Positions 1 through 61,254 of a stretch of DNA of 61,254 nt are shown in pieces. The notes under the pieces were generated by a model. It ran no database searches, had not been told where the DNA came from, and worked only from the letters and a program-made list of their open reading frames with translations. The stretch spans positions 1 through 61,254 of the forward strand of contig JAVJTC010000026.1 of assembly GCA_040219085.1 (NCBI GenBank), in the 5' to 3' direction. The first letter of the stretch is position 1, and every line of letters starts with the position of its first letter. The position numbers were made by a program, and so were the translations under genes. This DNA is from Acidimicrobiales bacterium (GTDB lineage: Bacteria; Actinomycetota; Acidimicrobiia; Acidimicrobiales; JAVJTC01).

Positions 1-117
1 TGGAACGAGGACCCGCGACCGTTCGTGTGGACCAAGCCGGCCAACGACATCATCACCAAAGTCCGACGAGGCCGCGCCGCCCTGACCCACCAGACCAATT
101 CCGCGACGGACCACTAG
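1..117 (+). mobile_element. 3' end of an IS630-type transposase (left edge of window)
   Basis: The frame open at the left edge encodes the last 38 residues of a transposase: it contains WNEDPRPFVWTKPANDII, matching the C-terminal block of IS630/Tc1-mariner transposases (W-N-x-x-P-x-P-F-x-W-T-K-x-A-x-x-I). The rest lies outside the window. The stop codon TAG contains a TA dinucleotide at 115-116, and IS630 elements duplicate TA on insertion. A regulator fragment on the opposite strand begins immediately afterwards, so the element end must lie at or within a few bases of the stop. Family assignment is by motif recall. Confidence 0.75.
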
Positions 118-228
118 CTGGAGCCTGCGGTCCACCACATCCCACAGCTCGGTCTCGAGCCGGACCAGATCACTGAACAGACTGGCGAGCGCCCACTGTT
201 CCGTTGACGTCCCCACCTTTGCTTCCAC
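118..228 (-). pseudogene. 5' stub of a MarR-type regulator cut off by the IS630 element
   Basis: Read on the minus strand from a GTG at 228 with an AGGAG seven bases upstream, the frame gives VEAKVGTSTEQWALASLFSD and then LVRLETELWDVVDRRLQ. This resembles helix 1 of MarR-family winged-helix regulators (pattern DLVRxExELWxxVDxRLR). The likeness stops at about position 120, exactly where the transposase begins, so the winged-helix core is missing here. It faces a divergently oriented oxidoreductase stub, a common MarR-target arrangement. The match is short (about 30 residues), so MarR is likely rather than certain. Confidence 0.55.
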
Positions 229-257
229 GGAATCACTCCTACCTTGGGGAGAACGGC

Positions 258-368
258 ATGCGTGCAGTGCGGGTCGAACGAAAGGGACCCCCGGAGGTCG
301 TCGAGCTGGTGGCAGGTGGTCAGTGCCGCAACCGGTGTTCGAGCCGATCGAGTCGAGCGCGTACGTAG
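258..368 (+). pseudogene. 5' stub of an MDR-superfamily (quinone oxidoreductase/zinc-type) dehydrogenase
   Basis: A well-placed GGGGAGA precedes an ATG whose first 18 codons read MRAVRVERKGPPEVVELV, the classic N-terminus of NADPH:quinone oxidoreductases and zinc-type alcohol dehydrogenases (MRAVRVxxxGxPEVLxL). After that the frame turns into Arg/Ser-rich nonsense and stops. It overlaps the 3' end of the membrane-protein gene on the other strand, so the rest of the dehydrogenase has been deleted. It diverges from the MarR stub with 29 bases between start codons, suggesting an old regulator-target pair decayed from both sides. Confidence 0.55.
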
Positions 369-919
369 AAGATGAGCCAGAACACCACGAATGCCATGAT
401 CGGCCATCCGACGAACGAGCGGATAGCGACGAACTCGGCTGCCGACATTCCCCGGAGGTGCGACGCCTCCCACAACGAAACGCCCAGTTCGCAGACACCC
501 CAGGCCGCCGTGACGTGCGCGGCCACGCGGCGATACTGGGGATGCGTCACGACGTCGGAGTCGTAGCGCTTGACCAGCGGGATGACGTGCACGGCGATCG
601 GGGACCGCGTGAAGGCCGTTCCGAGGACACCGAGGGCGAACGCCCCGCTGGCAACGAGGCCGAAGCCGAAGTAGACGTCGTCGGAGCGCGTTGCGATGCT
701 GACCAACCCGCGGATGGCGACGTCGCCCAGCGTCACCGGCATGACCCAACCGATGCGCACTCCTCTCAAGTGCCGCTCGAGTACCAGCACCGTCGCCACG
801 ACGGTCGAGGCCAGGATCGCGGTCACCACGGCGAACCACCGGTCAGCTGCCAGGAACGTGACCGTGGGTGTCATCGAGGCGACGAGTCGCCTCGGGTTCG
901 GGCGAAGGTTTCGACTCAT
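320..919 (-). CDS. Multi-pass membrane protein, VC0807/septation-protein-A-like
   Basis: About 199 residues if started at the ATG before SRNLRPNPRRL; an in-frame ATG at 958 is an alternative. The protein has about five hydrophobic segments: WFAVVTAILASTVVATVLVL near the N-terminus, VTLGDVAIRGLVSIA, VYFGFGLVASGAFALGVLG, a weaker one around HVTAAWGVCELGVSL, and FVGWPIMAFVVFWLIFYV. The order of D-x-Y-F-G, a central R-S-P-I-A-V, a charged loop and a terminal VGWP-rich helix resembles the VC0807 (intracellular septation protein A-like) family. Function is unknown. Its 3' end abuts the truncated oxidoreductase. Confidence 0.6.
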   Translation of the reverse strand: MSRNLRPNPRRLVASMTPTVTFLAADRWFAVVTAILASTVVATVLVLERHLRGVRIGWVMPVTLGDVAIRGLVSIATRSDDVYFGFGLVASGAFALGVLGTAFTRSPIAVHVIPLVKRYDSDVVTHPQYRRVAAHVTAAWGVCELGVSLWEASHLRGMSAAEFVAIRSFVGWPIMAFVVFWLIFYVRARLDRLEHRLRH

Positions 920-1269
920 CCACGCTGGCTGAGTCGGCACGTCGCCACCGTCGTCCATGACCGATGACGGTAGGGCATCCGTCGCATCCCGGGTTGCGGT
1001 CATCTCCGGCCCAGCCGGTATTGCGAGTCGGACCGGCCCGGACAGTGGCGCCTCGTCGATCCCACCCTGCTGGCCCAACGGCAGTCCTTTGTGCGCACCG
1101 CCACCGGAGCCGACGCGTGGCATACCGCGTTCCTCACGACGCTGCGTGGCGTCGTCGACCTCCAACGCGTGTCCGTCACCGCTGTGGCTGAGCCCCCGCA
1201 GCCCGACGACGAGCGCGTAGCCTCGCCGGTGACGGGCGCGCAGGAGCCGGATCTGACGAGCCCGGAGGG
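920..1269. other. 350-base stretch with no convincing gene
   Basis: This lies between two minus-strand genes. The minus frame of the downstream gene stays open through most of it, but the translation (Gly/Arg/Pro-rich, no hydrophobic pattern) does not look like protein and no strong ribosome-binding site is seen. It presumably holds the promoter of the membrane-protein gene. I see no repeats or RNA gene in it. Confidence 0.4.
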
Positions 1270-1767
1270 TCAGTGCTGCACTGCGCGGTCACCGAGCACG
1301 GCGACGAACTCGTCGGCCACGGGGGCGATCTGGGTCTCCCGGCCGAGCGCCTTCAATCCGGTGCGGTCCGTCCGCCAGCGCCCCCCGCCGAGGTCGATGA
1401 CCCAGTGGCGGAACCAGTTGGAGCTGACGGTGGCGTCGAACCAGTGCACGCGCACGTCGGTGAGCGGCGCTGCGACGATCAGGTCTTTCGGTCGGTTCCT
1501 CACCGACGAGCGGGATCCGACGATCAGGCGGGTCTGCGTCGCAGCGAGGAACGTGCCGCTCTCGCCGACTGTCACTTTGGCGTCGTCGGCGAATCCGAGT
1601 CGGATCCTGAGCTGGTCGCGTTGATCGTCGCCGTCGACACCCGCCGTCGAGTGGCGGGTCCCCTGTTCGCTGCCGCCCGAAGCGGTAGCGACCGTGTAGC
1701 CCGCCAGTGTCTCACCGGGGAAATTCGACTCGATCCAGCCAGCGAGTAGACCTTCTTTGAATGCCAT
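1270..1767 (-). CDS. Conserved-looking hypothetical protein, possible PH/GRAM-like fold
   Basis: 165 residues from the ATG encoding MAFKEGLLAGWIESNFPGET, preceded by GAAGGGG at a sensible distance; the longer upstream frame lacks a comparable site. The protein is soluble with no signal peptide. The middle reads VTVGESGTFLAATQTRLIVG followed by beta-strand-like stretches ending in VIDLGGGRWRTDRTG. The pattern (an 'ultimately read by' TRLIVG strand, then a short W/F-containing loop) recalls bacterial PH/GRAM-type domains, but this is only a fold guess. Function is not known and neighbours give no clue. Confidence 0.6.
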   Translation of the reverse strand: MAFKEGLLAGWIESNFPGETLAGYTVATASGGSEQGTRHSTAGVDGDDQRDQLRIRLGFADDAKVTVGESGTFLAATQTRLIVGSRSSVRNRPKDLIVAAPLTDVRVHWFDATVSSNWFRHWVIDLGGGRWRTDRTGLKALGRETQIAPVADEFVAVLGDRAVQH

Positions 1768-1862
1768 AGAACTGTGCCCCTTCTGTGCGAGGAGGATCAC
1801 CGCCGATCGCTTCACCCTTGCCTTCTTCAGGACCACGTCTACTACCAAGCCGGGCCGGCGCT

Positions 1863-2048
1863 GTGCATGGGAGCGCTCGAGCGAATGGTACGGCGCGTGA
1901 CGACAGAGCTAGCCGCCTCCGCATCGTGGAGCGGGCGAGCGACCGCGACGGCTGGCTGCTGCACGTCACCGACCGGGCGGCCGGCGAACTCCTACGCTCT
2001 CGCCCGAACGCGTTCCTGGACGTGCTGCGACGCCTTCTCGACCAGTGA
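1863..2048 (+). CDS. Possible small protein of about 61 residues
   Basis: In the otherwise gene-free 385 bases between the hypothetical protein and tRNA-Ala, one plus-strand frame ends with RDGWLLHVTDRAAGELLR and a leucine-rich helix before the stop. Its third codon positions over the last 35 codons are nearly all G or C, as expected for real genes here. Possible GTG starts lie at 1863 and 1926, neither with a strong ribosome-binding site. It could be a real small protein or a decayed gene tail. The remainder of the interval shows nothing recognisable. Confidence 0.3.
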   Translation: MHGSARANGTARDDRASRLRIVERASDRDGWLLHVTDRAAGELLRSRPNAFLDVLRRLLDQ

Positions 2049-2152
2049 CCGCGACCCACGCCATCGTGCTGCCGAGGAACAGCAGTGGGCTGGCCGTTGC
2101 TACTCGGACCACCCCGTGATCAGGCGAAACGTGGTGAAATCGACGACGCCAG

Positions 2153-2226
2153 TGGAGCTGATGGGACTCGAACCCACGACCCTCTGCTTGCAAAGCAGAT
2201 GCTCTAGCCAGCTGAGCTACAGCCCC
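2153..2226 (-). tRNA. tRNA-Ala(TGC)
   Basis: On the minus strand the sequence folds into a standard 74-base cloverleaf: acceptor GGGGCTG pairing near the 3' end, D-arm with AGCTCAGC, anticodon loop TTTGCAA giving anticodon TGC, and T-arm containing GGTTCGAGTCC. CCA is not encoded. The 5' end overlaps the last 10 bases of the DUF998-like gene, whose TAG stop lies inside the tRNA. Confidence 0.95.
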
Positions 2227-2876
2227 GAACGGGTACGAGCGTAACCGCGAGGGGCCACCGCGCCGCGCCCTTCGCCTGTACGCGCCGTCCGGTCGAGGTG
2301 GACGGTGAGACCAGCGAGCCACAGCAGCGGCAGCCCGGCGATCGACCGTTGCACGATGCCACTGCCGGAGCGCCCGGGATCGAGCGCGAGGACCGTGACG
2401 AGTGCGGCCACGACACCGACGACGACGAGTCCCCGCACGGCCCAGGGTCCGACCTCGGCGCGGTGGCGCGCGACGAGGAGCGGGAGGGCCAGCAGCGCGG
2501 CGTAGGCGGGCACGCTCACGACGTCGTGGGCGGTGTCGTGCCATGCGGTCTGGACGCACGCGGTCTCGACGCACGATCTGGGAAAGAGCCCGATCGCCAC
2601 GACGCACGCCGCCGCAACGGTGAGCACCGCCGGGATCGCCATTCCCCCGAGATGATGGCGTAGCGCCGCTGCGAGCGTGCCGACGCCGGCACCGAGAACG
2701 ACGAACGCCGCCGTCATCGCCCAACGGGTCGTCGCGGCCGTCGAGGCGAGGCCGCTGAGGTGGTCGTCGACGATCGAGTAGCCGGGCTCGACCACGGCGG
2801 CCACCAGCGAGACGGCGACGAACACCCCCGGAGCCACGACACCTCCCAAGAGGAGCCCGCGGCGGTTGACGGCCAT
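2217..2876 (-). CDS. DUF998-like multi-pass membrane protein
   Basis: 219 residues beginning MAVNRRGLLLGGVVAPGVFV. There are about six membrane segments arranged as in DUF998 proteins: an N-terminal helix, an outer loop with EPGYSIVDDHLSGLAS, then helices separated by a loop containing HDTAHDVVSVPAYAAL. The S-I-V-D-D-H-L-S-G-L loop and the HDTAHD motif are typical for the family, whose role is unknown. The gene is divergent from the FAD oxidoreductase, starts 54 bases apart. The TAG stop falls within tRNA-Ala, so the final codons are constrained by the tRNA sequence. Confidence 0.75.
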   Translation of the reverse strand: MAVNRRGLLLGGVVAPGVFVAVSLVAAVVEPGYSIVDDHLSGLASTAATTRWAMTAAFVVLGAGVGTLAAALRHHLGGMAIPAVLTVAAACVVAIGLFPRSCVETACVQTAWHDTAHDVVSVPAYAALLALPLLVARHRAEVGPWAVRGLVVVGVVAALVTVLALDPGRSGSGIVQRSIAGLPLLWLAGLTVHLDRTARTGEGRGAVAPRGYARTRSGL

Positions 2877-2930
2877 GACCGCACGGTATTCGTCAAGGCC
2901 CCTGCGCAGGTCGCGCCGTAGGATCGGACC

Positions 2931-4358
2931 GTGACGGACTCCGTACCAGACGCTGTCGTCGTCGGTTCGGGCCCCAACGGGCTCGCCGCCGCGATCACCC
3001 TCGCCCGGGCGGGACGCAGCGTCCACGTCTATGAGGCGGCCGACGAGATCGGTGGCGGCACCCGCACCGCGGAGCTGATCGAACCGGGCTTCCACCACGA
3101 CGTGTGCTCGGCCGTGCACCCCTTCGGTGTCCTCTCGCCGTTCTTCGCCCACGAAGCCGAGGACCTCGCACGCCACGGTCTGCGCTGGTGCCGCCCGGAG
3201 ATCGACCTCACCCATCCCCTCGAGGGGGGTCGGGTCGCCGTGCTGCGTCACGACCTCGCTGCCACAGTCGCCGGACTCGGCGAGGACGGCCACGCCTACG
3301 AGCGCCTCGTCGGGCCGACGGTGCGCAACTGGCCGAAGCTCGTGGATTCCGTTCTCGGCCCGGTCGTGCACCTCCCCCGACACCCGGTGGCGCTCGCCCG
3401 GTTCGGGGTCGTCGCCATGGCTCCCGCCACCGTCCTCGGACGCGGTTTCTCCACCGACGAGGGGAAGGCGCTCCTGGCGGGCGCGGCTGCTCACGCGTTC
3501 CTCCCGCTCGACCATCTCTTCTCCGGCGCGTTCGGGCTCACGCTTCTCGCCGGGTCCCACCTTGCCGGCTGGCCCGTCGCGGAGGGCGGCTCCCACGCCA
3601 TCACGAAGGCGGTGGCCGGCCTGCTCACCGAACTCGGCGGAGAGATCACCACCGGCCGACGCATCGCCGACCTCGCCGAGCTGCCATCGTCGAGAGCGGT
3701 GCTGTTCGACATCGCCCCCGCCCAGGTGGCCGCCATCGCACACGACTCGCTCCCCGGGCGTTTCCGTCGGAAGCTGAGCCGGTTCCGCCCCGGACCCGGC
3801 GTCTTCAAGATCGACTACACGCTCGACGGTCCCGTCCCCTGGGCCGACCCCCACAGTGCGCAGGCGTCCACCGTGCACCTCGGGGGCACGATGGCCGAGG
3901 TCGCGGCCGCCGAAGCCGACGTTGCGGCCGGACGTCATGCCGAACGCCCCTACGTCCTCGTCGCGCAGCAGTCCGTGATGGATCCGACCCGCGCCCCGGA
4001 GGGCAAGCACACGCTGTGGGCCTACTGCCACGTCCCCAACGGCTCGACGCTGGACCAGACCGCGGCGATCGAAGGACAGATCGAACGGTTCGCCCCGGGC
4101 TTCCGTGACGTCGTCCGCGGTCGGGCCACCATGAACTCGCCCGACTACGAGGCCTACAACCCGTCACTGCTCGGTGGGTCCATCACCGGCGGGGCCCACG
4201 ACGGCCTCCAGCTCGTCTTCCGCCCGACGTGGCGCAGCTACGCCACGCCCAACGACGCCATCTGGATGTGCTCGTCGTCCACGCCGCCCGGCGGTGGCGT
4301 CCACGGCATGTGTGGCCACAACGCTGCGCGGCGGGTCCTCGCCTCAGTCCTTCGCTGA
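2931..4358 (+). CDS. FAD-dependent phytoene-desaturase/amine-oxidase-like oxidoreductase
   Basis: 475 residues from a GTG. The N-terminus carries a Rossmann dinucleotide motif VVVGSGPNGLAAAITLARAG followed by the acidic residue at the end of strand 2 (VYEAADEIGGGTRT), the hallmark of the phytoene desaturase/NAD(P)-binding-8 family. The C-terminus has the second FAD-contact region near GGSITGGAHDGLQLVFRP and a terminal Gly-rich VHGMCGHNAAR stretch. Length fits CrtI-like or carotenoid-isomerase-like proteins. No carotenoid or terpenoid genes are adjacent, so the substrate is unknown. It ends overlapping tail-to-tail with the flippase-like gene by 15 bases. Confidence 0.8.
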   Translation: MTDSVPDAVVVGSGPNGLAAAITLARAGRSVHVYEAADEIGGGTRTAELIEPGFHHDVCSAVHPFGVLSPFFAHEAEDLARHGLRWCRPEIDLTHPLEGGRVAVLRHDLAATVAGLGEDGHAYERLVGPTVRNWPKLVDSVLGPVVHLPRHPVALARFGVVAMAPATVLGRGFSTDEGKALLAGAAAHAFLPLDHLFSGAFGLTLLAGSHLAGWPVAEGGSHAITKAVAGLLTELGGEITTGRRIADLAELPSSRAVLFDIAPAQVAAIAHDSLPGRFRRKLSRFRPGPGVFKIDYTLDGPVPWADPHSAQASTVHLGGTMAEVAAAEADVAAGRHAERPYVLVAQQSVMDPTRAPEGKHTLWAYCHVPNGSTLDQTAAIEGQIERFAPGFRDVVRGRATMNSPDYEAYNPSLLGGSITGGAHDGLQLVFRPTWRSYATPNDAIWMCSSSTPPGGGVHGMCGHNAARRVLASVLR

Positions 4359-5414
4359 TCCGCCGTTGCCGTTCGCTCGGCGGTACCGCACCCCGTGGGT
4401 CACGCCCGCTACGAGGCCCACGGGGATCGGGAGCCAGAACGACGCGAGGCGGTATAGCAGCGACGCGCTGACAGCGGCACTCGCGCCGATCCCGGCCAGC
4501 GCGAGCGTGCCGGTCAGGCCGGCCTCGACGAAACCGAGACCGCCCGGGGTGATCGGGATGAGCGTCAACAACGAGCCGGCCGCGTAGGCGAGGAGAACGA
4601 GTGACACGCGCGGTTCAGCCCCGACCGCCCGGAGCGCAACCAGCAGCGTGAGGTAGTCGAACAGCGAGCGGCCGACGGCGAGGGCGAGCGCGATCCGCCA
4701 GCGGTCACCCAACTCGCCGATCGCCGAGTTGCGTTCGGCGATGAAGCGTTCGCCCGTCGCGGACCAGCGCCTGCCGCGTCGCACGACGGTGTTGCGCAAC
4801 CATCCGACGCTGTTGCCCATCACCCGCAGCGGGCCGTCGCGCACCAGGGCGACGACGACGAGTGCGAACAGCGCCACGAAGATCGCTGCGCCCAGCCACG
4901 CCGCGTGGACCAGGTTCGAGTCGACCGGTGCGCCGAGGAGGATCCCGGGAAGCGCCACCACCGGGAGTGCGAGCGTCGTGCCCAACTGGAGGATGCTCAC
5001 CGCCGCCAGCCCCGACGCCGCCGGGGCCGCGTCGATACCCGCGCTGCGTAGAAGCGAGAACTGCACCGTCGCCCCGGTGGCGCCGCCTCCGGGGATCACC
5101 CGGCTCGCGGCGTTGCCGGCGAGTTGGGACGTGATCACGGGTTCCCACGAGCTCGTCCGTAGTGCGAGGCGCTGCAGCGCCCAGATGCACCCGAAGCTCG
5201 CCGTCTGACACGCGACCGTCAGGGTCAGCCAACCCCAGCCGAGGGTGGAGACCTCATCCCAGGCAGAGAAGACCTCGAGCACGCTGGGCATGACGAAGTA
5301 CAACGTGAGCGCGCCGACCAGCAACACGATCGTCCGCCGCGTGTAGCGCAGCGTGACAGACGTCCGGCGCGGGGGGTCACCGCCGTCGTCGCTGATGTCG
5401 CCCACGTCGGACAC
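4344..5414 (-). CDS. Lysylphosphatidylglycerol synthase-type transmembrane protein (UPF0104/YbhN-like)
   Basis: 356 residues from the GTG encoding VSDVGDISDDGG; an alternative GTG lies three codons later. After a charged N-terminal tail come about eight membrane helices with family motifs: ASRVIPGGGATGATVQ and, near the end, SLLTLIPITPGGLGFVEAGLTG, which match the P-G-G-x-G-x-x-E signature of the LPG_synthase_TM family. These proteins resemble the flippase half of MprF but lack the synthase domain; many remain uncharacterised. It is the last gene of a minus-strand operon, 14 bases after the GDH-like gene. Confidence 0.8.
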   Translation of the reverse strand: MSDVGDISDDGGDPPRRTSVTLRYTRRTIVLLVGALTLYFVMPSVLEVFSAWDEVSTLGWGWLTLTVACQTASFGCIWALQRLALRTSSWEPVITSQLAGNAASRVIPGGGATGATVQFSLLRSAGIDAAPAASGLAAVSILQLGTTLALPVVALPGILLGAPVDSNLVHAAWLGAAIFVALFALVVVALVRDGPLRVMGNSVGWLRNTVVRRGRRWSATGERFIAERNSAIGELGDRWRIALALAVGRSLFDYLTLLVALRAVGAEPRVSLVLLAYAAGSLLTLIPITPGGLGFVEAGLTGTLALAGIGASAAVSASLLYRLASFWLPIPVGLVAGVTHGVRYRRANGNGGSAKD

Positions 5415-5428
5415 GGTGGGCGCCGGGC

Positions 5429-6481
5429 TCAGGGAGCCAGGGGTCGACCGAAGGGGAGCTCGTCGCGCCAGGTCCGCAGGAAGCTCTCGGCGTGGGCGAA
5501 CCCGCCCATCACCGCGCCTCGCTCGTGTGTCGAGATCTCGGCGATGAGGTCGGTGACGGCGGACCGGGCGGCGGCGACGGCGCCGTCGATCGTGTCGACG
5601 CCATCGGGCGGGAACCCGGCGAAGACCTGCCCGCCGATCGACGCGAAGTCCGGCAGGAGCTTCACGTCCCGGCGCTCCAACATGACCCACGCCTTCGTCG
5701 TGTACGGAAGGGGCCCCGTCGGGACGATCGCCTTCACCGGGAGCTTGTCCGCGTTCTTGTGGTCGATCGAGCCGATCTTCGCTCCGGCGAAGAACACGTC
5801 GACAGGGGTGGCCCGGACCTTCCATTCCATTCCGGCCTCGACGCCGAGCTCCGACACGAGGTCCTGCCCGTGGGCGGCCCACGCCTCGGACAGCGCGGTC
5901 GCGTCGAAGCCGTCCTTCGACACGGCGGCACCCGAGCGCGTGGCGATTGCGACGACCTTCGCCCCCCGGGCGGCGAGTTCGGTGGCGAGAGTCGGTCCTG
6001 CGGCGTCGAATCCGTCGATGGCCACCGTCCGACCGGACAGGTCGCCGCTCAGCGCCTCCGCGGCGGCGACGGCGCCGACGCCGACGAGATGATCCGGTAG
6101 CGGCGTCCCGCCGACCGACTCGAAACGCAGGGCGCTACGCGTGTCGGCGCCGGTCAGGGCAGCGAGGTCTTCGGGCGTCACGCCGAGCGCCGGGTTCGGC
6201 AGGAACGTCCCTGCCGCGACCATCTCGGCGATCTCCTCGACGAACGCCGCCTTCGCCGCGGCGACGTCGTCACCTTCGGCGTTGATGCCGGCCGATGCGC
6301 CGCCGACCTCGAGGCCGAACGCCGCGAACATGTAGGTCGACGCGCGAGCCAGCTCACTCGCAGAGGATTCGAGCACCTTGCGGGCGCACCGGACGACGCC
6401 GGTCGCGCTGGGCGCGTCGTCGAGGTCGAAGGCGATGAACGCGTCGGTCGAGGTCAGCTTGTGGATACGCACAGCCCGCAT
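5429..6481 (-). CDS. Glu/Leu/Phe/Val dehydrogenase-like protein lacking catalytic residues
   Basis: 350 residues. The second half clearly follows the amino-acid dehydrogenase NAD-binding domain: GRTVAIDGFDAAGPTLATEL matches the family G-x-T-V-A-V-Q-G-F-G-N-V-G block, and SIDHKNADKLPVKAIVPTG plus LLPDFASIGGQVFAGF match the N-A-D-x-I-x-A-K-x-V-x-E-G-A and L-P-D-x-x-A-N-A-G-G-V blocks. In the first half the lysine-bearing G-G-x-K-G-G loop is replaced by VGGASAG, and the P-x-x-D-x-x-T catalytic Asp region by LPNPALGVTPEDL. Deamination is therefore unlikely; a pseudoenzyme or altered chemistry is inferred. It sits 52 bases downstream of xseB. Confidence 0.7.
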   Translation of the reverse strand: MRAVRIHKLTSTDAFIAFDLDDAPSATGVVRCARKVLESSASELARASTYMFAAFGLEVGGASAGINAEGDDVAAAKAAFVEEIAEMVAAGTFLPNPALGVTPEDLAALTGADTRSALRFESVGGTPLPDHLVGVGAVAAAEALSGDLSGRTVAIDGFDAAGPTLATELAARGAKVVAIATRSGAAVSKDGFDATALSEAWAAHGQDLVSELGVEAGMEWKVRATPVDVFFAGAKIGSIDHKNADKLPVKAIVPTGPLPYTTKAWVMLERRDVKLLPDFASIGGQVFAGFPPDGVDTIDGAVAAARSAVTDLIAEISTHERGAVMGGFAHAESFLRTWRDELPFGRPLAP

Positions 6482-6533
6482 TCTGCCATCCAGGCGGGTG
6501 GTGGCCGCCAGCCGCAGCCCTCGGACGGGGTGG

Positions 6534-6815
6534 CTACCCGTCGTCTCCGGATCCGGCGGCGCCCGGGTCGCCGCCGTCGGGGGTGTCGTCGGCGAGGTCG
6601 GTGACGATGCGTTCGACGGTCATCTCGGCCTGGTCGATGCGTTCCCGACAGAACTTCAGGAGATCGCTCGCCCGCTCCACCCGGCCGGCGAGGGCGTCGA
6701 CGTCGATGTCGTCGTCCTCGAGTTCGGCGAGGATCGCCTCGAGCTCGTCGAGCGCAGCGGCATAGCCCTCGGCGACTTGATCGCCGCCACTCGTGTTCGC
6801 CGTCTCGTCGCTCAT
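6534..6815 (-). CDS. xseB: Exodeoxyribonuclease VII small subunit
   Basis: 93 residues, the usual length. The core GYAAALDELEAILAELEDDD, followed by VDALAGRVERASDLLKFCRE and ID-AE, is the characteristic two-helix hairpin of XseB, which wraps the large subunit. An acidic, Gly/Asp-rich tail follows. The ATG overlaps the xseA stop codon (ATGA), implying translational coupling. Exo VII degrades single-stranded DNA in both directions to oligonucleotides. Confidence 0.93.
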   Translation of the reverse strand: MSDETANTSGGDQVAEGYAAALDELEAILAELEDDDIDVDALAGRVERASDLLKFCRERIDQAEMTVERIVTDLADDTPDGGDPGAAGSGDDG

Positions 6816-8224
6816 CGGTCTCCCTCGTCGCCGTCGACCGTGCTGATCACGGTCCCGTCGGCCAGTCTCGTCACGATCGTGTCACCTGGCGTGACGTCGG
6901 ATGTGGACCGCAGGATCCGCCCGTCGCCACGACGGGTGATGGTCCACCCCCGGGCCAGCAGACGGGCCGGGTTGCGCCCGTCCAGTACTGCACCCGCCAC
7001 GTCCAGCTGTCGCCGGTGGGGCGTGAGGGCCCGGGTCGCGTCGCGCAGGAGCGTCCGTCGGGCCGCTTCGACCACCGTGCGGGCGCGGCGGGTACGGCCG
7101 AGCGCGTCGCTGAACAGTCGGCCACCGGCGACATCGAGGTGGCGACGGCCGGTGGCCACATGCCGCCGGGCTTCGCGGCGCACCGCGCGATCGGTGCCGT
7201 CGAGGCGCTGACGACCCGCACGCAAGGGCGCGCGACTCGCGTCGACCGCGCGGCGGCCGGCGCCGTCCACGCGTCGACGGTTGTCGGTGAGGTGTCGCCG
7301 TGACTCCTCGGCGACGTCGGACCATGCCGACCAGAAACGGTCCTCGAAGGACCGGACCCGGTCGATCAGCGCCTGGGCGCACGCCGTCGGTGTCTTGTGC
7401 GCCTCGTGGGCCACCTCGTCCGCAATGGACGTGTCGATCTCGTGGCCGATGCCCGTGAACACGGGGACCTCGCAGCGGGCGATCACCCGCGCGAGCAGGT
7501 CGGAGTCGAAGGTGGCCAGCTCAGTGCGTGCGCCGCCGCCGCGCACGACGACGATCACGTCGACGTCGAGGCGGGCGGCCCTCATGACCGCGTCGGCGAC
7601 CCAGCGGTCAGCCGTGGGGCCCTGCACGCGGGTGTCCACGATCCTGACGCGCCAGCCGTGGCCGGACGCGGCGAGTTGCTCGCAGACGTCGGCACACGCA
7701 GCGGAATCGGCTGAGGTCACGAGGCCGACGCGCAGCGGCACCAGTGGCCCGGTGAGGGTCTTCTGCAAGGTCAGCAGGCCGTCGTCGGCGAGCGCGGCGA
7801 GGATCCGCTCGCGGTCAGCGGCGAGTCTCCCGAGCGTGTACTCGGGGTCGATGCTCGTCATCCGCACCTGCAGACGTCCCCGTGGCGCGTAGTAGTCGAC
7901 GACGCCACGCAGGCGGATCTCCACGCCGTCGGACATCTTCACGGCCCCGGCGCGCGTCAGGATCCGGTTGACGATCTGGCGGGCGTCGTCGAAGAGCACG
8001 ACGTTGACAGCGGCGGTGGGTTCGCGCCCGGGTTCGGGCGGCTCCACCAGGTCGAAGTAGACGTGGCCCGAACGTGACCGGCTGAGGTTGCGGATCTCAC
8101 CGCGGACCCAGACCTCGCCGGGGAACGTCCTGTCGAGGACGCCACGGATCCGGTCGGCCAGTTCCCGGACCCCGAAGGTCGGGTCGGGGTCGAAGAGCCG
8201 GTCGGCGTCCGCCACGGGCTTCAC
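6812..8224 (-). CDS. xseA: Exodeoxyribonuclease VII large subunit
   Basis: 470 residues from a GTG that overlaps the TGA of the upstream ABC gene (GTGA). The N-terminal OB-fold includes VWVRGEIRNLSRSRSGHVYF, the typical single-stranded-DNA-binding start. The catalytic domain contains VGLVTSADSAACADV, DVIVVVRGGGARTEL and IGHEIDTSIADEVAHEA, followed by the T-P-T-A-C-A block, as in XseA. The C-terminal third is Arg-rich and helical, the part that binds XseB. A longer upstream frame runs inside the ABC gene and is rejected because of the normal OB start here. Confidence 0.95.
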   Translation of the reverse strand: MKPVADADRLFDPDPTFGVRELADRIRGVLDRTFPGEVWVRGEIRNLSRSRSGHVYFDLVEPPEPGREPTAAVNVVLFDDARQIVNRILTRAGAVKMSDGVEIRLRGVVDYYAPRGRLQVRMTSIDPEYTLGRLAADRERILAALADDGLLTLQKTLTGPLVPLRVGLVTSADSAACADVCEQLAASGHGWRVRIVDTRVQGPTADRWVADAVMRAARLDVDVIVVVRGGGARTELATFDSDLLARVIARCEVPVFTGIGHEIDTSIADEVAHEAHKTPTACAQALIDRVRSFEDRFWSAWSDVAEESRRHLTDNRRRVDGAGRRAVDASRAPLRAGRQRLDGTDRAVRREARRHVATGRRHLDVAGGRLFSDALGRTRRARTVVEAARRTLLRDATRALTPHRRQLDVAGAVLDGRNPARLLARGWTITRRGDGRILRSTSDVTPGDTIVTRLADGTVISTVDGDEGDR

Positions 8225-10092
8225 GCGGTGGGGGCGCTCTCCGAGCGCACGAGCGTGCGGTAGAGCTCCGAGTACAGCCCGTTGGCCGCCAGGAGTTCGT
8301 CGTGGCGCCCGTGTTCGACGAGCCGCCCCTTCTCGAGCACCGCGATGGCGTCGGCGTTTGTGATCGTCGAGAGCCGGTGGGCGATGACGATCGCCGTGCG
8401 ACCCTCGAGCGCCTTGGCCAGCGCCCGCTGGACGAGCGCCTCGTTCTCGGAGTCCAGATGACTCGTGGCCTCGTCCAGCACAACGATGGACGGGTTCTTC
8501 AACAGCATCCGGGCGATGGAGAGGCGCTGTTTCTCGCCGCCGGAGAGCCGGTAGCCGCGTTCGCCGACGATGGTGTCGTAGCCGTTGGGCAGCGCGGCGA
8601 TGACCTCGTGGATCTGGGCCGCCTGACACGCCGCCACCATCTCCGCGTCGGTCGCGCCGGGACGGGCGTACCGCAGGTTCACCGCCACCGAATCGTGGAA
8701 GAGGTGCGGGTCCTGGGACACGACGCCGATCGAGCGGCGCAGCGTCTGCTGGGTGAGGTCACGCACGTCGTGGCCGTCGATGACCACCCGGCCCTCGTCC
8801 ACGTCGTACAGGCGGGTGATGAGCGACACGAGGGTGGTCTTGCCCGCGCCCGAGGGTCCCACGAGTGCGATCAGCTGGCCCGGCTCGGCGCGCAGCGTCA
8901 CCCCGTCGATGGCGGGTCCGGCTGCCCGCTCGGCGGGGAGCTCGGGCCGACTCTCGAGCGACGCGACCGTCGTCGCGTCCGCCGGCGGGTACGTGAAGCG
9001 CACGCCGTCGATCTCGACGCGTCCGACGGGGTCGATCAGGTCGATCGCGCCCGGACGGTCGGTGATCGGGTTCTCCGTGTCGAGCACCTCGAAGACGCGG
9101 TCGAAGGACACGAACGCCGTCATGATGTCGACGCGGGCGTTGGTGAGACTCGTCAGCGGTGTGTAGATCCGGGCGACGAACAGGCTCATCGCGGTGAGCG
9201 TGCCGATCGTGATCGTGTTCTCGATCGTCAGCCACCCGCCCACCCAGTAGATGAGGGCCGTGCCGACGGCGCCGACGAGGCTCAGTGCGATGAAGAACGT
9301 GCGGGCGTACATCGCAGACGTGACGCCGATGTCACGCACCTGACCGGCCCTGTCGGAGAACTCCTCCAACTCGTCGTCGTGGCGGCCGAACAACTTGACG
9401 AGCATGGCGCCGGACACGTTGAGCCGTTCGGTCATCGTCGTGTTCATCTCGGCGTTGTTCTCCATCTGGCGTCGGGTGAGCGCCTGGAGCTTGCGGCCCA
9501 CCTTCTTCGTCGGGAGCACGAACAGTGGAAGCAGGGCCAGGGCGAGCAGCGTCAGGCGCCACTCGAGGAAGAACATGGCCACGAGAGTCGTGATCAGCAC
9601 GATCACGTTCGAGATGACCTGACCGAGCGTGCCGGTCATGGCCCGCTGAGCTCCGATCACGTCGTTGTTCATGCGGCTGATGAGCGAGCCGGTCTGCACC
9701 TGGGTGAAGAACGCGATGGGCATCCGCTGGACGTGGTCGTAGAGCTTCGTCCGCAGGTCGTAGATCAGGCCCTCGCCGATGCGCGCCGAGAAGAACCGCT
9801 CGATCATCGCGAGCCCGGCCTCGGCGAACGCCGCGGCGAGGATCAGCCCGGCGAGCAGGTTCAACTGGCCCCGGTCGCCGTTGGCGATCGCGTCGTCGAT
9901 GATGCGCCGGAACAGCAGCGGCGGGACGAGGGCGAGGAGCGCGGTGAGCAGGATGGCAGCGATGAAGCCGATGAGCATCGCGCGGTACGGGCGGGCGAGG
10001 GCGACGACGCGCAGCACCGTCCCCTTCGTCACCTGCTGGCCCTTCACGTCGTCGGGGTTGTGGCCGATCGCCGCGTGGGGACTCATGCGCAT
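8221..10092 (-). CDS. ABC exporter, fused permease and ATPase (MsbA/MDR-like)
   Basis: 623 residues. Six membrane helices in the first 340 residues (from LIGFIAAILLTALLALVPP onward) are followed by a complete nucleotide-binding domain: Walker A GPSGAGKTT, Q-loop SQDPHLFHD, signature LSGGEKQR, Walker B IVVLDEATS and switch His in IVIAHRLST. It must work as a dimer because it is a half-transporter. An insertion rich in Ala/Glu (SLESRPELPAERAAG) sits before the NBD core. Substrate is unknown; xseA being coupled to it is positional only. It heads the minus-strand operon and diverges from the pyrimidine operon. Confidence 0.9.
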   Translation of the reverse strand: MRMSPHAAIGHNPDDVKGQQVTKGTVLRVVALARPYRAMLIGFIAAILLTALLALVPPLLFRRIIDDAIANGDRGQLNLLAGLILAAAFAEAGLAMIERFFSARIGEGLIYDLRTKLYDHVQRMPIAFFTQVQTGSLISRMNNDVIGAQRAMTGTLGQVISNVIVLITTLVAMFFLEWRLTLLALALLPLFVLPTKKVGRKLQALTRRQMENNAEMNTTMTERLNVSGAMLVKLFGRHDDELEEFSDRAGQVRDIGVTSAMYARTFFIALSLVGAVGTALIYWVGGWLTIENTITIGTLTAMSLFVARIYTPLTSLTNARVDIMTAFVSFDRVFEVLDTENPITDRPGAIDLIDPVGRVEIDGVRFTYPPADATTVASLESRPELPAERAAGPAIDGVTLRAEPGQLIALVGPSGAGKTTLVSLITRLYDVDEGRVVIDGHDVRDLTQQTLRRSIGVVSQDPHLFHDSVAVNLRYARPGATDAEMVAACQAAQIHEVIAALPNGYDTIVGERGYRLSGGEKQRLSIARMLLKNPSIVVLDEATSHLDSENEALVQRALAKALEGRTAIVIAHRLSTITNADAIAVLEKGRLVEHGRHDELLAANGLYSELYRTLVRSESAPTA

Positions 10093-10251
10093 GTCCGCAG
10101 GGTATTGGCGCCGTCGACCGGCCCGGTCGTGACGAGGCCGGTCCCGACATCTAGAGTCGGTCTACGGGGCCGTCCGTCGCAGCAGCGATCGAGGTCGCCA
10201 CCCGGCGTCGGATCGCCGTCCCCGTCACGTCACGACGAGAGGGAGCACCCG

Positions 10252-11094
10252 ATGGCCAGCAACGTCCGAGCGGCGATCGTCCAGACGACATGGACGGGCG
10301 ACAAGGACTCGATGATCGAGAAACACGTCGGGTACGCCCGTGAGGCGGCGGCGCAGGGCGCGCAGGTGATGGGGTTCCAGGAGCTGTTCTACGGCCCGTA
10401 CTTCTGCCAGGTGCAGGAGACCGAGTACTACGGCTACGCCGAGCAGATCCCCGACGGGCCGACCACCAGGCTGATGTGTGAGCTCGCCGCGGAGCTGTCG
10501 ATGGTGCTCGTGGTCCCGATGTACGAAGAGGAGCAGCCCGGGTTCCTCTACAACACCGCCGCTGTCATCGACGCCGACGGGACCTACCTCGGCAAGTACC
10601 GCAAGCACCACATCCCCCAGGTCAACGGGTTCTGGGAGAAGTTCTACTTCCGGCCCGGCAACGTCGGCTGGCCGGTGTTCGACACCGCCGTCGGCAAGGT
10701 CGGCGTCTACATCTGTTACGACCGGCACTTCCCCGAGGGCTGGCGTGCCCTCGGTCTCGCCGGTGCCCAGATCGTGTTCAACCCGTCGGCCACCTCACGG
10801 GGCCTGTCGTCGTACCTGTGGCAGCTCGAGCAACCCGCATCGGCGGTGGCCAACGAGTACTTCGTCGCCGCCATCAACCGCGTGGGCGTCGAACCGCTCG
10901 GCGACAACGACTTCTACGGCACCTCGTACTTCGTGGACCCACGCGGCCAGTTCGTCGGCGAGCCTGCGTCGGGTCACGACGAGGAGCTCGTCGTGCGGGA
11001 CCTCGACATGGACATGATCGCCGAGGTCCGCAACCTCTGGGCCTTCTACCGGGACCGCCGCCCCGACGCCTACGGATCACTCACGGAGATCTGA
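10252..11094 (+). CDS. Beta-ureidopropionase / N-carbamoyl-amino-acid amidohydrolase (nitrilase family)
   Basis: 280 residues from an ATG preceded by GAGAGGGAG. The nitrilase triad is present: Glu44 in GFQELFYGPY, Lys118 in GKYRKHHIP and Cys155 in VYICYDRHFPEGWR. Further conserved blocks are NPSATSRGLS and NRVG. The family includes beta-ureidopropionase, N-carbamoylputrescine amidase and D-carbamoylases. Because dihydropyrimidinase and a beta-amino-acid-type aminotransferase follow, the likely reaction is hydrolysis of N-carbamoyl-beta-alanine or its 2-methyl form to the beta-amino acid, CO2 and ammonia. It is the first gene of the operon, five bases before the next. Confidence 0.87.
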   Translation: MASNVRAAIVQTTWTGDKDSMIEKHVGYAREAAAQGAQVMGFQELFYGPYFCQVQETEYYGYAEQIPDGPTTRLMCELAAELSMVLVVPMYEEEQPGFLYNTAAVIDADGTYLGKYRKHHIPQVNGFWEKFYFRPGNVGWPVFDTAVGKVGVYICYDRHFPEGWRALGLAGAQIVFNPSATSRGLSSYLWQLEQPASAVANEYFVAAINRVGVEPLGDNDFYGTSYFVDPRGQFVGEPASGHDEELVVRDLDMDMIAEVRNLWAFYRDRRPDAYGSLTEI

Positions 11095-11099
11095 GCGGG

Positions 11100-12383
11100 A
11101 TGAGCGACGAACTGCTCGCCCGCCACAGGGAGGTCATGCCGTCCTGGTTGGCGCTGTACTACGAGGATCCGATGGAGATCGTCGACGGCGAGGGGCGTCA
11201 CGTCACCGACGGCGACGGCAACCGCTACCTCGACTTCTTCGGCGGCATCCTCACGACGATGACCGGGTACGCGGTGCCCGAGGTGGTCGAGGCCATCCAG
11301 GCCCAGGCGGCGAAGATGCTGCACACCTCCACGCTGTACCTCATCGAGCCGATGGTCGCTCTCGCCGAGAAGATCGCCGGGCTGTCCGACATCGACGGTG
11401 TCAAGGTGTTCTTCACGACGTCGGGCACCGAGGCCAACGACGCAGCGCTGCTCCTGGCGACGAGCTACCGCCGCTCCAACCAGATCCTCGCGATGCGCAA
11501 CAGCTACCACGGCCGGTCGTTCTCGACCATGGCGATCACCGGCAACCGGTCGTGGTCGTCGTCGAGCCTGTCGGGTCTGTCGGTCAACTACGTCCACGGC
11601 GGCTACCGGCTCCGGAGCCCGTTCCGTGAACTCCCCGATGCGGAGTACACGGCGGCGTGTGTGCAGGACCTTCGCGACGTGATCGACATGTGCACCGCCG
11701 GCGACGTCGCATGCCTCATCGCCGAGCCCATCCAGGGGGTCGGCGGGTTCACAGTGCCGCCCGACGGTTTCTTCGGGGAGTTCAAGAAGGTCCTCGACGA
11801 GTCAGGGATCCTCTTCGTCGCGGACGAGGTCCAGACCGGCTGGGGCCGCACCGGTGAGCACTTCTGGGGCTACCAGGCCCACGGCGTCGTGCCCGACATG
11901 GTCACCTTCGCGAAGGGCGTCGGCAACGGGCTGCCTCTCGCCGGTGTCATCGCCCGGCCCGACGTCATGGACTGCCTCGGTGCCAATTCGATCTCCACGT
12001 TCGGCGGCAACCCACTCGTCGCCGCCGGGGGCCTCGCCAACCTCGAGTACCTCCTGAGCCATGACCTGCAGGCCAACGCCCACAAGACCGGCAACCGGCT
12101 CCGGGAGGGGCTGGAGCCGCTCGTGGAACGGACCGACTGGATCGCCGAGGTCCGTGGTCGGGGGCTCATGCAGGCCTTCGAGTGCGTCGAGGTGGGCGGG
12201 ACCACCCCCGACGCCGCCCGCGCGGGTGCACTGCTCGAAGCCACGAGGCGCCACGGTCTGCTCATCGGCAAGGGCGGTCTCTACGGCAACGTCCTGCGGA
12301 TCGCCCCGCCGCTGAGCGTGACCGAGGACGAGGTCGACACCGCCGTGAACATCATCGCCACATCGATCGAAGAGATCTCCTAG
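11100..12383 (+). CDS. Class III PLP aminotransferase, probably beta-alanine/beta-aminoisobutyrate:2-oxo acid
   Basis: 427 residues. Fold-type I class III features are visible: FFTTSGTEANDAALLLA (cofactor phosphate region), NSYHGRS, LIAEPIQGVGG, FVADEVQTGWGRTG (Asp binding the pyridine nitrogen), and the Schiff-base Lys272 in VTFAKGVGNGLPLAG. It resembles AGXT2-type alanine-glyoxylate aminotransferases, which accept beta-alanine and beta-aminoisobutyrate. Placed between ureidopropionase and dihydropyrimidinase, it would convert the beta-amino acid to malonate or methylmalonate semialdehyde. The gene starts six bases after its neighbour's stop. Confidence 0.88.
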   Translation: MSDELLARHREVMPSWLALYYEDPMEIVDGEGRHVTDGDGNRYLDFFGGILTTMTGYAVPEVVEAIQAQAAKMLHTSTLYLIEPMVALAEKIAGLSDIDGVKVFFTTSGTEANDAALLLATSYRRSNQILAMRNSYHGRSFSTMAITGNRSWSSSSLSGLSVNYVHGGYRLRSPFRELPDAEYTAACVQDLRDVIDMCTAGDVACLIAEPIQGVGGFTVPPDGFFGEFKKVLDESGILFVADEVQTGWGRTGEHFWGYQAHGVVPDMVTFAKGVGNGLPLAGVIARPDVMDCLGANSISTFGGNPLVAAGGLANLEYLLSHDLQANAHKTGNRLREGLEPLVERTDWIAEVRGRGLMQAFECVEVGGTTPDAARAGALLEATRRHGLLIGKGGLYGNVLRIAPPLSVTEDEVDTAVNIIATSIEEIS

Positions 12384-12394
12384 GAGGCCAGCGC

Positions 12395-13804
12395 ATGCGA
12401 ATGCTCATCGAGAACGGGACGGTCGTGTCGCCCACGGGGGCGGAGCCAGCCGACGTCCTCGTCCAGGACGGCGTCATCGAGGCGCTCATCCGGCCGGGTT
12501 CGGCCCTGGCTGGAGCCGTCGGCGACGTGGACCGGCGCATCGACGCGTCCGGCCGCTACGTCGTGCCCGGCGGTATCGACGTCCACACCCACATGGAACT
12601 CCCCTTCGGCGGGACCTTCGCGTCGGACACGTTCGAGACCGGCACCCGGGCCGCCGCCTGGGGAGGCACGACGACGATCGTCGACTTCGCCGTCCAGACC
12701 TACGGCGAGAGCGTGCGGGCGAGCCTCGACGCCTGGTTCGAGAAGGCCGAGGGCAACTGCGCCATCGACTACGGGTTCCACATGATCATGGGTGGCGTCG
12801 ACGATGCCGCGCTCAAGGAGATGGACGCTCTCGTCGCCGAGGGCATCACGAGCTTCAAGCTGTTCATGGCCTACCCGGGGGTCCTGTACTCCGACGACGG
12901 CCAGATCTTCAAGGCGATGCAGGTGGCCGCCAACAACGGCGGACTGATCCAGATGCACGCCGAGAACGGCATCGCCATCGACGTGATCGCCGAGCAGGCC
13001 GCGGCACGCGGCCAGACCGACCCGATCTACCACGGCATCACCCGGCCGTCGCGGTTGGAAGGTGAGGCCACGAACCGTGCGATCCAGTTGGCGCTCGTCG
13101 CCGGAGCCCCCGTCTACTTCGTGCACCTGTCGGCATCCGAGGCGCTCGAACACGTTGCGGCCGCCCGTGACGAGGGGCACAACGTGTTCGCCGAGACCTG
13201 CCCCCAGTACCTGTACCTGACCCTCGAGGACCAACTGGGCGCCCCCGGGTTCGAGGGTGCGAAGTGGGTGTGCTCGCCGCCGTTGCGGACCAAGCACGAA
13301 CACCACCACGCGGACCTGTGGCGGGGTCTGCGCACCAACGACCTGTCCATCGTCGCCACCGACCACTGCCCCTTCTGCATGAAGGACCAGAAGGAACTCG
13401 GTCGCGAGGACTTCCGCGCCATCCCCAACGGGATCGGCTCGGTCGAGCACCGCATGGACCTCATCTACCAGGGCGTCGTCACCGGTGAACTGAGCCTCGA
13501 GCGTTGGGTCGAGACCTGCTCGACCACCCCGGCGCGCATGTTCGGGATGTATCCGCAGAAGGGCATCATCGCCCCCGGTTCCGACGCGGACATCGTCCTC
13601 TACGACCCGAACGCGAAGACGACCATCAGCGTCGACAACCACCACATGAACATGGACTACTCGGCCTGGGAGGGCTTCGAGATCGACGGCAGGGTCGAGA
13701 CCGTCATCTCCAAGGGCAAGGTCCTGATCGAAGGTGGTGCCTACCACGGCAAGCCCGGCGACGGTGCGTACCTGCGGCGCAAGACGTCGCAGTACCTGCA
13801 CTGA
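12395..13804 (+). CDS. Dihydropyrimidinase (D-hydantoinase family)
   Basis: 469 residues; AGGAGG overlapping the upstream stop marks the ATG at 12395. The cyclic amidohydrolase metal site is complete: His64 and His66 in IDVHTHMELP, the carboxylated Lys155 in ITSFKLFMAYPG, His in IQMHAEN, His in VYFVHLSASEAL and Asp in IVATDHCPF. Tyr160 after the lysine is the dihydropyrimidinase oxyanion residue. It opens dihydrouracil or dihydrothymine to the N-carbamoyl-beta-amino acid, the step before the operon's first enzyme. Hydantoin is an alternative substrate. Length is normal for the family. Confidence 0.93.
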   Translation: MRMLIENGTVVSPTGAEPADVLVQDGVIEALIRPGSALAGAVGDVDRRIDASGRYVVPGGIDVHTHMELPFGGTFASDTFETGTRAAAWGGTTTIVDFAVQTYGESVRASLDAWFEKAEGNCAIDYGFHMIMGGVDDAALKEMDALVAEGITSFKLFMAYPGVLYSDDGQIFKAMQVAANNGGLIQMHAENGIAIDVIAEQAAARGQTDPIYHGITRPSRLEGEATNRAIQLALVAGAPVYFVHLSASEALEHVAAARDEGHNVFAETCPQYLYLTLEDQLGAPGFEGAKWVCSPPLRTKHEHHHADLWRGLRTNDLSIVATDHCPFCMKDQKELGREDFRAIPNGIGSVEHRMDLIYQGVVTGELSLERWVETCSTTPARMFGMYPQKGIIAPGSDADIVLYDPNAKTTISVDNHHMNMDYSAWEGFEIDGRVETVISKGKVLIEGGAYHGKPGDGAYLRRKTSQYLH

Positions 13805-13837
13805 GCGGCCGACCAACACCAACGAAGGAGCGTCGCC

Positions 13838-15325
13838 ATGGAGCGACTGGATCACTGGATCGACGGGAAGCCGCTCGAGTCGTCTTCGGGGCGCACCTCG
13901 GCGGTCTTCAACCCGGCGACCGGCAAGCAGACGGCGGAGGTCGGCCTCGCGGACGTGGCGGAGGTGGATCTGGCGGTGGCGTCGGCCCGCCTCGCCTTCG
14001 AGTCGTGGCGTGACGTCTCGCTCGCGAAGCGCACCGAGATCCTGTTCCGCTACCGCGAACTGGTGCACCGCAACCGCACCGAGATCGCCCGGCGCCTGAC
14101 CCTCGAGCACGGAAAGGTGCTCTCCGACGCGATGGGCGAGGTCGCCAGGGGTCTCGAGAACATCGAGTTCGCGTGTGGGATCGCCCAGCTGTTGAAGGGC
14201 GGCTTCTCCGAGCAGGCGTCCACCGACATCGACGTCTACTCGATCCGTCAACCCCTGGGCGTCGTGGCGGGGATCACGCCGTTCAACTTCCCGGCGATGG
14301 TTCCCATGTGGATGTATCCCAACGCCATCGCGTGCGGGAACACCTTCATCCTGAAGCCTTCGGAGAAGGACCCGTCGGCACCGTTGTTCACGATGGAACT
14401 CCTGGCCGAGGCCGGACTGCCGCCCGGCGTCGTGAACCTCGTGCAGGGCGACAAGGTGGCAGTGGACCGTCTGCTCGAACACCCGGACGTCGCCGCGGTG
14501 AGCTTCGTCGGCTCAACGCCCATCGCCCGCTACGTCTACGAGACGGGCACCTCCCACGGCAAGCGGGTGCAGGCCCTGGGCGGCGCGAAGAACCACATGG
14601 TCGTCCTGCCCGACGCGGACGTGGACCTGGCGGCCGACGCGGCCATCTCCGCGGGCTACGGCTCGGCGGGGGAGCGGTGCATGGCCATCTCCGCAGTGGT
14701 GGCGGTCGGTGACATCGGCGATCGTCTCGTCGACGCGATCTCCGCCCGCCTCGACGACGTCACCGTGGGCGACGGCCTCGACGAGGACTCCCAGATGGGG
14801 CCGCTGATCACCGCCCAGCACCGTGACCGGGTGGCGGCCTACGTCGCCGGGGCGGCCGGGGCGGGCGCGACGGTGGTCCGCGACGGGCGCGCCGACGACC
14901 TCGACGAGAGCGGGTTCTTCCTCGGCGTCAGCCTCCTCGACCACGTGACCGAATCGATGGACTGTTACCGCGACGAGATCTTCGGACCGGTTCTGACGGT
15001 GCTGCGCGTCGGCACCTACGAGGAGGCGTTGCACCTCCTCGAGGACAACCCGTGGGGCAACGGCACCGCGATCTTCACCCGTGACGGCGGCGCCGCCCGC
15101 AAGTTCGTCCGGGAGGCCCCTGCGGGGATGGTCGGGGTGAACGTGCCGATCCCGGTGCCCGTCGCGTACTACAGCTTCGGGGGCTGGAAGGCGTCACTGT
15201 TCGGCGACACCCACGTCTACGGCCCCGAGGGCGTGCAGTTCTACACGCGGGGCAAGGTCGTCACGAGCCGTTGGCCCGACCCGGCCACCTCCACCGTGGA
15301 TCTCGGCTTCCCCGAGACCCGCTGA
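13838..15325 (+). CDS. mmsA: CoA-acylating methylmalonate-semialdehyde dehydrogenase
   Basis: 495 residues from an ATG with GAAGGAG upstream. The aldehyde dehydrogenase fold shows ITPFNFPAMVPMWMYP, LKPSEKDPSAP, FVGSTPIARYVYE and the nucleophile Cys281 in AGERCMAIS, all MMSDH-type (the Phe-Pro-Met-Trp block and E-R-C-M distinguish it from ordinary ALDHs). The expected reaction is methylmalonate or malonate semialdehyde plus CoA and NAD to propionyl- or acetyl-CoA and CO2. This completes thymine or uracil breakdown begun by the upstream genes and argues that thymine is a substrate. Confidence 0.92.
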   Translation: MERLDHWIDGKPLESSSGRTSAVFNPATGKQTAEVGLADVAEVDLAVASARLAFESWRDVSLAKRTEILFRYRELVHRNRTEIARRLTLEHGKVLSDAMGEVARGLENIEFACGIAQLLKGGFSEQASTDIDVYSIRQPLGVVAGITPFNFPAMVPMWMYPNAIACGNTFILKPSEKDPSAPLFTMELLAEAGLPPGVVNLVQGDKVAVDRLLEHPDVAAVSFVGSTPIARYVYETGTSHGKRVQALGGAKNHMVVLPDADVDLAADAAISAGYGSAGERCMAISAVVAVGDIGDRLVDAISARLDDVTVGDGLDEDSQMGPLITAQHRDRVAAYVAGAAGAGATVVRDGRADDLDESGFFLGVSLLDHVTESMDCYRDEIFGPVLTVLRVGTYEEALHLLEDNPWGNGTAIFTRDGGAARKFVREAPAGMVGVNVPIPVPVAYYSFGGWKASLFGDTHVYGPEGVQFYTRGKVVTSRWPDPATSTVDLGFPETR

Positions 15326-15358
15326 GAGCCCACCGAGAACCGAGACGAGGAGAACCCG

Positions 15359-16372
15359 ATGGACTTCGGTGTCGTACTGCAGACCGATCCGCCCGCGTGG
15401 CGCGTCGTGGATCTCGCCAAGCGGGCCGAGACGCTCGGGTTCAGCTACGGCTGGACCTTCGACTCCCATGTCCTGTGGCAGGAGCCGTTCGTCATCTACT
15501 CCGCCATGTTGGCCGAGACGCACCGGATGATCGTCGGGCCGATGGTCACCAATCCCGGCACCCGCGACGCCACTGTCACCGCATCGCTGTTCGCCACGCT
15601 CAACGACATGTACGGCAACCGCACGATCTGCTCGATCGGCCGGGGCGACTCCGCGATGCGTGTCATCGGGAACAAGCCGTGCAACCTCGCCACCACCGGT
15701 GAGGCGATCGACGTGATCAGAGCCCTCGGCAACTCGGGGCGGATCGCCTACAACGACACCGACCTGGACTTCCCGTGGTCCCACGGCAGCGAGTTGAAGG
15801 TGCTCATGGCCGGCTACGGGCCCAAGGCGCTGAAGCTGTGCGGTGAACGCTCCGACGGATTCGTACTGCAGCTCGCCGACCTGTCCATCGCCGAGTGGAC
15901 CATCAACACCGTCAAAGAGGCGGCGGCCGCGGCCGGCCGGGATCCCGACGACCTGTACATCGTCGTCGCCGCCCCCGCCTACGTCGGCGACGACATCGCC
16001 CACCAGCGGGACCAGGTCCGTTGGTTCGGCGGCATGGTCGGCAACCACGTCGCCGATCTCGTCGAACGCTACGGCGACGCAGGCGACGCCGTGCCCGCCG
16101 CACTCACGGACTACATCGAGGGTCGCAAGGGCTACGACTACGCCGAACACGGCAAGGCCTCGAGCACCCACGTGGACTTCGTGCCCGACGAGATCGTGGA
16201 CCGATTCTGCGTCCTCGGTCCGCCCGAGGCGCACGTCACGCGGATGACCGAACTCGCCGCGCTGGGTGTCGACCAGTTCTCGATCTACCTCATGCACGAC
16301 CAGAAGGACGAGACGCTCAACGCCTACGGCCAGGTCGTCATCCCCGCAGTGCGCGAGGCGCTCGCGTCGTGA
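15359..16372 (+). CDS. LLM-class (luciferase-like, F420- or FMN-dependent) oxidoreductase
   Basis: 337 residues starting MDFGVVLQTDPPAWRVVDLA, a TIM-barrel luciferase-like fold. Family points are the strand-1 start, LTNPGTRD-like MVTNPGTRDATVTAS, SIGRGDSAMRVIG and the later VLMAGYGPKALKLCG. I recall similar proteins (CPS_4087 type) encoded next to hydantoinase genes, not verified here. Its position between mmsA and the importer makes a role in pyrimidine or hydantoin metabolism likely, for instance reduction of the base or oxidation of a side product. Which cofactor it uses cannot be read from sequence. The next gene starts 10 bases after it. Confidence 0.82.
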   Translation: MDFGVVLQTDPPAWRVVDLAKRAETLGFSYGWTFDSHVLWQEPFVIYSAMLAETHRMIVGPMVTNPGTRDATVTASLFATLNDMYGNRTICSIGRGDSAMRVIGNKPCNLATTGEAIDVIRALGNSGRIAYNDTDLDFPWSHGSELKVLMAGYGPKALKLCGERSDGFVLQLADLSIAEWTINTVKEAAAAAGRDPDDLYIVVAAPAYVGDDIAHQRDQVRWFGGMVGNHVADLVERYGDAGDAVPAALTDYIEGRKGYDYAEHGKASSTHVDFVPDEIVDRFCVLGPPEAHVTRMTELAALGVDQFSIYLMHDQKDETLNAYGQVVIPAVREALAS

Positions 16373-16382
16373 GTGCACGGGG

Positions 16383-17336
16383 GTGAGTGCGCCGGATCCG
16401 CTCCTCGCCGATCAACTCGCCGCCGCCTCGGGGCGGCGGACCGATCGGCGCCTCGTCGCTTCCAACGCGCTGCGGCGGAGCCTCACCTTCGCCCTCTTCG
16501 TCGTAGCGCTGGCCGGCCTCTACACGCTCTACAAGGCGCTCGGTCAGGCGCTCGACGACTCCCAGCTGGACTGGTGGTTCATCGGCGACTACCTGCCACG
16601 CTCCGACGACCGCAACATGCCACCGATCCTCGACATCCTCCGTGAGTTCGGCGAGTCGCGCCGGGCCGGCGGCAAGACCATCGGCAGGTCGACCCTCGAC
16701 GGCGCCGTCTTCACGCTGCGTGAGGCTGCCGTGGGCTTCGCCATCGGCGCCTTCGTGGGGATCGTGATCGCCATCGCACTCGTGCGGGCGCCGATCGTGG
16801 AGCGCGCCGTCCTGCCCTGGGTGATCGTCTCGCAGACCATCCCGCTCATCGCAATCGCCCCGATCATCGTCATCTGGGGCCGTTCGAACTTCGACTTCCT
16901 GCCGTGGGAGTGGCAGGACTGGATGTCGGTCTCGCTGATCGCGGTCTACCTCACGTTCTTCCCGGTGGCGGTCAACGGCATTCGCGGCCTCAAGTCGGCG
17001 GACTCCGCAGCCCACGAGTTGATGGATTCCTACGCGGCCTCCTGGGGGCAGACCTTGTGGCGGCTGCGCCTTCCGGCGTCGCTGCCCTACCTGTTCCCCG
17101 CGCTCAAGATCGCCGGAACGGCATCGGTGGTGGGGGCGATCGTGGGTGAGATCTCCGGCGGCGTGCGAGGTGGTCTCGGCCGGCTGATCCTCGACTACGC
17201 CGGTACCTATACGACGGGTCCGGAGCGGCTCTACGTCTCGGTGATCGGCGCGGCGGTGTTGGGTCTCGTCGTCGTCGGGATCATCACGGTCGCCGAGCGG
17301 ATCGTGCTCGGCCGGAGAGGACAGGTAGCCCGATGA
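16383..17336 (+). CDS. ABC importer permease (SsuC/ThiX-like), first of two
   Basis: 317 residues from a GTG ten bases after the LLM stop. After a membrane anchor (LTFALFVVALAGLYTLYKAL) and an outer loop with DILREFGES, five helices form a binding-protein-dependent permease domain; the cytoplasmic coupling loop reads ELMDSYAASWGQTLWRLRLPASLPYLFPALK, the EAA-type motif of the nitrate/sulfonate/thiamine-precursor class. It would pair with the second permease, which has the same layout, to form a heterodimeric channel. Its stop overlaps the ATPase start (ATGA). Confidence 0.88.
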   Translation: MSAPDPLLADQLAAASGRRTDRRLVASNALRRSLTFALFVVALAGLYTLYKALGQALDDSQLDWWFIGDYLPRSDDRNMPPILDILREFGESRRAGGKTIGRSTLDGAVFTLREAAVGFAIGAFVGIVIAIALVRAPIVERAVLPWVIVSQTIPLIAIAPIIVIWGRSNFDFLPWEWQDWMSVSLIAVYLTFFPVAVNGIRGLKSADSAAHELMDSYAASWGQTLWRLRLPASLPYLFPALKIAGTASVVGAIVGEISGGVRGGLGRLILDYAGTYTTGPERLYVSVIGAAVLGLVVVGIITVAERIVLGRRGQVAR

Positions 17337-18124
17337 ACGCTGACGGAACCGACGTCGCGATCACCGTCGGTGGTGTCGACAAGACCTTCAACCCCGGTCG
17401 GCCCAACGCGGTGCACGCGCTCGCCGACATCGACCTGTCGGTGGGCGCACGGGAGTTCGTCTCGCTGATCGGTCCGTCGGGCTGTGGCAAGTCCACGCTG
17501 TTGCGCCTGATCGCGGGACTCACCGAGCCGACCGGAGGGGAGATCTCGGTCCTCGGCAAGACCGCCGACAGGGCGCGTCGTGACCAGGACTACGGGATGG
17601 CGTTCCAGAAGGCCGGCCTGTTCGACTGGCGCACGGTCGCCCGCAACATCGAACTCCCGCTCGAGTTGATGGGCTGGTCCCGCGAGAAGCGTCGGACACG
17701 GGCGCTCGAGATGCTCGACATGGTGCGCCTCGGGGACTTCGCCGACCACCACCCCGGCGAGCTCTCGGGCGGAATGCAACAACGCGTCGCCATCGCGCGC
17801 GCCCTGTCGTTCAATCCGACCCTGCTGTTGATGGATGAACCCTTCGGCGCGCTCGACGAGATGACCCGCGAGCACATGCAGTCCGAGCTCCTGTCGATCT
17901 GGCGTGAGACGCACACGACGATCGTCTTCGTCACCCACTCGATCCCCGAGGCCGTGTTCCTGTCCACCCGCGTCGTGGTCATGTCGCCCCGCCCGGGTCG
18001 CATCGCCACCGAGATCGAGGTGGACCTGGGCGACCGCGACGACGACACCCGCGGCGACGAGGCCTTCTTCGAGAAGGTCACCGAGGTGCGCGCCGCGTTG
18101 CGCGCCGTAGAGGGCCACGCGTGA
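17333..18124 (+). CDS. ABC importer ATPase (SsuB/ThiZ-like)
   Basis: 263 residues overlapping the permeases on both sides by four bases. Walker A GPSGCGKSTLLRLIAGL, Q-loop FQKAGLFDWRTV, signature ELSGGMQQRVAIARAL, Walker B LLLMDEPFGALDE and switch His in IVFVTHSIPEAVFLS are all intact. The FQ-x-x-x-L-x-x-W-R-T-V pattern and the L-x-T-R-V-V-V-M-S-P-R-P-G-R ending are typical of the nitrate/taurine/HMP family. It powers uptake of the operon's substrate. Confidence 0.92.
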   Translation: MNADGTDVAITVGGVDKTFNPGRPNAVHALADIDLSVGAREFVSLIGPSGCGKSTLLRLIAGLTEPTGGEISVLGKTADRARRDQDYGMAFQKAGLFDWRTVARNIELPLELMGWSREKRRTRALEMLDMVRLGDFADHHPGELSGGMQQRVAIARALSFNPTLLLMDEPFGALDEMTREHMQSELLSIWRETHTTIVFVTHSIPEAVFLSTRVVVMSPRPGRIATEIEVDLGDRDDDTRGDEAFFEKVTEVRAALRAVEGHA

Positions 18125-18909
18125 ACGTCGTCCAGCGGGTCGGCCGGGCGTGGTGGCCGCCCCTCGTGTTCGGCGTGGCGGTCCTCGTGATCTGGGAGGC
18201 GCTGCTCGCGGCCACCGACCCGGAGGGCTTCGTCCTTCCCCCGCCGACCGACATCGTCTCGGCCATCGGCGAAGACTGGTCGGTCATCTGGCAGGCCAGC
18301 CGCGTGACGGGTTTCGTCATCCTCACCGGGCTGGGGTTCGGGATTCTCGTCGGGGTCGTGGGGGCGCTGCTGGTCACCCGGTTCCGTACGGCGAACGAGA
18401 CGCTCACTCCGCTCGCCATCGCGATCAACGCGATCCCGATCATCGCCCTCGCCCCCGTCTTCAACAACTGGATCGGGCTGACCAAGCCCGAGTCCAACCA
18501 GGCCGTCGTCGTCCTGTTGGTGTTCTTCCCGGTCTTCATCAACACGGCCAAGGGCCTCACACAGGTGTCGTACGACCAGGTCGAACTCATGCGCTCCTAC
18601 GCGGCTAGCGAGTGGACGATCGTGGCGAAGCTGCGGATCCCGAACGCGCTGCCGTATTTCTTCACCGCGCTCAAGATCGTCGCCTCGCTCGCAGTCATCG
18701 CGGCGATCGTCGCCGAGTACTTCGGCGGCCGTCAGGACGCACTCGGGCCGATCATCACCCAGAACGCCGGTCTCGCCCGGTACGACACCGCATGGGCGGC
18801 CGTGGTGGCCGGCAGCGTCATCGGCATCGGCCTCTACGGCATCGCAGTGGTCGCCGAACGTCTTGTCATGCCCTGGCACCACGAAAGCGAAGGCGAAACA
18901 TCTGCGTAA
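18121..18909 (+). CDS. ABC importer permease (SsuC/ThiX-like), second of two
   Basis: 262 residues, GTG overlapping the ATPase stop. Six helices, with the coupling loop ELMRSYAASEWTIVAKLRIP followed by NALPYFFTALKI; this is closely parallel to the first permease and implies a duplicated ancestor. The outer region FVLPPPTDIVSAIGEDW is the usual family N-terminal loop. Its role is to complete the transmembrane pathway. The binding-protein gene begins 62 bases later. Confidence 0.88.
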   Translation: MNVVQRVGRAWWPPLVFGVAVLVIWEALLAATDPEGFVLPPPTDIVSAIGEDWSVIWQASRVTGFVILTGLGFGILVGVVGALLVTRFRTANETLTPLAIAINAIPIIALAPVFNNWIGLTKPESNQAVVVLLVFFPVFINTAKGLTQVSYDQVELMRSYAASEWTIVAKLRIPNALPYFFTALKIVASLAVIAAIVAEYFGGRQDALGPIITQNAGLARYDTAWAAVVAGSVIGIGLYGIAVVAERLVMPWHHESEGETSA

Positions 18910-18971
18910 CACCGGCCTGGCACACTGAATCCTCTGCCCGATGGGCGAATCCCGACCAAGGAGGGGAAACC

Positions 18972-20210
18972 ATGAGAGGGAACCCACGTCGACTGATGCG
19001 TCTCCTGGCGCTGCTGTTGACTCTTTCACTGATCGCCGCAGCCTGCGGTGACGACGATGACGACACCGCTGCCGGTGACGACGGAGCCGCCTCTGACGAC
19101 GGCGCTGCCGGTGACGACGGGGCTGCGTCTGATGACGGCGCTGCATCTGACGACGGTGCCGCATCTGATGACGGCGCGGCGACCTGTGAGACCGTGGACG
19201 AGGTGTCGCTTCAGCTCCAGTGGTTCGCACAGTCGCAGTTCGCGGGCTACTACGCGGCCGCGGACCAGGGTCTCTACGACGCGCTGTGCCTCGACGTGAC
19301 GATCCTCGAAGGTGCCGTCGACATCGTTCCGGCCACTGTGCTCGCCTCGGGCGCAGCCGACTTCGCCATTTCGTGGGTGCCCCGTGGTCTCGTGCCACGT
19401 GAGGAGGGCGCCGCCGACATGGTGAACATCGCCCAGGTGCTCCAGCGATCGGGCACGCTACAGGTGAGCTTCGTGGAATCCGGCATCACGACCGTCGAGG
19501 ATCTCGAGGGCATGAACGTCGGCAACTGGGGCTTCGGCAACGAATTCGAACTCTTCGCCGGCCTCCGCAATGCGGGACTGGATCCCGCCAGCGACGTGAC
19601 ACTGGTCCAGCAGGACTTCAACATGTCCGCGCTGCTCAACGGCGACGTCGACGCCGCCCAGGCGATGATCTACAACGAGTACGCCCAGGTGCTCGAGAGC
19701 ATCAACCCCGAGACGGGTGAGCTCTACCAGCCTGAGGATCTCAACATCATCGACTGGAACGACGTCGGCACGGCGATGCTCCAGGATGCGATCTGGGCCG
19801 ACGAGAGTCGCCTCGCCGATGAACCGGAGTATCGCGACATCGCAGTGCGGTTCGTACAGGCGTCGCTCGAGGGTTGGATCTGGTGCCGCGACAACTTCGA
19901 CGCCTGCGTGGACGTCGTGGTCAACTCGGGGACCGAGCTCGGTCTGTCGCACCAGGCGTGGCAGTTGAACGAGATGAACGGTCTCATCTGGCCCTCGCCG
20001 CTCGGTGTGGGTGTCATGGATCCCGCTCTGTGGGAGCAGACCGTCGAGGTCGCGACCACCGAGGGGATTCTCCAGGCGCCGCCCGATGACGGTGCGTTCC
20101 GCACAGATATCGCCGAGGAGGCCGTCGCCAACCTCGAGGCCGCGGGTCTCGATACGACCGGCGAAGGCTGGACTCGCATCGAGGTCACCCTGAACGAGGG
20201 CGGCAACTAG
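18972..20210 (+). CDS. Substrate-binding lipoprotein of the NMT1/THI5-like (SsuA/ThiY) family
   Basis: 412 residues; AAGGAGGGG precedes the ATG. A lipoprotein signal peptide ends at SLIAAAC with Cys25 as the lipid anchor, then a low-complexity Asp/Ala/Gly linker to about residue 70. The folded part begins VSLQLQWFAQSQFAGYYAAA, the signature start of NMT1/THI5-like pyrimidine-precursor binding proteins (L-x-W-x-x-x-x-x-F-A-G-x-Y-x-A), and continues with LEGMNVGNWGFGNEFE. In this operon the ligand is probably a pyrimidine, dihydropyrimidine or hydantoin. It is the last operon gene and is followed by a hairpin. Confidence 0.9.
   Translation: MRGNPRRLMRLLALLLTLSLIAAACGDDDDDTAAGDDGAASDDGAAGDDGAASDDGAASDDGAASDDGAATCETVDEVSLQLQWFAQSQFAGYYAAADQGLYDALCLDVTILEGAVDIVPATVLASGAADFAISWVPRGLVPREEGAADMVNIAQVLQRSGTLQVSFVESGITTVEDLEGMNVGNWGFGNEFELFAGLRNAGLDPASDVTLVQQDFNMSALLNGDVDAAQAMIYNEYAQVLESINPETGELYQPEDLNIIDWNDVGTAMLQDAIWADESRLADEPEYRDIAVRFVQASLEGWIWCRDNFDACVDVVVNSGTELGLSHQAWQLNEMNGLIWPSPLGVGVMDPALWEQTVEVATTEGILQAPPDDGAFRTDIAEEAVANLEAAGLDTTGEGWTRIEVTLNEGGN
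19077..19184 (+). repeat. Six 18-base tandem repeats encoding (D-D-G-A-A-S)-type linker
   Basis: Six consecutive 18-base units inside the binding-protein gene begin GACGAC or GATGAC and encode DDG-A-A-S or DDG-A-A-G. Together with the preceding Asp run they give a 45-residue acidic tether between the lipid anchor and the binding domain. The units vary mainly at third codon positions, so the repeat is kept at protein level. Confidence 0.85.
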
Positions 20211-20232
20211 GCCGACCGCGTCTGTCGTCAGC

Positions 20233-20265
20233 GAGGGGCCCCGTCCGATCCGGGCGGGGCCCCTC
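20233..20265 (+). terminator. Hairpin terminator after the pyrimidine operon
   Basis: An 11-base-pair perfect stem, GAGGGGCCCCG with CGGGGCCCCTC, and an 11-base loop lies 23 bases after the binding-protein stop. There is no clear T-run afterwards, which is common in high-GC actinobacteria. Confidence 0.75.
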
Positions 20266-20304
20266 CGCGTCCAGACCGGCTGAATGCGAAGTCTAATACC
20301 GTGG

Positions 20305-20334
20305 TTGCAATAACGATGATGGCATATATATATT
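20305..20334 (+). promoter_or_regulatory. AT-rich candidate promoter of isocitrate dehydrogenase
   Basis: A sharp AT-rich island in GC-rich surroundings holds TTGCAA and, 18 bases on, TATATT within an alternating TA run, a plausible sigma70-type -35/-10 pair. It lies just after the upstream hairpin and about 50 bases before the isocitrate dehydrogenase start. Assignment is by consensus only. Confidence 0.5.
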
Positions 20335-20386
20335 GGATAAGTTCCAAAGGGCAGCCAGCCCACCCTCCCGACCAAAGGAGTCGCCG

Positions 20387-21847
20387 ATGTCGACCACCTC
20401 AGCTGATCTCGTTCCGATCACCGTCGCCCGCGGCGACGGCATCGGGCCCGAGATCATGGACGCGACACTGCGCATCCTCGAGGCGGCGGGTGCGCGCATC
20501 GCCGTCGAGGAGATCGAGATCGGTGAGGCCGTCTACAGCCGGGGGATCACCGCCGGCATCGAGCCGGCATCGTGGGAGTCCCTGCGGCGCACCAAGGTGT
20601 TCCTCAAGGCGCCGATCACCACGCCCCAGGGTGGCGGCTACAAGAGCCTCAACGTCACCGTGCGCAAGACATTCGGCATGTTCGCCAACGTCCGGCCCTG
20701 CCCCTCGTATGCGCCGTACGTGAAGACGCGTCATCCCGACATGGACGTCGTGATCATCCGGGAGAACGAAGAGGACCTCTACGCCGGGATCGAGCACCGC
20801 CAGACGCCCGAGGTGTACCAGACGCTGAAGCTGATCAGCCGGCCGGGTTCCGAGCGCATCGTGCGCTACGCGTTCGAGTACGCCCGTAGCTACGGCCGTT
20901 CCAAGGTGACCTGCTTCACCAAGGACAACATCATGAAGGGCACCGACGGCCTCTTCCACAAGGTCTTCGACGAGATCGCCGAGGACTATCCCGATCTCGA
21001 GTCGGAGCACTGGATCGTCGACATCGGCGCGGCGAAACTCGCCGACAGCCCCGAGAACTTCGACGTCGTCGTTCTGCCGAACCTCTACGGCGACATCCTC
21101 TCCGACGTGGCGGCGCAGATCGCCGGCTCCGTGGGTCTCGCCGGCAGCGCGAACATCGGCTCGGACGTCTCGATGTTCGAAGCCATCCACGGTTCGGCGC
21201 CCCGGCGGGCCGGCCAGGACATGGCCAACCCTTCCGGGCTCCTGCTCGGCGCCGTCCAGATGCTCCTGCACATCGGACAGGGCGACGTCGCGACGAAGGT
21301 GCAGAACGCCTGGCGGCGCACCATCGAGGACGGGGTCCACACCTACGACATCCACGACCCGGAGACCTCGACGGAGAAGGTCGGGACCTCCGGGTTCGCC
21401 GACGCCGTCATCGCCCGCGTCGGCTCCACGCCCGAGATCCTGCCCGCGGTCAGTTACCCCGACCGGACCGAGCCCATCCGCATCGACGTCGTGCGGCGGA
21501 CACCGCCCGAGAAGGTCTTCGTCGGAACCGACGTGTTCCTGGACTGGTGGGATGGCACGGCCGACGATCTGGGCAAGGCGCTCTCCGAGCACGCCGGGCC
21601 CGATCTCCAGTTGGTCATGATCACCAACCGGGGTCAGAAGGTCTACCCCGACGGCGCCCCTGAGACGTTCTGGACCGACCACTGGCGCTGCCGCTTCCAG
21701 GCGGTCGATGCCGGGGCACCGGTCACCCACGCGCAGATCATCGCCCTGCTCTCGCGTCTCGACGATGCCGGCTTCCCGTTCATCAAGACAGAAGGCCTGT
21801 TCACCTTCGACGGTGAGCCCGGCTTCTCCCTGGGCCAGGGTCAGTAG
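20387..21847 (+). CDS. icd: NADP/NAD-dependent isocitrate dehydrogenase, long Thermus/Rickettsia-type
   Basis: 486 residues from an ATG with AAAGGAG upstream. The decarboxylating dehydrogenase fold begins ITVARGDGIGPEIMDATLRI; substrate and metal residues appear in VIIRENEEDLYAGIEHRQTP, KVTCFTKDNIMK and NLYGDILSDVAAQIAGSVGL, and the coenzyme region in FEAIHGSAPRRAGQDMANPSG. The 130-residue C-terminal extension (from about IRIDVVRRTPPEKVFVGTDV) is the feature of the Thermus/Rickettsia subgroup and absent from isopropylmalate dehydrogenases. It converts isocitrate to 2-oxoglutarate in the citric acid cycle. It has its own promoter and is not part of the pyrimidine operon. Confidence 0.88.
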   Translation: MSTTSADLVPITVARGDGIGPEIMDATLRILEAAGARIAVEEIEIGEAVYSRGITAGIEPASWESLRRTKVFLKAPITTPQGGGYKSLNVTVRKTFGMFANVRPCPSYAPYVKTRHPDMDVVIIRENEEDLYAGIEHRQTPEVYQTLKLISRPGSERIVRYAFEYARSYGRSKVTCFTKDNIMKGTDGLFHKVFDEIAEDYPDLESEHWIVDIGAAKLADSPENFDVVVLPNLYGDILSDVAAQIAGSVGLAGSANIGSDVSMFEAIHGSAPRRAGQDMANPSGLLLGAVQMLLHIGQGDVATKVQNAWRRTIEDGVHTYDIHDPETSTEKVGTSGFADAVIARVGSTPEILPAVSYPDRTEPIRIDVVRRTPPEKVFVGTDVFLDWWDGTADDLGKALSEHAGPDLQLVMITNRGQKVYPDGAPETFWTDHWRCRFQAVDAGAPVTHAQIIALLSRLDDAGFPFIKTEGLFTFDGEPGFSLGQGQ

Positions 21848-21849
21848 CC

Positions 21850-22383
21850 GTCGACCTCGTCTGGTACGTCTCCTACGGGTCGAACCTGTCCCGCGAGCGT
21901 TTCCTGACCTACCTGACCGGAGGGCGCCCGCCCGGCCGCACCGAGGGCCAGAGCGGCGCGCGGGATCCGTCGCCGCCGCGTGAGGACCGGCCGCTCGTCA
22001 TCGCGCACCGCCTCTACTTCGCAGGGGACACGACGGTGTGGGGCGGCGGCGGAGTGGCCTACGTCGACGCGGAGCCTGATGCGAACGCGCGGACGCTCGC
22101 CCGGGCGTGGCTCATCACCGAGGAGCAGTTCATCGACGTGTGGGACCAGGAAGGTGAGCGCTACGCCCGGCGCCTGGACCTGGACCCGATCGACGGCCAG
22201 CCGGCGGTGACCTTCACGACGCCGGTCGACCTGGCCGACCAGGTGGCACCACCCTCCGACGCCTACGCCGCCACCCTGGTCGTCGGTCTCGTCGAGTCAC
22301 ACGGCATCGGGGAGACCGAAGCGGCCGCCTACGTTGCGGCGGCCGCTGGCGGACACCGTGCCGCCGGGCGTTCACGGCGATAA
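21850..22383 (+). CDS. Gamma-glutamylcyclotransferase-like protein with no conventional start codon
   Basis: The frame reads VDLVWYVSYGSNLSRERFLT, and Y-G-S-N-L is the N-terminal loop of gamma-glutamylcyclotransferase/AIG2-like proteins, normally 5-10 residues after the initiator. A later acidic ITEEQFIDVWDQEGERY fits the same fold. About 177 residues. Between the in-frame TGA at 21814 and this motif there is no ATG, GTG or TTG; the first GTG is at 22036, after the active-site loop. The true start may be a rare codon such as the GTC at 21850, read by coupling to isocitrate dehydrogenase whose stop is three bases upstream. A sequencing error or a decayed gene are alternatives. Confidence 0.5.
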   Translation, partial: VDLVWYVSYGSNLSRERFLTYLTGGRPPGRTEGQSGARDPSPPREDRPLVIAHRLYFAGDTTVWGGGGVAYVDAEPDANARTLARAWLITEEQFIDVWDQEGERYARRLDLDPIDGQPAVTFTTPVDLADQVAPPSDAYAATLVVGLVESHGIGETEAAAYVAAAAGGHRAAGRSRR

Positions 22384-22393
22384 CGTCGCTGGC

Positions 22394-22483
22394 GGAGGGT
22401 TGCCAGAGCGGACGAATGGGGCGGCCTCGAAAGCCGTTGTGGCGCTTGCGTCACCATGGGTTCAAATCCCATACCCTCCGCCA
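22394..22483 (+). tRNA. tRNA-Ser(CGA)
   Basis: A class II tRNA: acceptor GGAGGGT pairs with ACCCTCC, a long variable arm follows the anticodon loop CTCGAAA (anticodon CGA), the T-arm carries GGTTCAAATCC, and discriminator G is followed by an encoded CCA. It lies 10 bases after the cyclotransferase-like ORF. Confidence 0.95.
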
Positions 22484-22547
22484 CTCACAACCCGAACCAT
22501 CCGGCAGCAGCGTCGAGGCGCTGACCTTCCACCTATGGAGCTCAGCC

Positions 22548-23096
22548 ATGAAACGCAGTTGTCTCGTGCTCGTACTGGCCCTCGCGATGCTCGGCGTCGC
22601 CTGCGGCGGTGGTGATGATGATGATGAAGGGAGCGCATCCGCCGGCGGTGACAGTCCCGCCGAGACCGACTTTCCGCCGCCGACGCTGACCTCGGGCGAG
22701 GTGTGCGAGATGATCGGAACCAACGACGTCGTCGCCATCTTCGAAGGCGTAAGCGCCGCATCTCTGCCGCTGACGACCAACACGGGCTGCATGTACTCGG
22801 TGTTCGACGGTGAGAACACTGCGGGGGAGGCGACGATCACGTTGCTGAACAACGGTGCTCGGCCCGGCTACGAGGCCCGCGTCGAGTTCTGGTCATCTCG
22901 CCGCACCGTCACCCCGATTCCCGACTTCGACGGCGCGGCCTATCAGGGCGACGCGGTACTGGTCGAAGGAGGAAGTGGCCCGGTTGCCATCGTGATGTAC
23001 CTGGGCGGCAACTGGGTCTGGGAAGTCAACTCGGGTGCGACGGGCGACGCAGCGATCACCGAACGCCTCGCACGAGCCTTTGCAGCACAGGTCTGA
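22548..23096 (+). CDS. DUF3558-like lipoprotein
   Basis: 182 residues with a lipoprotein signal ending LGVAC (Cys19), an Asp/Gly/Ser-rich tether, and a compact outer domain containing SGEVCEMIGTNDVVAIF and, about 40 residues later, NTGCMYSVFDG. Two cysteines placed so, then beta strands such as VAIVMYLGGNWVWEVNSG, resemble DUF3558-type actinobacterial lipoproteins. The ligand is unknown. The partial protein at the right edge of the window looks like a relative. It stands alone between tRNA-Ser and tadA. Confidence 0.7.
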   Translation: MKRSCLVLVLALAMLGVACGGGDDDDEGSASAGGDSPAETDFPPPTLTSGEVCEMIGTNDVVAIFEGVSAASLPLTTNTGCMYSVFDGENTAGEATITLLNNGARPGYEARVEFWSSRRTVTPIPDFDGAAYQGDAVLVEGGSGPVAIVMYLGGNWVWEVNSGATGDAAITERLARAFAAQV

Positions 23097-23160
23097 GGTC
23101 CTGCGCCCGACGACGCAGTGAGCTGTCGGCGCGACGGCCACTCCCACGTCCAGCCAATTC

Positions 23161-23619
23161 TCAGCGGCGTTGTGCAAAGAACTCCGAGACGAGTGCCGCG
23201 CACTGCGACGCCTCTACACCGGCCACCACTTCGAACTCGTGGTTGAGCCGGGGGTCGGCTCCGAGGTTGTAGAGCGAACCGCAGGCTCCGGCCTTCTGGT
23301 CCGGAGAGCCGAACACCACCCGCGCGACGCGCGCGAGTAGTGCCGCCCCGGCACACATCGGGCACGGCTCGATGGTCGAGACCAGTACGGCACCGTCGAG
23401 GCGCGACGACCCCAGCACGTCCGCCGCCCGCCGCAGCGCGAGGACCTCGGCGTGTGCCGTCGGATCCGATGCCGCCTCCCGCTCGTTGTGCGCCCGGGCC
23501 ACGATCGCGCCGTCGACGACGACCACCGCGCCGATGGGCACGTCGCCGTGGTCGGGAGCGAGGCGAGCCTCGGCGAGAGCGGCGGTCATCGCCTCGTCAT
23601 CGGGGAGTTCCTGTGGCAC
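23161..23619 (-). CDS. tadA: tRNA-specific adenosine deaminase
   Basis: 152 residues, normal length. Zinc-site motifs of the cytidine deaminase fold are intact: PTAHAEVLALRRA (His ligand and catalytic Glu) and EPCPMCAGAALLARV (Cys ligands). The TadA-specific stretch ARVARVVFGSPDQKAGACGS and the ending with SEFFAQRR are present. It makes inosine at position 34 of tRNA-Arg(ACG). Confidence 0.93.
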   Translation of the reverse strand: MPQELPDDEAMTAALAEARLAPDHGDVPIGAVVVVDGAIVARAHNEREAASDPTAHAEVLALRRAADVLGSSRLDGAVLVSTIEPCPMCAGAALLARVARVVFGSPDQKAGACGSLYNLGADPRLNHEFEVVAGVEASQCAALVSEFFAQRR

Positions 23620-23651
23620 GACGATGATCGTAGGGCCGCGTCGGGCATCCT

Positions 23652-24035
23652 GTGTCGGTGGCGAACGGGGATCAGCCCAGCGGCATCGATGTGCGGCGCG
23701 ACGAGGGTGTCACCCTCACGTGGCCCGACGGCTTCGTCGCCGAGTTCGACCTCATGACCCTGCGCCTGGGCTGTCCGTGCGCGACATGTCGGAGCCTGCG
23801 CGACCGGGATGAGGACACGTGGCCACGCCCGGGTGGCCCCCAGCCGTTGCGCATCACCGACGCCCGACTCCACGGGGCCTGGGGCCTCAACGTCACCTGG
23901 AACGACGGGCACTCGACAGGGATCTACCCGTTCGAGGCCCTGCGCCGGTGGGCCGAGGGTGGTCCGGCGTTCGCGGCGGACTCCGGGCTCGGTGGTCACG
24001 AACCTCCGGCCGATGCGGACGGCGCACCCCGATAG
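23652..24035 (+). CDS. DUF971 (GBBH-like N-terminal) protein
   Basis: 127 residues from a GTG. The motifs LRLGCPCATCRSL and, after a loop, WGLNVTWNDGHSTGIYPFEAL follow the DUF971 pattern (L-R-x-x-C-x-C-A-x-C followed by W-x-D-G-H-x-x-G-I-Y), also found at the N-terminus of gamma-butyrobetaine hydroxylases. The Cys cluster with His suggests metal binding. Bacterial stand-alone members have been linked to iron-sulfur maintenance in some genomes, but the role here is not known. It diverges from tadA with 32 bases between starts. Confidence 0.85.
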   Translation: MSVANGDQPSGIDVRRDEGVTLTWPDGFVAEFDLMTLRLGCPCATCRSLRDRDEDTWPRPGGPQPLRITDARLHGAWGLNVTWNDGHSTGIYPFEALRRWAEGGPAFAADSGLGGHEPPADADGAPR

Positions 24036-24103
24036 GGCCTACGGTTCCATACTGAAGGTGCCGATATGTCGATCGTGATCATGATCCCGAGCGGGGGAAA
24101 ACC

Positions 24104-26167
24104 GTGAAAAGACTCGCCGTCGTTGTTGCCGCCATGGCCCTGGTCCTGTCGGTGCTCACCCTGGCTTCCCCAGGTACCTCTGCTGCCGCTCCTGGCGACC
24201 AACGGGTGGATGTCATCGTCCAACTCGCGCCCAGCGTCGGCGTGTCCGCCACCTCGGCGGATCACGAGCGGCTCGGCGTCGACGTGCAGGAGTCGTTCCG
24301 CAATGTCTTCAACGGCTACGTGGCCAACGTCGCCGAGTCGGCCATCGAAGATCTGAGAGCAGACCCGCGGGTCTTGAGCGTCGAGGTGGATCAGGCCGTC
24401 CACGCGACCGCGCAGAGCACCCCGCCCGGTATCGAACGGATCGGTGCGGCGAGCCGCGACGAGTTCGTCAATGAGGCGGACGACGTCAGGGTCGACGTCG
24501 ACGTGGCCGTCCTCGACACCGGAATCGACGGGGATCATCCGGATCTGAACGTCGTCTACGACGTCAACTGTCTCGAGGTTCCGAGCGCCTGGTGGTGGGG
24601 CACGTTCTTCGAGCGTTGGTTCGGAGGTCCTCCCGCCGAGTACCCGTGCCAGCCCGACGGCAGCGAGGACGGTGACAGCCACGGCACCCACGTCGCAGGG
24701 ACGATCGCCGCGCTCGACAACGGCGTCGGCGTGGTCGGTGTCGCCCCCGGCGCCCGCCTGTGGAACGTCAAGGTCCTCGACAATGCCGGGGACGGGACGA
24801 TCTCCTCGATCATCCGCGGCCTCGACCATGTCGTGGGGCTCGGCTCGCAGATCGAAGTCGTGAACATGAGCCTCGGGTGTGTGTGCCAGAGCTCAGCGCT
24901 CGACACCGCCATCGCCAACACGATCGCGGCCGGCGTGGTCGTCGTGGCCTCTGCCGGAAACAACGGCATCGACATCGCGAACACCCGACCGGGTGGCAAC
25001 CCCGACGTCATCGGGGTGTCCGCGTTCGCCGACTACGACGGTGCCCCCGGCGGCAACGGGTCTGGTTGTGCCACCCCCGACGACACACGTGCTTCGTTCT
25101 CCAACTACGGCACGGGCGTGGCGGTAGCGGCACCGGGCGTCTGCATCCGGTCGACCGTCCCGGGTGGCGCCTACGGAACCAAGAGCGGTACGTCGATGTC
25201 CTCGCCGCACGTGGCCGGTGCCGCAGCGCTGCTCGCGAGTGCCGACAACCCGAACAACCGCAGCGATGTCCTCGCGATCCGCGCGGCGTTGGTCACCAAC
25301 GGCGTTCAGGACTGGGTGGACAACAGCGGCGACGGAGTGCTGGAGCCGCGCGTGAACGTCGCACCTTCGGCCTTCGACCCCTCGACCGTCGCGGGCACTG
25401 AGGATCCGCCGCCGGGGAACCAGCCGCCGACGGCGTCTTTCACGGTCTCGTGCGACGAACTCGAGTGCACCTTCGACGCGTCGGGTTCCTCCGACGACGA
25501 TGGCGTCGTCCGCTACGACTGGGTCTTCGGTGATTCCGCGACGTCGTCGGACGGTCCGTCCGTGGCGACGCACACCTACGCCTCACCGGGCACGTACACG
25601 GTCGGGCTCACCGTGTTCGACGCCGAGAACCTCTCCGGCTCCACAACCCGATCGGCCCAGCCGTTCGAGAATCAGCCGCCTACGGCGTCTTTCACGGTCT
25701 CGTGCAACAACCTGACGTGTTCGTTCAATGCGTCCGGGTCCTCCGATGACGGTGGGATCGTCTCCTACACGTGGGACTTCGGCGACTCGACGGGGACGAC
25801 GGAGGGTGATCCGAACACGTCACACACCTACGCCTCGGCAGGCTCCCGTACGGTCACCCTGACCGTCGAGGACGGCGCCGGCCTCGACGACTCGACGACG
25901 CGTTCGGCGAACCCGACCGACCCGCCCGCGGTGAGCATCACCGCCGACGTCGTGCTCACCGACGGCTTCTTCATCGACCGCTTCAACATCACATGGAGTG
26001 GGGCGACGACCTCGACCGTCGACATCCGACGTGACGGGGCGCTGCGGACCACGACCGCGAACGACGGTCAGTTCACCGACTCGATCTGGTTCAACTCCCG
26101 CACCCACTCCTGGCAGGTCTGCAACAGGGGCAGCCTCACCGAGTGCTCGGTGCCTGTCATCGAGTGA
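24104..26167 (+). CDS. Secreted subtilisin-like serine protease with two PKD domains
   Basis: 687 residues from a GTG. A Sec signal peptide ends near TSAAA; an I9-type inhibitor prodomain (residues 30-105) contains VDVIVQLAPSVGVSAT. The S8 triad is complete: Asp138 in VAVLDTGIDGDHPDL, His193 in DSHGTHVAGTIAAL and Ser364 in GTSMSSPHVAGAAALL, with the oxyanion Asn in ASAGNNGIDI. Two PKD domains follow, each starting QPPTASFTVSC and containing D-W-V-F-G-D or T-W-D-F-G-D. A last beta-rich domain ends the protein. Cys pairs in PKD domains (SC...C) suggest disulfides outside the cell. Likely nutrient-scavenging. Confidence 0.93.
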   Translation: MKRLAVVVAAMALVLSVLTLASPGTSAAAPGDQRVDVIVQLAPSVGVSATSADHERLGVDVQESFRNVFNGYVANVAESAIEDLRADPRVLSVEVDQAVHATAQSTPPGIERIGAASRDEFVNEADDVRVDVDVAVLDTGIDGDHPDLNVVYDVNCLEVPSAWWWGTFFERWFGGPPAEYPCQPDGSEDGDSHGTHVAGTIAALDNGVGVVGVAPGARLWNVKVLDNAGDGTISSIIRGLDHVVGLGSQIEVVNMSLGCVCQSSALDTAIANTIAAGVVVVASAGNNGIDIANTRPGGNPDVIGVSAFADYDGAPGGNGSGCATPDDTRASFSNYGTGVAVAAPGVCIRSTVPGGAYGTKSGTSMSSPHVAGAAALLASADNPNNRSDVLAIRAALVTNGVQDWVDNSGDGVLEPRVNVAPSAFDPSTVAGTEDPPPGNQPPTASFTVSCDELECTFDASGSSDDDGVVRYDWVFGDSATSSDGPSVATHTYASPGTYTVGLTVFDAENLSGSTTRSAQPFENQPPTASFTVSCNNLTCSFNASGSSDDGGIVSYTWDFGDSTGTTEGDPNTSHTYASAGSRTVTLTVEDGAGLDDSTTRSANPTDPPAVSITADVVLTDGFFIDRFNITWSGATTSTVDIRRDGALRTTTANDGQFTDSIWFNSRTHSWQVCNRGSLTECSVPVIE

Positions 26168-26200
26168 CCGCCACGCCCTGAGGTCCGGCCACGGTCGGCT

Positions 26201-26560
26201 TCAGGTGGAAGCCTTGGCGTTCGCGCTGCGCAGGCGGTCGGCCATGATGCCGAGCACGGAGGTGGCGAAGCCGGGGGTCTGCTGGACCATGAACTCGAAG
26301 CGCTTCCGGTCGATCCGCACGACCTCCGCATCGCTGCGCACGGTGGCCGACGCGGAGCGCGGTGAATCGTCGACGAGAGCCATCTCGCCGAGGATCTCAC
26401 CTGCGCCGAGTGTCTGAACGACGTTGTCGCCGACGGCGATGTCGATCTCGCCCGACTTGATGACGAACATGTCGTCTGCGGGGTCACCTTCGGAGAAAAG
26501 AACATCCCCGGCGGCGAGCATTTCGCCCTCGCGGTTCTTGAACAGGTCCAGCGTCCTCAT
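26201..26560 (-). CDS. Single-domain cyclic-nucleotide-binding protein
   Basis: 119 residues consisting almost wholly of one CRP/EPAC-like cNMP-binding beta-roll: LAAGDVLFSEGDPADDMFVI, GAGEILGEMALVDDSPRSASATV and the hinge helix VVRIDRKRFEFMV. The phosphate-binding cassette F/L-G-E-x-A-L-x-x-x-x-R-S-A is complete, so cyclic nucleotide binding is expected. No DNA-binding domain follows, so it probably acts through protein contact. It diverges from the FHA-cyclase gene with 179 bases between starts, suggesting producer and receptor. Confidence 0.88.
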   Translation of the reverse strand: MRTLDLFKNREGEMLAAGDVLFSEGDPADDMFVIKSGEIDIAVGDNVVQTLGAGEILGEMALVDDSPRSASATVRSDAEVVRIDRKRFEFMVQQTPGFATSVLGIMADRLRSANAKAST

Positions 26561-26739
26561 GGATCCAGAACCTACTCGGCCCGCCAGGTCCGATCGGCGG
26601 GATGTCGTGATGTTCCCGCCCCGTTTACCGCAGGTTCGGCCCGTAGCAAGGCCACGTTCATCGCCGGCGTCGGTCGAGGCCGACGGACGCGGGTGAGATC
26701 GCTACCATCACGGTCGATGGTGCCCAGAATGCGTGAACG

Positions 26740-27762
26740 ATGACCCACCCGATCGTCGTCATCAGACAACCCGGCCACACCCCCGTCCACCTGTCGGTGC
26801 GTGAGCCGGTCGAGATCGGCCGGGAGTGCGGCGGACTCATTCTCGCCGACCCCCAGGTATCGCGCCGCCACGCGGTGATCCGGCCCGCCCGCGGAGAAGG
26901 GGTCGAGATCGACGACCTCGGCAGCACCAACGGCACGTTCGTCGCCTCCACCCGCCTCACCAAGGCGGTCCGCCTCACTCCCGGCGTCGTCGTGCGTCTC
27001 GGCCAGACCACCGTCGAGCTCGAAGCACCGGTGCGCCAGACCCCGGCCCGTTCTCAGACCAGCAAGGGCACCATGATCGGCGGCGCCCCTCCCACCGGGG
27101 GCGACGCGCCCGACGGCCGTGTACGTCCGGCCGCCGGTGCAGATGCGGATATCCGACGGACCTCGATCGAGATGGTCGCCGAGGCTGCGAGGGAGAGCGG
27201 TCCGATCGCCCAGCACGTCGTCGCCGGGGATCAGGGAACGGTGACGATCGTCTTCAGCGACATCGAGTCGTCCACCGACAGGGCGCTCGCTGTCGGCGAC
27301 ACCGTGTGGATGGAGATGCTCGAGACCCACAACGACATCATCCGTCAGAACCTCACCAAGTTCGGCGGGCGGGAGATCAAGAACCAGGGCGACGGGTTCA
27401 TGTTGAGCTTCCCCGGGGCGCGTCGTGCCCTGCTGTGCATGATCGCAGTTCAGCGCGAGCTGGACCAGCTCGAGAAGAGCCGTCCCGAGGTGGCCGTGAA
27501 GATCCGTATCGGGCTGCACACGGGTGAGGTGATCGCCGACAGCGACGGGGACCTCTTCGGCAAGCACGTCATCATCGCTGCGCGGATCGCGAACCTTGCC
27601 AGTGGTGGCGAGATCCTCGCGTCGAGCCTCGTCAAGGAGATCAGTTCGGCTCGCGGTGACATCGACTTCGGGGATCCCCGTCAGGTCGAGCTGAAGGGCG
27701 TCGGCGGCGAGCACCTGGTCTATCCGGTGCTGTGGGAGACGAGCGCAGCCGTCGACTCCTGA
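26740..27762 (+). CDS. FHA domain fused to a class III adenylate/guanylate cyclase
   Basis: 340 residues. The N-terminal FHA domain (1-95) has the phosphothreonine-binding residues: Gly27-Arg28 in VEIGRE, VSRRHAVI (Ser41, Arg42, His44) and DLGSTNGTF (Asn64). A flexible linker rich in Gly/Pro and Thr leads to the cyclase (165-330) with both metal-binding aspartates, Asp174 in VFSDIESST and Asp218 in KNQGDGF, Lys214, and the R-x-A-N-L-A-x-x-G-G-E-I block. Cyclic AMP is the likely product; GMP specificity cannot be excluded. It is soluble. It converges on the membrane protein, ends six bases apart. Confidence 0.92.
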   Translation: MTHPIVVIRQPGHTPVHLSVREPVEIGRECGGLILADPQVSRRHAVIRPARGEGVEIDDLGSTNGTFVASTRLTKAVRLTPGVVVRLGQTTVELEAPVRQTPARSQTSKGTMIGGAPPTGGDAPDGRVRPAAGADADIRRTSIEMVAEAARESGPIAQHVVAGDQGTVTIVFSDIESSTDRALAVGDTVWMEMLETHNDIIRQNLTKFGGREIKNQGDGFMLSFPGARRALLCMIAVQRELDQLEKSRPEVAVKIRIGLHTGEVIADSDGDLFGKHVIIAARIANLASGGEILASSLVKEISSARGDIDFGDPRQVELKGVGGEHLVYPVLWETSAAVDS

Positions 27763-27768
27763 TCCGGG

Positions 27769-28590
27769 TCAGCTGATCGTCGTGGCGAACTCGTCGTAGC
27801 CGCGGTCGTCGCGCCCCGCGCCGGTGTCGATCTCGTCGTCGGGGTCGGCATCACGCACGGCCTCGCTCAGTGATCCGGGAGCGACGTAGCCGAGGATGAA
27901 TGTGCCGATGGTCGGCAGCAGCACGAGCGGCACCCACGCCGACGCGGGCACGGCGGCGATCCTGACGACCGACAGACCGACCGTGACGAGAAGACCGACC
28001 CCGAGGCCCAGTGCGGCGAACTGTGCGCCACGGGTGAACCGGTTGGCGCGCAGGCGACGTCCGTAGACAGCTGCGGCGAGCGAGGCGATCGTGAGCACGG
28101 TGAAGAGGAGGATGGCGAGCGCGAACCAGCCGAGGGCGGAGGTCGCGTTGCCGCGGACGTCGGCGATGAACTTCGTCGAACCCACGACTTCCCGGTCGAG
28201 GTCGTAGAGCGTCAACTCCGCTCGCACGAGACCTGTGGCCTGGGACTCGAGGTCGAAGAACTCGAGTGGAAGCTGCACCGAGGTCGAATCGCCGGCGTCG
28301 ACGGGGACGCCGACCGTCGTCTCGTAGGTGAGGAAGCTGACGCCGATCACGCTGCCCGTCACCCTCAGCCAACCGACCGTGACCTCCTCGTCGGTGGTGT
28401 TCGTGACGGTGAGAAAGATCTCGTTGTCCGGACCGGGTCGGAGTTCGGCCGGATCCGAACTCGACGCATCCGCAAGGTCGACGCCGTTGATCGTGGCATC
28501 GATGTCGACGTCGTCGGCCGAGGCGGGGGGTGCGGCGAGGGCCACCATCAGGACCACCGCGGCAGCCATCGTGGCGAGTCGACGGATCAT
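27769..28590 (-). CDS. Signal-peptide membrane protein with an outer beta domain and three helices, paralogous to the kinase tail
   Basis: 273 residues: signal peptide 1-25, outer domain about 26-150, helices near 152-175, 190-210 and 218-238, and an acidic cytoplasmic tail. The outer domain begins [11 protein letters not shown] and ends with ATGLVRAEL...[18 protein letters not shown]. The kinase encoded two genes upstream has the same sequence order, TINGTDVTDGT ... ATGRLVFTDTDGSEVVSHEF ... D-N-T-G, followed by the same three helices. That makes the two proteins probable paralogues sharing a membrane module. The start overlaps the surface-protein stop (ATGA), so the two are coupled. Confidence 0.75.
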
Positions 28591-31500
28591 CGGTCTCCTC
28601 CGGGTCGGCGGGCCGCCGGGTTGGACGGCACCAGTCGGAACAACAGGGCGAGCAGGCCGGCGGTGACGATGACCACCACGACGGTCCGGCCGCCGCCGGG
28701 AGCGGCGCTCGATGTCGAGATCAGAATCGGTTGGATCAGCACCGATGCTCCGTCGCAGAACACCTCGACCTCGTGGAGGCCCGATTCGATGCCGAGGGTG
28801 GCGATACTGAGGGTGTCGCCGTCGTGGGGCCCGTCGACTGGGACGCCATCGACCGTGGCGGTCAGCTCCCCCGCGCAGTCGGGAAGGGCAATGACCAGCG
28901 GACGTCCCGCCGTGGCACCGAGGACCTGGGCCGCCGGCGCAGGGTCGGCGCCTACGGCGACCTCACCGTCGTCGTCGGGCGCGGCGGTGGGCGACGGGGT
29001 CGGTTCGGCTGTCGGGTCGGCTGTGGGTTCGGCGGTGGGCGACGGGGTCGGTTCGGCGGTCGGGTCCGGTGTCGTTGCGGGGGTGGGGTCCGTGACGGGT
29101 GGCGTCGTCGGGGTGGGCGAAGGTGTCTGCGTCGGAGATGGGGTGGCTGCGGGGGTGGGCGAAGGTGTCGGCGTCGGAGATGGGGTGGCTGCGGGGGTGG
29201 GGCTCGGCGTCGGGGTGACGGTGGGCGTCGGTTCGGTCGTGGGCGTCGGTGTCGGCGTCGGGTCGATCGTCGTGATCGTGATCGTCACGTCAGCCTGGTT
29301 GGAAGTGGCGCCGAAGACGTCCGTGACCTCGTAGGTGATCGTGTCGGTGAACACGGCGTCGGCGTCGATATCGCCTCCGGCCGTGCCGATCGCCGTCGGG
29401 TCCGGCGTGTACAGCACTGAACCGTCGCCGTTGGGCGTGGCGGTCCCGAAGGTTCCGTTCGTGACGATGGTGACCGTGCCGGGGTCGATCGGGCTGTCCG
29501 GATCGGTGACGAGGGGCGTGATCCAGAACTCGACCGGACCCTCGCCCGAGGCGATCTCACCCGGGCCCGCCGTCGGGGTGACATTGCCGGGTTCGACGAC
29601 GATGATCACGGTGGCCGTGTCGGAGCCGTAGGAGTCGGTGATCCTGTAGGTGAACGAGTCGACGCCGCTGAACCCCTCGTCGGGCGTGTAGGTGAAAGAC
29701 CCGTCGCCGGAGACCACGGCCTCACCATTGGCCGGGTCCGTCAGCTTCTCGGGGGTGGCCACCTCGTCGTTGGAGGCGTCGTTGCCGAGTACGCCGTCGG
29801 CGGGCACGACGAGTGGTGTCTCGAAGGCAGTCGTGTCGAAGTCGTCGGTGGCGATGGGGCCGGCCGGTCCCGGGCCTGGAACCGTGATCGTGACCGTCGC
29901 ACGGCCACACTGGTCCGACTCCTCGAAGTCGGCCGACAACCCCTCGTCCGACTCGCCTTCGAACCCGAAGCTCCAGCAGACGTCGTAGATGAAGGAGTCG
30001 GCGCCGTAGAAGCCCGCGTTCGGGGTGTAGGTGAAGAAAGGATCTTCGAAATCGGAGTCGTCGACGGCCGTGGTGCCGAAGGCGGGGCCGCTGCGGACGC
30101 GGATGTCGACGAGGACGTCACCCTCGCCGACGCCGTCGGGGATCCCGACGTCGTTCAGCAACACCTCGACGTCGACGGGGGTGCCCTGTGGGGTGGAAGT
30201 CGAGTCGTCGCGGGCGCCGACGGTGATCACGGTGACCGCAGCGCCCGTGCAGACCGTGGCCGCGGCGCCGACCTCGGAGTCGGGCACGCTGTCGACGAAG
30301 AACTCGCAGATCTCCCAGTCGAAGCTGTCGGGGCCGAGGTGGTCGGGATCCGGGACGTAGGTCCAGTCCGCCGAGTACCCGAAGACGATCCCGTCACAGC
30401 ATTCGCTGATCTCGTAGCCGTCGAAGGTCAGCTCACCGTCCGTGGGGCCGCCGGTGACCGACGGCGGATCACCGGGGACGTCGGAGCGGTCTTCGTCACT
30501 GATGAAGGCGAACACCCGGTCGCCGTCGGGATCGACGTCCCTCTCCGAAACGTAGAAGGTCCCGTCGTTCGTCTCCGGTCCCTCGAAGACGTTGACCGTG
30601 ACGGTGGCGACGTCCCCGCTCTGATTGCCCGCCGTGTTGACCCGGTAGGTGAAGCTCGTCACGTAGGTGCCCGACGCGGGGTCGTAGTCGAGCTCGTCGC
30701 ACTCGTCGTCGACCGATGCGGTCACGGTGCCGCCCTCGCCGACGAGGTCGCACAGGAGAGTGCCGGTGGCCGGGAGCGACGCGACGGTGATCGTTCCGTC
30801 GTTGAACGGCGACGGACCGTCCGGGTCCGTGTCGTTGTCGGTGATGAAGAGATTCGTCGTCTCGCCGCCGTAGACGAACTCCGTGTCGTCGACTGCCACG
30901 GGGGGCTGGTCCTCACCGAGGGTGATGGTCACCGTTGCGACGTTGCTCGCATCGATGCCGTCGCTGGCCTGGTAGGTGAACGACGTCGAGGTGAAGCCGC
31001 CCAGCGGATCGGGAAGCGAGTAGAAGCAGATGGAGGTGAAGCAGTCGAGGTCGCCGCGGGCGTCGTCGAAGCCGGGACCGGGGCTGGTGAACTCGAGGAA
31101 GTCATCTTCGGGATCCGGGTCGGTGTCGTTGCCGAAGGGGGAGATGATGATGCTCTCGCCGTCGCCGGCGTTGGCCTCTGTCACGGTGACGTCGTCGTCG
31201 ACGGCGGTCGGAGCGACGTTCGTCGACGCCGTCACCGTCACGGTCACGGTCGCCGTCACGCACTCGAGGGTCGGATTCGAGTCACAGAGCTCGTAGTCGA
31301 AGGTGTCGATCAGGGGGAACGGACCGGCGTAGGACTCCGGCGGGTTGTACTCGATGACCCCGTTCGAACTCTGACAGGTCGAGAAGCAGAAGAGCTCGCC
31401 GCCCTGGTCGCTCGTGTCGCTGCTGCCGCCTTCGAGGCCGATGGAGACGTCACCGCCGAAGCCGAAGAACCCGTCCCAGGCGTCGTTGTCGGTCACCGGA

Positions 31501-32603
31501 ATGTCGACGTTGCGGTCGATTGCCACCGTGGCGGTGTCGTCGACCGCGGCCGGCAGGTCGGTCGGGTCGACGTCGATCGTGACCGTGGCGGTGTCGCACA
31601 GCGGGGTGGGCGAGGTGTCGTCGCACACCTCGTAGACGAACGAGTCGGTCGTCGGCGCGACGGCGGTGGGTGTGTAGCCGATCTCGTAGGAGCACTCGCC
31701 TGTTCCGCTGTCGCAGTCGACGGTTCCGGAACCGGGGCCCGAGACGAGCGAGTAGTCGAGTTCCTCGGGCGGGCCGTCGTCGGGATCGGTGTCGTTGGCG
31801 GACACATCGATGTAGATGGTCTGCCCGATCGTCGAGCCCGAATCGTCACGTGCGATCGGCGCGAGGGGCTCGGGACGGACCACGTCGATGCTGGCCAGGC
31901 CGGTCGCCGCGGCTCCGAAGATGTCCTCGGCGGTGTAGGTGAACGAGTCGGGCCCGAAGTACCCGGTGTCGGGGGTGTAGGTGACCGTTCCGTCGCTCTC
32001 GACGACGATCGACCCGTGGTCCGGATCCGAGGTGGCGGTGACCGAGACCTCGTGACCCTGGGGGTCCACGTCGTTGGCGGCGGGGTCGAGATTCTGGGGC
32101 AGGTCCGTCGTCACGGTGAACTCGTCGTCGGCGGTGCGGGGAGCCTCCAACTCGACGCCTACCGTGACGGTCGCCGACGGAGAGGTCACCGGGCCGATGC
32201 CCTCGATCGTCGCCGTCCACGTGTAGGCGAAGGAGTCGACGCCGCCGAAGCCGTCATCGGGTGTGTAGGTGACGGTCCCGTCCGATTCGCCGGTGGCGGA
32301 GCCCGATGTGGGGTCTGTGGTGACGGCGATGGAGAGTTCCGAGACGAATCCCGAGTCCAGCGGGAGCAGCCCGTACGAGTCGTTGGCGAGAACGTCGAGG
32401 GCGGTCTGACGCGTGGCGGTGGGCGCGTCGGGTTCGGCGATCGCGAACACGTCGTCGACGGCGGCCGCGCCGGGGGACGGCGGAGCGGGTGGGTCCACGG
32501 CGCCGGCCGGGCCGATGGAGCCGACCCAGGTGAGCACCGACGCGACCAGCACGGCGGCTGTGAAGCCGCCGACGAGCTTCGGACGGGAGAGTCGGGTCAC
32601 CAC
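28587..32603 (-). CDS. Giant secreted, membrane-anchored Ig/cadherin-like repeat protein
   Basis: 1338 residues from the first of two adjacent GTG codons. An N-terminal hydrophobic segment ([19 protein letters not shown]) is a signal peptide. About ten repeats of 80-120 residues follow, each with a motif such as [17 protein letters not shown] or [16 protein letters not shown] and a D-D-x-x-x-x-x-x-x-x-x-x-D-P-D-x-D-x-x-D calcium-type loop, as in bacterial Ig-like/cadherin-like (Big_9/VCBS) domains. Many domains hold Cys pairs. Residues 1115-1207 are a Pro/Thr/Ser/Glu linker. A final TM helix ([15 protein letters not shown]) precedes an Arg-rich end, so it stays on the cell surface. Adhesion is likely. 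It follows the kinase gene by 105 bases. Confidence 0.88.
29111..29193 (-). repeat. Two 42-base tandem repeats in the Pro/Thr linker of the surface protein
   Basis: Two near-identical 42-base units (GGGTGGGCGAAGG at the start of each on the plus strand) encode the alternating Pro/Thr/Ser stretch of the linker. They differ at one or two bases, suggesting recent duplication and possible length variation between strains. Confidence 0.7.
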
Positions 32604-32708
32604 GGGGTCCCAGGGGGTCGTGAGGCGGGTGGTGGTGTCGGAGCGTGAACAACCGACCGTGCAAGCCTAGACGTCAGGGGTGCAGGCCTGCCAGGCCGCG
32701 AGCGGCGG

Positions 32709-34532
32709 TCAGGCCGTACGCGATGCCCGCCGGATGCGGCCGCGCCGTCCGACCGTGAGCAGCGCCCAGCCCAGCGCCGCGCTCCCGACCGCTCCGGCCA
32801 GGGCCGCGACGATCAGGTGGGGGACCGTCGGCTCGCCGTAGCCGAGCACCGCGCCGAGCGCGACGAACAGGAGGCCGACGAAGGCGCCGGTGATGAACAT
32901 CCCCACGAGTGCGGAGATCTTCCGGCGTCCCTTGCGGAGGGGCCTGATGTTCGATTCGAGGTAGGCGAACACGGCGAGCGCGAGGATCAGGGCGATCGCA
33001 CCGGACCCCGTCAGCCAGCGACCGGTGTTGTCGATCTCGAACTCGTGGCTGACGACCTCTGACCCGTCGGTGTCGGTGAACACGAGGCGGCCGGTGGCCG
33101 ATCCGCCGACGTACCAGCGGGCCGAGCTGGACTCCCACACGATCGGTTCGCCGACCTCGACATCGGCCGGGCCGATGTCGGTCAGCTCGATGTCCGCGCC
33201 GACGATCTCGAGGCGTACCTGGTCGGCGCCCGGGATGATCTCGGAGATCACCAGCGTCGTGTCGCCGGTGAGGTCCAGGTCGATGGTCCCGTCGGTGACG
33301 TCGGTTCCGTTGATCGTCACGACGCCGGGCTCGAGGCCGCTCACTCGGTCCACGCTCCCGAAGCCGACGATTCCGATGATCGCGGCGACGACGAGAGCGA
33401 CCACCCCGACCACGAGTTGGATCACCGGGAACGCCGGTGGGGTCAGCATCTCGCCGACGGAGAGGAGGTCCCCGGCTTCCATTGCCGTGCCGCCTCCGGT
33501 GCGCTTGGCCGGGTGGAACGCACTCGATGACGGTCGGATCGCCTGGGTGGGTGCGACTGACGCCATGCCTGCGGCCTGCGTGGCCAGCGGGTCGTCGGTC
33601 ACGATCGGGTTGTGGGTCGTCCGCATCGACGCCGAGAGGCGTTCCGAGCCGTGTACGGGAACGCCTGTCGCGTCGCCCCAGTCAGGACCCCAGGCGGTGG
33701 CTGCCGCCTCGCCGAGAGCGCAGCCGAAGTCCTCGGCGGTGCTGTAGCGGTCTTTCGGGTCGCGGGCGAGGCTCTTCATGACGACGGCCGCGATTTCCGG
33801 TGGGGTGGCGGGCGCGACGTCTCCGATGTCGGGGGGATCGGTCGTGATCCGTTGCGTGAGCAGTGACAGCGGACCGCCGTCGGTCGGCTCGTACGGCAGC
33901 CGCCCGGAGAGGAGTTCGAAGAGCATCGTGCCGGCGGCGTAGACGTCGGCGCGCTCGTCGACGTCACGTCCCTCGGCCTGCTCGGGCGCCATGTAGGCCG
34001 GGGTCCCGAGGACGCTGCCTTCGACGGTCGCCTTGGTGGTTGCTCCGTTCACGACCTTGGCGATCCCGAAGTCGGACACCTTGAGGGTGCCGGCCTCGTC
34101 GAAGAGGAGGTTCTCCGGCTTGATGTCGCGGTGCAGGATGCCGCGCTCGTGAGCGTGCTGGAGGCCCGCCGCGGTCGCGATGACGAGCGCGCAGCTCTCC
34201 TGAGGTGTCAGGCCGGTGTCGATGAAGCGCGACCACACGGTGCCGCCCGGCAGTGCCTCCATCACCAGAGCGCACATGTCGGGGCGTTCCACGAACTCGT
34301 ACACCGGCACGACATGGGGGTGGCCCAGGCGACCGAGAGCCTTGGCCTCGGCGAGGAACCTCTCCCGAACGGTCTGATCGCGGACGAAGGCCTCCGGCAG
34401 TTCCTTGATGGCCACGGATCGGCCGAGAGACTTCTGCTCGCCGAGATACACGATCCCCATCGCCCCGCGGCCGAGTTCACGCACGATCGAGTAGTCGGGG
34501 AGGGCGTCCGCGAGGCGGGTGTCGGGGTTCAC
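32709..34532 (-). CDS. Transmembrane Ser/Thr protein kinase with a non-PASTA outer domain
   Basis: 607 residues from a GTG. The Hanks-type kinase domain (14-275) is complete: LGRGAMGIVYLGE P-loop, Lys43 in VAIKELP, HRDIKPENLL (Asp136), DFGIAK and GTPAYMAPEQ. Residues 275-360 are a linker, then one helix (VIQLVVGVVALVVAAIIG), an outer domain of about 110 residues (VTINGTDVTDGT ... VVSHEFEIDNTG), and three further helices. PASTA repeats are absent. The outer domain and bundle match the small membrane protein two genes down. It is divergent from a PAS-GGDEF gene, starts 70 bases apart. Confidence 0.9.
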   Translation of the reverse strand: MNPDTRLADALPDYSIVRELGRGAMGIVYLGEQKSLGRSVAIKELPEAFVRDQTVRERFLAEAKALGRLGHPHVVPVYEFVERPDMCALVMEALPGGTVWSRFIDTGLTPQESCALVIATAAGLQHAHERGILHRDIKPENLLFDEAGTLKVSDFGIAKVVNGATTKATVEGSVLGTPAYMAPEQAEGRDVDERADVYAAGTMLFELLSGRLPYEPTDGGPLSLLTQRITTDPPDIGDVAPATPPEIAAVVMKSLARDPKDRYSTAEDFGCALGEAAATAWGPDWGDATGVPVHGSERLSASMRTTHNPIVTDDPLATQAAGMASVAPTQAIRPSSSAFHPAKRTGGGTAMEAGDLLSVGEMLTPPAFPVIQLVVGVVALVVAAIIGIVGFGSVDRVSGLEPGVVTINGTDVTDGTIDLDLTGDTTLVISEIIPGADQVRLEIVGADIELTDIGPADVEVGEPIVWESSSARWYVGGSATGRLVFTDTDGSEVVSHEFEIDNTGRWLTGSGAIALILALAVFAYLESNIRPLRKGRRKISALVGMFITGAFVGLLFVALGAVLGYGEPTVPHLIVAALAGAVGSAALGWALLTVGRRGRIRRASRTA

Positions 34533-34602
34533 AGCGCGCAGGCTAGTCGTCGGATCGTGTCCGCAGGGACTACGGAGTGGTCGTGGCGGTACCGTCAGCG
34601 AT

Positions 34603-35976
34603 GTGTCAGATCGAGTGGACGCGGGTGCTGGGGCGACTCGGGAGCGGGGACGTGTCCCGTTGGATCCCGCGCTGGCGGTCGAGATGGTCGAACGCTGCCT
34701 CGACGTCACCTGCGCCATCGACGGTGAGGGTCGCATCACCTATGTGAGTCCCTCGGTGACCGACGCGCTCGGGTACGAACCGTCCGACGTCCTCGGGAGG
34801 AGCTTCCTCGCTTTCATCGATCCGACGGACGTCGAGCGGGCGATGGCGGTCTATGTGGCCAGCCGGACGCGCTCGGAGCCGGACGGGGCAGCGAACTACC
34901 GCCTGCTCCATGCCGACGGTTCCTGGGTCCGCTTCGACATCACCGGTGTACCGCTCGACGACACCGCGCCCCACGAGGATTTCGTGCTCCAGTTGCGGCG
35001 TGGTCAGGACGCCCATCTGCTCACCCAACTCCTCGAAGGGCTTCTGGCAGGGGCCGACACGGCCGAGGTGCTTGCGCCGCTGGTCGACTTCGGCGGCTGG
35101 CGCTCGGATCAGTACCTCTGCACGGTCGTGTGGGAGGACGTGAACGGGGTCCTGCGCCGGGTGGGCGACGTGGTCGCTGCCGAGATCTGTGGTCTTGCCG
35201 ACGTCGATGGTCCGTGGCGTGACGCCCTCCAGGCAGGCACCGAACGGATCGTGGACGCCGCTTCGCTCGATGCCGGCTTGGCCCGACATGCCCGCGATGG
35301 CGACCTCCATACAGCCTGGATCGTCCCGGTGCCCGATCGACGTGGTCGTCGTGATGCCGTCATCACGGTGTGGACACGGCGTGTGGGGCTGGCGGTGGAA
35401 CTCACGGCCAGCTGGGTCCGTGTGCTGAGAGATCTCGTCGAGGTCATCCTCGCCTGGCGTGATTCCCTGGAGCGCCTCGAGCACGCCGCCCGACACGATG
35501 ACCTCACCCGTCTGGCCAACCGTGCGACGTTCGCAGCGGAGTTGGCGGCCGCTTCCGGAGGCGAGAAGTCCCTTCTGTACATCGACCTCGACGGCTTCAA
35601 GCCTGTCAACGACATGCACGGGCACTCGACCGGGGATCTGGTCCTGCGGGCGGTCGCCGAGCGGATCCGATCCGCGGTGAGGCCCGGAGACGTCGTGGGC
35701 CGTGTCGGCGGTGACGAGTTCGCCGTCCTGTGTCGGGACTGCGGTCGTCATGAGGCCGCGGCCATCGCCGACCGGGTGCTCGCGGTGCTGTCAGAGCCGA
35801 TCGTGGTCGGTGCGACGACCTTCGGTATCACCGCGAGTATCGGTATCGCGGCGGGCACCGATGCCGAGGACCTGGTGGATGCCGCCGATCAGGCCCAGCT
35901 CCTGGCGAAGCGGGCGGGCGGCGACACAGCGGTGGTCCACGATGCCGCCGCATCGGACGTGCCGTCGCGCGAATGA
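34603..35976 (+). CDS. PAS-GGDEF diguanylate cyclase
   Basis: 457 residues from a GTG. An N-terminal PAS domain (residues 20-130) includes DVTCAIDGEGRITYVSPSVT and YRLLHADGSWVRFDITGV. A middle region of about 150 residues lacks an obvious family. The GGDEF domain (310-450) has HDDLTRLANRATF, LLYIDLDGFKPVND, the intact active-site GGDEF at 369-373 and ITASIGIAAG. It lacks membrane helices and an EAL domain. It should make cyclic di-GMP in response to a ligand or redox signal sensed by PAS. An inhibitory-site RxxD before GGDEF is present as RPGD in AVRPGDVVGRVGG. Confidence 0.88.
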   Translation: MSDRVDAGAGATRERGRVPLDPALAVEMVERCLDVTCAIDGEGRITYVSPSVTDALGYEPSDVLGRSFLAFIDPTDVERAMAVYVASRTRSEPDGAANYRLLHADGSWVRFDITGVPLDDTAPHEDFVLQLRRGQDAHLLTQLLEGLLAGADTAEVLAPLVDFGGWRSDQYLCTVVWEDVNGVLRRVGDVVAAEICGLADVDGPWRDALQAGTERIVDAASLDAGLARHARDGDLHTAWIVPVPDRRGRRDAVITVWTRRVGLAVELTASWVRVLRDLVEVILAWRDSLERLEHAARHDDLTRLANRATFAAELAAASGGEKSLLYIDLDGFKPVNDMHGHSTGDLVLRAVAERIRSAVRPGDVVGRVGGDEFAVLCRDCGRHEAAAIADRVLAVLSEPIVVGATTFGITASIGIAAGTDAEDLVDAADQAQLLAKRAGGDTAVVHDAAASDVPSRE

Positions 35977-36024
35977 CCTCGGTCCGTCGGGGAACAACCC
36001 GGCGGTACGCTCGGTTCTCCTCCC

Positions 36025-36915
36025 GTGACCACCGGCCCCTTCATCATGAACGCATCGCTGCTGGGTTCGATCCCCAGCCCCTCGGACAACGGAATCGAGA
36101 TCGGCCCGCTGAATCTGCGCGCCTACGGAATCCTCATCGCGCTGGGGGTCATCGCAGCGGTCTGGTTGCTCGGACGGCGACTCGAGCAACGGGGCGGGGA
36201 CCCCGAATGGGCATCGCGGGTGGCCGTCTACGCGGTACCTGCGGGTCTCGTGGGGGCGCGTGCCTATCACGTGTTCACGAGCTGGGACCGGTTCTCGGGT
36301 AACTGGGGCGAGGCATTCGAGATCTGGAACGGTGGCCTCGGTATCCCGGGCGGCGTCGTCGGGGGCGTTCTCGGCGGCCTGTATGTGATGAGGCGCGACG
36401 GGATCCCCGTGGCGGCGTTCTTCGACGCGGCCGCGCCGGCGCTGCCTCTCGCCCAGGCGATCGGGCGCCTCGGCAACTGGTTCAACCAGGAGCTCTACGG
36501 AAAGCCGACGGACCTTCCGTGGGGTCTCGAGATCGATCCGGAGAACCGGGTGAGCGGTTTCGAGGCCGACGAGACCTTTCACCCCACATTTCTCTACGAG
36601 GCGCTCTGGAACGTCGCGCTGGTCGGGTTCCTGCTGTGGTTGGACCGGCGCGGCGTCCTGCGTCCCGGTCGTCTGTTCGCCGTCTACGTCCTCGGCTATG
36701 CGACCGGGCGGATCTGGATCGAGGCGATCCGTATCGACACGTCCGAGGAACTTCTCGGCGTCCGCTGGAACGTGTGGCTGATGGGCGGACTGATCCTGGG
36801 GGCCATCGCGTTCCTCGTCTGGAGCCGACTCTCGGCTCCGGCACCCGCCGCCCCTGACAGCTGGGCGGGCGGCGATTCAGTCGAGGAGATCGAGGCGTCC
36901 GAGAGCGGAGACTGA
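36025..36915 (+). CDS. lgt: Prolipoprotein diacylglyceryl transferase
   Basis: 296 residues from a GTG. Seven helices and Lgt landmarks are visible: RAYGILIALG, VGARAYHVFTSW, GGLGIPGGVVGG, the signature AIGRLGNWFNQELYGKPTDL (G-R-x-G-N-F/W-x-N-x-E) and HPTFLYEALWN. A 50-residue polar tail rich in Ala/Glu/Asp at the C-terminus is typical for actinobacteria. It lipidates the lipobox cysteine, as needed by the lipoproteins in this window. Confidence in function is high. Confidence 0.95.
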   Translation: MTTGPFIMNASLLGSIPSPSDNGIEIGPLNLRAYGILIALGVIAAVWLLGRRLEQRGGDPEWASRVAVYAVPAGLVGARAYHVFTSWDRFSGNWGEAFEIWNGGLGIPGGVVGGVLGGLYVMRRDGIPVAAFFDAAAPALPLAQAIGRLGNWFNQELYGKPTDLPWGLEIDPENRVSGFEADETFHPTFLYEALWNVALVGFLLWLDRRGVLRPGRLFAVYVLGYATGRIWIEAIRIDTSEELLGVRWNVWLMGGLILGAIAFLVWSRLSAPAPAAPDSWAGGDSVEEIEASESGD

Positions 36916-36924
36916 AGCCCGGGG

Positions 36925-37827
36925 TCAGGGGCAGATCCCGGCGGTTACCGAGTTGCCGTTGAACGCGAGGGCCCGCTCACCGCCGCCACATGCCGTGGCG
37001 TCCGACACTCCTGTGGCGAACGCGAGGTTCGCGTTCCCGTTGCCCGCCTGAGCGAGGCTCTGGTCGATGGCGATGGCCCGATTGGAGTCCCCGAGACCGG
37101 TCGACGCGCTGCTCTGCCCGATGGCTTTCGCATAGGCGTATGCCCCGTCCGCTGTCGCGACGGAGCCGTCCCGTGCGTACGCGGTCGGCGCCGTGCCGTT
37201 GCTCTGTGCCGCAGATGTGACAGCGGCGTCGGCCACGGCGCGAGTTCCGGTCGCCGAGGCGGCGCTGTCGTCGAGCGCCGATGCTCGGGACCGCACCCCG
37301 TCGGCCGATGCGACCGAAGCGTCCTGCGCTGTGGCGGTCGTCCCGGTTCCCGCTGCGACGGCGCTGCTTCCCGCGTCCGCGGTGGCCGTCGTGCCCTGAC
37401 CGGAGGTCGCCGCCGACGAGGTGTTCGTCGCCGTGGCGCGGGTGGCGTTGCCGCCGGCGGTGGAGTCCGAGCTGTTCTCGGCTCTGGCGCGGTTGAGAAC
37501 TCCGACCGCGATCGCCTGGGAGTTGTCGACGGCCGTGGCCTGGCTGAAGTATCCGGATGCGGTGGCCGTCGAGCTCTGGTGGGCGATGGCGACGTTCCCC
37601 CACCCGCCGGTCGCTTCGGCCACGGAGCCGTCGCCGGTGGCGACGGCGCGATTACCACGGGTGCTGATGCAGGTGGCGTTGCCGGACTGTTCCTCGAGGA
37701 CACCGTTGACGCTGCGACACGAGTGGTCCACGGCGCCGGCGGGCGCCGCGGTGGCGAACGTCCACGTCGCTGCCAGAACGGCGAGCATTGCAAGAGTCGA
37801 AACGCTTCTTCTACCCGTCAGCATCAT
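36925..37827 (-). CDS. Secreted Ala/Thr/Ser-rich repeat protein with YadA-head-like pattern
   Basis: 300 residues from the first of two ATGs, with GGGAGGG upstream. A Sec signal peptide ends at PAGA. After a short Cys-containing region (HSCRSVNGVLEEQSGNATCI) come about 15 degenerate repeats of 14-17 residues such as GNVAIAHQSSTATASG and SQAIAVGVLNRARAEN, with alternating small residues (A-x-A-x-x-x-x-x-A) as in left-handed parallel beta-roll heads of trimeric autotransporters. It ends FNGNSVTAGICP with two Cys. No anchor, LPXTG or membrane helix is present. Function unknown; a secreted or wall-associated beta-roll is inferred. It lies tail-to-tail with lgt. Confidence 0.75.
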   Translation of the reverse strand: MMLTGRRSVSTLAMLAVLAATWTFATAAPAGAVDHSCRSVNGVLEEQSGNATCISTRGNRAVATGDGSVAEATGGWGNVAIAHQSSTATASGYFSQATAVDNSQAIAVGVLNRARAENSSDSTAGGNATRATATNTSSAATSGQGTTATADAGSSAVAAGTGTTATAQDASVASADGVRSRASALDDSAASATGTRAVADAAVTSAAQSNGTAPTAYARDGSVATADGAYAYAKAIGQSSASTGLGDSNRAIAIDQSLAQAGNGNANLAFATGVSDATACGGGERALAFNGNSVTAGICP

Positions 37828-37940
37828 CTTCCACCCTCCCGACTTCGGATACACGATGTATAGCACCGGATGTCGGCGGCCGTCCCGGCCCTTCGCCGAT
37901 CGCGGGGCCGGTCGGGAGTCGCTTCGACTTCCACGGCAGC

Positions 37941-38402
37941 TCAGCCCTCGACGTGGGCTCGCAGGTTCTCGAGTGTCGTGCGGATGCCGACCTTCGTCCG
38001 CTCGACGATCTCGGCGTAGTCCGACTCGGTGAGTCCTTCCAGGGGCGGTGGGAGTCGCTGGACGTCCCAGGCCTCGGTGACGGTGGTGACGCCGGCCGTC
38101 TCGTCGAAGCGCCAGGTCCAACGCACGCAGCCGCCGAGTTGGGGACGGGTCACCCATTCGAAGACGACGCCGGGTTCCGCCTCGGTGACCTTGCAGGGGA
38201 CCGACCACTCGTGCCCGTCCTGTCGGTTCAACCCGGTGAACTCGTCGCCCACGGCGCCGGTCGCTCCATCGTCCCAGTGGACCTCGGCGTTCTGGGGACT
38301 CCAGGAACCCATGTGTTCGAGACCCGCGACCAGTCGGTAGAGCTCGTCAGCCGGCGCGGCGATCTCGATGAAGTCGGAGTGGTGCATTCCGTGGACGGTC
38401 AC
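37941..38402 (-). CDS. SRPBCC/polyketide cyclase-family lipid- or ligand-binding protein
   Basis: 153 residues of a single helix-grip domain: DFIEIAAPADELYRLVAGLE at the start, the central strands VGDEFTGLNRQDGHEWSVPC and PGVVFEWVTRPQLGG, and a long C-terminal helix RTTLENLRAHVEG. The pattern matches the SRPBCC superfamily (Polyketide_cyc2). Such proteins bind hydrophobic ligands; a specific role is not predictable. It has its own transcription unit on the minus strand. Confidence 0.85.
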   Translation of the reverse strand: MTVHGMHHSDFIEIAAPADELYRLVAGLEHMGSWSPQNAEVHWDDGATGAVGDEFTGLNRQDGHEWSVPCKVTEAEPGVVFEWVTRPQLGGCVRWTWRFDETAGVTTVTEAWDVQRLPPPLEGLTESDYAEIVERTKVGIRTTLENLRAHVEG

Positions 38403-38524
38403 CGGAGAAATCTAGCGGCGATCGGGCGCGGTGTCGGCAGGCCGCCGATGTCACCGGTGGCAGGGAAGGGGCTCATGTTCCCGACTGGTCAGCATCCGTC
38501 CGCTGCCGCGCCTACCGTCGTGGC

Positions 38525-38728
38525 ATGAATCTCGGATCGGGTGAGCTCATCATCATTCTGCTCGTCGTTCTCCTGGTCTTCGGCGGGGCGAAGCTCCCAC
38601 AGCTCGCCCGCTCGCTGGGTCAGGCGAAGGTCGAGTTCGAGAAGGGGTCCGTCGAGTCCGACACCCCCTCGACGAGGGCCGAGCCGGCCCCGGACCGGAC
38701 CACCGGTTCGGATTCCGACTCCGCCTGA
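38525..38728 (+). CDS. tatA: Twin-arginine translocase subunit TatA
   Basis: 67 residues. Starts MNLGSGELIIILLVVLLVFGGAKLP: a short outer end, one membrane helix, the F-G-x-x-K-L-P hinge and an amphipathic helix QLARSLGQAKVEFEKG, then an acidic/Ser tail. That is a complete small TatA/E. TatB and TatC are not in the window. It forms the Tat pore for folded proteins. Confidence 0.92.
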   Translation: MNLGSGELIIILLVVLLVFGGAKLPQLARSLGQAKVEFEKGSVESDTPSTRAEPAPDRTTGSDSDSA

Positions 38729-38887
38729 GAAGTCGGAACCACCGCAACCACGAGGGGCGCGTCACAGGGTTGCAACAGTGAATTGCCGCTCCGCGCACGG
38801 CCGTACCTGATTCGCCATGACGTTGGCGCGATCTGCGTGTCGCGCCGCCTGCGGGCGGTGGGCGCCAGCCCGTTCGACGGGACCGAG

Positions 38888-38972
38888 CGGAGGGAGGGGG
38901 ATTCGAACCCCCGGTGACCGAAGCCACACACGCACTCCAGGCGTGCCGAATCGTCCGCTCTCGCATCCCTCC
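38888..38972 (-). tRNA. tRNA-Ser(GGA)
   Basis: On the minus strand: acceptor GGAGGGA with TCCCTCC, discriminator G, class II long variable arm, anticodon loop CTGGAGT (anticodon GGA) and T-arm GGTTCGAATCC. CCA is not encoded. It is divergent from the SRP RNA on the other strand. Confidence 0.95.
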
Positions 38973-39039
38973 GGACCCGTCGACACGAGGCAAGCCGCGT
39001 GGTGACGGAGACGGCCGACAGGGTATCCTCTGAATCCGA

Positions 39040-39177
39040 GTGCCCGTTCTGGAATGTGACGGTCGGGCCCTGCGCAGCTGAGGCCCGTGAACCGAGTCAG
39101 GGCCGGGAGGCAGCAGCTCTCAGCGGAACCCTCGGGGTGCCGCAGATCGCCTGGCCGTCACTTTCGAGGACGGGCAC
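39040..39177 (+). ncRNA. ffs: Signal recognition particle RNA (small, bacterial)
   Basis: The apical SRP domain is recognisable: GTGAACCGAGTCAGGGCC, then GGGAGGCAGCAG and AGCGGAACCCTCGGGGTGCC, matching the conserved actinobacterial form. The flanks GTGCCCGTTCTGGAATGTGA and TCACTTTCGAGGACGGGCAC pair over about 25 bases with compensating differences, giving the long closing helix. Exact ends are estimated from that helix. It lies 36 bases before dnaX, the usual actinobacterial order, and binds Ffh for membrane-protein targeting. Confidence 0.9.
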
Positions 39178-39213
39178 CCCCGCGTCCGGGCTCGCGAGCC
39201 TAGAGTGCGAAAG

Positions 39214-41031
39214 ATGGCGCACCAGTCGCTGTACCGCCGCTACCGCCCGGGCACCTTCGCCGACGTCGTCGGCCAGGATCACGTCATCGCGGCCCTGCGC
39301 AACGCCGTACGGGACGGCCGGGTCGGCCACGCCTATCTCTTCTCGGGTCCGCGCGGGACCGGCAAGACCTCCACGGCGAGAATCCTCGCCAAGGCGCTCA
39401 ACTGCGAGAATCCCGTCGACGGGGACCCGGACGGCACCTGCGCGTCGTGCGTGGCCATCACCGCCGGGACCTCCTATGACCTCCACGAGCTCGACGCGGC
39501 GTCCAACAACAAGGTCGACGACATCCGCGATCTGATCGCCAAGGTGGCGCTGGGCTCGCCCGGGCGGATGAAGGTCTACATCCTCGACGAGGTCCACATG
39601 CTCAGCGGCGGCGCGGAGAACGCGTTGTTGAAGACGCTCGAGGAACCGCCGGACCACGTCGTGTTCGTGCTGGCGACGACCGAACCCCACAAGGTCGTCC
39701 CGACCATCCGAAGCCGCACGCAGCACCTCCGGTTCGAGCTGCTCGGTTCCGACCTGTTGGAGGCTCACGTCAGGGCAGTCGCCGACGATGCCGGACTGGG
39801 TGTGACCGACGCCGACGTCGCCTATGTCCTGCGGGCCGGCGGCGGCTCGGTGCGCGACACGCTCTCGGCGCTCGACGAGGTGGTCGCCTCCGGTGGCGCC
39901 CCCGACGACATCGAAGCCATCGAGGAGGTCGTCGACGCCATAGCCGGAGCTGACACGGGCCGGGCCCTCGCCGGCGTACAGGCCGCGCTCGTCGCCGGCC
40001 GTGACCCGCGCGTCATCGCAGAACAGTGCATGAGCCGTCTGCGCGACGCCTTCCTCGTCGAGATGGGCGGGATCGTCGACCACGTCTCCGAAGCGGAACT
40101 CACCCGGGCGAGGTCCCGCGCCGAAGCACTGGGCGCGCCCGGCCTGACCAGGGCACTCGAGACGCTCGGAACCGCCGCCGTGGACATGCGCCAGGCCCCC
40201 GATCCCCGGGTGGACATCGAACTCGCCCTCGTGCGCCTGACGCGCCCGCAGATGAGCGGCGACCTCGCCGGTCTGACCGCCCGGGTGGAACGTCTCGAAG
40301 CCGGTTCGCCACCGGCCGGCTCCCCGCCGGCTGCATCTCCGAAGAACGACGCCGTACCTCCGGCTGAGGACGCCGCCCCACCCGCTCCGTCGCCCGACAG
40401 CGGCAGGCGCCTCCGTCCTGCCGATGCCGCACGTGCCCGTCTGGGCGCGAAGGCGCCCGCGCCACCTCCCACGGAGGAGCGGCCCGCCGCGCCGCCCGAG
40501 CCCGCGCCCGAACCCGAACCGGCGCCGCCTCCGGCGACGTCGTCAGAGTCCGCTGCGGCTGCGGATGTGCACCCGCAACCAGCTCAGCCGATGTCCGCCG
40601 CTGCCGCCGCCGAGGGACGACCGACGCGCGACGACGTGGCCCTCGCCTGGGGTGACGTCGTGCTGCCGTCGCTCCCACCGAAGGTTCGTTCGCGCTTCGC
40701 CGGTGGGCGGTTCCTCCCCGACGACGGGGACACGATCGTCTTCGGGTTGCCGAACGCGATCCACCGGGACCGGTGCGAGGATGTGCGGGCCGACGTCGAC
40801 GAGGCTCTCGCCGCCCACTTCGGTCAGGCGGTCCCGCTGCGCCTCGAGGTGGACGACGGGTCGACGCCCCGACCGGGTTCACCGGACGGACCGTCCCCTG
40901 ACGACGACGGCGATGATGACAACATCGACGTCGCGGATCTCGTGGATGCGCCGGCGGCTGAGCGCAGCGGCCTCGAGACGTTGACGAAGACCTTCCCCGG
41001 GGCCGAGATCCTCGACCCCGACGAGACCTGA
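39214..41031 (+). CDS. dnaX: DNA polymerase III gamma/tau subunit
   Basis: 605 residues from ATG; a GTG nine bases upstream is an alternative start. The clamp-loader AAA+ domain begins MAHQSLYRRYRPGTFADVVG, with Walker A GPRGTGKTST, a zinc motif NCENPVDG-DGTCASC, Walker B ILDEVHMLSGGAENALLKTL-E-E-P-P and the sensor PTIRSRTQHL. Residues 355-470 are a Pro/Ala/Glu-rich linker, followed by a conserved C-terminal part (LPSLPPKVRSRFAGGRF). It starts the dnaX-ybaB-recR cluster downstream of the SRP RNA. No obvious frameshift site for gamma was noted. Confidence 0.94.
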   Translation: MAHQSLYRRYRPGTFADVVGQDHVIAALRNAVRDGRVGHAYLFSGPRGTGKTSTARILAKALNCENPVDGDPDGTCASCVAITAGTSYDLHELDAASNNKVDDIRDLIAKVALGSPGRMKVYILDEVHMLSGGAENALLKTLEEPPDHVVFVLATTEPHKVVPTIRSRTQHLRFELLGSDLLEAHVRAVADDAGLGVTDADVAYVLRAGGGSVRDTLSALDEVVASGGAPDDIEAIEEVVDAIAGADTGRALAGVQAALVAGRDPRVIAEQCMSRLRDAFLVEMGGIVDHVSEAELTRARSRAEALGAPGLTRALETLGTAAVDMRQAPDPRVDIELALVRLTRPQMSGDLAGLTARVERLEAGSPPAGSPPAASPKNDAVPPAEDAAPPAPSPDSGRRLRPADAARARLGAKAPAPPPTEERPAAPPEPAPEPEPAPPPATSSESAAAADVHPQPAQPMSAAAAAEGRPTRDDVALAWGDVVLPSLPPKVRSRFAGGRFLPDDGDTIVFGLPNAIHRDRCEDVRADVDEALAAHFGQAVPLRLEVDDGSTPRPGSPDGPSPDDDGDDDNIDVADLVDAPAAERSGLETLTKTFPGAEILDPDET

Positions 41032-41044
41032 ACCGGAGAATGCG

Positions 41045-41482
41045 ATGAGCGACAGCCACGACCCCCGCGGGATGCCCGGCTTCGACATGGAGGCGCTGTT
41101 GCACACAGCGCAGCAGATGGGCGAGCAGATGATGGCGGCTCAGGCGGCAGCGGCGGCGGCCGAGTTCGAGGGGCACGCCGGCGGTGGTGCGGTGAAGATC
41201 ACGGTGACCGGCGGCATGGACTTCACGTCGGTCTCCATCGATCCCTCCGTCGTGGATCCTGACGACGTCGAGATGCTCGAGGACCTGGTCCTCGCGGCGC
41301 TGCACGATGCCGTCGGCAGGGCTTCGGCGGCCGACGAGGGTCCCGACCTCGGCGGGATGGATCTCGGCGCCCTCATGGGCGGCCTCGGCGGTGGGCTTCC
41401 GGGTGGGCTGGGCGCCCTCGGCGGCCTCGGTGCCATGCCGGGCGCGATCGACATCGGCGGGGACGACGAGGAAGAGGAATGA
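41045..41482 (+). CDS. YbaB/EbfC nucleoid-associated DNA-binding protein
   Basis: 145 residues. The middle [20 protein letters not shown] and [24 protein letters not shown] is the YbaB core: a GxVxVxxxG strand, then two helices. The N-terminus is a Met/Gln/Ala helix ([16 protein letters not shown]). Unusual for the family is a 50-residue Gly/Leu/Met-rich low-complexity tail with a final EEEE. Its position between dnaX and recR is the standard one. It overlaps recR by four bases. Confidence 0.9.
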
Positions 41483-42090
41483 TCGGGGTCTACACCCCAC
41501 CGGTCCAGGAACTCATCGACCAACTCGGCCGTCTTCCCGGCATCGGTCCCAAGTCCGCACAGCGGCTCGCCTTCCACCTGCTGAGAGTGCCCGCCGCAGA
41601 CGCAGAGCGCCTGGCCGAGGCGATTCTCGAGGCGCGTCGCCTGGTGAGGTTCTGCGACGAGTGCTTCAACTTCGCGTCCGCCGCACGCTGTGAGATCTGC
41701 GAGGACCCCCGTCGCGACGCATCGCTCGTGTGTGTCGTCGAAGATGCGCGCGACATCGTCGCGGTCGAACGGACCAACGAGTACCGCGGTCGCTACCACG
41801 TCCTCGGCGGCGCCATGAACCCCATCGAGGGGATCGGCCCCGAGCAACTCCACGTCGCCGAACTGTTGGAGCGGATCGGCGCGGGCGGCATCGAAGAGGT
41901 CATCGTGTGCACGAACCCGAACATCGAGGGTGAGGCGACGGCGATGTACATCGCCCGGTTGCTGACTCCGCTGGGGGTGACGGTTTCCCGACTCGCCAGC
42001 GGGCTACCCGTCGGCGGCGACCTCGAGTACGCCGACGAGTTGACGTTGGGTCGGGCTCTCGAAGGCCGACGCACCCTCGACGCCGGCTGA
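41479..42090 (+). CDS. recR: Recombination mediator RecR
   Basis: 203 residues. N-terminal helix-hairpin-helix [20 protein letters not shown], the zinc finger [17 protein letters not shown], and the TOPRIM domain with [39 protein letters not shown] and the C-terminal [19 protein letters not shown]. All are conserved RecR blocks. It loads RecA at gaps with RecFO. A perfect hairpin lies 19 bases after the stop. Confidence 0.96.
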
Positions 42091-42104
42091 ACTCCCGTCA
42101 TACG

Positions 42105-42352
42105 CGGAACGGCCGGGCTCCGAAGAGCCCGGCCGAACCGTGGAGAGGGAACTCAGGGGTGCCGCTCCGAGCCGTCGGGCGCGGGCGAACAGTCCGGCGT
42201 CAGCGGAACGGCACCCCTACGTCCTCGACGGAGGGTGGAGGGGAGGTTCGTGGCAAATGCGAAACCCGTGTCCGGCTCCGACCGCGGCGGGCCGTCGCTG
42301 CGACCTCTGTGCCGTCGGTCTTCACTGGACGAATCCCCCCGTCGTGAACGTT
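42105..42352 (-). ncRNA. Candidate structured small RNA, about 250 nt, minus strand
   Basis: The 450 bases between the convergent ends of recR and divIVA hold no convincing protein gene. On the minus strand a good promoter lies just upstream and an 11-pair hairpin with a UUCG loop ends the segment. Inside, CGGCACCCCT pairs with AGGGGTGCCG across a 50-base loop, and an exposed C-rich run (CCTCCCCTCCACCCTCC) resembles anti-Shine-Dalgarno patches of regulatory RNAs. No known family (6S/Ms1, tmRNA, RNase P) was recognised with confidence. The 5' end is inferred from the promoter spacing. Confidence 0.5.
42110..42135 (-). terminator. Bidirectional hairpin between recR and the candidate RNA
   Basis: A perfect 11-base-pair stem (CGGCCGGGCTC and GAGCCCGGCCG) with loop CGAA on the plus strand and UUCG on the minus strand. 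C(UUCG)G is an unusually stable loop, which suggests the minus-strand transcript is the main user, although it also follows recR. No T-run is present on either side. Confidence 0.75.
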
Positions 42353-42358
42353 GCGGTC

Positions 42359-42387
42359 ATGTTACATCGTCAGGGCCAGCGGTGCAA
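42359..42387 (-). promoter_or_regulatory. Sigma70-type promoter reading away from divIVA
   Basis: On the minus strand TTGCAC (42387-42382) and TAACAT (42364-42359) are separated by exactly 17 bases, close to the consensus. No protein gene starts downstream on that strand for hundreds of bases; only the structured region and hairpin follow. This is consensus matching by eye. Confidence 0.6.
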
Positions 42388-42540
42388 GCGCGTGGCGGCC
42401 GAGGCGCGCCCTGGGCGTGTTCGGGCGCCGGTCGGCCCGACGTGGGTACACGGAGAGTGTTCGGTACAACGCGCGCAGTGCCCAGGTGTCACAGGTTCGT
42501 AACACGACGTGGGGCGCCGGCGAACACCCGGCGCGCGGGT

Positions 42541-43278
42541 TCAGCCCCAGTTGTCCCGGTCGGTGCCCTCGTCGGGCCTGCTCGCGCCGGCGAACACCCC
42601 GGCGGCCTCGCGCACCTCTGCGAGCACGCCATCGGCGTCGTCGCCGGGTCGCTGCGAAGCGTCGGAGGGACGGTCGGCCTCGAATGCCTCGAGGGTGAGT
42701 CGCACGTCTTCGAGCGCAGTGCGCAGGCGACTCTCGAGGGCAGACTCCACGGCGGTGGCCCGGTCGCGGGCCTCGGCCGCCTCGGTGAGGATGGTCTCGA
42801 CCCGGCTCCGGGCGCGGGTCTCGGCCTCACCCCTCACGAGTTCCGCGTAGGCGTCGGCCTCGCTGCGTGTGCGACGCGAGTACTCATCGGCCTCCCCACG
42901 CGCAGTGCGGACGTACTCGTCAGTTTCGGAGCGCATCCGCTGGGCGTCGGCCAGGGATTCGTCGGTGATCTCGGCGGCCTGCATCTCGGCCGACTGCAGG
43001 ACGGCCGCCACCCGCGAGCCGAGTCGGGCGAAGTCGTCGTCGGGTTCGGGCGTTGCCGCAGGCGCCGGGGCTTCAGCGGCCTCACCTGCCGCCTGCTGGG
43101 CCTCGGCTGCGCGGCGCTCGGCGGTCTGGGCCTCGACGCGCGCCTTCTGCAGCTCCGCCTCGGAGCGCGCGACGCTCTCGGCGACGGTGCGCAGGAACGT
43201 CTTGACCTGATCCCGGTCGAAGCCCTTGCGGACCACGTCGAAGTCCTTGGCGATGATCTCTTCGGAATTCGCGGGCAC
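42541..43278 (-). CDS. DivIVA/Wag31-like coiled-coil protein
   Basis: 245 residues from the GTG encoding VPANSEEIIAKDFDVVRKGF, which has GGAGGT five bases upstream; a start five codons earlier lacks this. The N-terminal segment FDVVRKGFDRDQVKTFLRTVAES is the DivIVA lipid-binding hairpin (F-x-x-x-x-x-G-Y/F-D-x-x-x-V-x-x-F-L). Residues 45-230 are an almost continuous Ala/Glu/Arg coiled coil, broken by a PAPAATPEP stretch. Actinobacterial DivIVA proteins mark curved membrane and direct polar or septal growth. No other division genes are adjacent, and a paralogue elsewhere may be the main Wag31. Confidence 0.8.
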   Translation of the reverse strand: MPANSEEIIAKDFDVVRKGFDRDQVKTFLRTVAESVARSEAELQKARVEAQTAERRAAEAQQAAGEAAEAPAPAATPEPDDDFARLGSRVAAVLQSAEMQAAEITDESLADAQRMRSETDEYVRTARGEADEYSRRTRSEADAYAELVRGEAETRARSRVETILTEAAEARDRATAVESALESRLRTALEDVRLTLEAFEADRPSDASQRPGDDADGVLAEVREAAGVFAGASRPDEGTDRDNWG

Positions 43279-43360
43279 TGCCCACCTCCACACGCGCTGA
43301 CACCTTCATCAACACATCGGCGCCTCGGCGCCGGGAGTGAGGGTCTGGAATGATCTCGTC

Positions 43361-43762
43361 ATGATTCTCACGGAGATCGATCACGTCGCCATCGCCGTCG
43401 CGGACCTCGACGCCGCCGTCGACTACTACCGGCGGGCCTTCGGCGCAGAGGTCCATCATCGGGAGGTCGTCGACAGTGACGGCGTCGAGGAGGCGCTCGT
43501 CAAGGTCGCCGACTCCTACATCCAGCTCACCGCGGCCACCCGCGAGGACTCGCCCATCGCGAAGTTCATCGAGCGCAAGGGTGAAGGTCTGCATCACGTC
43601 GGCTACAGGGTGGACGACTGTGCCGCTGCGCTCGACGCGATGGTCGCGGCAGGAGCTCGTGCGATCGACGAGAAACCGCGCCCCGGCTCGCGTGGGACCA
43701 CCGTGGCGTTCATCCACCCCAAGGGATCATTCGGGACGCTCATCGAACTCGTCGAGGAGTAG
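43361..43762 (+). CDS. mce: Methylmalonyl-CoA epimerase
   Basis: 133 residues, the normal length, from ATG at 43361; an in-frame GTG eight codons earlier is less likely. Glyoxalase/VOC-fold motifs include ITEIDHVAIAVADLDAAVDYYRRAFG, the metal His in HHVGYRVDD and the final Glu in GTLIELVEE. It interconverts (S)- and (R)-methylmalonyl-CoA. The carboxylase beta and epsilon genes are 3 kb downstream and mmsA lies in the pyrimidine operon, so a propionyl-CoA route is represented in the window. Confidence 0.88.
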   Translation: MILTEIDHVAIAVADLDAAVDYYRRAFGAEVHHREVVDSDGVEEALVKVADSYIQLTAATREDSPIAKFIERKGEGLHHVGYRVDDCAAALDAMVAAGARAIDEKPRPGSRGTTVAFIHPKGSFGTLIELVEE

Positions 43763-43771
43763 AGGGCGTCG

Positions 43772-44656
43772 ATGGAGGTCCACCTCGTCGACGGAACGTA
43801 CGAGCTGTTCCGCTACTTCTTCGCCCTCCCGTCACACGTCGACGGTTCGGGTCGCGAGGTCGCGGCCACCAGAGGCGTCCTCGGCAGCATCGCCGGTCTC
43901 GTGGAGTCGGGTGCCACCCACGTCGGTGTGGCCACGGACCACGTCATCGAGTCCTTCCGCAACGACCTCTACCCGGGCTACAAGAACGGCGAGGGCATCG
44001 ACCCGCAGCTGCGTTCACAGTTCGCCCTCCTCGAGACGGTCCTCGCCGCCGCGGGATTCACGGTGTGGGCGATGGTCGAGCACGAAGCCGATGACGCTCT
44101 CGCGTCGGCGGCGGCCGTCGCCTCGGCGGACAGCCGCGTGAGGAGGGCTGTCATCTGCACGCCCGACAAGGATCTCGGCCAGTGCGTGACCCGTGACGGG
44201 CGCGTGGTGCAACTCGACCGTCGCAGGGACCTGCTGATCGACCACGACGGTGTCGTCGACAAGTTCGGCGTGGAGCCCGGATCCATCGCCGACTATCTCG
44301 GACTCGTCGGCGACAGCGCCGACGGATTCCCCGGCCTGCCGGGGTGGGGCGCGAAGTCCGCGTCCACCGTCCTCGCCCGGTACGGCCACATCGAGGACAT
44401 CCCGACGGATGCGGCGGACTGGGACGTGAAGGTGAGAGGTGCCCAGAAGCTCGCGACGACTCTCGCCGCCGACCTGGCCGACGCGTTGCTGTTCCGTCGC
44501 ATCGCCACCGTCGAGCGCGACGTCGAGGTCGGGACGGTTGACGACTGGCGTTGGGACGGACCGAGCCCCGACATCGACGCCGTGTGTGCCGACATCGACG
44601 CGCCGGATCTGGCCGTGCGCCTGCGCCGGCTCGCGGGCGGGCGCAGCGAGGGCTGA
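43772..44656 (+). CDS. 5'-3' exonuclease (Pol I N-terminal/FEN-like)
   Basis: 294 residues. MEVHLVDGTYELFRYFFALP at the start is the metal-binding Asp region. Then the acidic block EHEADDALASAA, VICTPDKDLGQCV (T-P-D-K-D) and, after it, the helix-hairpin-helix VGDSADGFPGLPGWGAKSASTVLA follow FEN/PolA 5' nuclease order. It is a stand-alone nuclease without polymerase domains. It starts ten bases after the epimerase gene. A role in flap or RNA-primer removal is inferred. Confidence 0.88.
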   Translation: MEVHLVDGTYELFRYFFALPSHVDGSGREVAATRGVLGSIAGLVESGATHVGVATDHVIESFRNDLYPGYKNGEGIDPQLRSQFALLETVLAAAGFTVWAMVEHEADDALASAAAVASADSRVRRAVICTPDKDLGQCVTRDGRVVQLDRRRDLLIDHDGVVDKFGVEPGSIADYLGLVGDSADGFPGLPGWGAKSASTVLARYGHIEDIPTDAADWDVKVRGAQKLATTLAADLADALLFRRIATVERDVEVGTVDDWRWDGPSPDIDAVCADIDAPDLAVRLRRLAGGRSEG

Positions 44657-44672
44657 CGGAGCCGGGGACGAC

Positions 44673-45728
44673 TCAGGGTTCGAAGACGTCGCGCAGCGGC
44701 ATGGGGGTCGGCTCCTCGAGCTGGTCGAAGCTGCATGACGCCGGGTCACGGTCCGGGCGCCAGCGCACGAAGCGTGTCGTCGCGCGGAAGCGACCTCCGA
44801 GCGTCGATCCGTACTTCACTTCGCAGACCAGCTCGGGGCGGACCGCCGTCCACGACTGATCGCGACCCGCGTTCCACCGGTTGGGTGTGCCGGATCCGGC
44901 CCACGCCGCCCACGGGTGACCGTCCGGGTCGTCCATGGTCACCGAGGAGAGCTCCTCGAGAAGCTCCGTGCGTCGCTTCGTCGTGAAGCTGGCGGCCACA
45001 CCCATGTGGGACAGCGACCCGTCCCGGGCGTAGAGGCCGAGTAGCAGCGACCCGACGCCGCGCCGGTCCTTGTGGATCCTGTACCCGGCGACCACGACGT
45101 CCGCAGTGCGGGTGTGCTTGAGCTTGAACTGGGTGCGGCGGTCCTCGACGTAGGGATCTCCGGGCGGCTTCGCGATCAGACCGTCGAGCCCCGCCCCCTC
45201 GAACCGAACGAACCACTCGGCGGCCACGGTGCGGTCCCCGGTTGTCGGCGTGAGGCGCACGTCCGGCCCGAAGGCGGGGGCCATGGTCTCGAGTACGGCG
45301 CGGCGCTCGCTGAACGGCCGCGCACGCAGGTCCACCTCTCCCGCGGCGAGGACGTCGAAGGCGACGAAGGCCGCCGGCGTCGTCTCGGCGAGCATCGTGA
45401 TCCGGGACTCCGCCGGGTGGATCCGCTGCTGCAGTGCGGCGAAGTCGAGGTGGTCGCCGGAGGCGACGATCAGCTCACCGTCGACGACGCAACGCGCCGG
45501 CAGGTGTTCGCGCAGCAGCGAGACGACCTCGGGGAAGTACCGGGTGAGCGGCCGCTCGTTGCGGCTGCCGAGTTCGATGTCGTCGTCGTGGCGGAATGCG
45601 ATACAGCGGAATCCGTCCCACTTCGGTTCGAACACGAGCTCGCGGCCCCCGAGGGCCTCGAAGCCGTCCACCGCCTTGGCGAGCATCGGCTTGACCGGCG
45701 GCTTCACCGGGAGGTCGCCGACCCCCAC
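44673..45728 (-). CDS. ATP-dependent DNA ligase, LigC type
   Basis: 351 residues. The nucleotidyltransferase motif I is LVFEPKWDGFRCIAF with Lys36 as the adenylation site; other motifs are ELGSRNERPLTRYFPEV, VVDGELIV (motif III region), FVAFDVLAAG, GLDGLIAKPPGDPY (motif IV) and RTQFKLKHTRTADVVVAG (motif V). The OB-fold half ends with WTAVRPELVCEVKYG. Length and lack of extra domains match mycobacterial LigC, associated with base-excision or alternative end joining. It lies tail-to-tail with the exonuclease. Confidence 0.9.
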   Translation of the reverse strand: MGVGDLPVKPPVKPMLAKAVDGFEALGGRELVFEPKWDGFRCIAFRHDDDIELGSRNERPLTRYFPEVVSLLREHLPARCVVDGELIVASGDHLDFAALQQRIHPAESRITMLAETTPAAFVAFDVLAAGEVDLRARPFSERRAVLETMAPAFGPDVRLTPTTGDRTVAAEWFVRFEGAGLDGLIAKPPGDPYVEDRRTQFKLKHTRTADVVVAGYRIHKDRRGVGSLLLGLYARDGSLSHMGVAASFTTKRRTELLEELSSVTMDDPDGHPWAAWAGSGTPNRWNAGRDQSWTAVRPELVCEVKYGSTLGGRFRATTRFVRWRPDRDPASCSFDQLEEPTPMPLRDVFEP

Positions 45729-45729
45729 G

Positions 45730-46296
45730 TCAGTGGATGACGGATCCGGCCGCGAACGCCAACGCGGCGTCCGGGTCCGTCGCGTAGCCGATCAGATCTC
45801 GCCACCGTGGCTTGACGAAGCCGCTCGCCACGGTCTGGTCGAGGAACTGCGCGAGTGGTCGCCAGTAGTCGCCGACGTCGAGCATCACGAGCGGCTTCGG
45901 ATCGGAGCCGTGCAGCCGGAGCGGGTTCCACGTGGCCGCCTCGAAGAGCTCCTCGAGAGTTCCCAGCCCTCCCGGTAGCGCGATGAAGCCGCTCGCCAGG
46001 GCGTACATGCGCTCCTTGCGCCGGTGCATCGTGTCGACGACGATCAACTCCGTGAGGCGCTCGTGGCCGATCTCGCGCTCCATCAGGTTCCCCGGAATGA
46101 CGCCGATGACCTCGCCACCGGCAGCCATCGCCGCATCGGCGACCGTGCCCATCAGCCCGACCGACGCGCCGCCGTAGACGAGACCCAGTCCCTGTTCGGC
46201 GAGGCGGGTGCCCAGTTCCCGTGCGAGGTCCTCGAACCGGGGGTCTGCGCCGCTCGCCGATCCGCAGAAGACGCACACTCGAGTGGGGTCCGACAT
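45730..46296 (-). CDS. LOG-family nucleoside-5'-monophosphate phosphoribohydrolase
   Basis: 188 residues beginning MSDPTRVCVFCGSASGADPR. The family signatures are LGLVYGGASVGLMGTVADAA, DTMHRRKERM and the catalytic FIALPGGLGTLEELFEA (P-G-G-x-G-T-x-x-E). These 'Lonely guy'/TIGR00730 proteins release the base from cytokinin-type or other nucleotides. It is one base from the ligase gene on the same strand, so the two are probably cotranscribed. The precise substrate is not predictable. Confidence 0.9.
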   Translation of the reverse strand: MSDPTRVCVFCGSASGADPRFEDLARELGTRLAEQGLGLVYGGASVGLMGTVADAAMAAGGEVIGVIPGNLMEREIGHERLTELIVVDTMHRRKERMYALASGFIALPGGLGTLEELFEAATWNPLRLHGSDPKPLVMLDVGDYWRPLAQFLDQTVASGFVKPRWRDLIGYATDPDAALAFAAGSVIH

Positions 46297-46377
46297 GGCG
46301 CGGACTGTAGTCCCGCGGGCGGGGTCACGGCGCCCGCTTTCCGGACTCCCGCCGTCGACCCTGTAGCATCGCCGCCG

Positions 46378-47934
46378 ATGGCCGAACGATCGATGGACGA
46401 ACGACTGGCCGACCTCCTCGACCGCAGGGAGCAGGCGCTCCATGCCGGTTCGGAACGGGCGGTCCAGCGCCAGCACGACAAGGGCAAGATGCTCGCGCGT
46501 GAGCGGATCGAGTATCTGCTCGACGAGGGCTCTTTCCACGAGCTCGACATGTTGGCGCGCCACCGCGCCCATGAGAGTGGGATCGAGGAGCGCCCCTACA
46601 CGGACGGTGTGATCACCGGTTGGGGGACTATCGACGGCCGCAAGGTCTTCCTGTTCTCCCAGGACTTCACCGTCTTCGGCGGCGCACTCGGCGAGGTCTT
46701 CGCGGAGAAGATCCACAAGGTGATGGACCTCGCCCTGTCGGTCGGGGCCCCGATGATCGGTCTCAACGACGGCGCCGGCGCCCGCATCCAGGAGGGCGTC
46801 GTCTCGCTGGACTCCTACGGCGGGATCTTCTTCCGCAACGTCCAGTCGTCGGGGGTCATCCCCCAGATCAGCGTGATCCTGGGCCCGTGCGCCGGCGGAG
46901 CCGTCTACAGCCCCGCCATGACCGACTTCATCTTCATGGTGCGCGAGAGCTCACACATGTTCATCACCGGCCCCGACGTGGTCAAGACCGTCACGGGCGA
47001 GGAGGTGACTCTCGAGGAACTGGGTGGTGCCAACAGCCACGCGACCAAGTCCGGCGTCGCCACCTTCGTCGGTGACAGCGAGACCGACGTCCTGGACTCG
47101 GTGAAGGAACTGGTCGGCTACCTCCCGGCCAACAACCTCGAGGATCCGCCGGCCTACGCCGCGGGCGACGACCCGACGCGCTCGTGCCCGGAGCTGCGGG
47201 ACCTGATGCCCGCGTCGCCGAACCAGCCCTACGACATGAAGTCCGTCATCGCGTCGGTCGTCGACGACGGTGACTTCCTCGAGTACTTCGCGAGCTGGGC
47301 GCAGAACATCGTGTGTGGGTTCGGCCGCCTCGACGGCCGCACCGTCGGCATCGTCGGCAACCAGCCGATGGTCCTCGCCGGTGTCCTCGACATCGAGTCG
47401 TCGTCCAAGGCGGCCCGGTTCGTGCGCGCGTGTGACGCTTTCAACGTCCCGCTACTCACTTTCGTCGACGTACCCGGGTTCCTGCCCGGGGTGGATCAGG
47501 AGTACGGCGGCATCATCCGTCACGGGGCCAAGTTGCTCTACGCCTACTGCGAGGCGACCGTCCCGCGGATCCAGGTCATCACGCGCAAGGCCTACGGCGG
47601 GGCGTACGTCGTCATGGACTCCAAGTCCGTCGGCTCGGACCTCTGCTACGCGTGGCCCTCCGCTGAGCTCGCCGTCATGGGACCCCAGGGTGCCGTCGAG
47701 ATCATCAACCGGCGTGAGTTGGCCGCAGCCGAGGATCCGGTCGCCAAGCGGGCCGAGCTCATCGACCAGTACATCGAACGCTATGCCCACCCCTACATCG
47801 CCGCTGAGCGGGGCTACATCGACGATGTGATCGATCCGGCCGAGACGCGCCGGAAGGTCATCGCCGGTTTCGAGCTCCTCCGCTCCAAGCGCGAGGAGCT
47901 TCCGAAGCGCAAGCACGGCGTGATGCCGCTGTGA
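46378..47934 (+). CDS. pccB: Acyl-CoA (propionyl-CoA) carboxylase beta subunit
   Basis: 518 residues from an ATG. Carboxyltransferase N- and C-domains are complete: KMLARERIEYLLDEGSFHEL, LNDGAGARIQEG, GPCAGGAVYSPAMTDF, VDVPGFLPGVDQEYGGII and ITRKAYGGAYVVMDSK-V. The biotin carboxylase/BCCP subunit is not here. The directly coupled epsilon subunit is typical of actinobacterial acyl-CoA carboxylases that act on acetyl-, propionyl- or longer acyl-CoA. Given epimerase and mmsA in the window, propionyl-CoA is a probable substrate, though not the only one possible. Confidence 0.88.
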   Translation: MAERSMDERLADLLDRREQALHAGSERAVQRQHDKGKMLARERIEYLLDEGSFHELDMLARHRAHESGIEERPYTDGVITGWGTIDGRKVFLFSQDFTVFGGALGEVFAEKIHKVMDLALSVGAPMIGLNDGAGARIQEGVVSLDSYGGIFFRNVQSSGVIPQISVILGPCAGGAVYSPAMTDFIFMVRESSHMFITGPDVVKTVTGEEVTLEELGGANSHATKSGVATFVGDSETDVLDSVKELVGYLPANNLEDPPAYAAGDDPTRSCPELRDLMPASPNQPYDMKSVIASVVDDGDFLEYFASWAQNIVCGFGRLDGRTVGIVGNQPMVLAGVLDIESSSKAARFVRACDAFNVPLLTFVDVPGFLPGVDQEYGGIIRHGAKLLYAYCEATVPRIQVITRKAYGGAYVVMDSKSVGSDLCYAWPSAELAVMGPQGAVEIINRRELAAAEDPVAKRAELIDQYIERYAHPYIAAERGYIDDVIDPAETRRKVIAGFELLRSKREELPKRKHGVMPL

Positions 47935-48128
47935 GCCTCGAGATCCGCCCGGTCCCGACGCCCGAAGAGGCGGCGGCCATCGTGGCGGCGGCCCAGGCGA
48001 CGTGGCTGTCGGCCGGTGGGACCGGTGAGGACTCCGACGAATCCGCCGGCAACGCCCGCCGGTGGCGCTTCTCGGGCCGCTGGTGGCGCGAGCCTGCGCC
48101 GCTACGGCGCCAGCGGCCTCGTCTGTAG
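47931..48128 (+). CDS. pccE: Acyl-CoA carboxylase epsilon subunit
   Basis: 65 residues, start overlapping the beta-subunit stop by four bases. It begins LEIRPVPTPEEAAAIVAAAQ, a short helix, and ends WRFSGRWWREPAPLRRQRPRL, the conserved W-x-x-x-x-R-x-x-x-x-x-L-R-R-Q-R-P block of actinobacterial epsilon subunits. It stimulates and stabilises the carboxylase complex. A middle Gly/Asp/Ser stretch is variable. Confidence 0.88.
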   Translation: MSLEIRPVPTPEEAAAIVAAAQATWLSAGGTGEDSDESAGNARRWRFSGRWWREPAPLRRQRPRL

Positions 48129-48141
48129 CAGCCGGGACTCC

Positions 48142-48909
48142 CTAACCGATTCGGGCAGCGACTTCGATGCGGCTCTGTTTCCACTCGCGGGCCCGGGCGA
48201 GGGCGTCGCGGGCGGTTGCGGCCAGTTCGTCGCTGTCGGTCGCATGGGCCGGATAGGTCGCGACGCCGGCCCACACGGTGGCCCCCGGCAACTGCTCGGT
48301 GACGTTGCGTCGGACCCGTTCGAGGGTCCACACGGCGCCGTCTTCGGGAGTGTCCTCGAGTAGGAGACCGAATCGCCCGTCGTCGAGGCGACACGAGGTG
48401 TCGGCGTCACGCAGTGTCTCGTCGAGGATCGCGGCGATGCGTTCGGCCGACGGCTCGGGCGCTTCGGGCGAGTCGGCGTCCCGTCCCACGTGGACGATGC
48501 AGTAGGCGAGAGGGCGCAGGTGTCGCCGGGCGTTGTGGACCCGGCCGACGAGGGCAGCTCTCAGGTACGTCTCGTTGAGAAGACCGGAGTCGGTATCGGT
48601 GATAGCGCCGCCCCCTCCGGCGGCAGCGACCGCGGCCTCGTGCACCGTCTTGTGCAGTTCGGTCTCGACGGAGTTCTGGGCGACGACCGCCTGCTCGAGC
48701 TCGGCGAGTCGTGTGTAGGCACGTCGATGGGTTGAGCGCAGTGCCCACGTGGCGACGATCGCTCCGAAACAGATCGCGGCGATCACCCCGCCGGCCGCCA
48801 GCGGACGCATCACCCGGTCGTCGGCCTCGCCGACGGCGCCCACGATGAGCGCGCCGACGCCGACGGCGGCCCAGATGAAGACGATGATCCGTTCGGCGCT
48901 CGTGGACAT
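48142..48909 (-). CDS. Membrane protein with a degenerate GGDEF domain
   Basis: 255 residues starting MSTSAERIIVFIW, with GGGGGAG four bases before the ATG. Two membrane helices (IIVFIWAAVGVGALIVGAVG and MRPLAAGGVIAAICFGAIVATWAL) are followed by a coiled coil and a nucleotide-cyclase-like domain beginning DTDSGLLNETYLRAAL. Where GGDEF is expected the sequence reads RLDDGRFGLLLEDT, so catalysis is unlikely; VWAGVATYPAHATD matches the family C-terminal strand. It may bind c-di-GMP or GTP or act by contact. It is convergent with the epsilon gene. Confidence 0.75.
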   Translation of the reverse strand: MSTSAERIIVFIWAAVGVGALIVGAVGEADDRVMRPLAAGGVIAAICFGAIVATWALRSTHRRAYTRLAELEQAVVAQNSVETELHKTVHEAAVAAAGGGGAITDTDSGLLNETYLRAALVGRVHNARRHLRPLAYCIVHVGRDADSPEAPEPSAERIAAILDETLRDADTSCRLDDGRFGLLLEDTPEDGAVWTLERVRRNVTEQLPGATVWAGVATYPAHATDSDELAATARDALARAREWKQSRIEVAARIG

Positions 48910-48932
48910 GGGGCTCCCCCGGTCGGTTGCGG

Positions 48933-49616
48933 TCACGATCCCCCGGAGTCATCGGCAGGTCCCAGCTGGACCTGTGGTGATTCGACTGCGATCCGCAGAC
49001 GCCGAAGATACTCGCGTCGGGGGACCTCGGTTGCGCCCAGTGTCTCCAGGTGGGGTGTCCACCACTGCACGTCGAGCAGGAGGCCACCGCCGAGCCGGAA
49101 TGCCTCGACCAGGGACACCAGGGCGACCTTCGACGCGTCGGTCGTCGTGTGGAACATGGACTCGCCGGCGAAGAGGCCGCCGATGGCGACTCCGTAGAGG
49201 CCGCCGACGAGGTGGCCGGTGTCGTCCCACACCTCGACGCTGTGCGCCCAGCCGAGGTGGTGCAGGTGGGCATAGGCGTCCACGAAGCCGGGTGTGATCC
49301 ACCCACCGGGCCGGGGCGTGGTGGCGCACGCGGTCACGACCGCGGTGAAGTCCTCGTCGAAGGTGGTGGCGAGGCGCCGCGTCGAGCGCCGCAGCGACCG
49401 TGACACCCGTAGGGCGTCGGGTTCGATGATGCCCCTCGGGTCAGGTGACCACCAGCCGAGGCGGCCGTCACCTATCGGCATCGGGAAGATCCCGCTGCGG
49501 TAGGCCTGCAGGAGGGTCCCGGGGGCGAGGTCCGCTCCGACGGCGACGAGACCGTCGGGGTCGCCCTCGCCGGGGTGTGGGAACAACCACGGTGACGGTG
49601 GGGGTTCGACCGGCAC
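48933..49616 (-). CDS. aat: Leucyl/phenylalanyl-tRNA--protein transferase
   Basis: 227 residues. Blocks typical for Aat are LLQAYRSGIFPMPIGDGRLGWWSPDPRG, WITPGFVDAYAHLHHLGWAHSVEVW, GGLYGVAIGGLFAGESMFHT and LLDVQWWTPHLETLGATEVPR. It adds Leu or Phe to proteins with basic N-termini, making them N-degron substrates for ClpS/ClpAP-type turnover. It is 23 bases before the degenerate GGDEF gene on the same strand. Confidence 0.93.
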   Translation of the reverse strand: MPVEPPPSPWLFPHPGEGDPDGLVAVGADLAPGTLLQAYRSGIFPMPIGDGRLGWWSPDPRGIIEPDALRVSRSLRRSTRRLATTFDEDFTAVVTACATTPRPGGWITPGFVDAYAHLHHLGWAHSVEVWDDTGHLVGGLYGVAIGGLFAGESMFHTTTDASKVALVSLVEAFRLGGGLLLDVQWWTPHLETLGATEVPRREYLRRLRIAVESPQVQLGPADDSGGS

Positions 49617-49669
49617 GGATCCGACGCTATCGGTCTCGGTGGGCCCGCGGGGGCGGCTAGGTTGCCGGC

Positions 49670-50254
49670 GTGGCGAAGCGTCTCACGTTCCCCCCGGCTC
49701 CGGCTCGCCGGAATGCGCTTCCACTCGCAGTGCGCAGGCTCGTGCGGGCCCGGGTCGGGCGGTCGCTGCTCGTCGCCCAGGGTCGGATCGTGGATCTGGG
49801 CGGCGACCTCTCATCGGTCGCGGACTATCCGCCCGACGTTCGCGGATCCGTGACCGTGCTCGGGGCGAACCCGGGCCGTCTCGCGTCCGAGATCGAGGGT
49901 TTGGCTCCGTTCGACACGGTCGTGTCGATGGGGCGACTCGCGTTCGACGCGGACCCCGATGCGCTGATCGGCGCCATCGCCGCGGGCCTCTCTCCCGACG
50001 GCCGGCTCGTCTTCGTCGAGCCCGACCCGGGACCGGGCACCGCCGGCCGTGGAGCATCCCGCCTGTGGTCGCTGGCGGGTGTCGACGTGGGGACGGATCT
50101 GACGCGTCGGCTCTGGGCCGGGGGGATGTCGGTGCTGCGCGTCCGGCGCTTCAGCGTCCCGACGCTCGTCCTGCCGCTGCGGGACTGGGTGTGGGGAACG
50201 GCACGACCCGCGAGAGACTCTCCAACACACTCGACAGGAGATGAGGCTCGATGA
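49670..50254 (+). CDS. SAM-dependent methyltransferase-like protein
   Basis: 194 residues. RIVDLGGDLSSV resembles the SAM-binding motif I (D-x-G), and FDTVVSMGRLAFDADPDALI with LSPDGRLVFVEPDPG resembles motif IV-VI of class I methyltransferases. The N-terminus is Arg-rich (PARRNALPLAVRRLVRARVG), and motif I is weaker than usual, with no G-x-G. The family is therefore probable but the target is unknown. Its stop overlaps the next gene (ATGA), so the two are translated together. Confidence 0.65.
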   Translation: MAKRLTFPPAPARRNALPLAVRRLVRARVGRSLLVAQGRIVDLGGDLSSVADYPPDVRGSVTVLGANPGRLASEIEGLAPFDTVVSMGRLAFDADPDALIGAIAAGLSPDGRLVFVEPDPGPGTAGRGASRLWSLAGVDVGTDLTRRLWAGGMSVLRVRRFSVPTLVLPLRDWVWGTARPARDSPTHSTGDEAR

Positions 50255-50925
50255 CCACGCTGGGACCGCTCGCTCTCGTCGGCGGCGAGGAGTTCACCGA
50301 CGGGTGCGACTTCGACGCCGACATCGCCACGGCCGCCGGGGCCGATGCCGTCGTGATCGTGCCGTCGGCCGCCGCGTATCTCGACCGTGGCCGCCACCTG
50401 GACCGTGCACGGTCGCGTCTCGCGGCCGTCGGCCTCGAGTCCGTCGTGCTCGATGTGTGGGACCGTCAGGGAGCCAAGGACCCCGGTGTGGCCGCTCAGT
50501 TGCGGGCGGCGCGCATGGTCTACGTCCTCGACGGTGCGGCGATGCACCTGCGCTCGGTGCTGCACGAGACCGACTCGCTCGAGGCGATCGTCGAGGCGTG
50601 GCGCGGCGGGGCGGCCCTCGTCGCCTCGGGTGCCGGTGCCGACGTGCTCTGTGACGCGATGGTCGACTCCCGTGGGGGTGCCTTCACGGTCGGGTTGGGT
50701 GTTCTCACCGGGCTGTCGGTGATCCCGCATCACAACCGCTGGTCGCGCGACAAGATCCGCCGCACGATCCGCCTCGCCTCCGCGGACATGACGATCGCGG
50801 GCATCGAGGACCGGACGGTGCTCGCCCACATCGACGGTGAGTGGGTCGTGCGCGGTGTCGGTTCGGTGCAGGTCTACAGGGCGGGCACGCCGGCGTCGCT
50901 CGCCGACCTTCCCTCGCCTGTGTGA
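50251..50925 (+). CDS. Cyanophycinase/peptidase S51-like protein with altered active site
   Basis: 224 residues. The overall order follows S51 proteins: GPLALVGGEEF at the start, AAGADAVVIVPSAAAY, ARMVYVLDGAAMHLRSVL where F-x-G-G-x-x is expected, and GLGVLTGLSVIPHHNRWSRDKI matching the G-L-G-L-L-x-x-x-V-x-x-H block. The nucleophile motif G-T-S-A-G-A is LVASGAGADVL here, with Gly in place of the Ser, so peptidase activity is doubtful. Coupling to a methyltransferase-like gene suggests a paired function, but nothing more can be said. Confidence 0.65.
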   Translation: MTTLGPLALVGGEEFTDGCDFDADIATAAGADAVVIVPSAAAYLDRGRHLDRARSRLAAVGLESVVLDVWDRQGAKDPGVAAQLRAARMVYVLDGAAMHLRSVLHETDSLEAIVEAWRGGAALVASGAGADVLCDAMVDSRGGAFTVGLGVLTGLSVIPHHNRWSRDKIRRTIRLASADMTIAGIEDRTVLAHIDGEWVVRGVGSVQVYRAGTPASLADLPSPV

Positions 50926-50927
50926 GC

Positions 50928-51797
50928 TCAGCTCTCGGCGGGGCTTCCGGCTCCGTCGGGCGTCGTGATCGTGACGGACTCGACGACGACGTCGGGGTCG
51001 GGGCTGCCTCCGAGGCCGCTGTCGTCGTCGACCTGAGTGGCGAGGACGTCCACGAGGATGTCGAGACCCTCGGTGACCTCCCCGAAGACCGTCCAGGCTC
51101 CCTGGGCGTCGAGCAGCGCCGCGTTCTCGTCGACGGTGAAGAACCACTGGCCGCCTGCCGTGTCGGGCCCACGGTTCGCCATGGCGATCTGCCCGGCTTC
51201 GTACGTGAAGCCGGCGCCCTCGTCGCGGATCGTGTAGCCGGGACCGGGATCTGCGGCCGAGTTCGTGGTGGGGGCGCCGCCCTGGAGGATGCCGATGCTG
51301 TCGTCCGCCCGGTGGACGAGGGTGTCGTCGTAGTAGCCGTAGCGGGCGAGGTTCACGAAGTTGTTGACCGTGCCGGGTGTGTCGGCGGCGGTCAGTTCCA
51401 CGACGATGTCGCCGGCGGTGGTCGCGAACGTCGCCACGTAGGTCTCGGTGGGGTCGATGCACAGTGCCGGGGCGTCGTCGAAGGTGGTGACGGGTTCGTC
51501 GACGCCGTCGACGGGAGCGCACTCACCCTCGCCGTAGTCGCTGTCCACGAAAGGCTCGAGGACGAGTTCCGGCGGTGCGGTGGTCGTCGTGGTGCTGGTG
51601 TCGCCGCCGACGAGGCTGTCGTCGGAGTCGTCGCCTCCGAGGGTGACGAACAAGACGATGATGATGGCGGCGATGGCGGCGAGAACGCCCACCCGGATGA
51701 TCGTCTTGCGCTGCTTGGCGCGCGCTTCAGCGGCCTGCTTCTCGGCGAGTCTCTCCTGTCGGCCCTGCTTCTGGCGCTCACGCTTGTCGGTACCCAT
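50928..51797 (-). CDS. Membrane-anchored cyclophilin-type peptidyl-prolyl isomerase
   Basis: 289 residues from the ATG encoding MGTDKRERQKQGRQERLAEK. A charged cytoplasmic N-terminus, one TM helix (IRVGVLAAIAAIIIVLFVTLGG) and a Thr-rich tether precede the outer cyclophilin domain: VATFATTAGDIVVELTAADTP, VNNFVNLARYGYYDDTLVHR, GYTIRDEG, GQIAMANRGPDTAGGQWFFT and AWTVFGEVTEGLDIL. Active-site Arg is displaced (VHRADDSI versus F-H-R-V-I). It likely helps folding of exported proteins. A longer upstream frame is not needed. Confidence 0.85.
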   Translation of the reverse strand: MGTDKRERQKQGRQERLAEKQAAEARAKQRKTIIRVGVLAAIAAIIIVLFVTLGGDDSDDSLVGGDTSTTTTTAPPELVLEPFVDSDYGEGECAPVDGVDEPVTTFDDAPALCIDPTETYVATFATTAGDIVVELTAADTPGTVNNFVNLARYGYYDDTLVHRADDSIGILQGGAPTTNSAADPGPGYTIRDEGAGFTYEAGQIAMANRGPDTAGGQWFFTVDENAALLDAQGAWTVFGEVTEGLDILVDVLATQVDDDSGLGGSPDPDVVVESVTITTPDGAGSPAES

Positions 51798-51882
51798 GCG
51801 CAGGCAAGCTACCGCCCGCGGGGCGGTCCGCGATAGCGGTGCCGTCGGGGCCGGCCACAACGCGGCGATAGCGTGAGCGCCC

Positions 51883-53118
51883 GTGGCTCTGCTCGTACAG
51901 AAATTCGGCGGCACCTCCGTCGCGGACCCGGATCGCATCCGGGAGGTCGCGCGTCAGGTCGCGGCGGCCCGTAAGCGCGGCGACCAGATCGTTCTGGTCG
52001 TGTCGGCGATGGGCAAGGAGACCGACGAGCTCCTGCGGGTGGCGCACGCCGTCTCGAGCACCAGGCCCGGTCGTGAGATGGACATGTTGATCACCACCGG
52101 CGAGCGCAAGGCCTGTGCTCTCGTCTGCATGGCGCTGGCAGATTTGGGCGTACCGGCCGATTCGTTCACCGGCAGCCAGGCCGGTTTCATCACCGACGGC
52201 ATCCACCAGAACGCCCGTATCCGTGAGATCCGGCCGGACCGTATCCGTGAGGCCGTCGCGGCCGGGCGCGTCCCGGTCGTCGCCGGTTCGCAGGGCGTGT
52301 CGGTGGACAGGGACGTGACGTTCCTGGGTCGGGGCGGTTCCGACACCACTGCGGTTGCTCTCGCCCAGGTCCTCGACGCGGACGCGTGTGAGCTCTACAC
52401 CGACGTGTCTGGTGTGTTCACGACGGATCCCCGCGTCGTGCCCGACGCCCGCAAGATGTCACGGGTCACCTTCGACGAGCTGTTGGAAATGACCGCCACC
52501 GGTTGCCCCAAGCCCGCGATGCGTTCCGTCGAGGTCGCACGCGCCTACGGGGTCACGCTCCACGTCCGTTCCGCGTTCACCTGGGAACGGGGCACCATCG
52601 TCTCCGAGGAGGATTCGTCCATGGAGAAGGCCATCATCCGCGCGGTCACCCACGAGGTCGACCAGGCAAAGGTCACCATCAGCGGCGTCCCGGACCAGCC
52701 GGGCGTCGCTGCCAACGTGTTCCGCACGCTCGCGGACGTCGACGTCAACGTCGACATGATCGTTCAGAACGTGTCGGATCAGGGGGTGACCGACATCTCG
52801 TTCACCGTCCCGCGCGGCCAGATCGACGCCGTGACCGCCGCTGCGGCCGGCCTCGTGGAGGCGATCGGTGCCAAGGACACCTCCTTCGACGAGACGATCG
52901 CCCTCGTGTCTCTCATCGGCGCCGGCATGAAGACCAACCCGGGCGTCGCCGCCAAGATGTTCGAGACCCTCGCCGACGCCGGTATCAACCTCGAGATGAT
53001 CTCGACCTCGCCGATCCGGATCAGTTGCGTCGTGGACGAGTCCGACGCGGAACGGTCGATCCAGCTGCTGCACGCCGCCTTCGAACTCCATCTCGCCCCC
53101 GAGGACCGGTCGGTGTGA
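51883..53118 (+). CDS. lysC: Aspartate kinase, alpha/beta type
   Basis: 411 residues from a GTG. Kinase motifs are LLVQKFGGTSVADPDRI, LITTGERKACALVCMAL, FLGRGGSDTTAVALAQVLDA and CELYTDVSGVFTTDPRVV. From about residue 260 there are two ACT domains (VTISGVPDQPGVAANVFRTL and VSLIGAGMKTNPGVAAKMFE) that bind lysine/threonine for feedback control. As in Bacillus and Corynebacterium, a second start inside the gene may give a separate regulatory subunit. It is followed 56 bases later by asd, the next enzyme in the aspartate family route to lysine, diaminopimelate, threonine and methionine. Confidence 0.95.
   Translation: MALLVQKFGGTSVADPDRIREVARQVAAARKRGDQIVLVVSAMGKETDELLRVAHAVSSTRPGREMDMLITTGERKACALVCMALADLGVPADSFTGSQAGFITDGIHQNARIREIRPDRIREAVAAGRVPVVAGSQGVSVDRDVTFLGRGGSDTTAVALAQVLDADACELYTDVSGVFTTDPRVVPDARKMSRVTFDELLEMTATGCPKPAMRSVEVARAYGVTLHVRSAFTWERGTIVSEEDSSMEKAIIRAVTHEVDQAKVTISGVPDQPGVAANVFRTLADVDVNVDMIVQNVSDQGVTDISFTVPRGQIDAVTAAAAGLVEAIGAKDTSFDETIALVSLIGAGMKTNPGVAAKMFETLADAGINLEMISTSPIRISCVVDESDAERSIQLLHAAFELHLAPEDRSV
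52606..52623 (+). promoter_or_regulatory. Likely internal ribosome-binding site and ATG for the aspartate kinase beta subunit
   Basis: Within lysC a perfect GAGGAGG lies eight bases before the in-frame ATG at 52621. Starting there gives a 165-residue protein beginning MEKAIIRAVTHEVDQAKVTI and containing just the two ACT domains. This is the same place as the known internal start of alpha2-beta2 aspartate kinases. The codons chosen (GAG GAG GAT TCG TCC) produce the site. Confidence 0.65.
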
Positions 53119-53165
53119 CCTGAGCGGTTCGATGACCCCTGGGGCGCTCCGACGGTGGCCGGTAG

Positions 53166-54200
<1,035 letters not shown>

Positions 54201-54210
54201 AGCGGGGATC

Positions 54211-54465
54211 TCAGAGCGGCGGGTCGGTGACGTAGCGGTCGGCCGCGTCCTCGAGCGAGAGGTTCAGTTGGTTCGCGAGCGACGCGAGCCACGCGAAGAC
54301 GTCGCCCAGTTCGTGGAGCTGTTGAGCGGTCGTGCCCTTCCTCACCGCCTGGGCGAGCTCACCGAGTTCCTCGGCCAGCCAGGCAACGGTGGCGGGTATC
54401 CCGCGCTCGCGGTCGGCGTCGCCATAGAGGTTCTCCATCAGGTCCTGGAACTCGCCGATCTGCAT
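54211..54465 (-). CDS. MazG-like nucleotide pyrophosphohydrolase, short form
   Basis: 84 residues. LAEELGELAQAVRKG and LHELGDVFAWLASLANQL provide the E-E-x-x-E and E-x-x-D acidic clusters of all-alpha NTP pyrophosphatases. The protein is a single short MazG unit, as in many actinobacteria. It probably removes abnormal dNTPs. It is the last of three minus-strand genes with pyrophosphatase and the HAD protein; the pyrophosphatase would use up its product PPi. Confidence 0.85.
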   Translation of the reverse strand: MQIGEFQDLMENLYGDADRERGIPATVAWLAEELGELAQAVRKGTTAQQLHELGDVFAWLASLANQLNLSLEDAADRYVTDPPL

Positions 54466-54495
54466 CGCGGGGACCGTAGTCGCGGCGGTGGGGCG

Positions 54496-54981
54496 TCAGT
54501 GATGCTCGTCGTGGCGGCGGCGGGACTCCTCGACCACACGCTCCGCGGACTCCCGGCCCTCCCAGTCGCGCACCTCGGTGGTCTTGTCGGGCTCCAGCGC
54601 CTTGTAGATCTCGAAGAAATGGCGGATCTCAGCCATCAGGTGGTCGGGCACGTCGGAAAGGTCCCGCCATTCGTCCCAGCGCGGGTCGCCGGCGGGCACC
54701 GCGAGGATCTTCGCGTCGGGCCCGGCCTCGTCACGCATCCACATCACGCCGATGGGGCGGGCGCCGATGACGCATCCCGGGAACGTCGGCTCCTCGAGGA
54801 GGACGAGCACGTCCAACGGGTCGCCGTCCTCGGCGAGGGTGTCGGGCACGAAGCCGTAGTCGGCGGGGTAGCGCGTGGCGGTGAACAGGTGTCGGTCGAG
54901 GCGGATCTGGCCCGTCTCGTGGTCGACCTCGTACTTGTTGCGCGAGCCCTTGGGGATTTCGACGATGACGTCAATCTGCAC
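54496..54981 (-). CDS. ppa: Soluble inorganic pyrophosphatase (family I)
   Basis: 161 residues. The family I pattern is clear: VIVEIPKGSRNKYEVDHETG, YPADYGFVPDTLAEDGDPLDVLVL (metal-binding D-x-D-P-x-D), GVMWMRDEAGPDAKILAVP and HFFEIYKALEPDK. Length is normal for bacterial hexameric enzymes. It hydrolyses pyrophosphate from biosynthesis. Confidence 0.96.
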   Translation of the reverse strand: MQIDVIVEIPKGSRNKYEVDHETGQIRLDRHLFTATRYPADYGFVPDTLAEDGDPLDVLVLLEEPTFPGCVIGARPIGVMWMRDEAGPDAKILAVPAGDPRWDEWRDLSDVPDHLMAEIRHFFEIYKALEPDKTTEVRDWEGRESAERVVEESRRRHDEHH

Positions 54982-54990
54982 GGCTAGAGC

Positions 54991-55638
54991 CTAGAGGCCG
55001 AGGATCGGGCCGATGTCGTCAGCGGCGGTGACGACCCCCAGGGTGGCTGCGTGCAGTGCACCCGTGCCGGTCCGGGCCGCGAAGCCGATGCAGTCCATGC
55101 CGGCCCGTCGGGCGGCCTCGACGCCCGCCGGGCTGTCCTCGATGACGATGCACGCGGCGGGGTCGACAGCCATCGACGCGGCCGCATGTAGGAAAAGGTC
55201 GGGTTCGGGCTTTCCGTGCGCGACGTCGTCCGCGCTGAACGTGAGGTCTGCGAAGAGGTCTGTCAGGCCGACGAGGGCGTGGGTGAGTCGGATCTTGTCG
55301 TGGCCGCCGGAGGACGCGACGCAGTAGGCGATGCCGGCTCCGGCTACGGCTTCGACCACATCGCGCATCCCGGGTACCACCGTCAATGACGTCGTGAAGA
55401 GATCGTGGAGGCGGTCGGTATAGCTCCCTTCGAAGTCGATCGGGAGCGTGATCCCGTCCTCGGTCTCGACGATGTGACGAACCGCAGGCAGGGATCGACC
55501 GAGGAATCTGCTCATCGAGCCTTCGACGGTCGTCGGCACGCCGAGCTCGGTGAGAACCGTCGCCATGACCGAGTTGGACAACGGCTCGCTGTCCACCAGG
55601 ACGCCGTCGTTGTCGAAGATCACGAGTTCAGGCGGCAC
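54991..55638 (-). CDS. HAD-superfamily phosphatase (beta-phosphoglucomutase-like)
   Basis: 215 residues. Motif I is VIFDNDGVLVDSEPLSNSVM (nucleophile Asp in D-N-D-G-V), motif II Ser in CVASSGGHDKI, motif III Lys in VAHGKPEPDLFL and motif IV in CIVIEDSPAGVEAARRAGM. The helical cap after motif I is of the C1 type. Likely substrates are sugar phosphates or phosphoglycolate; none can be chosen by sequence. It lies nine bases before ppa. Confidence 0.88.
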   Translation of the reverse strand: MPPELVIFDNDGVLVDSEPLSNSVMATVLTELGVPTTVEGSMSRFLGRSLPAVRHIVETEDGITLPIDFEGSYTDRLHDLFTTSLTVVPGMRDVVEAVAGAGIAYCVASSGGHDKIRLTHALVGLTDLFADLTFSADDVAHGKPEPDLFLHAAASMAVDPAACIVIEDSPAGVEAARRAGMDCIGFAARTGTGALHAATLGVVTAADDIGPILGL

Positions 55639-55833
55639 CGCGGACAGTCTGGCCGAACGCCGGTCGAACGGGGGTCGGCGGGCGGGTTAACGAAAGGTGA
55701 ACTCAACAGGGGTAGCGAAACGTGTCTCCGTCGTCCGACGGGGGTAGTGTCCGTGAAGTCCGTTTATCCGTAGCGAGCAAGTTTCACTTACATGACATGT
55801 GGGTGGAATCAATCCTCTACCAATGGGGTACCA

Positions 55834-56133
55834 ATGAGCACCGAAACCGACGAGTCGCCCCGCTGGACGTTTCTCACCAACCACGGCCACGTGCTGTTGG
55901 CGATCGCGACCAACCCGAATCTGCGGCTGCGAGACATCGCTTCTCTCGTCGGCATCACCGAACGCACGGCGATGGGAATCATCACCGATCTCGAGGCCGC
56001 GGGCTACATCGAGCGTGAGAAGGTCGGCCGGCGCAACCACTACCACCTCAAGACCGACGTGCCGATGCGCCACCCCCTCGAGGCCCACCACATGGTCGGC
56101 GACCTCCTCGGGGCGCTCGAACACCGCGCCTAG
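55834..56133 (+). CDS. Winged-helix transcriptional regulator, small
   Basis: 99 residues from ATG at 55834; an earlier in-frame ATG (55792) would add 14 residues of less typical sequence. WTFLTNHGHVLLAIATNPNL and LRLRDIASLVGITERTAMGIITDLEAAGYIEREKVGRRNHYHL form a complete winged helix (MarR/ArsR-like) with recognition helix TERTAMGIITDL and wing VGRRNHY. The C-terminal helix probably dimerises. The AT-richer 195 bases upstream hold direct candidates for its operator. Targets are unknown. Confidence 0.85.
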   Translation: MSTETDESPRWTFLTNHGHVLLAIATNPNLRLRDIASLVGITERTAMGIITDLEAAGYIEREKVGRRNHYHLKTDVPMRHPLEAHHMVGDLLGALEHRA

Positions 56134-56239
56134 GTTTCGCAGCGTCGTCGTTCCGCGCCTGCGGGACGTCCGGTCACCTGAACGGCCACGTGAACGTGGT
56201 GCTTGCCAGGGGTCATGCGTCGGATTGCAAGGGTGGCTG

Positions 56240-56314
56240 TCGGGCTGCCGGGATTTGAACCCGGGACCTCTTCGTCCCGAACGAAGCGCGCTAGCCAAAC
56301 TGCGCCACAGCCCG
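56240..56314 (-). tRNA. tRNA-Pro(CGG)
   Basis: On the minus strand: acceptor CGGGCTG with CAGCCCG, discriminator A, D-arm GGCGCAGTTTGG, anticodon loop TTCGGGA (anticodon CGG) and T-arm GGTTCAAATCC. CCA is not encoded. It lies between the winged-helix gene and the response-regulator gene. Confidence 0.95.
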
Positions 56315-56333
56315 TGATGTGCGAACTCGGATG

Positions 56334-56774
56334 CTATCGGGCGGGCGCCGCGACCGGTTCACTCCAGGTGCCGCCGTCGAGCAGGGCCTGAGCGGCCCGG
56401 CCGATGCGGAACGAGTCCACGGGCTTGATCATGTACCCGTCCGCCTTCGCCTCCCGGGTGATGAAGACGTCGGCCTCACGGTCCAGGAGCAGCAGGATCC
56501 GCTGATCCGGCAGACGTCCCGCCCCGGACTCGAGTCGCAGATCCAGGCACGTCGCGATACCGCCCATGGACCCGATCTGGAGATCGAGGATGACGAGGTC
56601 GGGCTGGATCACGGCGACGGTCCGCCGGACGTCGCGGCCGGCGCGGACACGGTGCACGGTTGTGTCACCGTCGGCGAGCGCGGCGGCGACCTCGTCGAAG
56701 ATCCAGTCGGCGTCGGTGGCGAGCAACACGTCGGTCACGGGCCGCAACGGTACCGCACCGTCCGGGATGGACAC
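56334..56774 (-). CDS. Single-domain response-regulator receiver protein
   Basis: 146 residues with a REC fold: VLLATDADWIFDEVAAAL, phosphoacceptor Asp64 in PDLVILDLQIGSMGG, and the conserved Lys in DGYMIKPVDSFRI. No output domain is present, so it acts by binding partners. The first acidic pair is partly changed (ATDAD for D-D). It diverges from the STAS gene with 80 bases between starts, an arrangement that suggests a stress or sigma-factor pathway. Confidence 0.85.
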   Translation of the reverse strand: MSIPDGAVPLRPVTDVLLATDADWIFDEVAAALADGDTTVHRVRAGRDVRRTVAVIQPDLVILDLQIGSMGGIATCLDLRLESGAGRLPDQRILLLLDREADVFITREAKADGYMIKPVDSFRIGRAAQALLDGGTWSEPVAAPAR

Positions 56775-56854
56775 GAGACGAACCCCGGCCTCGGGCGGCC
56801 GGGCCGCCGGTCCCGGGCGCTAGCATCGCCAGCGACGAGAACCCGGAGGATGCT

Positions 56855-57208
56855 GTGCTCGACATCACCATCGACGAGAACGACGACGGCGACTACGTCG
56901 TGTGCCGTCCCGCCGGGGAGCTCGACGCGTACACCGTCGGCCAGTTCCGCGAGACGCTGAGTGAACTGTCCACGCGGCCGCGCCTGGTCATCGACCTGTC
57001 CGACGTGCCGTTCATGGACTCCGCCGGCCTCGGTGCGCTGATCGGCGGTATCCGACGTGTCCGTGAGGCCGAGGGACGGGTTTCCGTCGCCTGCTCGCGC
57101 CCGGCGCTCACCCGCCTCCTGCACACCACCGGCTTCGACCGGATCGTCCCGGTGACGGAGTCACTCGAGGAAGCGGTCGCCCGCCTCGACGAGACGCCCG
57201 ACCTCTGA
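56855..57208 (+). CDS. STAS-domain anti-sigma-factor antagonist
   Basis: 117 residues from a GTG with GGAGGA upstream. VVCRPAGELDAYTVGQFRET and LVIDLSDVPFMDSAGLGALIGGIRR match SpoIIAA/RsbV, including the phosphorylatable Ser in F-M-D-S-A-G-L. A histidine-kinase-like anti-sigma partner is not in the window. It probably controls a sigma factor through partner switching. Confidence 0.92.
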   Translation: MLDITIDENDDGDYVVCRPAGELDAYTVGQFRETLSELSTRPRLVIDLSDVPFMDSAGLGALIGGIRRVREAEGRVSVACSRPALTRLLHTTGFDRIVPVTESLEEAVARLDETPDL

Positions 57209-57220
57209 TCGGACGCGGGC

Positions 57221-58282
57221 TCAGTGCCCGCTTTCGATCATCCGCGCGATCGCGGCCACTCCCGACACGTCGTGGACGTCGCCTTCGAGCATCGTGAGCC
57301 TGACCACGTCGGCATCGATGTCACGCGCCAACTCGTCGACGAGCGACCGTTCCAGTGCCGCGACCTCCTTGAGGTGCGCCAGCGCCTTCAGGGCGGCGGC
57401 GGTCGGCATGTCCGCTTCTGAAGCGAGTGCCCGCAGCGCCGCTGGGTCTCGCGACGGCGGATCTGGCCGCATCTGGTTGACGAAGACCGTGTGGACCTGT
57501 CGTCGATCTGCGACGAGCTGATCGCGGATCGTGCGTGCCTCGGTCAAGGTGTCGAGGCGCGGGCGGGTGACGCAGGCGTAGGCCACGCGGTCGCTGACCA
57601 GGAGCGCCTCGATCGCTCCGGCGCGTTCCTCGAGGCCGGCTCGCAGACCAGCGAGTGCCTCGAAGAAGATCCGCAGGTCCTCCACGACCGACGCCCCGAT
57701 GATCCGACCGACCGCCTTCAAGCCGGTGCTGATCGCCGCCCGCCGGATCCGCGACATCGTGCCTGTGCCAGACCCCATTCCCCGACTCGCGAGCTCGATC
57801 ATCAGCCGTGGGGCGGCGAGGATGGAAAGGGCGTCGCGGGCCGGCGGCGTGTCGATCACGATCAGATCCCACTCGCCGCGGCCGTGCAGCTCGTGGAGGA
57901 CCTCCGTCACGGCGTGCTCAGTGGCGCCGGGAGCCACGTCGAGAAGGTTCTGGTAGTACCGGTTCGCCAGGATCTTGGCAGCGGTCGCCGGGTCCGGCGA
58001 ATGGCGACGGACCGCGGCGTCGAGTGCCTGGCGTCGGTCCAGCATCAGGGCGTCGAGTCGCCCGTCCCACTCGCCGGTGACCTCGACCGGCTCGCTGCCC
58101 AGTTCGACGCCGAGGGCTCCCGCGAGCCGCCGGGCGGGGTCCACGGTGACCACCAGGGCGCGACGTCCCGCGAACGCGCTCTGCAACGCGAGCGCCGAGG
58201 CGACCGTGGTCTTGCCGACCCCACCGGTCCCGAGACAGAGGACCACCTCGTGGTCGACGAGGGCCCGCTCCCGCCGTGTCAT
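57221..58282 (-). CDS. ArsA/Get3-like ATPase, second of a tandem pair (BagB-type)
   Basis: 353 residues. Deviant Walker A LCLGTGGVGKTTVASALALQ, switch I VTVDPARRLAGALG and Walker B-like DLIVIDTPPARDALSIL are present; FVNQMRPDP is the A-loop region. It lacks the metal-binding Cys of arsenite pumps and the TRC40 Cys pair, fitting actinobacterial Rv3679/Rv3680-like (BagA/BagB) proteins, which act as a heterodimer linked to stress tolerance. It overlaps its partner gene by four bases. Confidence 0.85.
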   Translation of the reverse strand: MTRRERALVDHEVVLCLGTGGVGKTTVASALALQSAFAGRRALVVTVDPARRLAGALGVELGSEPVEVTGEWDGRLDALMLDRRQALDAAVRRHSPDPATAAKILANRYYQNLLDVAPGATEHAVTEVLHELHGRGEWDLIVIDTPPARDALSILAAPRLMIELASRGMGSGTGTMSRIRRAAISTGLKAVGRIIGASVVEDLRIFFEALAGLRAGLEERAGAIEALLVSDRVAYACVTRPRLDTLTEARTIRDQLVADRRQVHTVFVNQMRPDPPSRDPAALRALASEADMPTAAALKALAHLKEVAALERSLVDELARDIDADVVRLTMLEGDVHDVSGVAAIARMIESGH

Positions 58283-59220
58283 CGGGCGGTGAGCGCGGCG
58301 ACTCCGTCGCGCAGGCGGTCGACGAGGGTCTGCAGCGCCTCGTCGTCGAGTCCGACCGAGGGCATCAGCGGCAGCTCGATCCGTGGAAGGGGGAGTTCTT
58401 CGCGCAGCCGCGACAGTTCCCGCTCTTCGAGGCGGTGGCGCGCCCGGGTGAATGCGACGGCCTCAACGAGTGAGGCCACCTCCTGGGACGAGAGGCCGAG
58501 GTCGGCCGGTGCCTGCCATGTCTCGGGATCGGGCAGCCCCTCTGGAGCGCCCTCGACCGCGTTCACGACGACCGGACCCAGCTTCACGCCGATCTCGTCC
58601 TCGAGTTCGTACGCGGTCTCGATCAGTTCGTTCACCGGTGATTCCGCCGCAAGCGTCACGAGCGTGATCTGGCACCGGCTCGGGTCGGTGAGCATCGCCT
58701 GGGCCAGCTCCGCCTGTGAGCGCAACTCCCCGCTCTCGATGGTCTCGAGAGTGGCGGTGGGGGCGCGCAGGAACAGCGAGGCGTTGCCCGTGGCGGGGGC
58801 GTCGACGACGATCAGGTCGAGGTCGGTCCGCTCCGAGAGCTTCCGGATCTTCGCAAGCAGGAGCAGGCTGCTGAGCCCCGGGGACCAGGACCGCAGCAGA
58901 CGGGCGAGCTCCTCGCGGCGCTCGATCTGGCGGCCGACCTCCTCGGCGCGGCGCTTGGCCACCTGCTCCTGGATCACCATCGCCGGCGTCAGCTGCATCA
59001 CCTCGACATGGCCGCCCTCGCGGACGATCCGGCCGATGTCCGGATCGATGCCCACGCCTTCCGAGGTCTCGGCCCGGCCTGCGATCGCGACGAGCAGACA
59101 TCGCAGTCCCGCCTCGGCTGCCGCGGCGGAGAGCACGACGGATACGGTTGTCTTGCCGACGCCACCCTTGCCGGCGACGACGACAACCTTCGAGCTCCTG
59201 AAGAAGTCCGTCAGATCCAT
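58279..59220 (-). CDS. ArsA/Get3-like ATPase, first of a tandem pair (BagA-type)
   Basis: 313 residues. MDLTDFFRSSKVVVVAGKGGVGKTTVSVVL holds the P-loop; the usual second D-P switch is altered to IAGRAETSE, while LDLIVVDAPATGNASLFL is intact. The mutated switch in one partner and a complete set in the other is what one sees in BagA/BagB. No membrane segment is seen. The start lies 30 bases from the divergent NfeD-like gene. Confidence 0.83.
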   Translation of the reverse strand: MDLTDFFRSSKVVVVAGKGGVGKTTVSVVLSAAAAEAGLRCLLVAIAGRAETSEGVGIDPDIGRIVREGGHVEVMQLTPAMVIQEQVAKRRAEEVGRQIERREELARLLRSWSPGLSSLLLLAKIRKLSERTDLDLIVVDAPATGNASLFLRAPTATLETIESGELRSQAELAQAMLTDPSRCQITLVTLAAESPVNELIETAYELEDEIGVKLGPVVVNAVEGAPEGLPDPETWQAPADLGLSSQEVASLVEAVAFTRARHRLEERELSRLREELPLPRIELPLMPSVGLDDEALQTLVDRLRDGVAALTAR

Positions 59221-59250
59221 CCGTTCGCCCCGACGAGGCCGATTCGCCCC

Positions 59251-60561
59251 GTGACGACCCGCAGACTATCGCTCATCCTGCTGCTCGCAGGTCTGCTCGC
59301 GACCCTCTTCAGCGGCCTGGCGACGCCTGCCGCTGCCCAGGACGGCGACCCTGTGGACACCGATGCCGGCGTGGCCATCGTCGCCCAGGTCAGTGGCCTG
59401 CTCGATCCTGTCCTCGCCGACTTCGTCTCGGATGCAATCAGCGACGCCGAGGACCAGGGTGCGCTGGTACTCGTCCTCCAGGTGAACTCGACGGGAGCCG
59501 TCGTCTCCCCCGAACGCCTCGCCGAACTGGCGACGCAGATAACGGACTCCGAGGTTCCCGTCACGGCATGGGTCGGTCCGAGTGGTTCCCGCGCCACCGG
59601 TGAGGTCGCCCAGCTCATCGGAGTGACCGAACGGATCGGCGTCGCTCCGGGATCGCGTATCGGCAACCTCGGCGACCAGGTTCTCGACCCGACGGAGTTC
59701 GCCACGGTCTGGGACGACGGTGGCGATCTTCTCCGTGACCGCACGATCGGCCACACCGAGGCGCTCGAGGCCGGCATCACCGAGTTCCCGGCCCCGGTGC
59801 TGGGCGATTTCCTCGTGGAGCTCGGCAACTACGGCTTCGAGGTCCGCACGATCGACGAGGGCGACGAGCTCCGCCGCGAGCCGGTCACGCAGGTCCGCTT
59901 CATCCGGCTCGATCTGTTCGAACAGTTGTTGCACACCGTGGCGAGCCCGCCGGTCGCCTATCTGCTCTTCGCCACCGGCCTGTCGCTGTTGCTGTTCGAG
60001 TTCTTCACGGCCGGGGTCGGCATCGCCGGTGTCGTGGGGGCCGGTTCGTTCGCCTTCGCCTGCTACGGCTTGGCGGTCCTACCGACGAACAACTGGGCGA
60101 TCGGCGTTCTCGTGTTCTCGTTCTTCGGCTTCGCGGTCGACGTCCAGACGGGTGTTCCGCGCGCGTGGACCGTCATCGGGACAGCCGCGTTCATCGCCGG
60201 GACGCTGACTCTCTACGACGGCGTGTCGATGTCGTGGATACCGATGCTCGTCGGGGTCCTCGGCGTGGTGGTCGGCATGGTGAGCGGCATGCCCGCCATG
60301 GTGCGGACCCGGTTCTCGACGCCGACGATCGGTCGCGAGTGGATGATCGGCGAGCTGGGTGAAGCGGTCGAGGACGTCGACCCCGACGGCGTGGTGTCGG
60401 TTCGTGACTCGCTGTGGCGGGCGAGGACCAACCGGGCGACGCCGATCGCGCAGGGAGAGCCCGTGCGGGTCGTCATGATCGACGGGCTCTGGCTCGAGGT
60501 GGAGCCCGAGACCGGCGCCGCGCGGGACTACCGCGACCGGTCCCGCCGCAACGGGTCCTGA
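59251..60561 (+). CDS. NfeD-like membrane protein with a ClpP-class domain
   Basis: 436 residues from a GTG. After a signal peptide (LILLLAGLLATLFSGLATPAAA) comes a ClpP/SppA-like outer domain starting VAIVAQVSGLLDPVLADFVS, then four helices (LLFATGLSLLLFEFFTAGVGIAG onward) and a C-terminal NfeD OB-fold (GELGEAVEDVDPDGVVSV). In the expected nucleophile region (G-x-x-A-x-S-A-G) the sequence is GPSGSRATGEVAQLIG, so the usual Ser is not evident. It would be a partner of stomatin-like proteins, not found here. Confidence 0.85.
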   Translation: MTTRRLSLILLLAGLLATLFSGLATPAAAQDGDPVDTDAGVAIVAQVSGLLDPVLADFVSDAISDAEDQGALVLVLQVNSTGAVVSPERLAELATQITDSEVPVTAWVGPSGSRATGEVAQLIGVTERIGVAPGSRIGNLGDQVLDPTEFATVWDDGGDLLRDRTIGHTEALEAGITEFPAPVLGDFLVELGNYGFEVRTIDEGDELRREPVTQVRFIRLDLFEQLLHTVASPPVAYLLFATGLSLLLFEFFTAGVGIAGVVGAGSFAFACYGLAVLPTNNWAIGVLVFSFFGFAVDVQTGVPRAWTVIGTAAFIAGTLTLYDGVSMSWIPMLVGVLGVVVGMVSGMPAMVRTRFSTPTIGREWMIGELGEAVEDVDPDGVVSVRDSLWRARTNRATPIAQGEPVRVVMIDGLWLEVEPETGAARDYRDRSRRNGS

Positions 60562-60574
60562 GTTCCCGTCCCGG

Positions 60575-61254
60575 TCAGGCGATCGCCGCGAGCGCGTCGA
60601 GCGCCGCTTCGGCCATGTTCACGGCTGCGCCCTGGTCGAAACCGCTCTCACCGATGGTGACCGCGACGCCGACCGTCCATCCGTTCGGTGAGAGTGCCAC
60701 GATGACGCCTTCTTCGAGAACGGCCGGCACGCTGAGCCCGCCGAACGGGTCGGCGAACTCCTTGGCGGCCTCGTACTCGCTGGCGTCGGGGGAGTAGAAG
60801 ACCGCAACGGCCGTGTCGATGCCCTTCAGCCAGAAGCAGTCGACGTAGTCCGCCTCGGCGGTGTGCAGCGCCTGACCACCGCCGTTGATGATCGAACTCG
60901 CGGTCGAGGCGAGCGGGTCGCAGAGGGTTCGCGTGGATGCGCCGGCAGGGACCGGACCACCTCCGGTCGTGCCGCCGCCTGTGGTCCCGCCGGTGGTGCC
61001 GCCGCCGGTGGTGCCGCCGCCTGTGGTCCCGCCTGTGGTGCCGCCGCCTGTGGTCCCGCCTGTGGTGCCGCCGCCGGTGGTGTCGCCACCCGTGGTCCCG
61101 CCTGTGGTGTCGCCGCCGGTGGTGTCGCCATCGGTGTCACTGCCGCCGGTGGTGTCGCCACCCGTGGTCCCGCCGGTGGTGTCGCCACCCGTGGTCCCGC
61201 CGGTGGTGTCGCCACCCGTGGTCCCGCCGGTGGTGTCGCCATCGGTGTCACTGC
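60575..61254 (-). CDS. Partial secreted protein: Gly-Thr repeat tether plus DUF3558-like domain
   Basis: The frame is open at the right window edge, so the N-terminus is missing; 225 residues are seen. The first 100 are G-G-T-T-G-G-D-T-T-G repeats. After VPAGASTRTLCDPLASTA comes a compact domain with a second Cys in YVDCFWLKGID and strands VAVFYSP, GVIVALSPNGWTVGVAV, ending in a helix AEAALDALAAIA. The Cys spacing and fold order resemble the lipoprotein near 22.8 kb, so a lipoprotein with a long tether is likely. Confidence 0.7.
   Translation of the reverse strand, partial: SDTDGDTTGGTTGGDTTGGTTGGDTTGGTTGGDTTGGSDTDGDTTGGDTTGGTTGGDTTGGGTTGGTTGGGTTGGTTGGGTTGGGTTGGTTGGGTTGGGPVPAGASTRTLCDPLASTASSIINGGGQALHTAEADYVDCFWLKGIDTAVAVFYSPDASEYEAAKEFADPFGGLSVPAVLEEGVIVALSPNGWTVGVAVTIGESGFDQGAAVNMAEAALDALAAIA
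60958..61254 (-). repeat. Tandem repeat tract (GGTT/GGDTT coding) at the right edge
   Basis: The tract consists of units of 12-15 bases (such as GGTGGTGTCGCCACC and GGTGGTCCCGCC on the plus strand), with three consecutive perfect 27-base higher-order copies close to the edge. It encodes the Gly-Thr tether of the partial protein. Such tracts are prone to slippage and misassembly. Confidence 0.85.

Follow-up and report, generated by a model that had tools for sequence, protein, structure and literature searches.

A candidate small RNA family with a near-invariant loop, located beside recR in the Acidimicrobiales

Most of what is known about post-transcriptional control in actinobacteria comes from mycobacteria, corynebacteria and streptomycetes. 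Ms1 and the 6S-like RNAs (e.g. scr3559) are, like the RNA proposed below, actinobacterial small RNAs encoded by stand-alone genes with promoters of their own, and their long hairpins present RNA polymerase with a mimic of an open promoter. Another kind is represented by the 6C RNA of mycobacteria, B11, whose C-rich loops have been reported to base-pair with G-rich sequences close to ribosome-binding sites (PMC10470900). Here we analyse a locus in a 61,254-nt stretch of DNA (the window) from an Acidimicrobiales bacterium (contig JAVJTC010000026.1), for which an earlier note, made from the letters alone, had proposed an orphan small RNA gene between recR and divIVA.

The locus and its promoter

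The genes and promoter elements at the locus are as follows.

41479-42090, plus strand: recR, a conserved neighbour in tail-to-tail orientation to the small RNA, with synteny in relatives
42541-43293, minus strand: DivIVA-like gene, flanking the small RNA on its other side
42382-42387, minus strand: -35 element TTGCAC, with TTG in nearly all relatives
42359-42364, minus strand: -10 element TAACAT, separated from the -35 element by exactly 17 nt
42348-42358, minus strand: conserved stretch gaccGCAACgt, with a GCAAC-like sequence kept in relatives

As the earlier note had stated, no protein gene occupies the site, and recR and the DivIVA-like gene converge on the interval that holds the small RNA. 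The window copy lies 57 nt from the recR coding match, on the opposite strand, and the proteins closest to the window RecR come from MAGs of Acidimicrobiia. The DivIVA-like gene also adjoins the small RNA in five other loci (L034, L172, L176, L189 and L193). At four loci (L005, L011, L014 and L002), the gene that precedes the small RNA or the corresponding place on its strand is not DivIVA and, as read from the sequence, ends like an acetyl-CoA acetyltransferase. A perfect direct repeat of 16 bases, GCGCCGGCGAACACCC, which is not expected by chance, is present on the plus strand at 42514-42529 and 42584-42599, one copy at the end of the DivIVA-like gene and the other just after that gene. Directly upstream of dnaX-ybaB-recR is a bacterial small SRP RNA (39061-39159, plus strand); a tRNA-Ser at 38887-38972 (minus strand) was reported by ARAGORN, and the Rfam tRNA model had no match there at its cut-off.

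The -35/-10 pair with exact 17-base spacing described in the earlier note is present at 42387-42359, and the layout TTG-17-TAAYRT was found in 42 of 46 aligned relatives. Because TTG and TA...T served as search criteria, their invariance is partly by construction; the G before the -10 element, the AA and the GCAAC near it were outside the search criteria in the promoter alignment step, and of these the G was invariant (42/42) and the AA and GCAAC after the -10 element were conserved. The window carries the family promoter, TTG-17-TAAYRT followed by GCAAC, in the form TTGCAC-17-TAACAT-gaccGCAAC, a pair that a strict E. coli-type promoter scan of the window did not report. Such a housekeeping-type promoter would start the RNA at about 42352; the first nucleotide is probably the A of AAC, at a distance of 12 nt from the first -10 base. 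In many copies, the promoter spacer (42365-42387 in the window) contains an element, tCGTMA, about one helical turn upstream of a similar TYGTAAC at the -10 position, which is followed in turn by GCAAC; tCGTMA is weak in the window copy. The tCGTMA/TYGTAAC pair could be a putative operator for a regulator.

The core hairpin and its relatives

When the region was compared by BLAST with 40 genomes of the order, the only match besides stray short pieces was the recR end, reflecting an RNA too diverged for BLAST. Among these loci, the DNA beyond recR in one, L005, showed the promoter layout of the window together with a hairpin carrying the common loop CGCCCGCGCCCGAC. The exact loop pattern, run over 397 genomes, returned three real copies (the window, G024 and G342) among chance coding matches, so that a model search was needed; a relaxed motif search supplied nine seeds, each with a hairpin around the same loop. 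Covariance models were then built from matches near recR, with no recR sequence in the model. The model R1 picked up a single strong copy in each of about 20 genomes out of 198 from the order, and one copy in the window's own genome. The refined model R2 detected the RNA in at least 49 of 397 genomes of the order at E <= 0.001, counts that are lower limits because few candidates were scored per genome, with one copy in each genome and two in a single genome with 6% contamination. Many genomes of the order had no detectable copy. Class- and phylum-wide searches gave strong scores only in members of the order; three sub-threshold matches outside it (E 0.005-0.01) were rejected, having no recR nearby and looking like coding sequence.

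The part common to the family, which the earlier note had not singled out, is a hairpin.

42155-42218, minus strand: core hairpin of the family, with a covarying stem (R1 67.5 bits, E 9.1e-15, the window copy having been in the R1 seed)
42181-42188, minus strand: near-invariant loop motif UCGCCCGC, family consensus CCGCCCGC

The core hairpin is about 75 nt long in the family and has 15-base arms in the window, where a covarying stem carries UCGCCCGC. In almost all members the motif CCGCCCGC is present, inside a loop of roughly 14-20 nt, while the sequence of the stem varies freely. Covariation in relatives, the check that the earlier note had suggested, was evident at every modelled pair: among 52 distinct members, all 23 pairs showed changes on both sides, with 273 double-changed cells, more than in shuffled (72) or slid (30-46) controls, in an alignment that was fitted to the model, which favours structure, and that includes one row representing a weaker reverse-strand match of L127. 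In the seed alignment, made with MAFFT without structure, RNAalifold predicted 19 pairs, 14 of them changed on both sides. It is this covariation that proves the core hairpin, the fold energies of the two RNA domains being modest (z -2.6 for the 5' domain and -1.9 for the core hairpin alone). Eight members consist of little more than promoter and core hairpin, making the core the common denominator of the family.

Of the 55 members, 39-40 are found on the opposite strand downstream of recR, in most cases no more than 150 nt away, and another five are downstream of it on the same strand. Some copies are separated from recR by 0.5-2 kb or lie elsewhere. Some of the remaining members adjoin divIVA, and the copy in L199 is near a methylmalonyl-CoA epimerase-like gene, which also follows divIVA in the window. 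L201, among the weakest members, lacks both a promoter and a nearby recR and may be a false member.

T runs follow the core hairpin in roughly half of the copies, and the hairpin is a probable intrinsic terminator in many relatives. The RNA would end at or just after the hairpin 42218-42155; in the window copy, however, the T run is weak, so that the RNA could extend to a further hairpin with a UUCG loop. Both the position between convergent genes and the T residues that often follow the hairpin would also be expected of a mere cis element that serves recR and divIVA as terminator or insulator, its promoter being incidental. However, terminators do not keep an invariant loop, the promoter and the first transcribed bases are conserved, and copies occur 0.5-2 kb from recR or elsewhere, making this explanation very improbable. 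The promoter, stems, loop and place are kept over many genera, and we consider that the small RNA gene proposed in the earlier note is almost certainly real and conserved. The presence of one copy per genome, with the same promoter, hairpin and loop in about fifty species, suggests that it very probably has a job not yet described.

The 5' domain and possible partners of the loops

The remaining features of the transcribed region are as follows.

42221-42352, minus strand: 5' domain (z -2.6), with smaller hairpins inside a long closing stem
42230-42246, minus strand: C-rich run CCTCCCCTCCACCCTCC, with about 8 nt unpaired in the predicted fold
42110-42135, minus strand: UUCG-loop hairpin (z -7.7), a near-perfect palindrome

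The structured downstream region with complementary arms reported in the earlier note is borne out by the fold of the whole 252 nt (z -4.8), of which the UUCG hairpin is the strongest part. The closing stem of the 5' domain pairs ACGUUC.CGACGGGGGG with CCCUCCGUCG.GGACGU. The domain is present in most copies and, where present, usually folds into a hairpin; its length ranges from 2 to 132 nt among the relatives, the window copy being the longest seen. Because of this range, no reading frame is common to the family. A 41-codon frame at 42325-42200 (minus strand), with a GTG start preceded by a G-rich stretch, might otherwise have pointed to a short messenger encoding a small protein, but the variation in length refutes such a role as the family function, and we regard it as extremely improbable.

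The UUCG hairpin, which had been taken as the end of the RNA, is present at 42135-42110; it folds on both strands, on the plus strand nearly as well, and is located 20 nt from the recR stop. It is more likely a shared terminator on the recR side, which might also serve the small RNA as a backstop. Since it is probably not the defining terminator of the small RNA, we predict from the sequence a length of about 205 nt, with the end near 42145, or of about 245 nt for an RNA that runs through the UUCG hairpin, instead of the about 250 nt proposed before.

The C-rich run CCTCCCCTCCACCCTCC, which the earlier note had described as exposed, is partly so in the predicted fold, and such runs recur in relatives: a YCYCCC run is present in 21 of 43 5' domains versus 6.9 in shuffles, and the 5' hairpin often has a CUCCCCC-like run. 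Together with the core loop these runs suggest how the RNA may act. With CCGCCCGC almost fixed while the stem changes freely if pairing is kept, the core loop would be the working part, with about half of the members presenting a further C-rich (CUCCCCC-like) stretch in the 5' hairpin. By analogy with 6C/B11, the most likely pairing partners of the loops would be G-rich stretches of messenger RNAs. That the RNA is of the C-rich-loop kind is likely; the fuller statement, that it is a trans-acting regulatory small RNA encoded by a stand-alone gene, belongs to an uncatalogued family of the order and pairs through its loops, is one on which we are evenly balanced.

Searches for targets gave no indication of such pairing. 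In 792 kb of the window's genome, with crudely predicted gene starts, the loop complement GCGGGCGG showed no enrichment ahead of start codons, and its overall frequency showed neither over- nor under-representation. GGGCGG was somewhat high before starts, where the choice of start favours SD-like words. The recR gene of the window contains a perfect 10-base loop complement, GGCGCGGGCG (41878-41887, plus strand), and its messenger was rejected as a target, since relatives do not keep this complement. An 11-base loop complement had no common site among six genomes of one family, and a general anti-ribosome-binding-site action of the second loop gained no support from the 792 kb, there being no enrichment before starts. 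The motif CCGCCCG resembles the 16S decoding region and was set aside as a short match at chance level. These tests are weak, being based on crude gene calls, a short seed and part of a genome, and they leave base pairing with messengers unproven and a protein partner as a serious rival. The RNA would then titrate or guide a protein, with the invariant loop on its long stem as the recognition site. An invariant loop of 8 nt on a freely covarying stem also fits a protein site, several copies are little more than the core hairpin, and the tests run found no base-pairing targets; however, there is no candidate protein, and the second C-rich stretch that recurs in the 5' hairpin better fits pairing RNAs of the 6C type. 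We therefore hold protein binding to be somewhat unlikely and continue to favour pairing through the loops.

Relation to catalogued RNAs

Searches against Rfam 15 at gathering and relaxed thresholds revealed no family match for the small RNA, in agreement with the earlier note, which could not match it to 6S/Ms1, tmRNA, RNase P or a riboswitch, and no match of the 6S/Ms1 kind was found in the window. The 6C model (RF01066; cut-off 47 bits) had no match in the window at E up to 5, nor in about 25 member loci at relaxed thresholds. Among 40 relatives searched, only G027 had a 6C RNA over the Rfam cut-off (L156 1501-1577; G027:C3:3125-3201); this genome carries both the canonical 6C, on another contig, and the new small RNA, and our family model did not find the canonical 6C. 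On the scores and this coexistence, canonical 6C was rejected as the identity of the RNA. As for a strongly diverged 6C (B11) in place of a separate family, the two C-rich-loop hairpins, the second often followed by T, the actinobacterial host and the single copy would all agree with it; against it are the lack of any 6C match in window or members at relaxed thresholds, the 6C of G027 that the family model misses, the several members without a first hairpin, and a loop that reads CCGCCCGC and not a six-C run. The coexistence in G027 largely refutes this possibility, which we judge unlikely.

With its fixed loop and place and its strong promoter, this conserved small RNA of an environmental order that is widespread makes it possible to test whether RNAs with C-rich loops had more than one origin and what those loops bind, and the alignment and the model have the specificity needed to found a new Rfam family. 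We suggest, tentatively, that this order-wide RNA with its near-invariant CCGCCCGC loop might have a protein or RNA partner unlike those of 6C, 6S and other catalogued families.

In the new RNA, unlike Ms1 and 6S, the conserved part is a hairpin that is shorter and whose apical loop is invariant. The new RNA resembles 6C RNA (RF01066; B11) in being actinobacterial, in having hairpins with C-rich loops and in its terminator-like second hairpin. However, 6C has two hairpins with about six C residues per loop, whereas the second loop of the new RNA is CCGCCCGC; its first hairpin is missing in several members, with a C-rich run in about half of the 5' domains, and, unlike 6C, it has a fixed place beside recR. 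With a similar layout outside the 6C family, the new RNA may work like 6C without being 6C.
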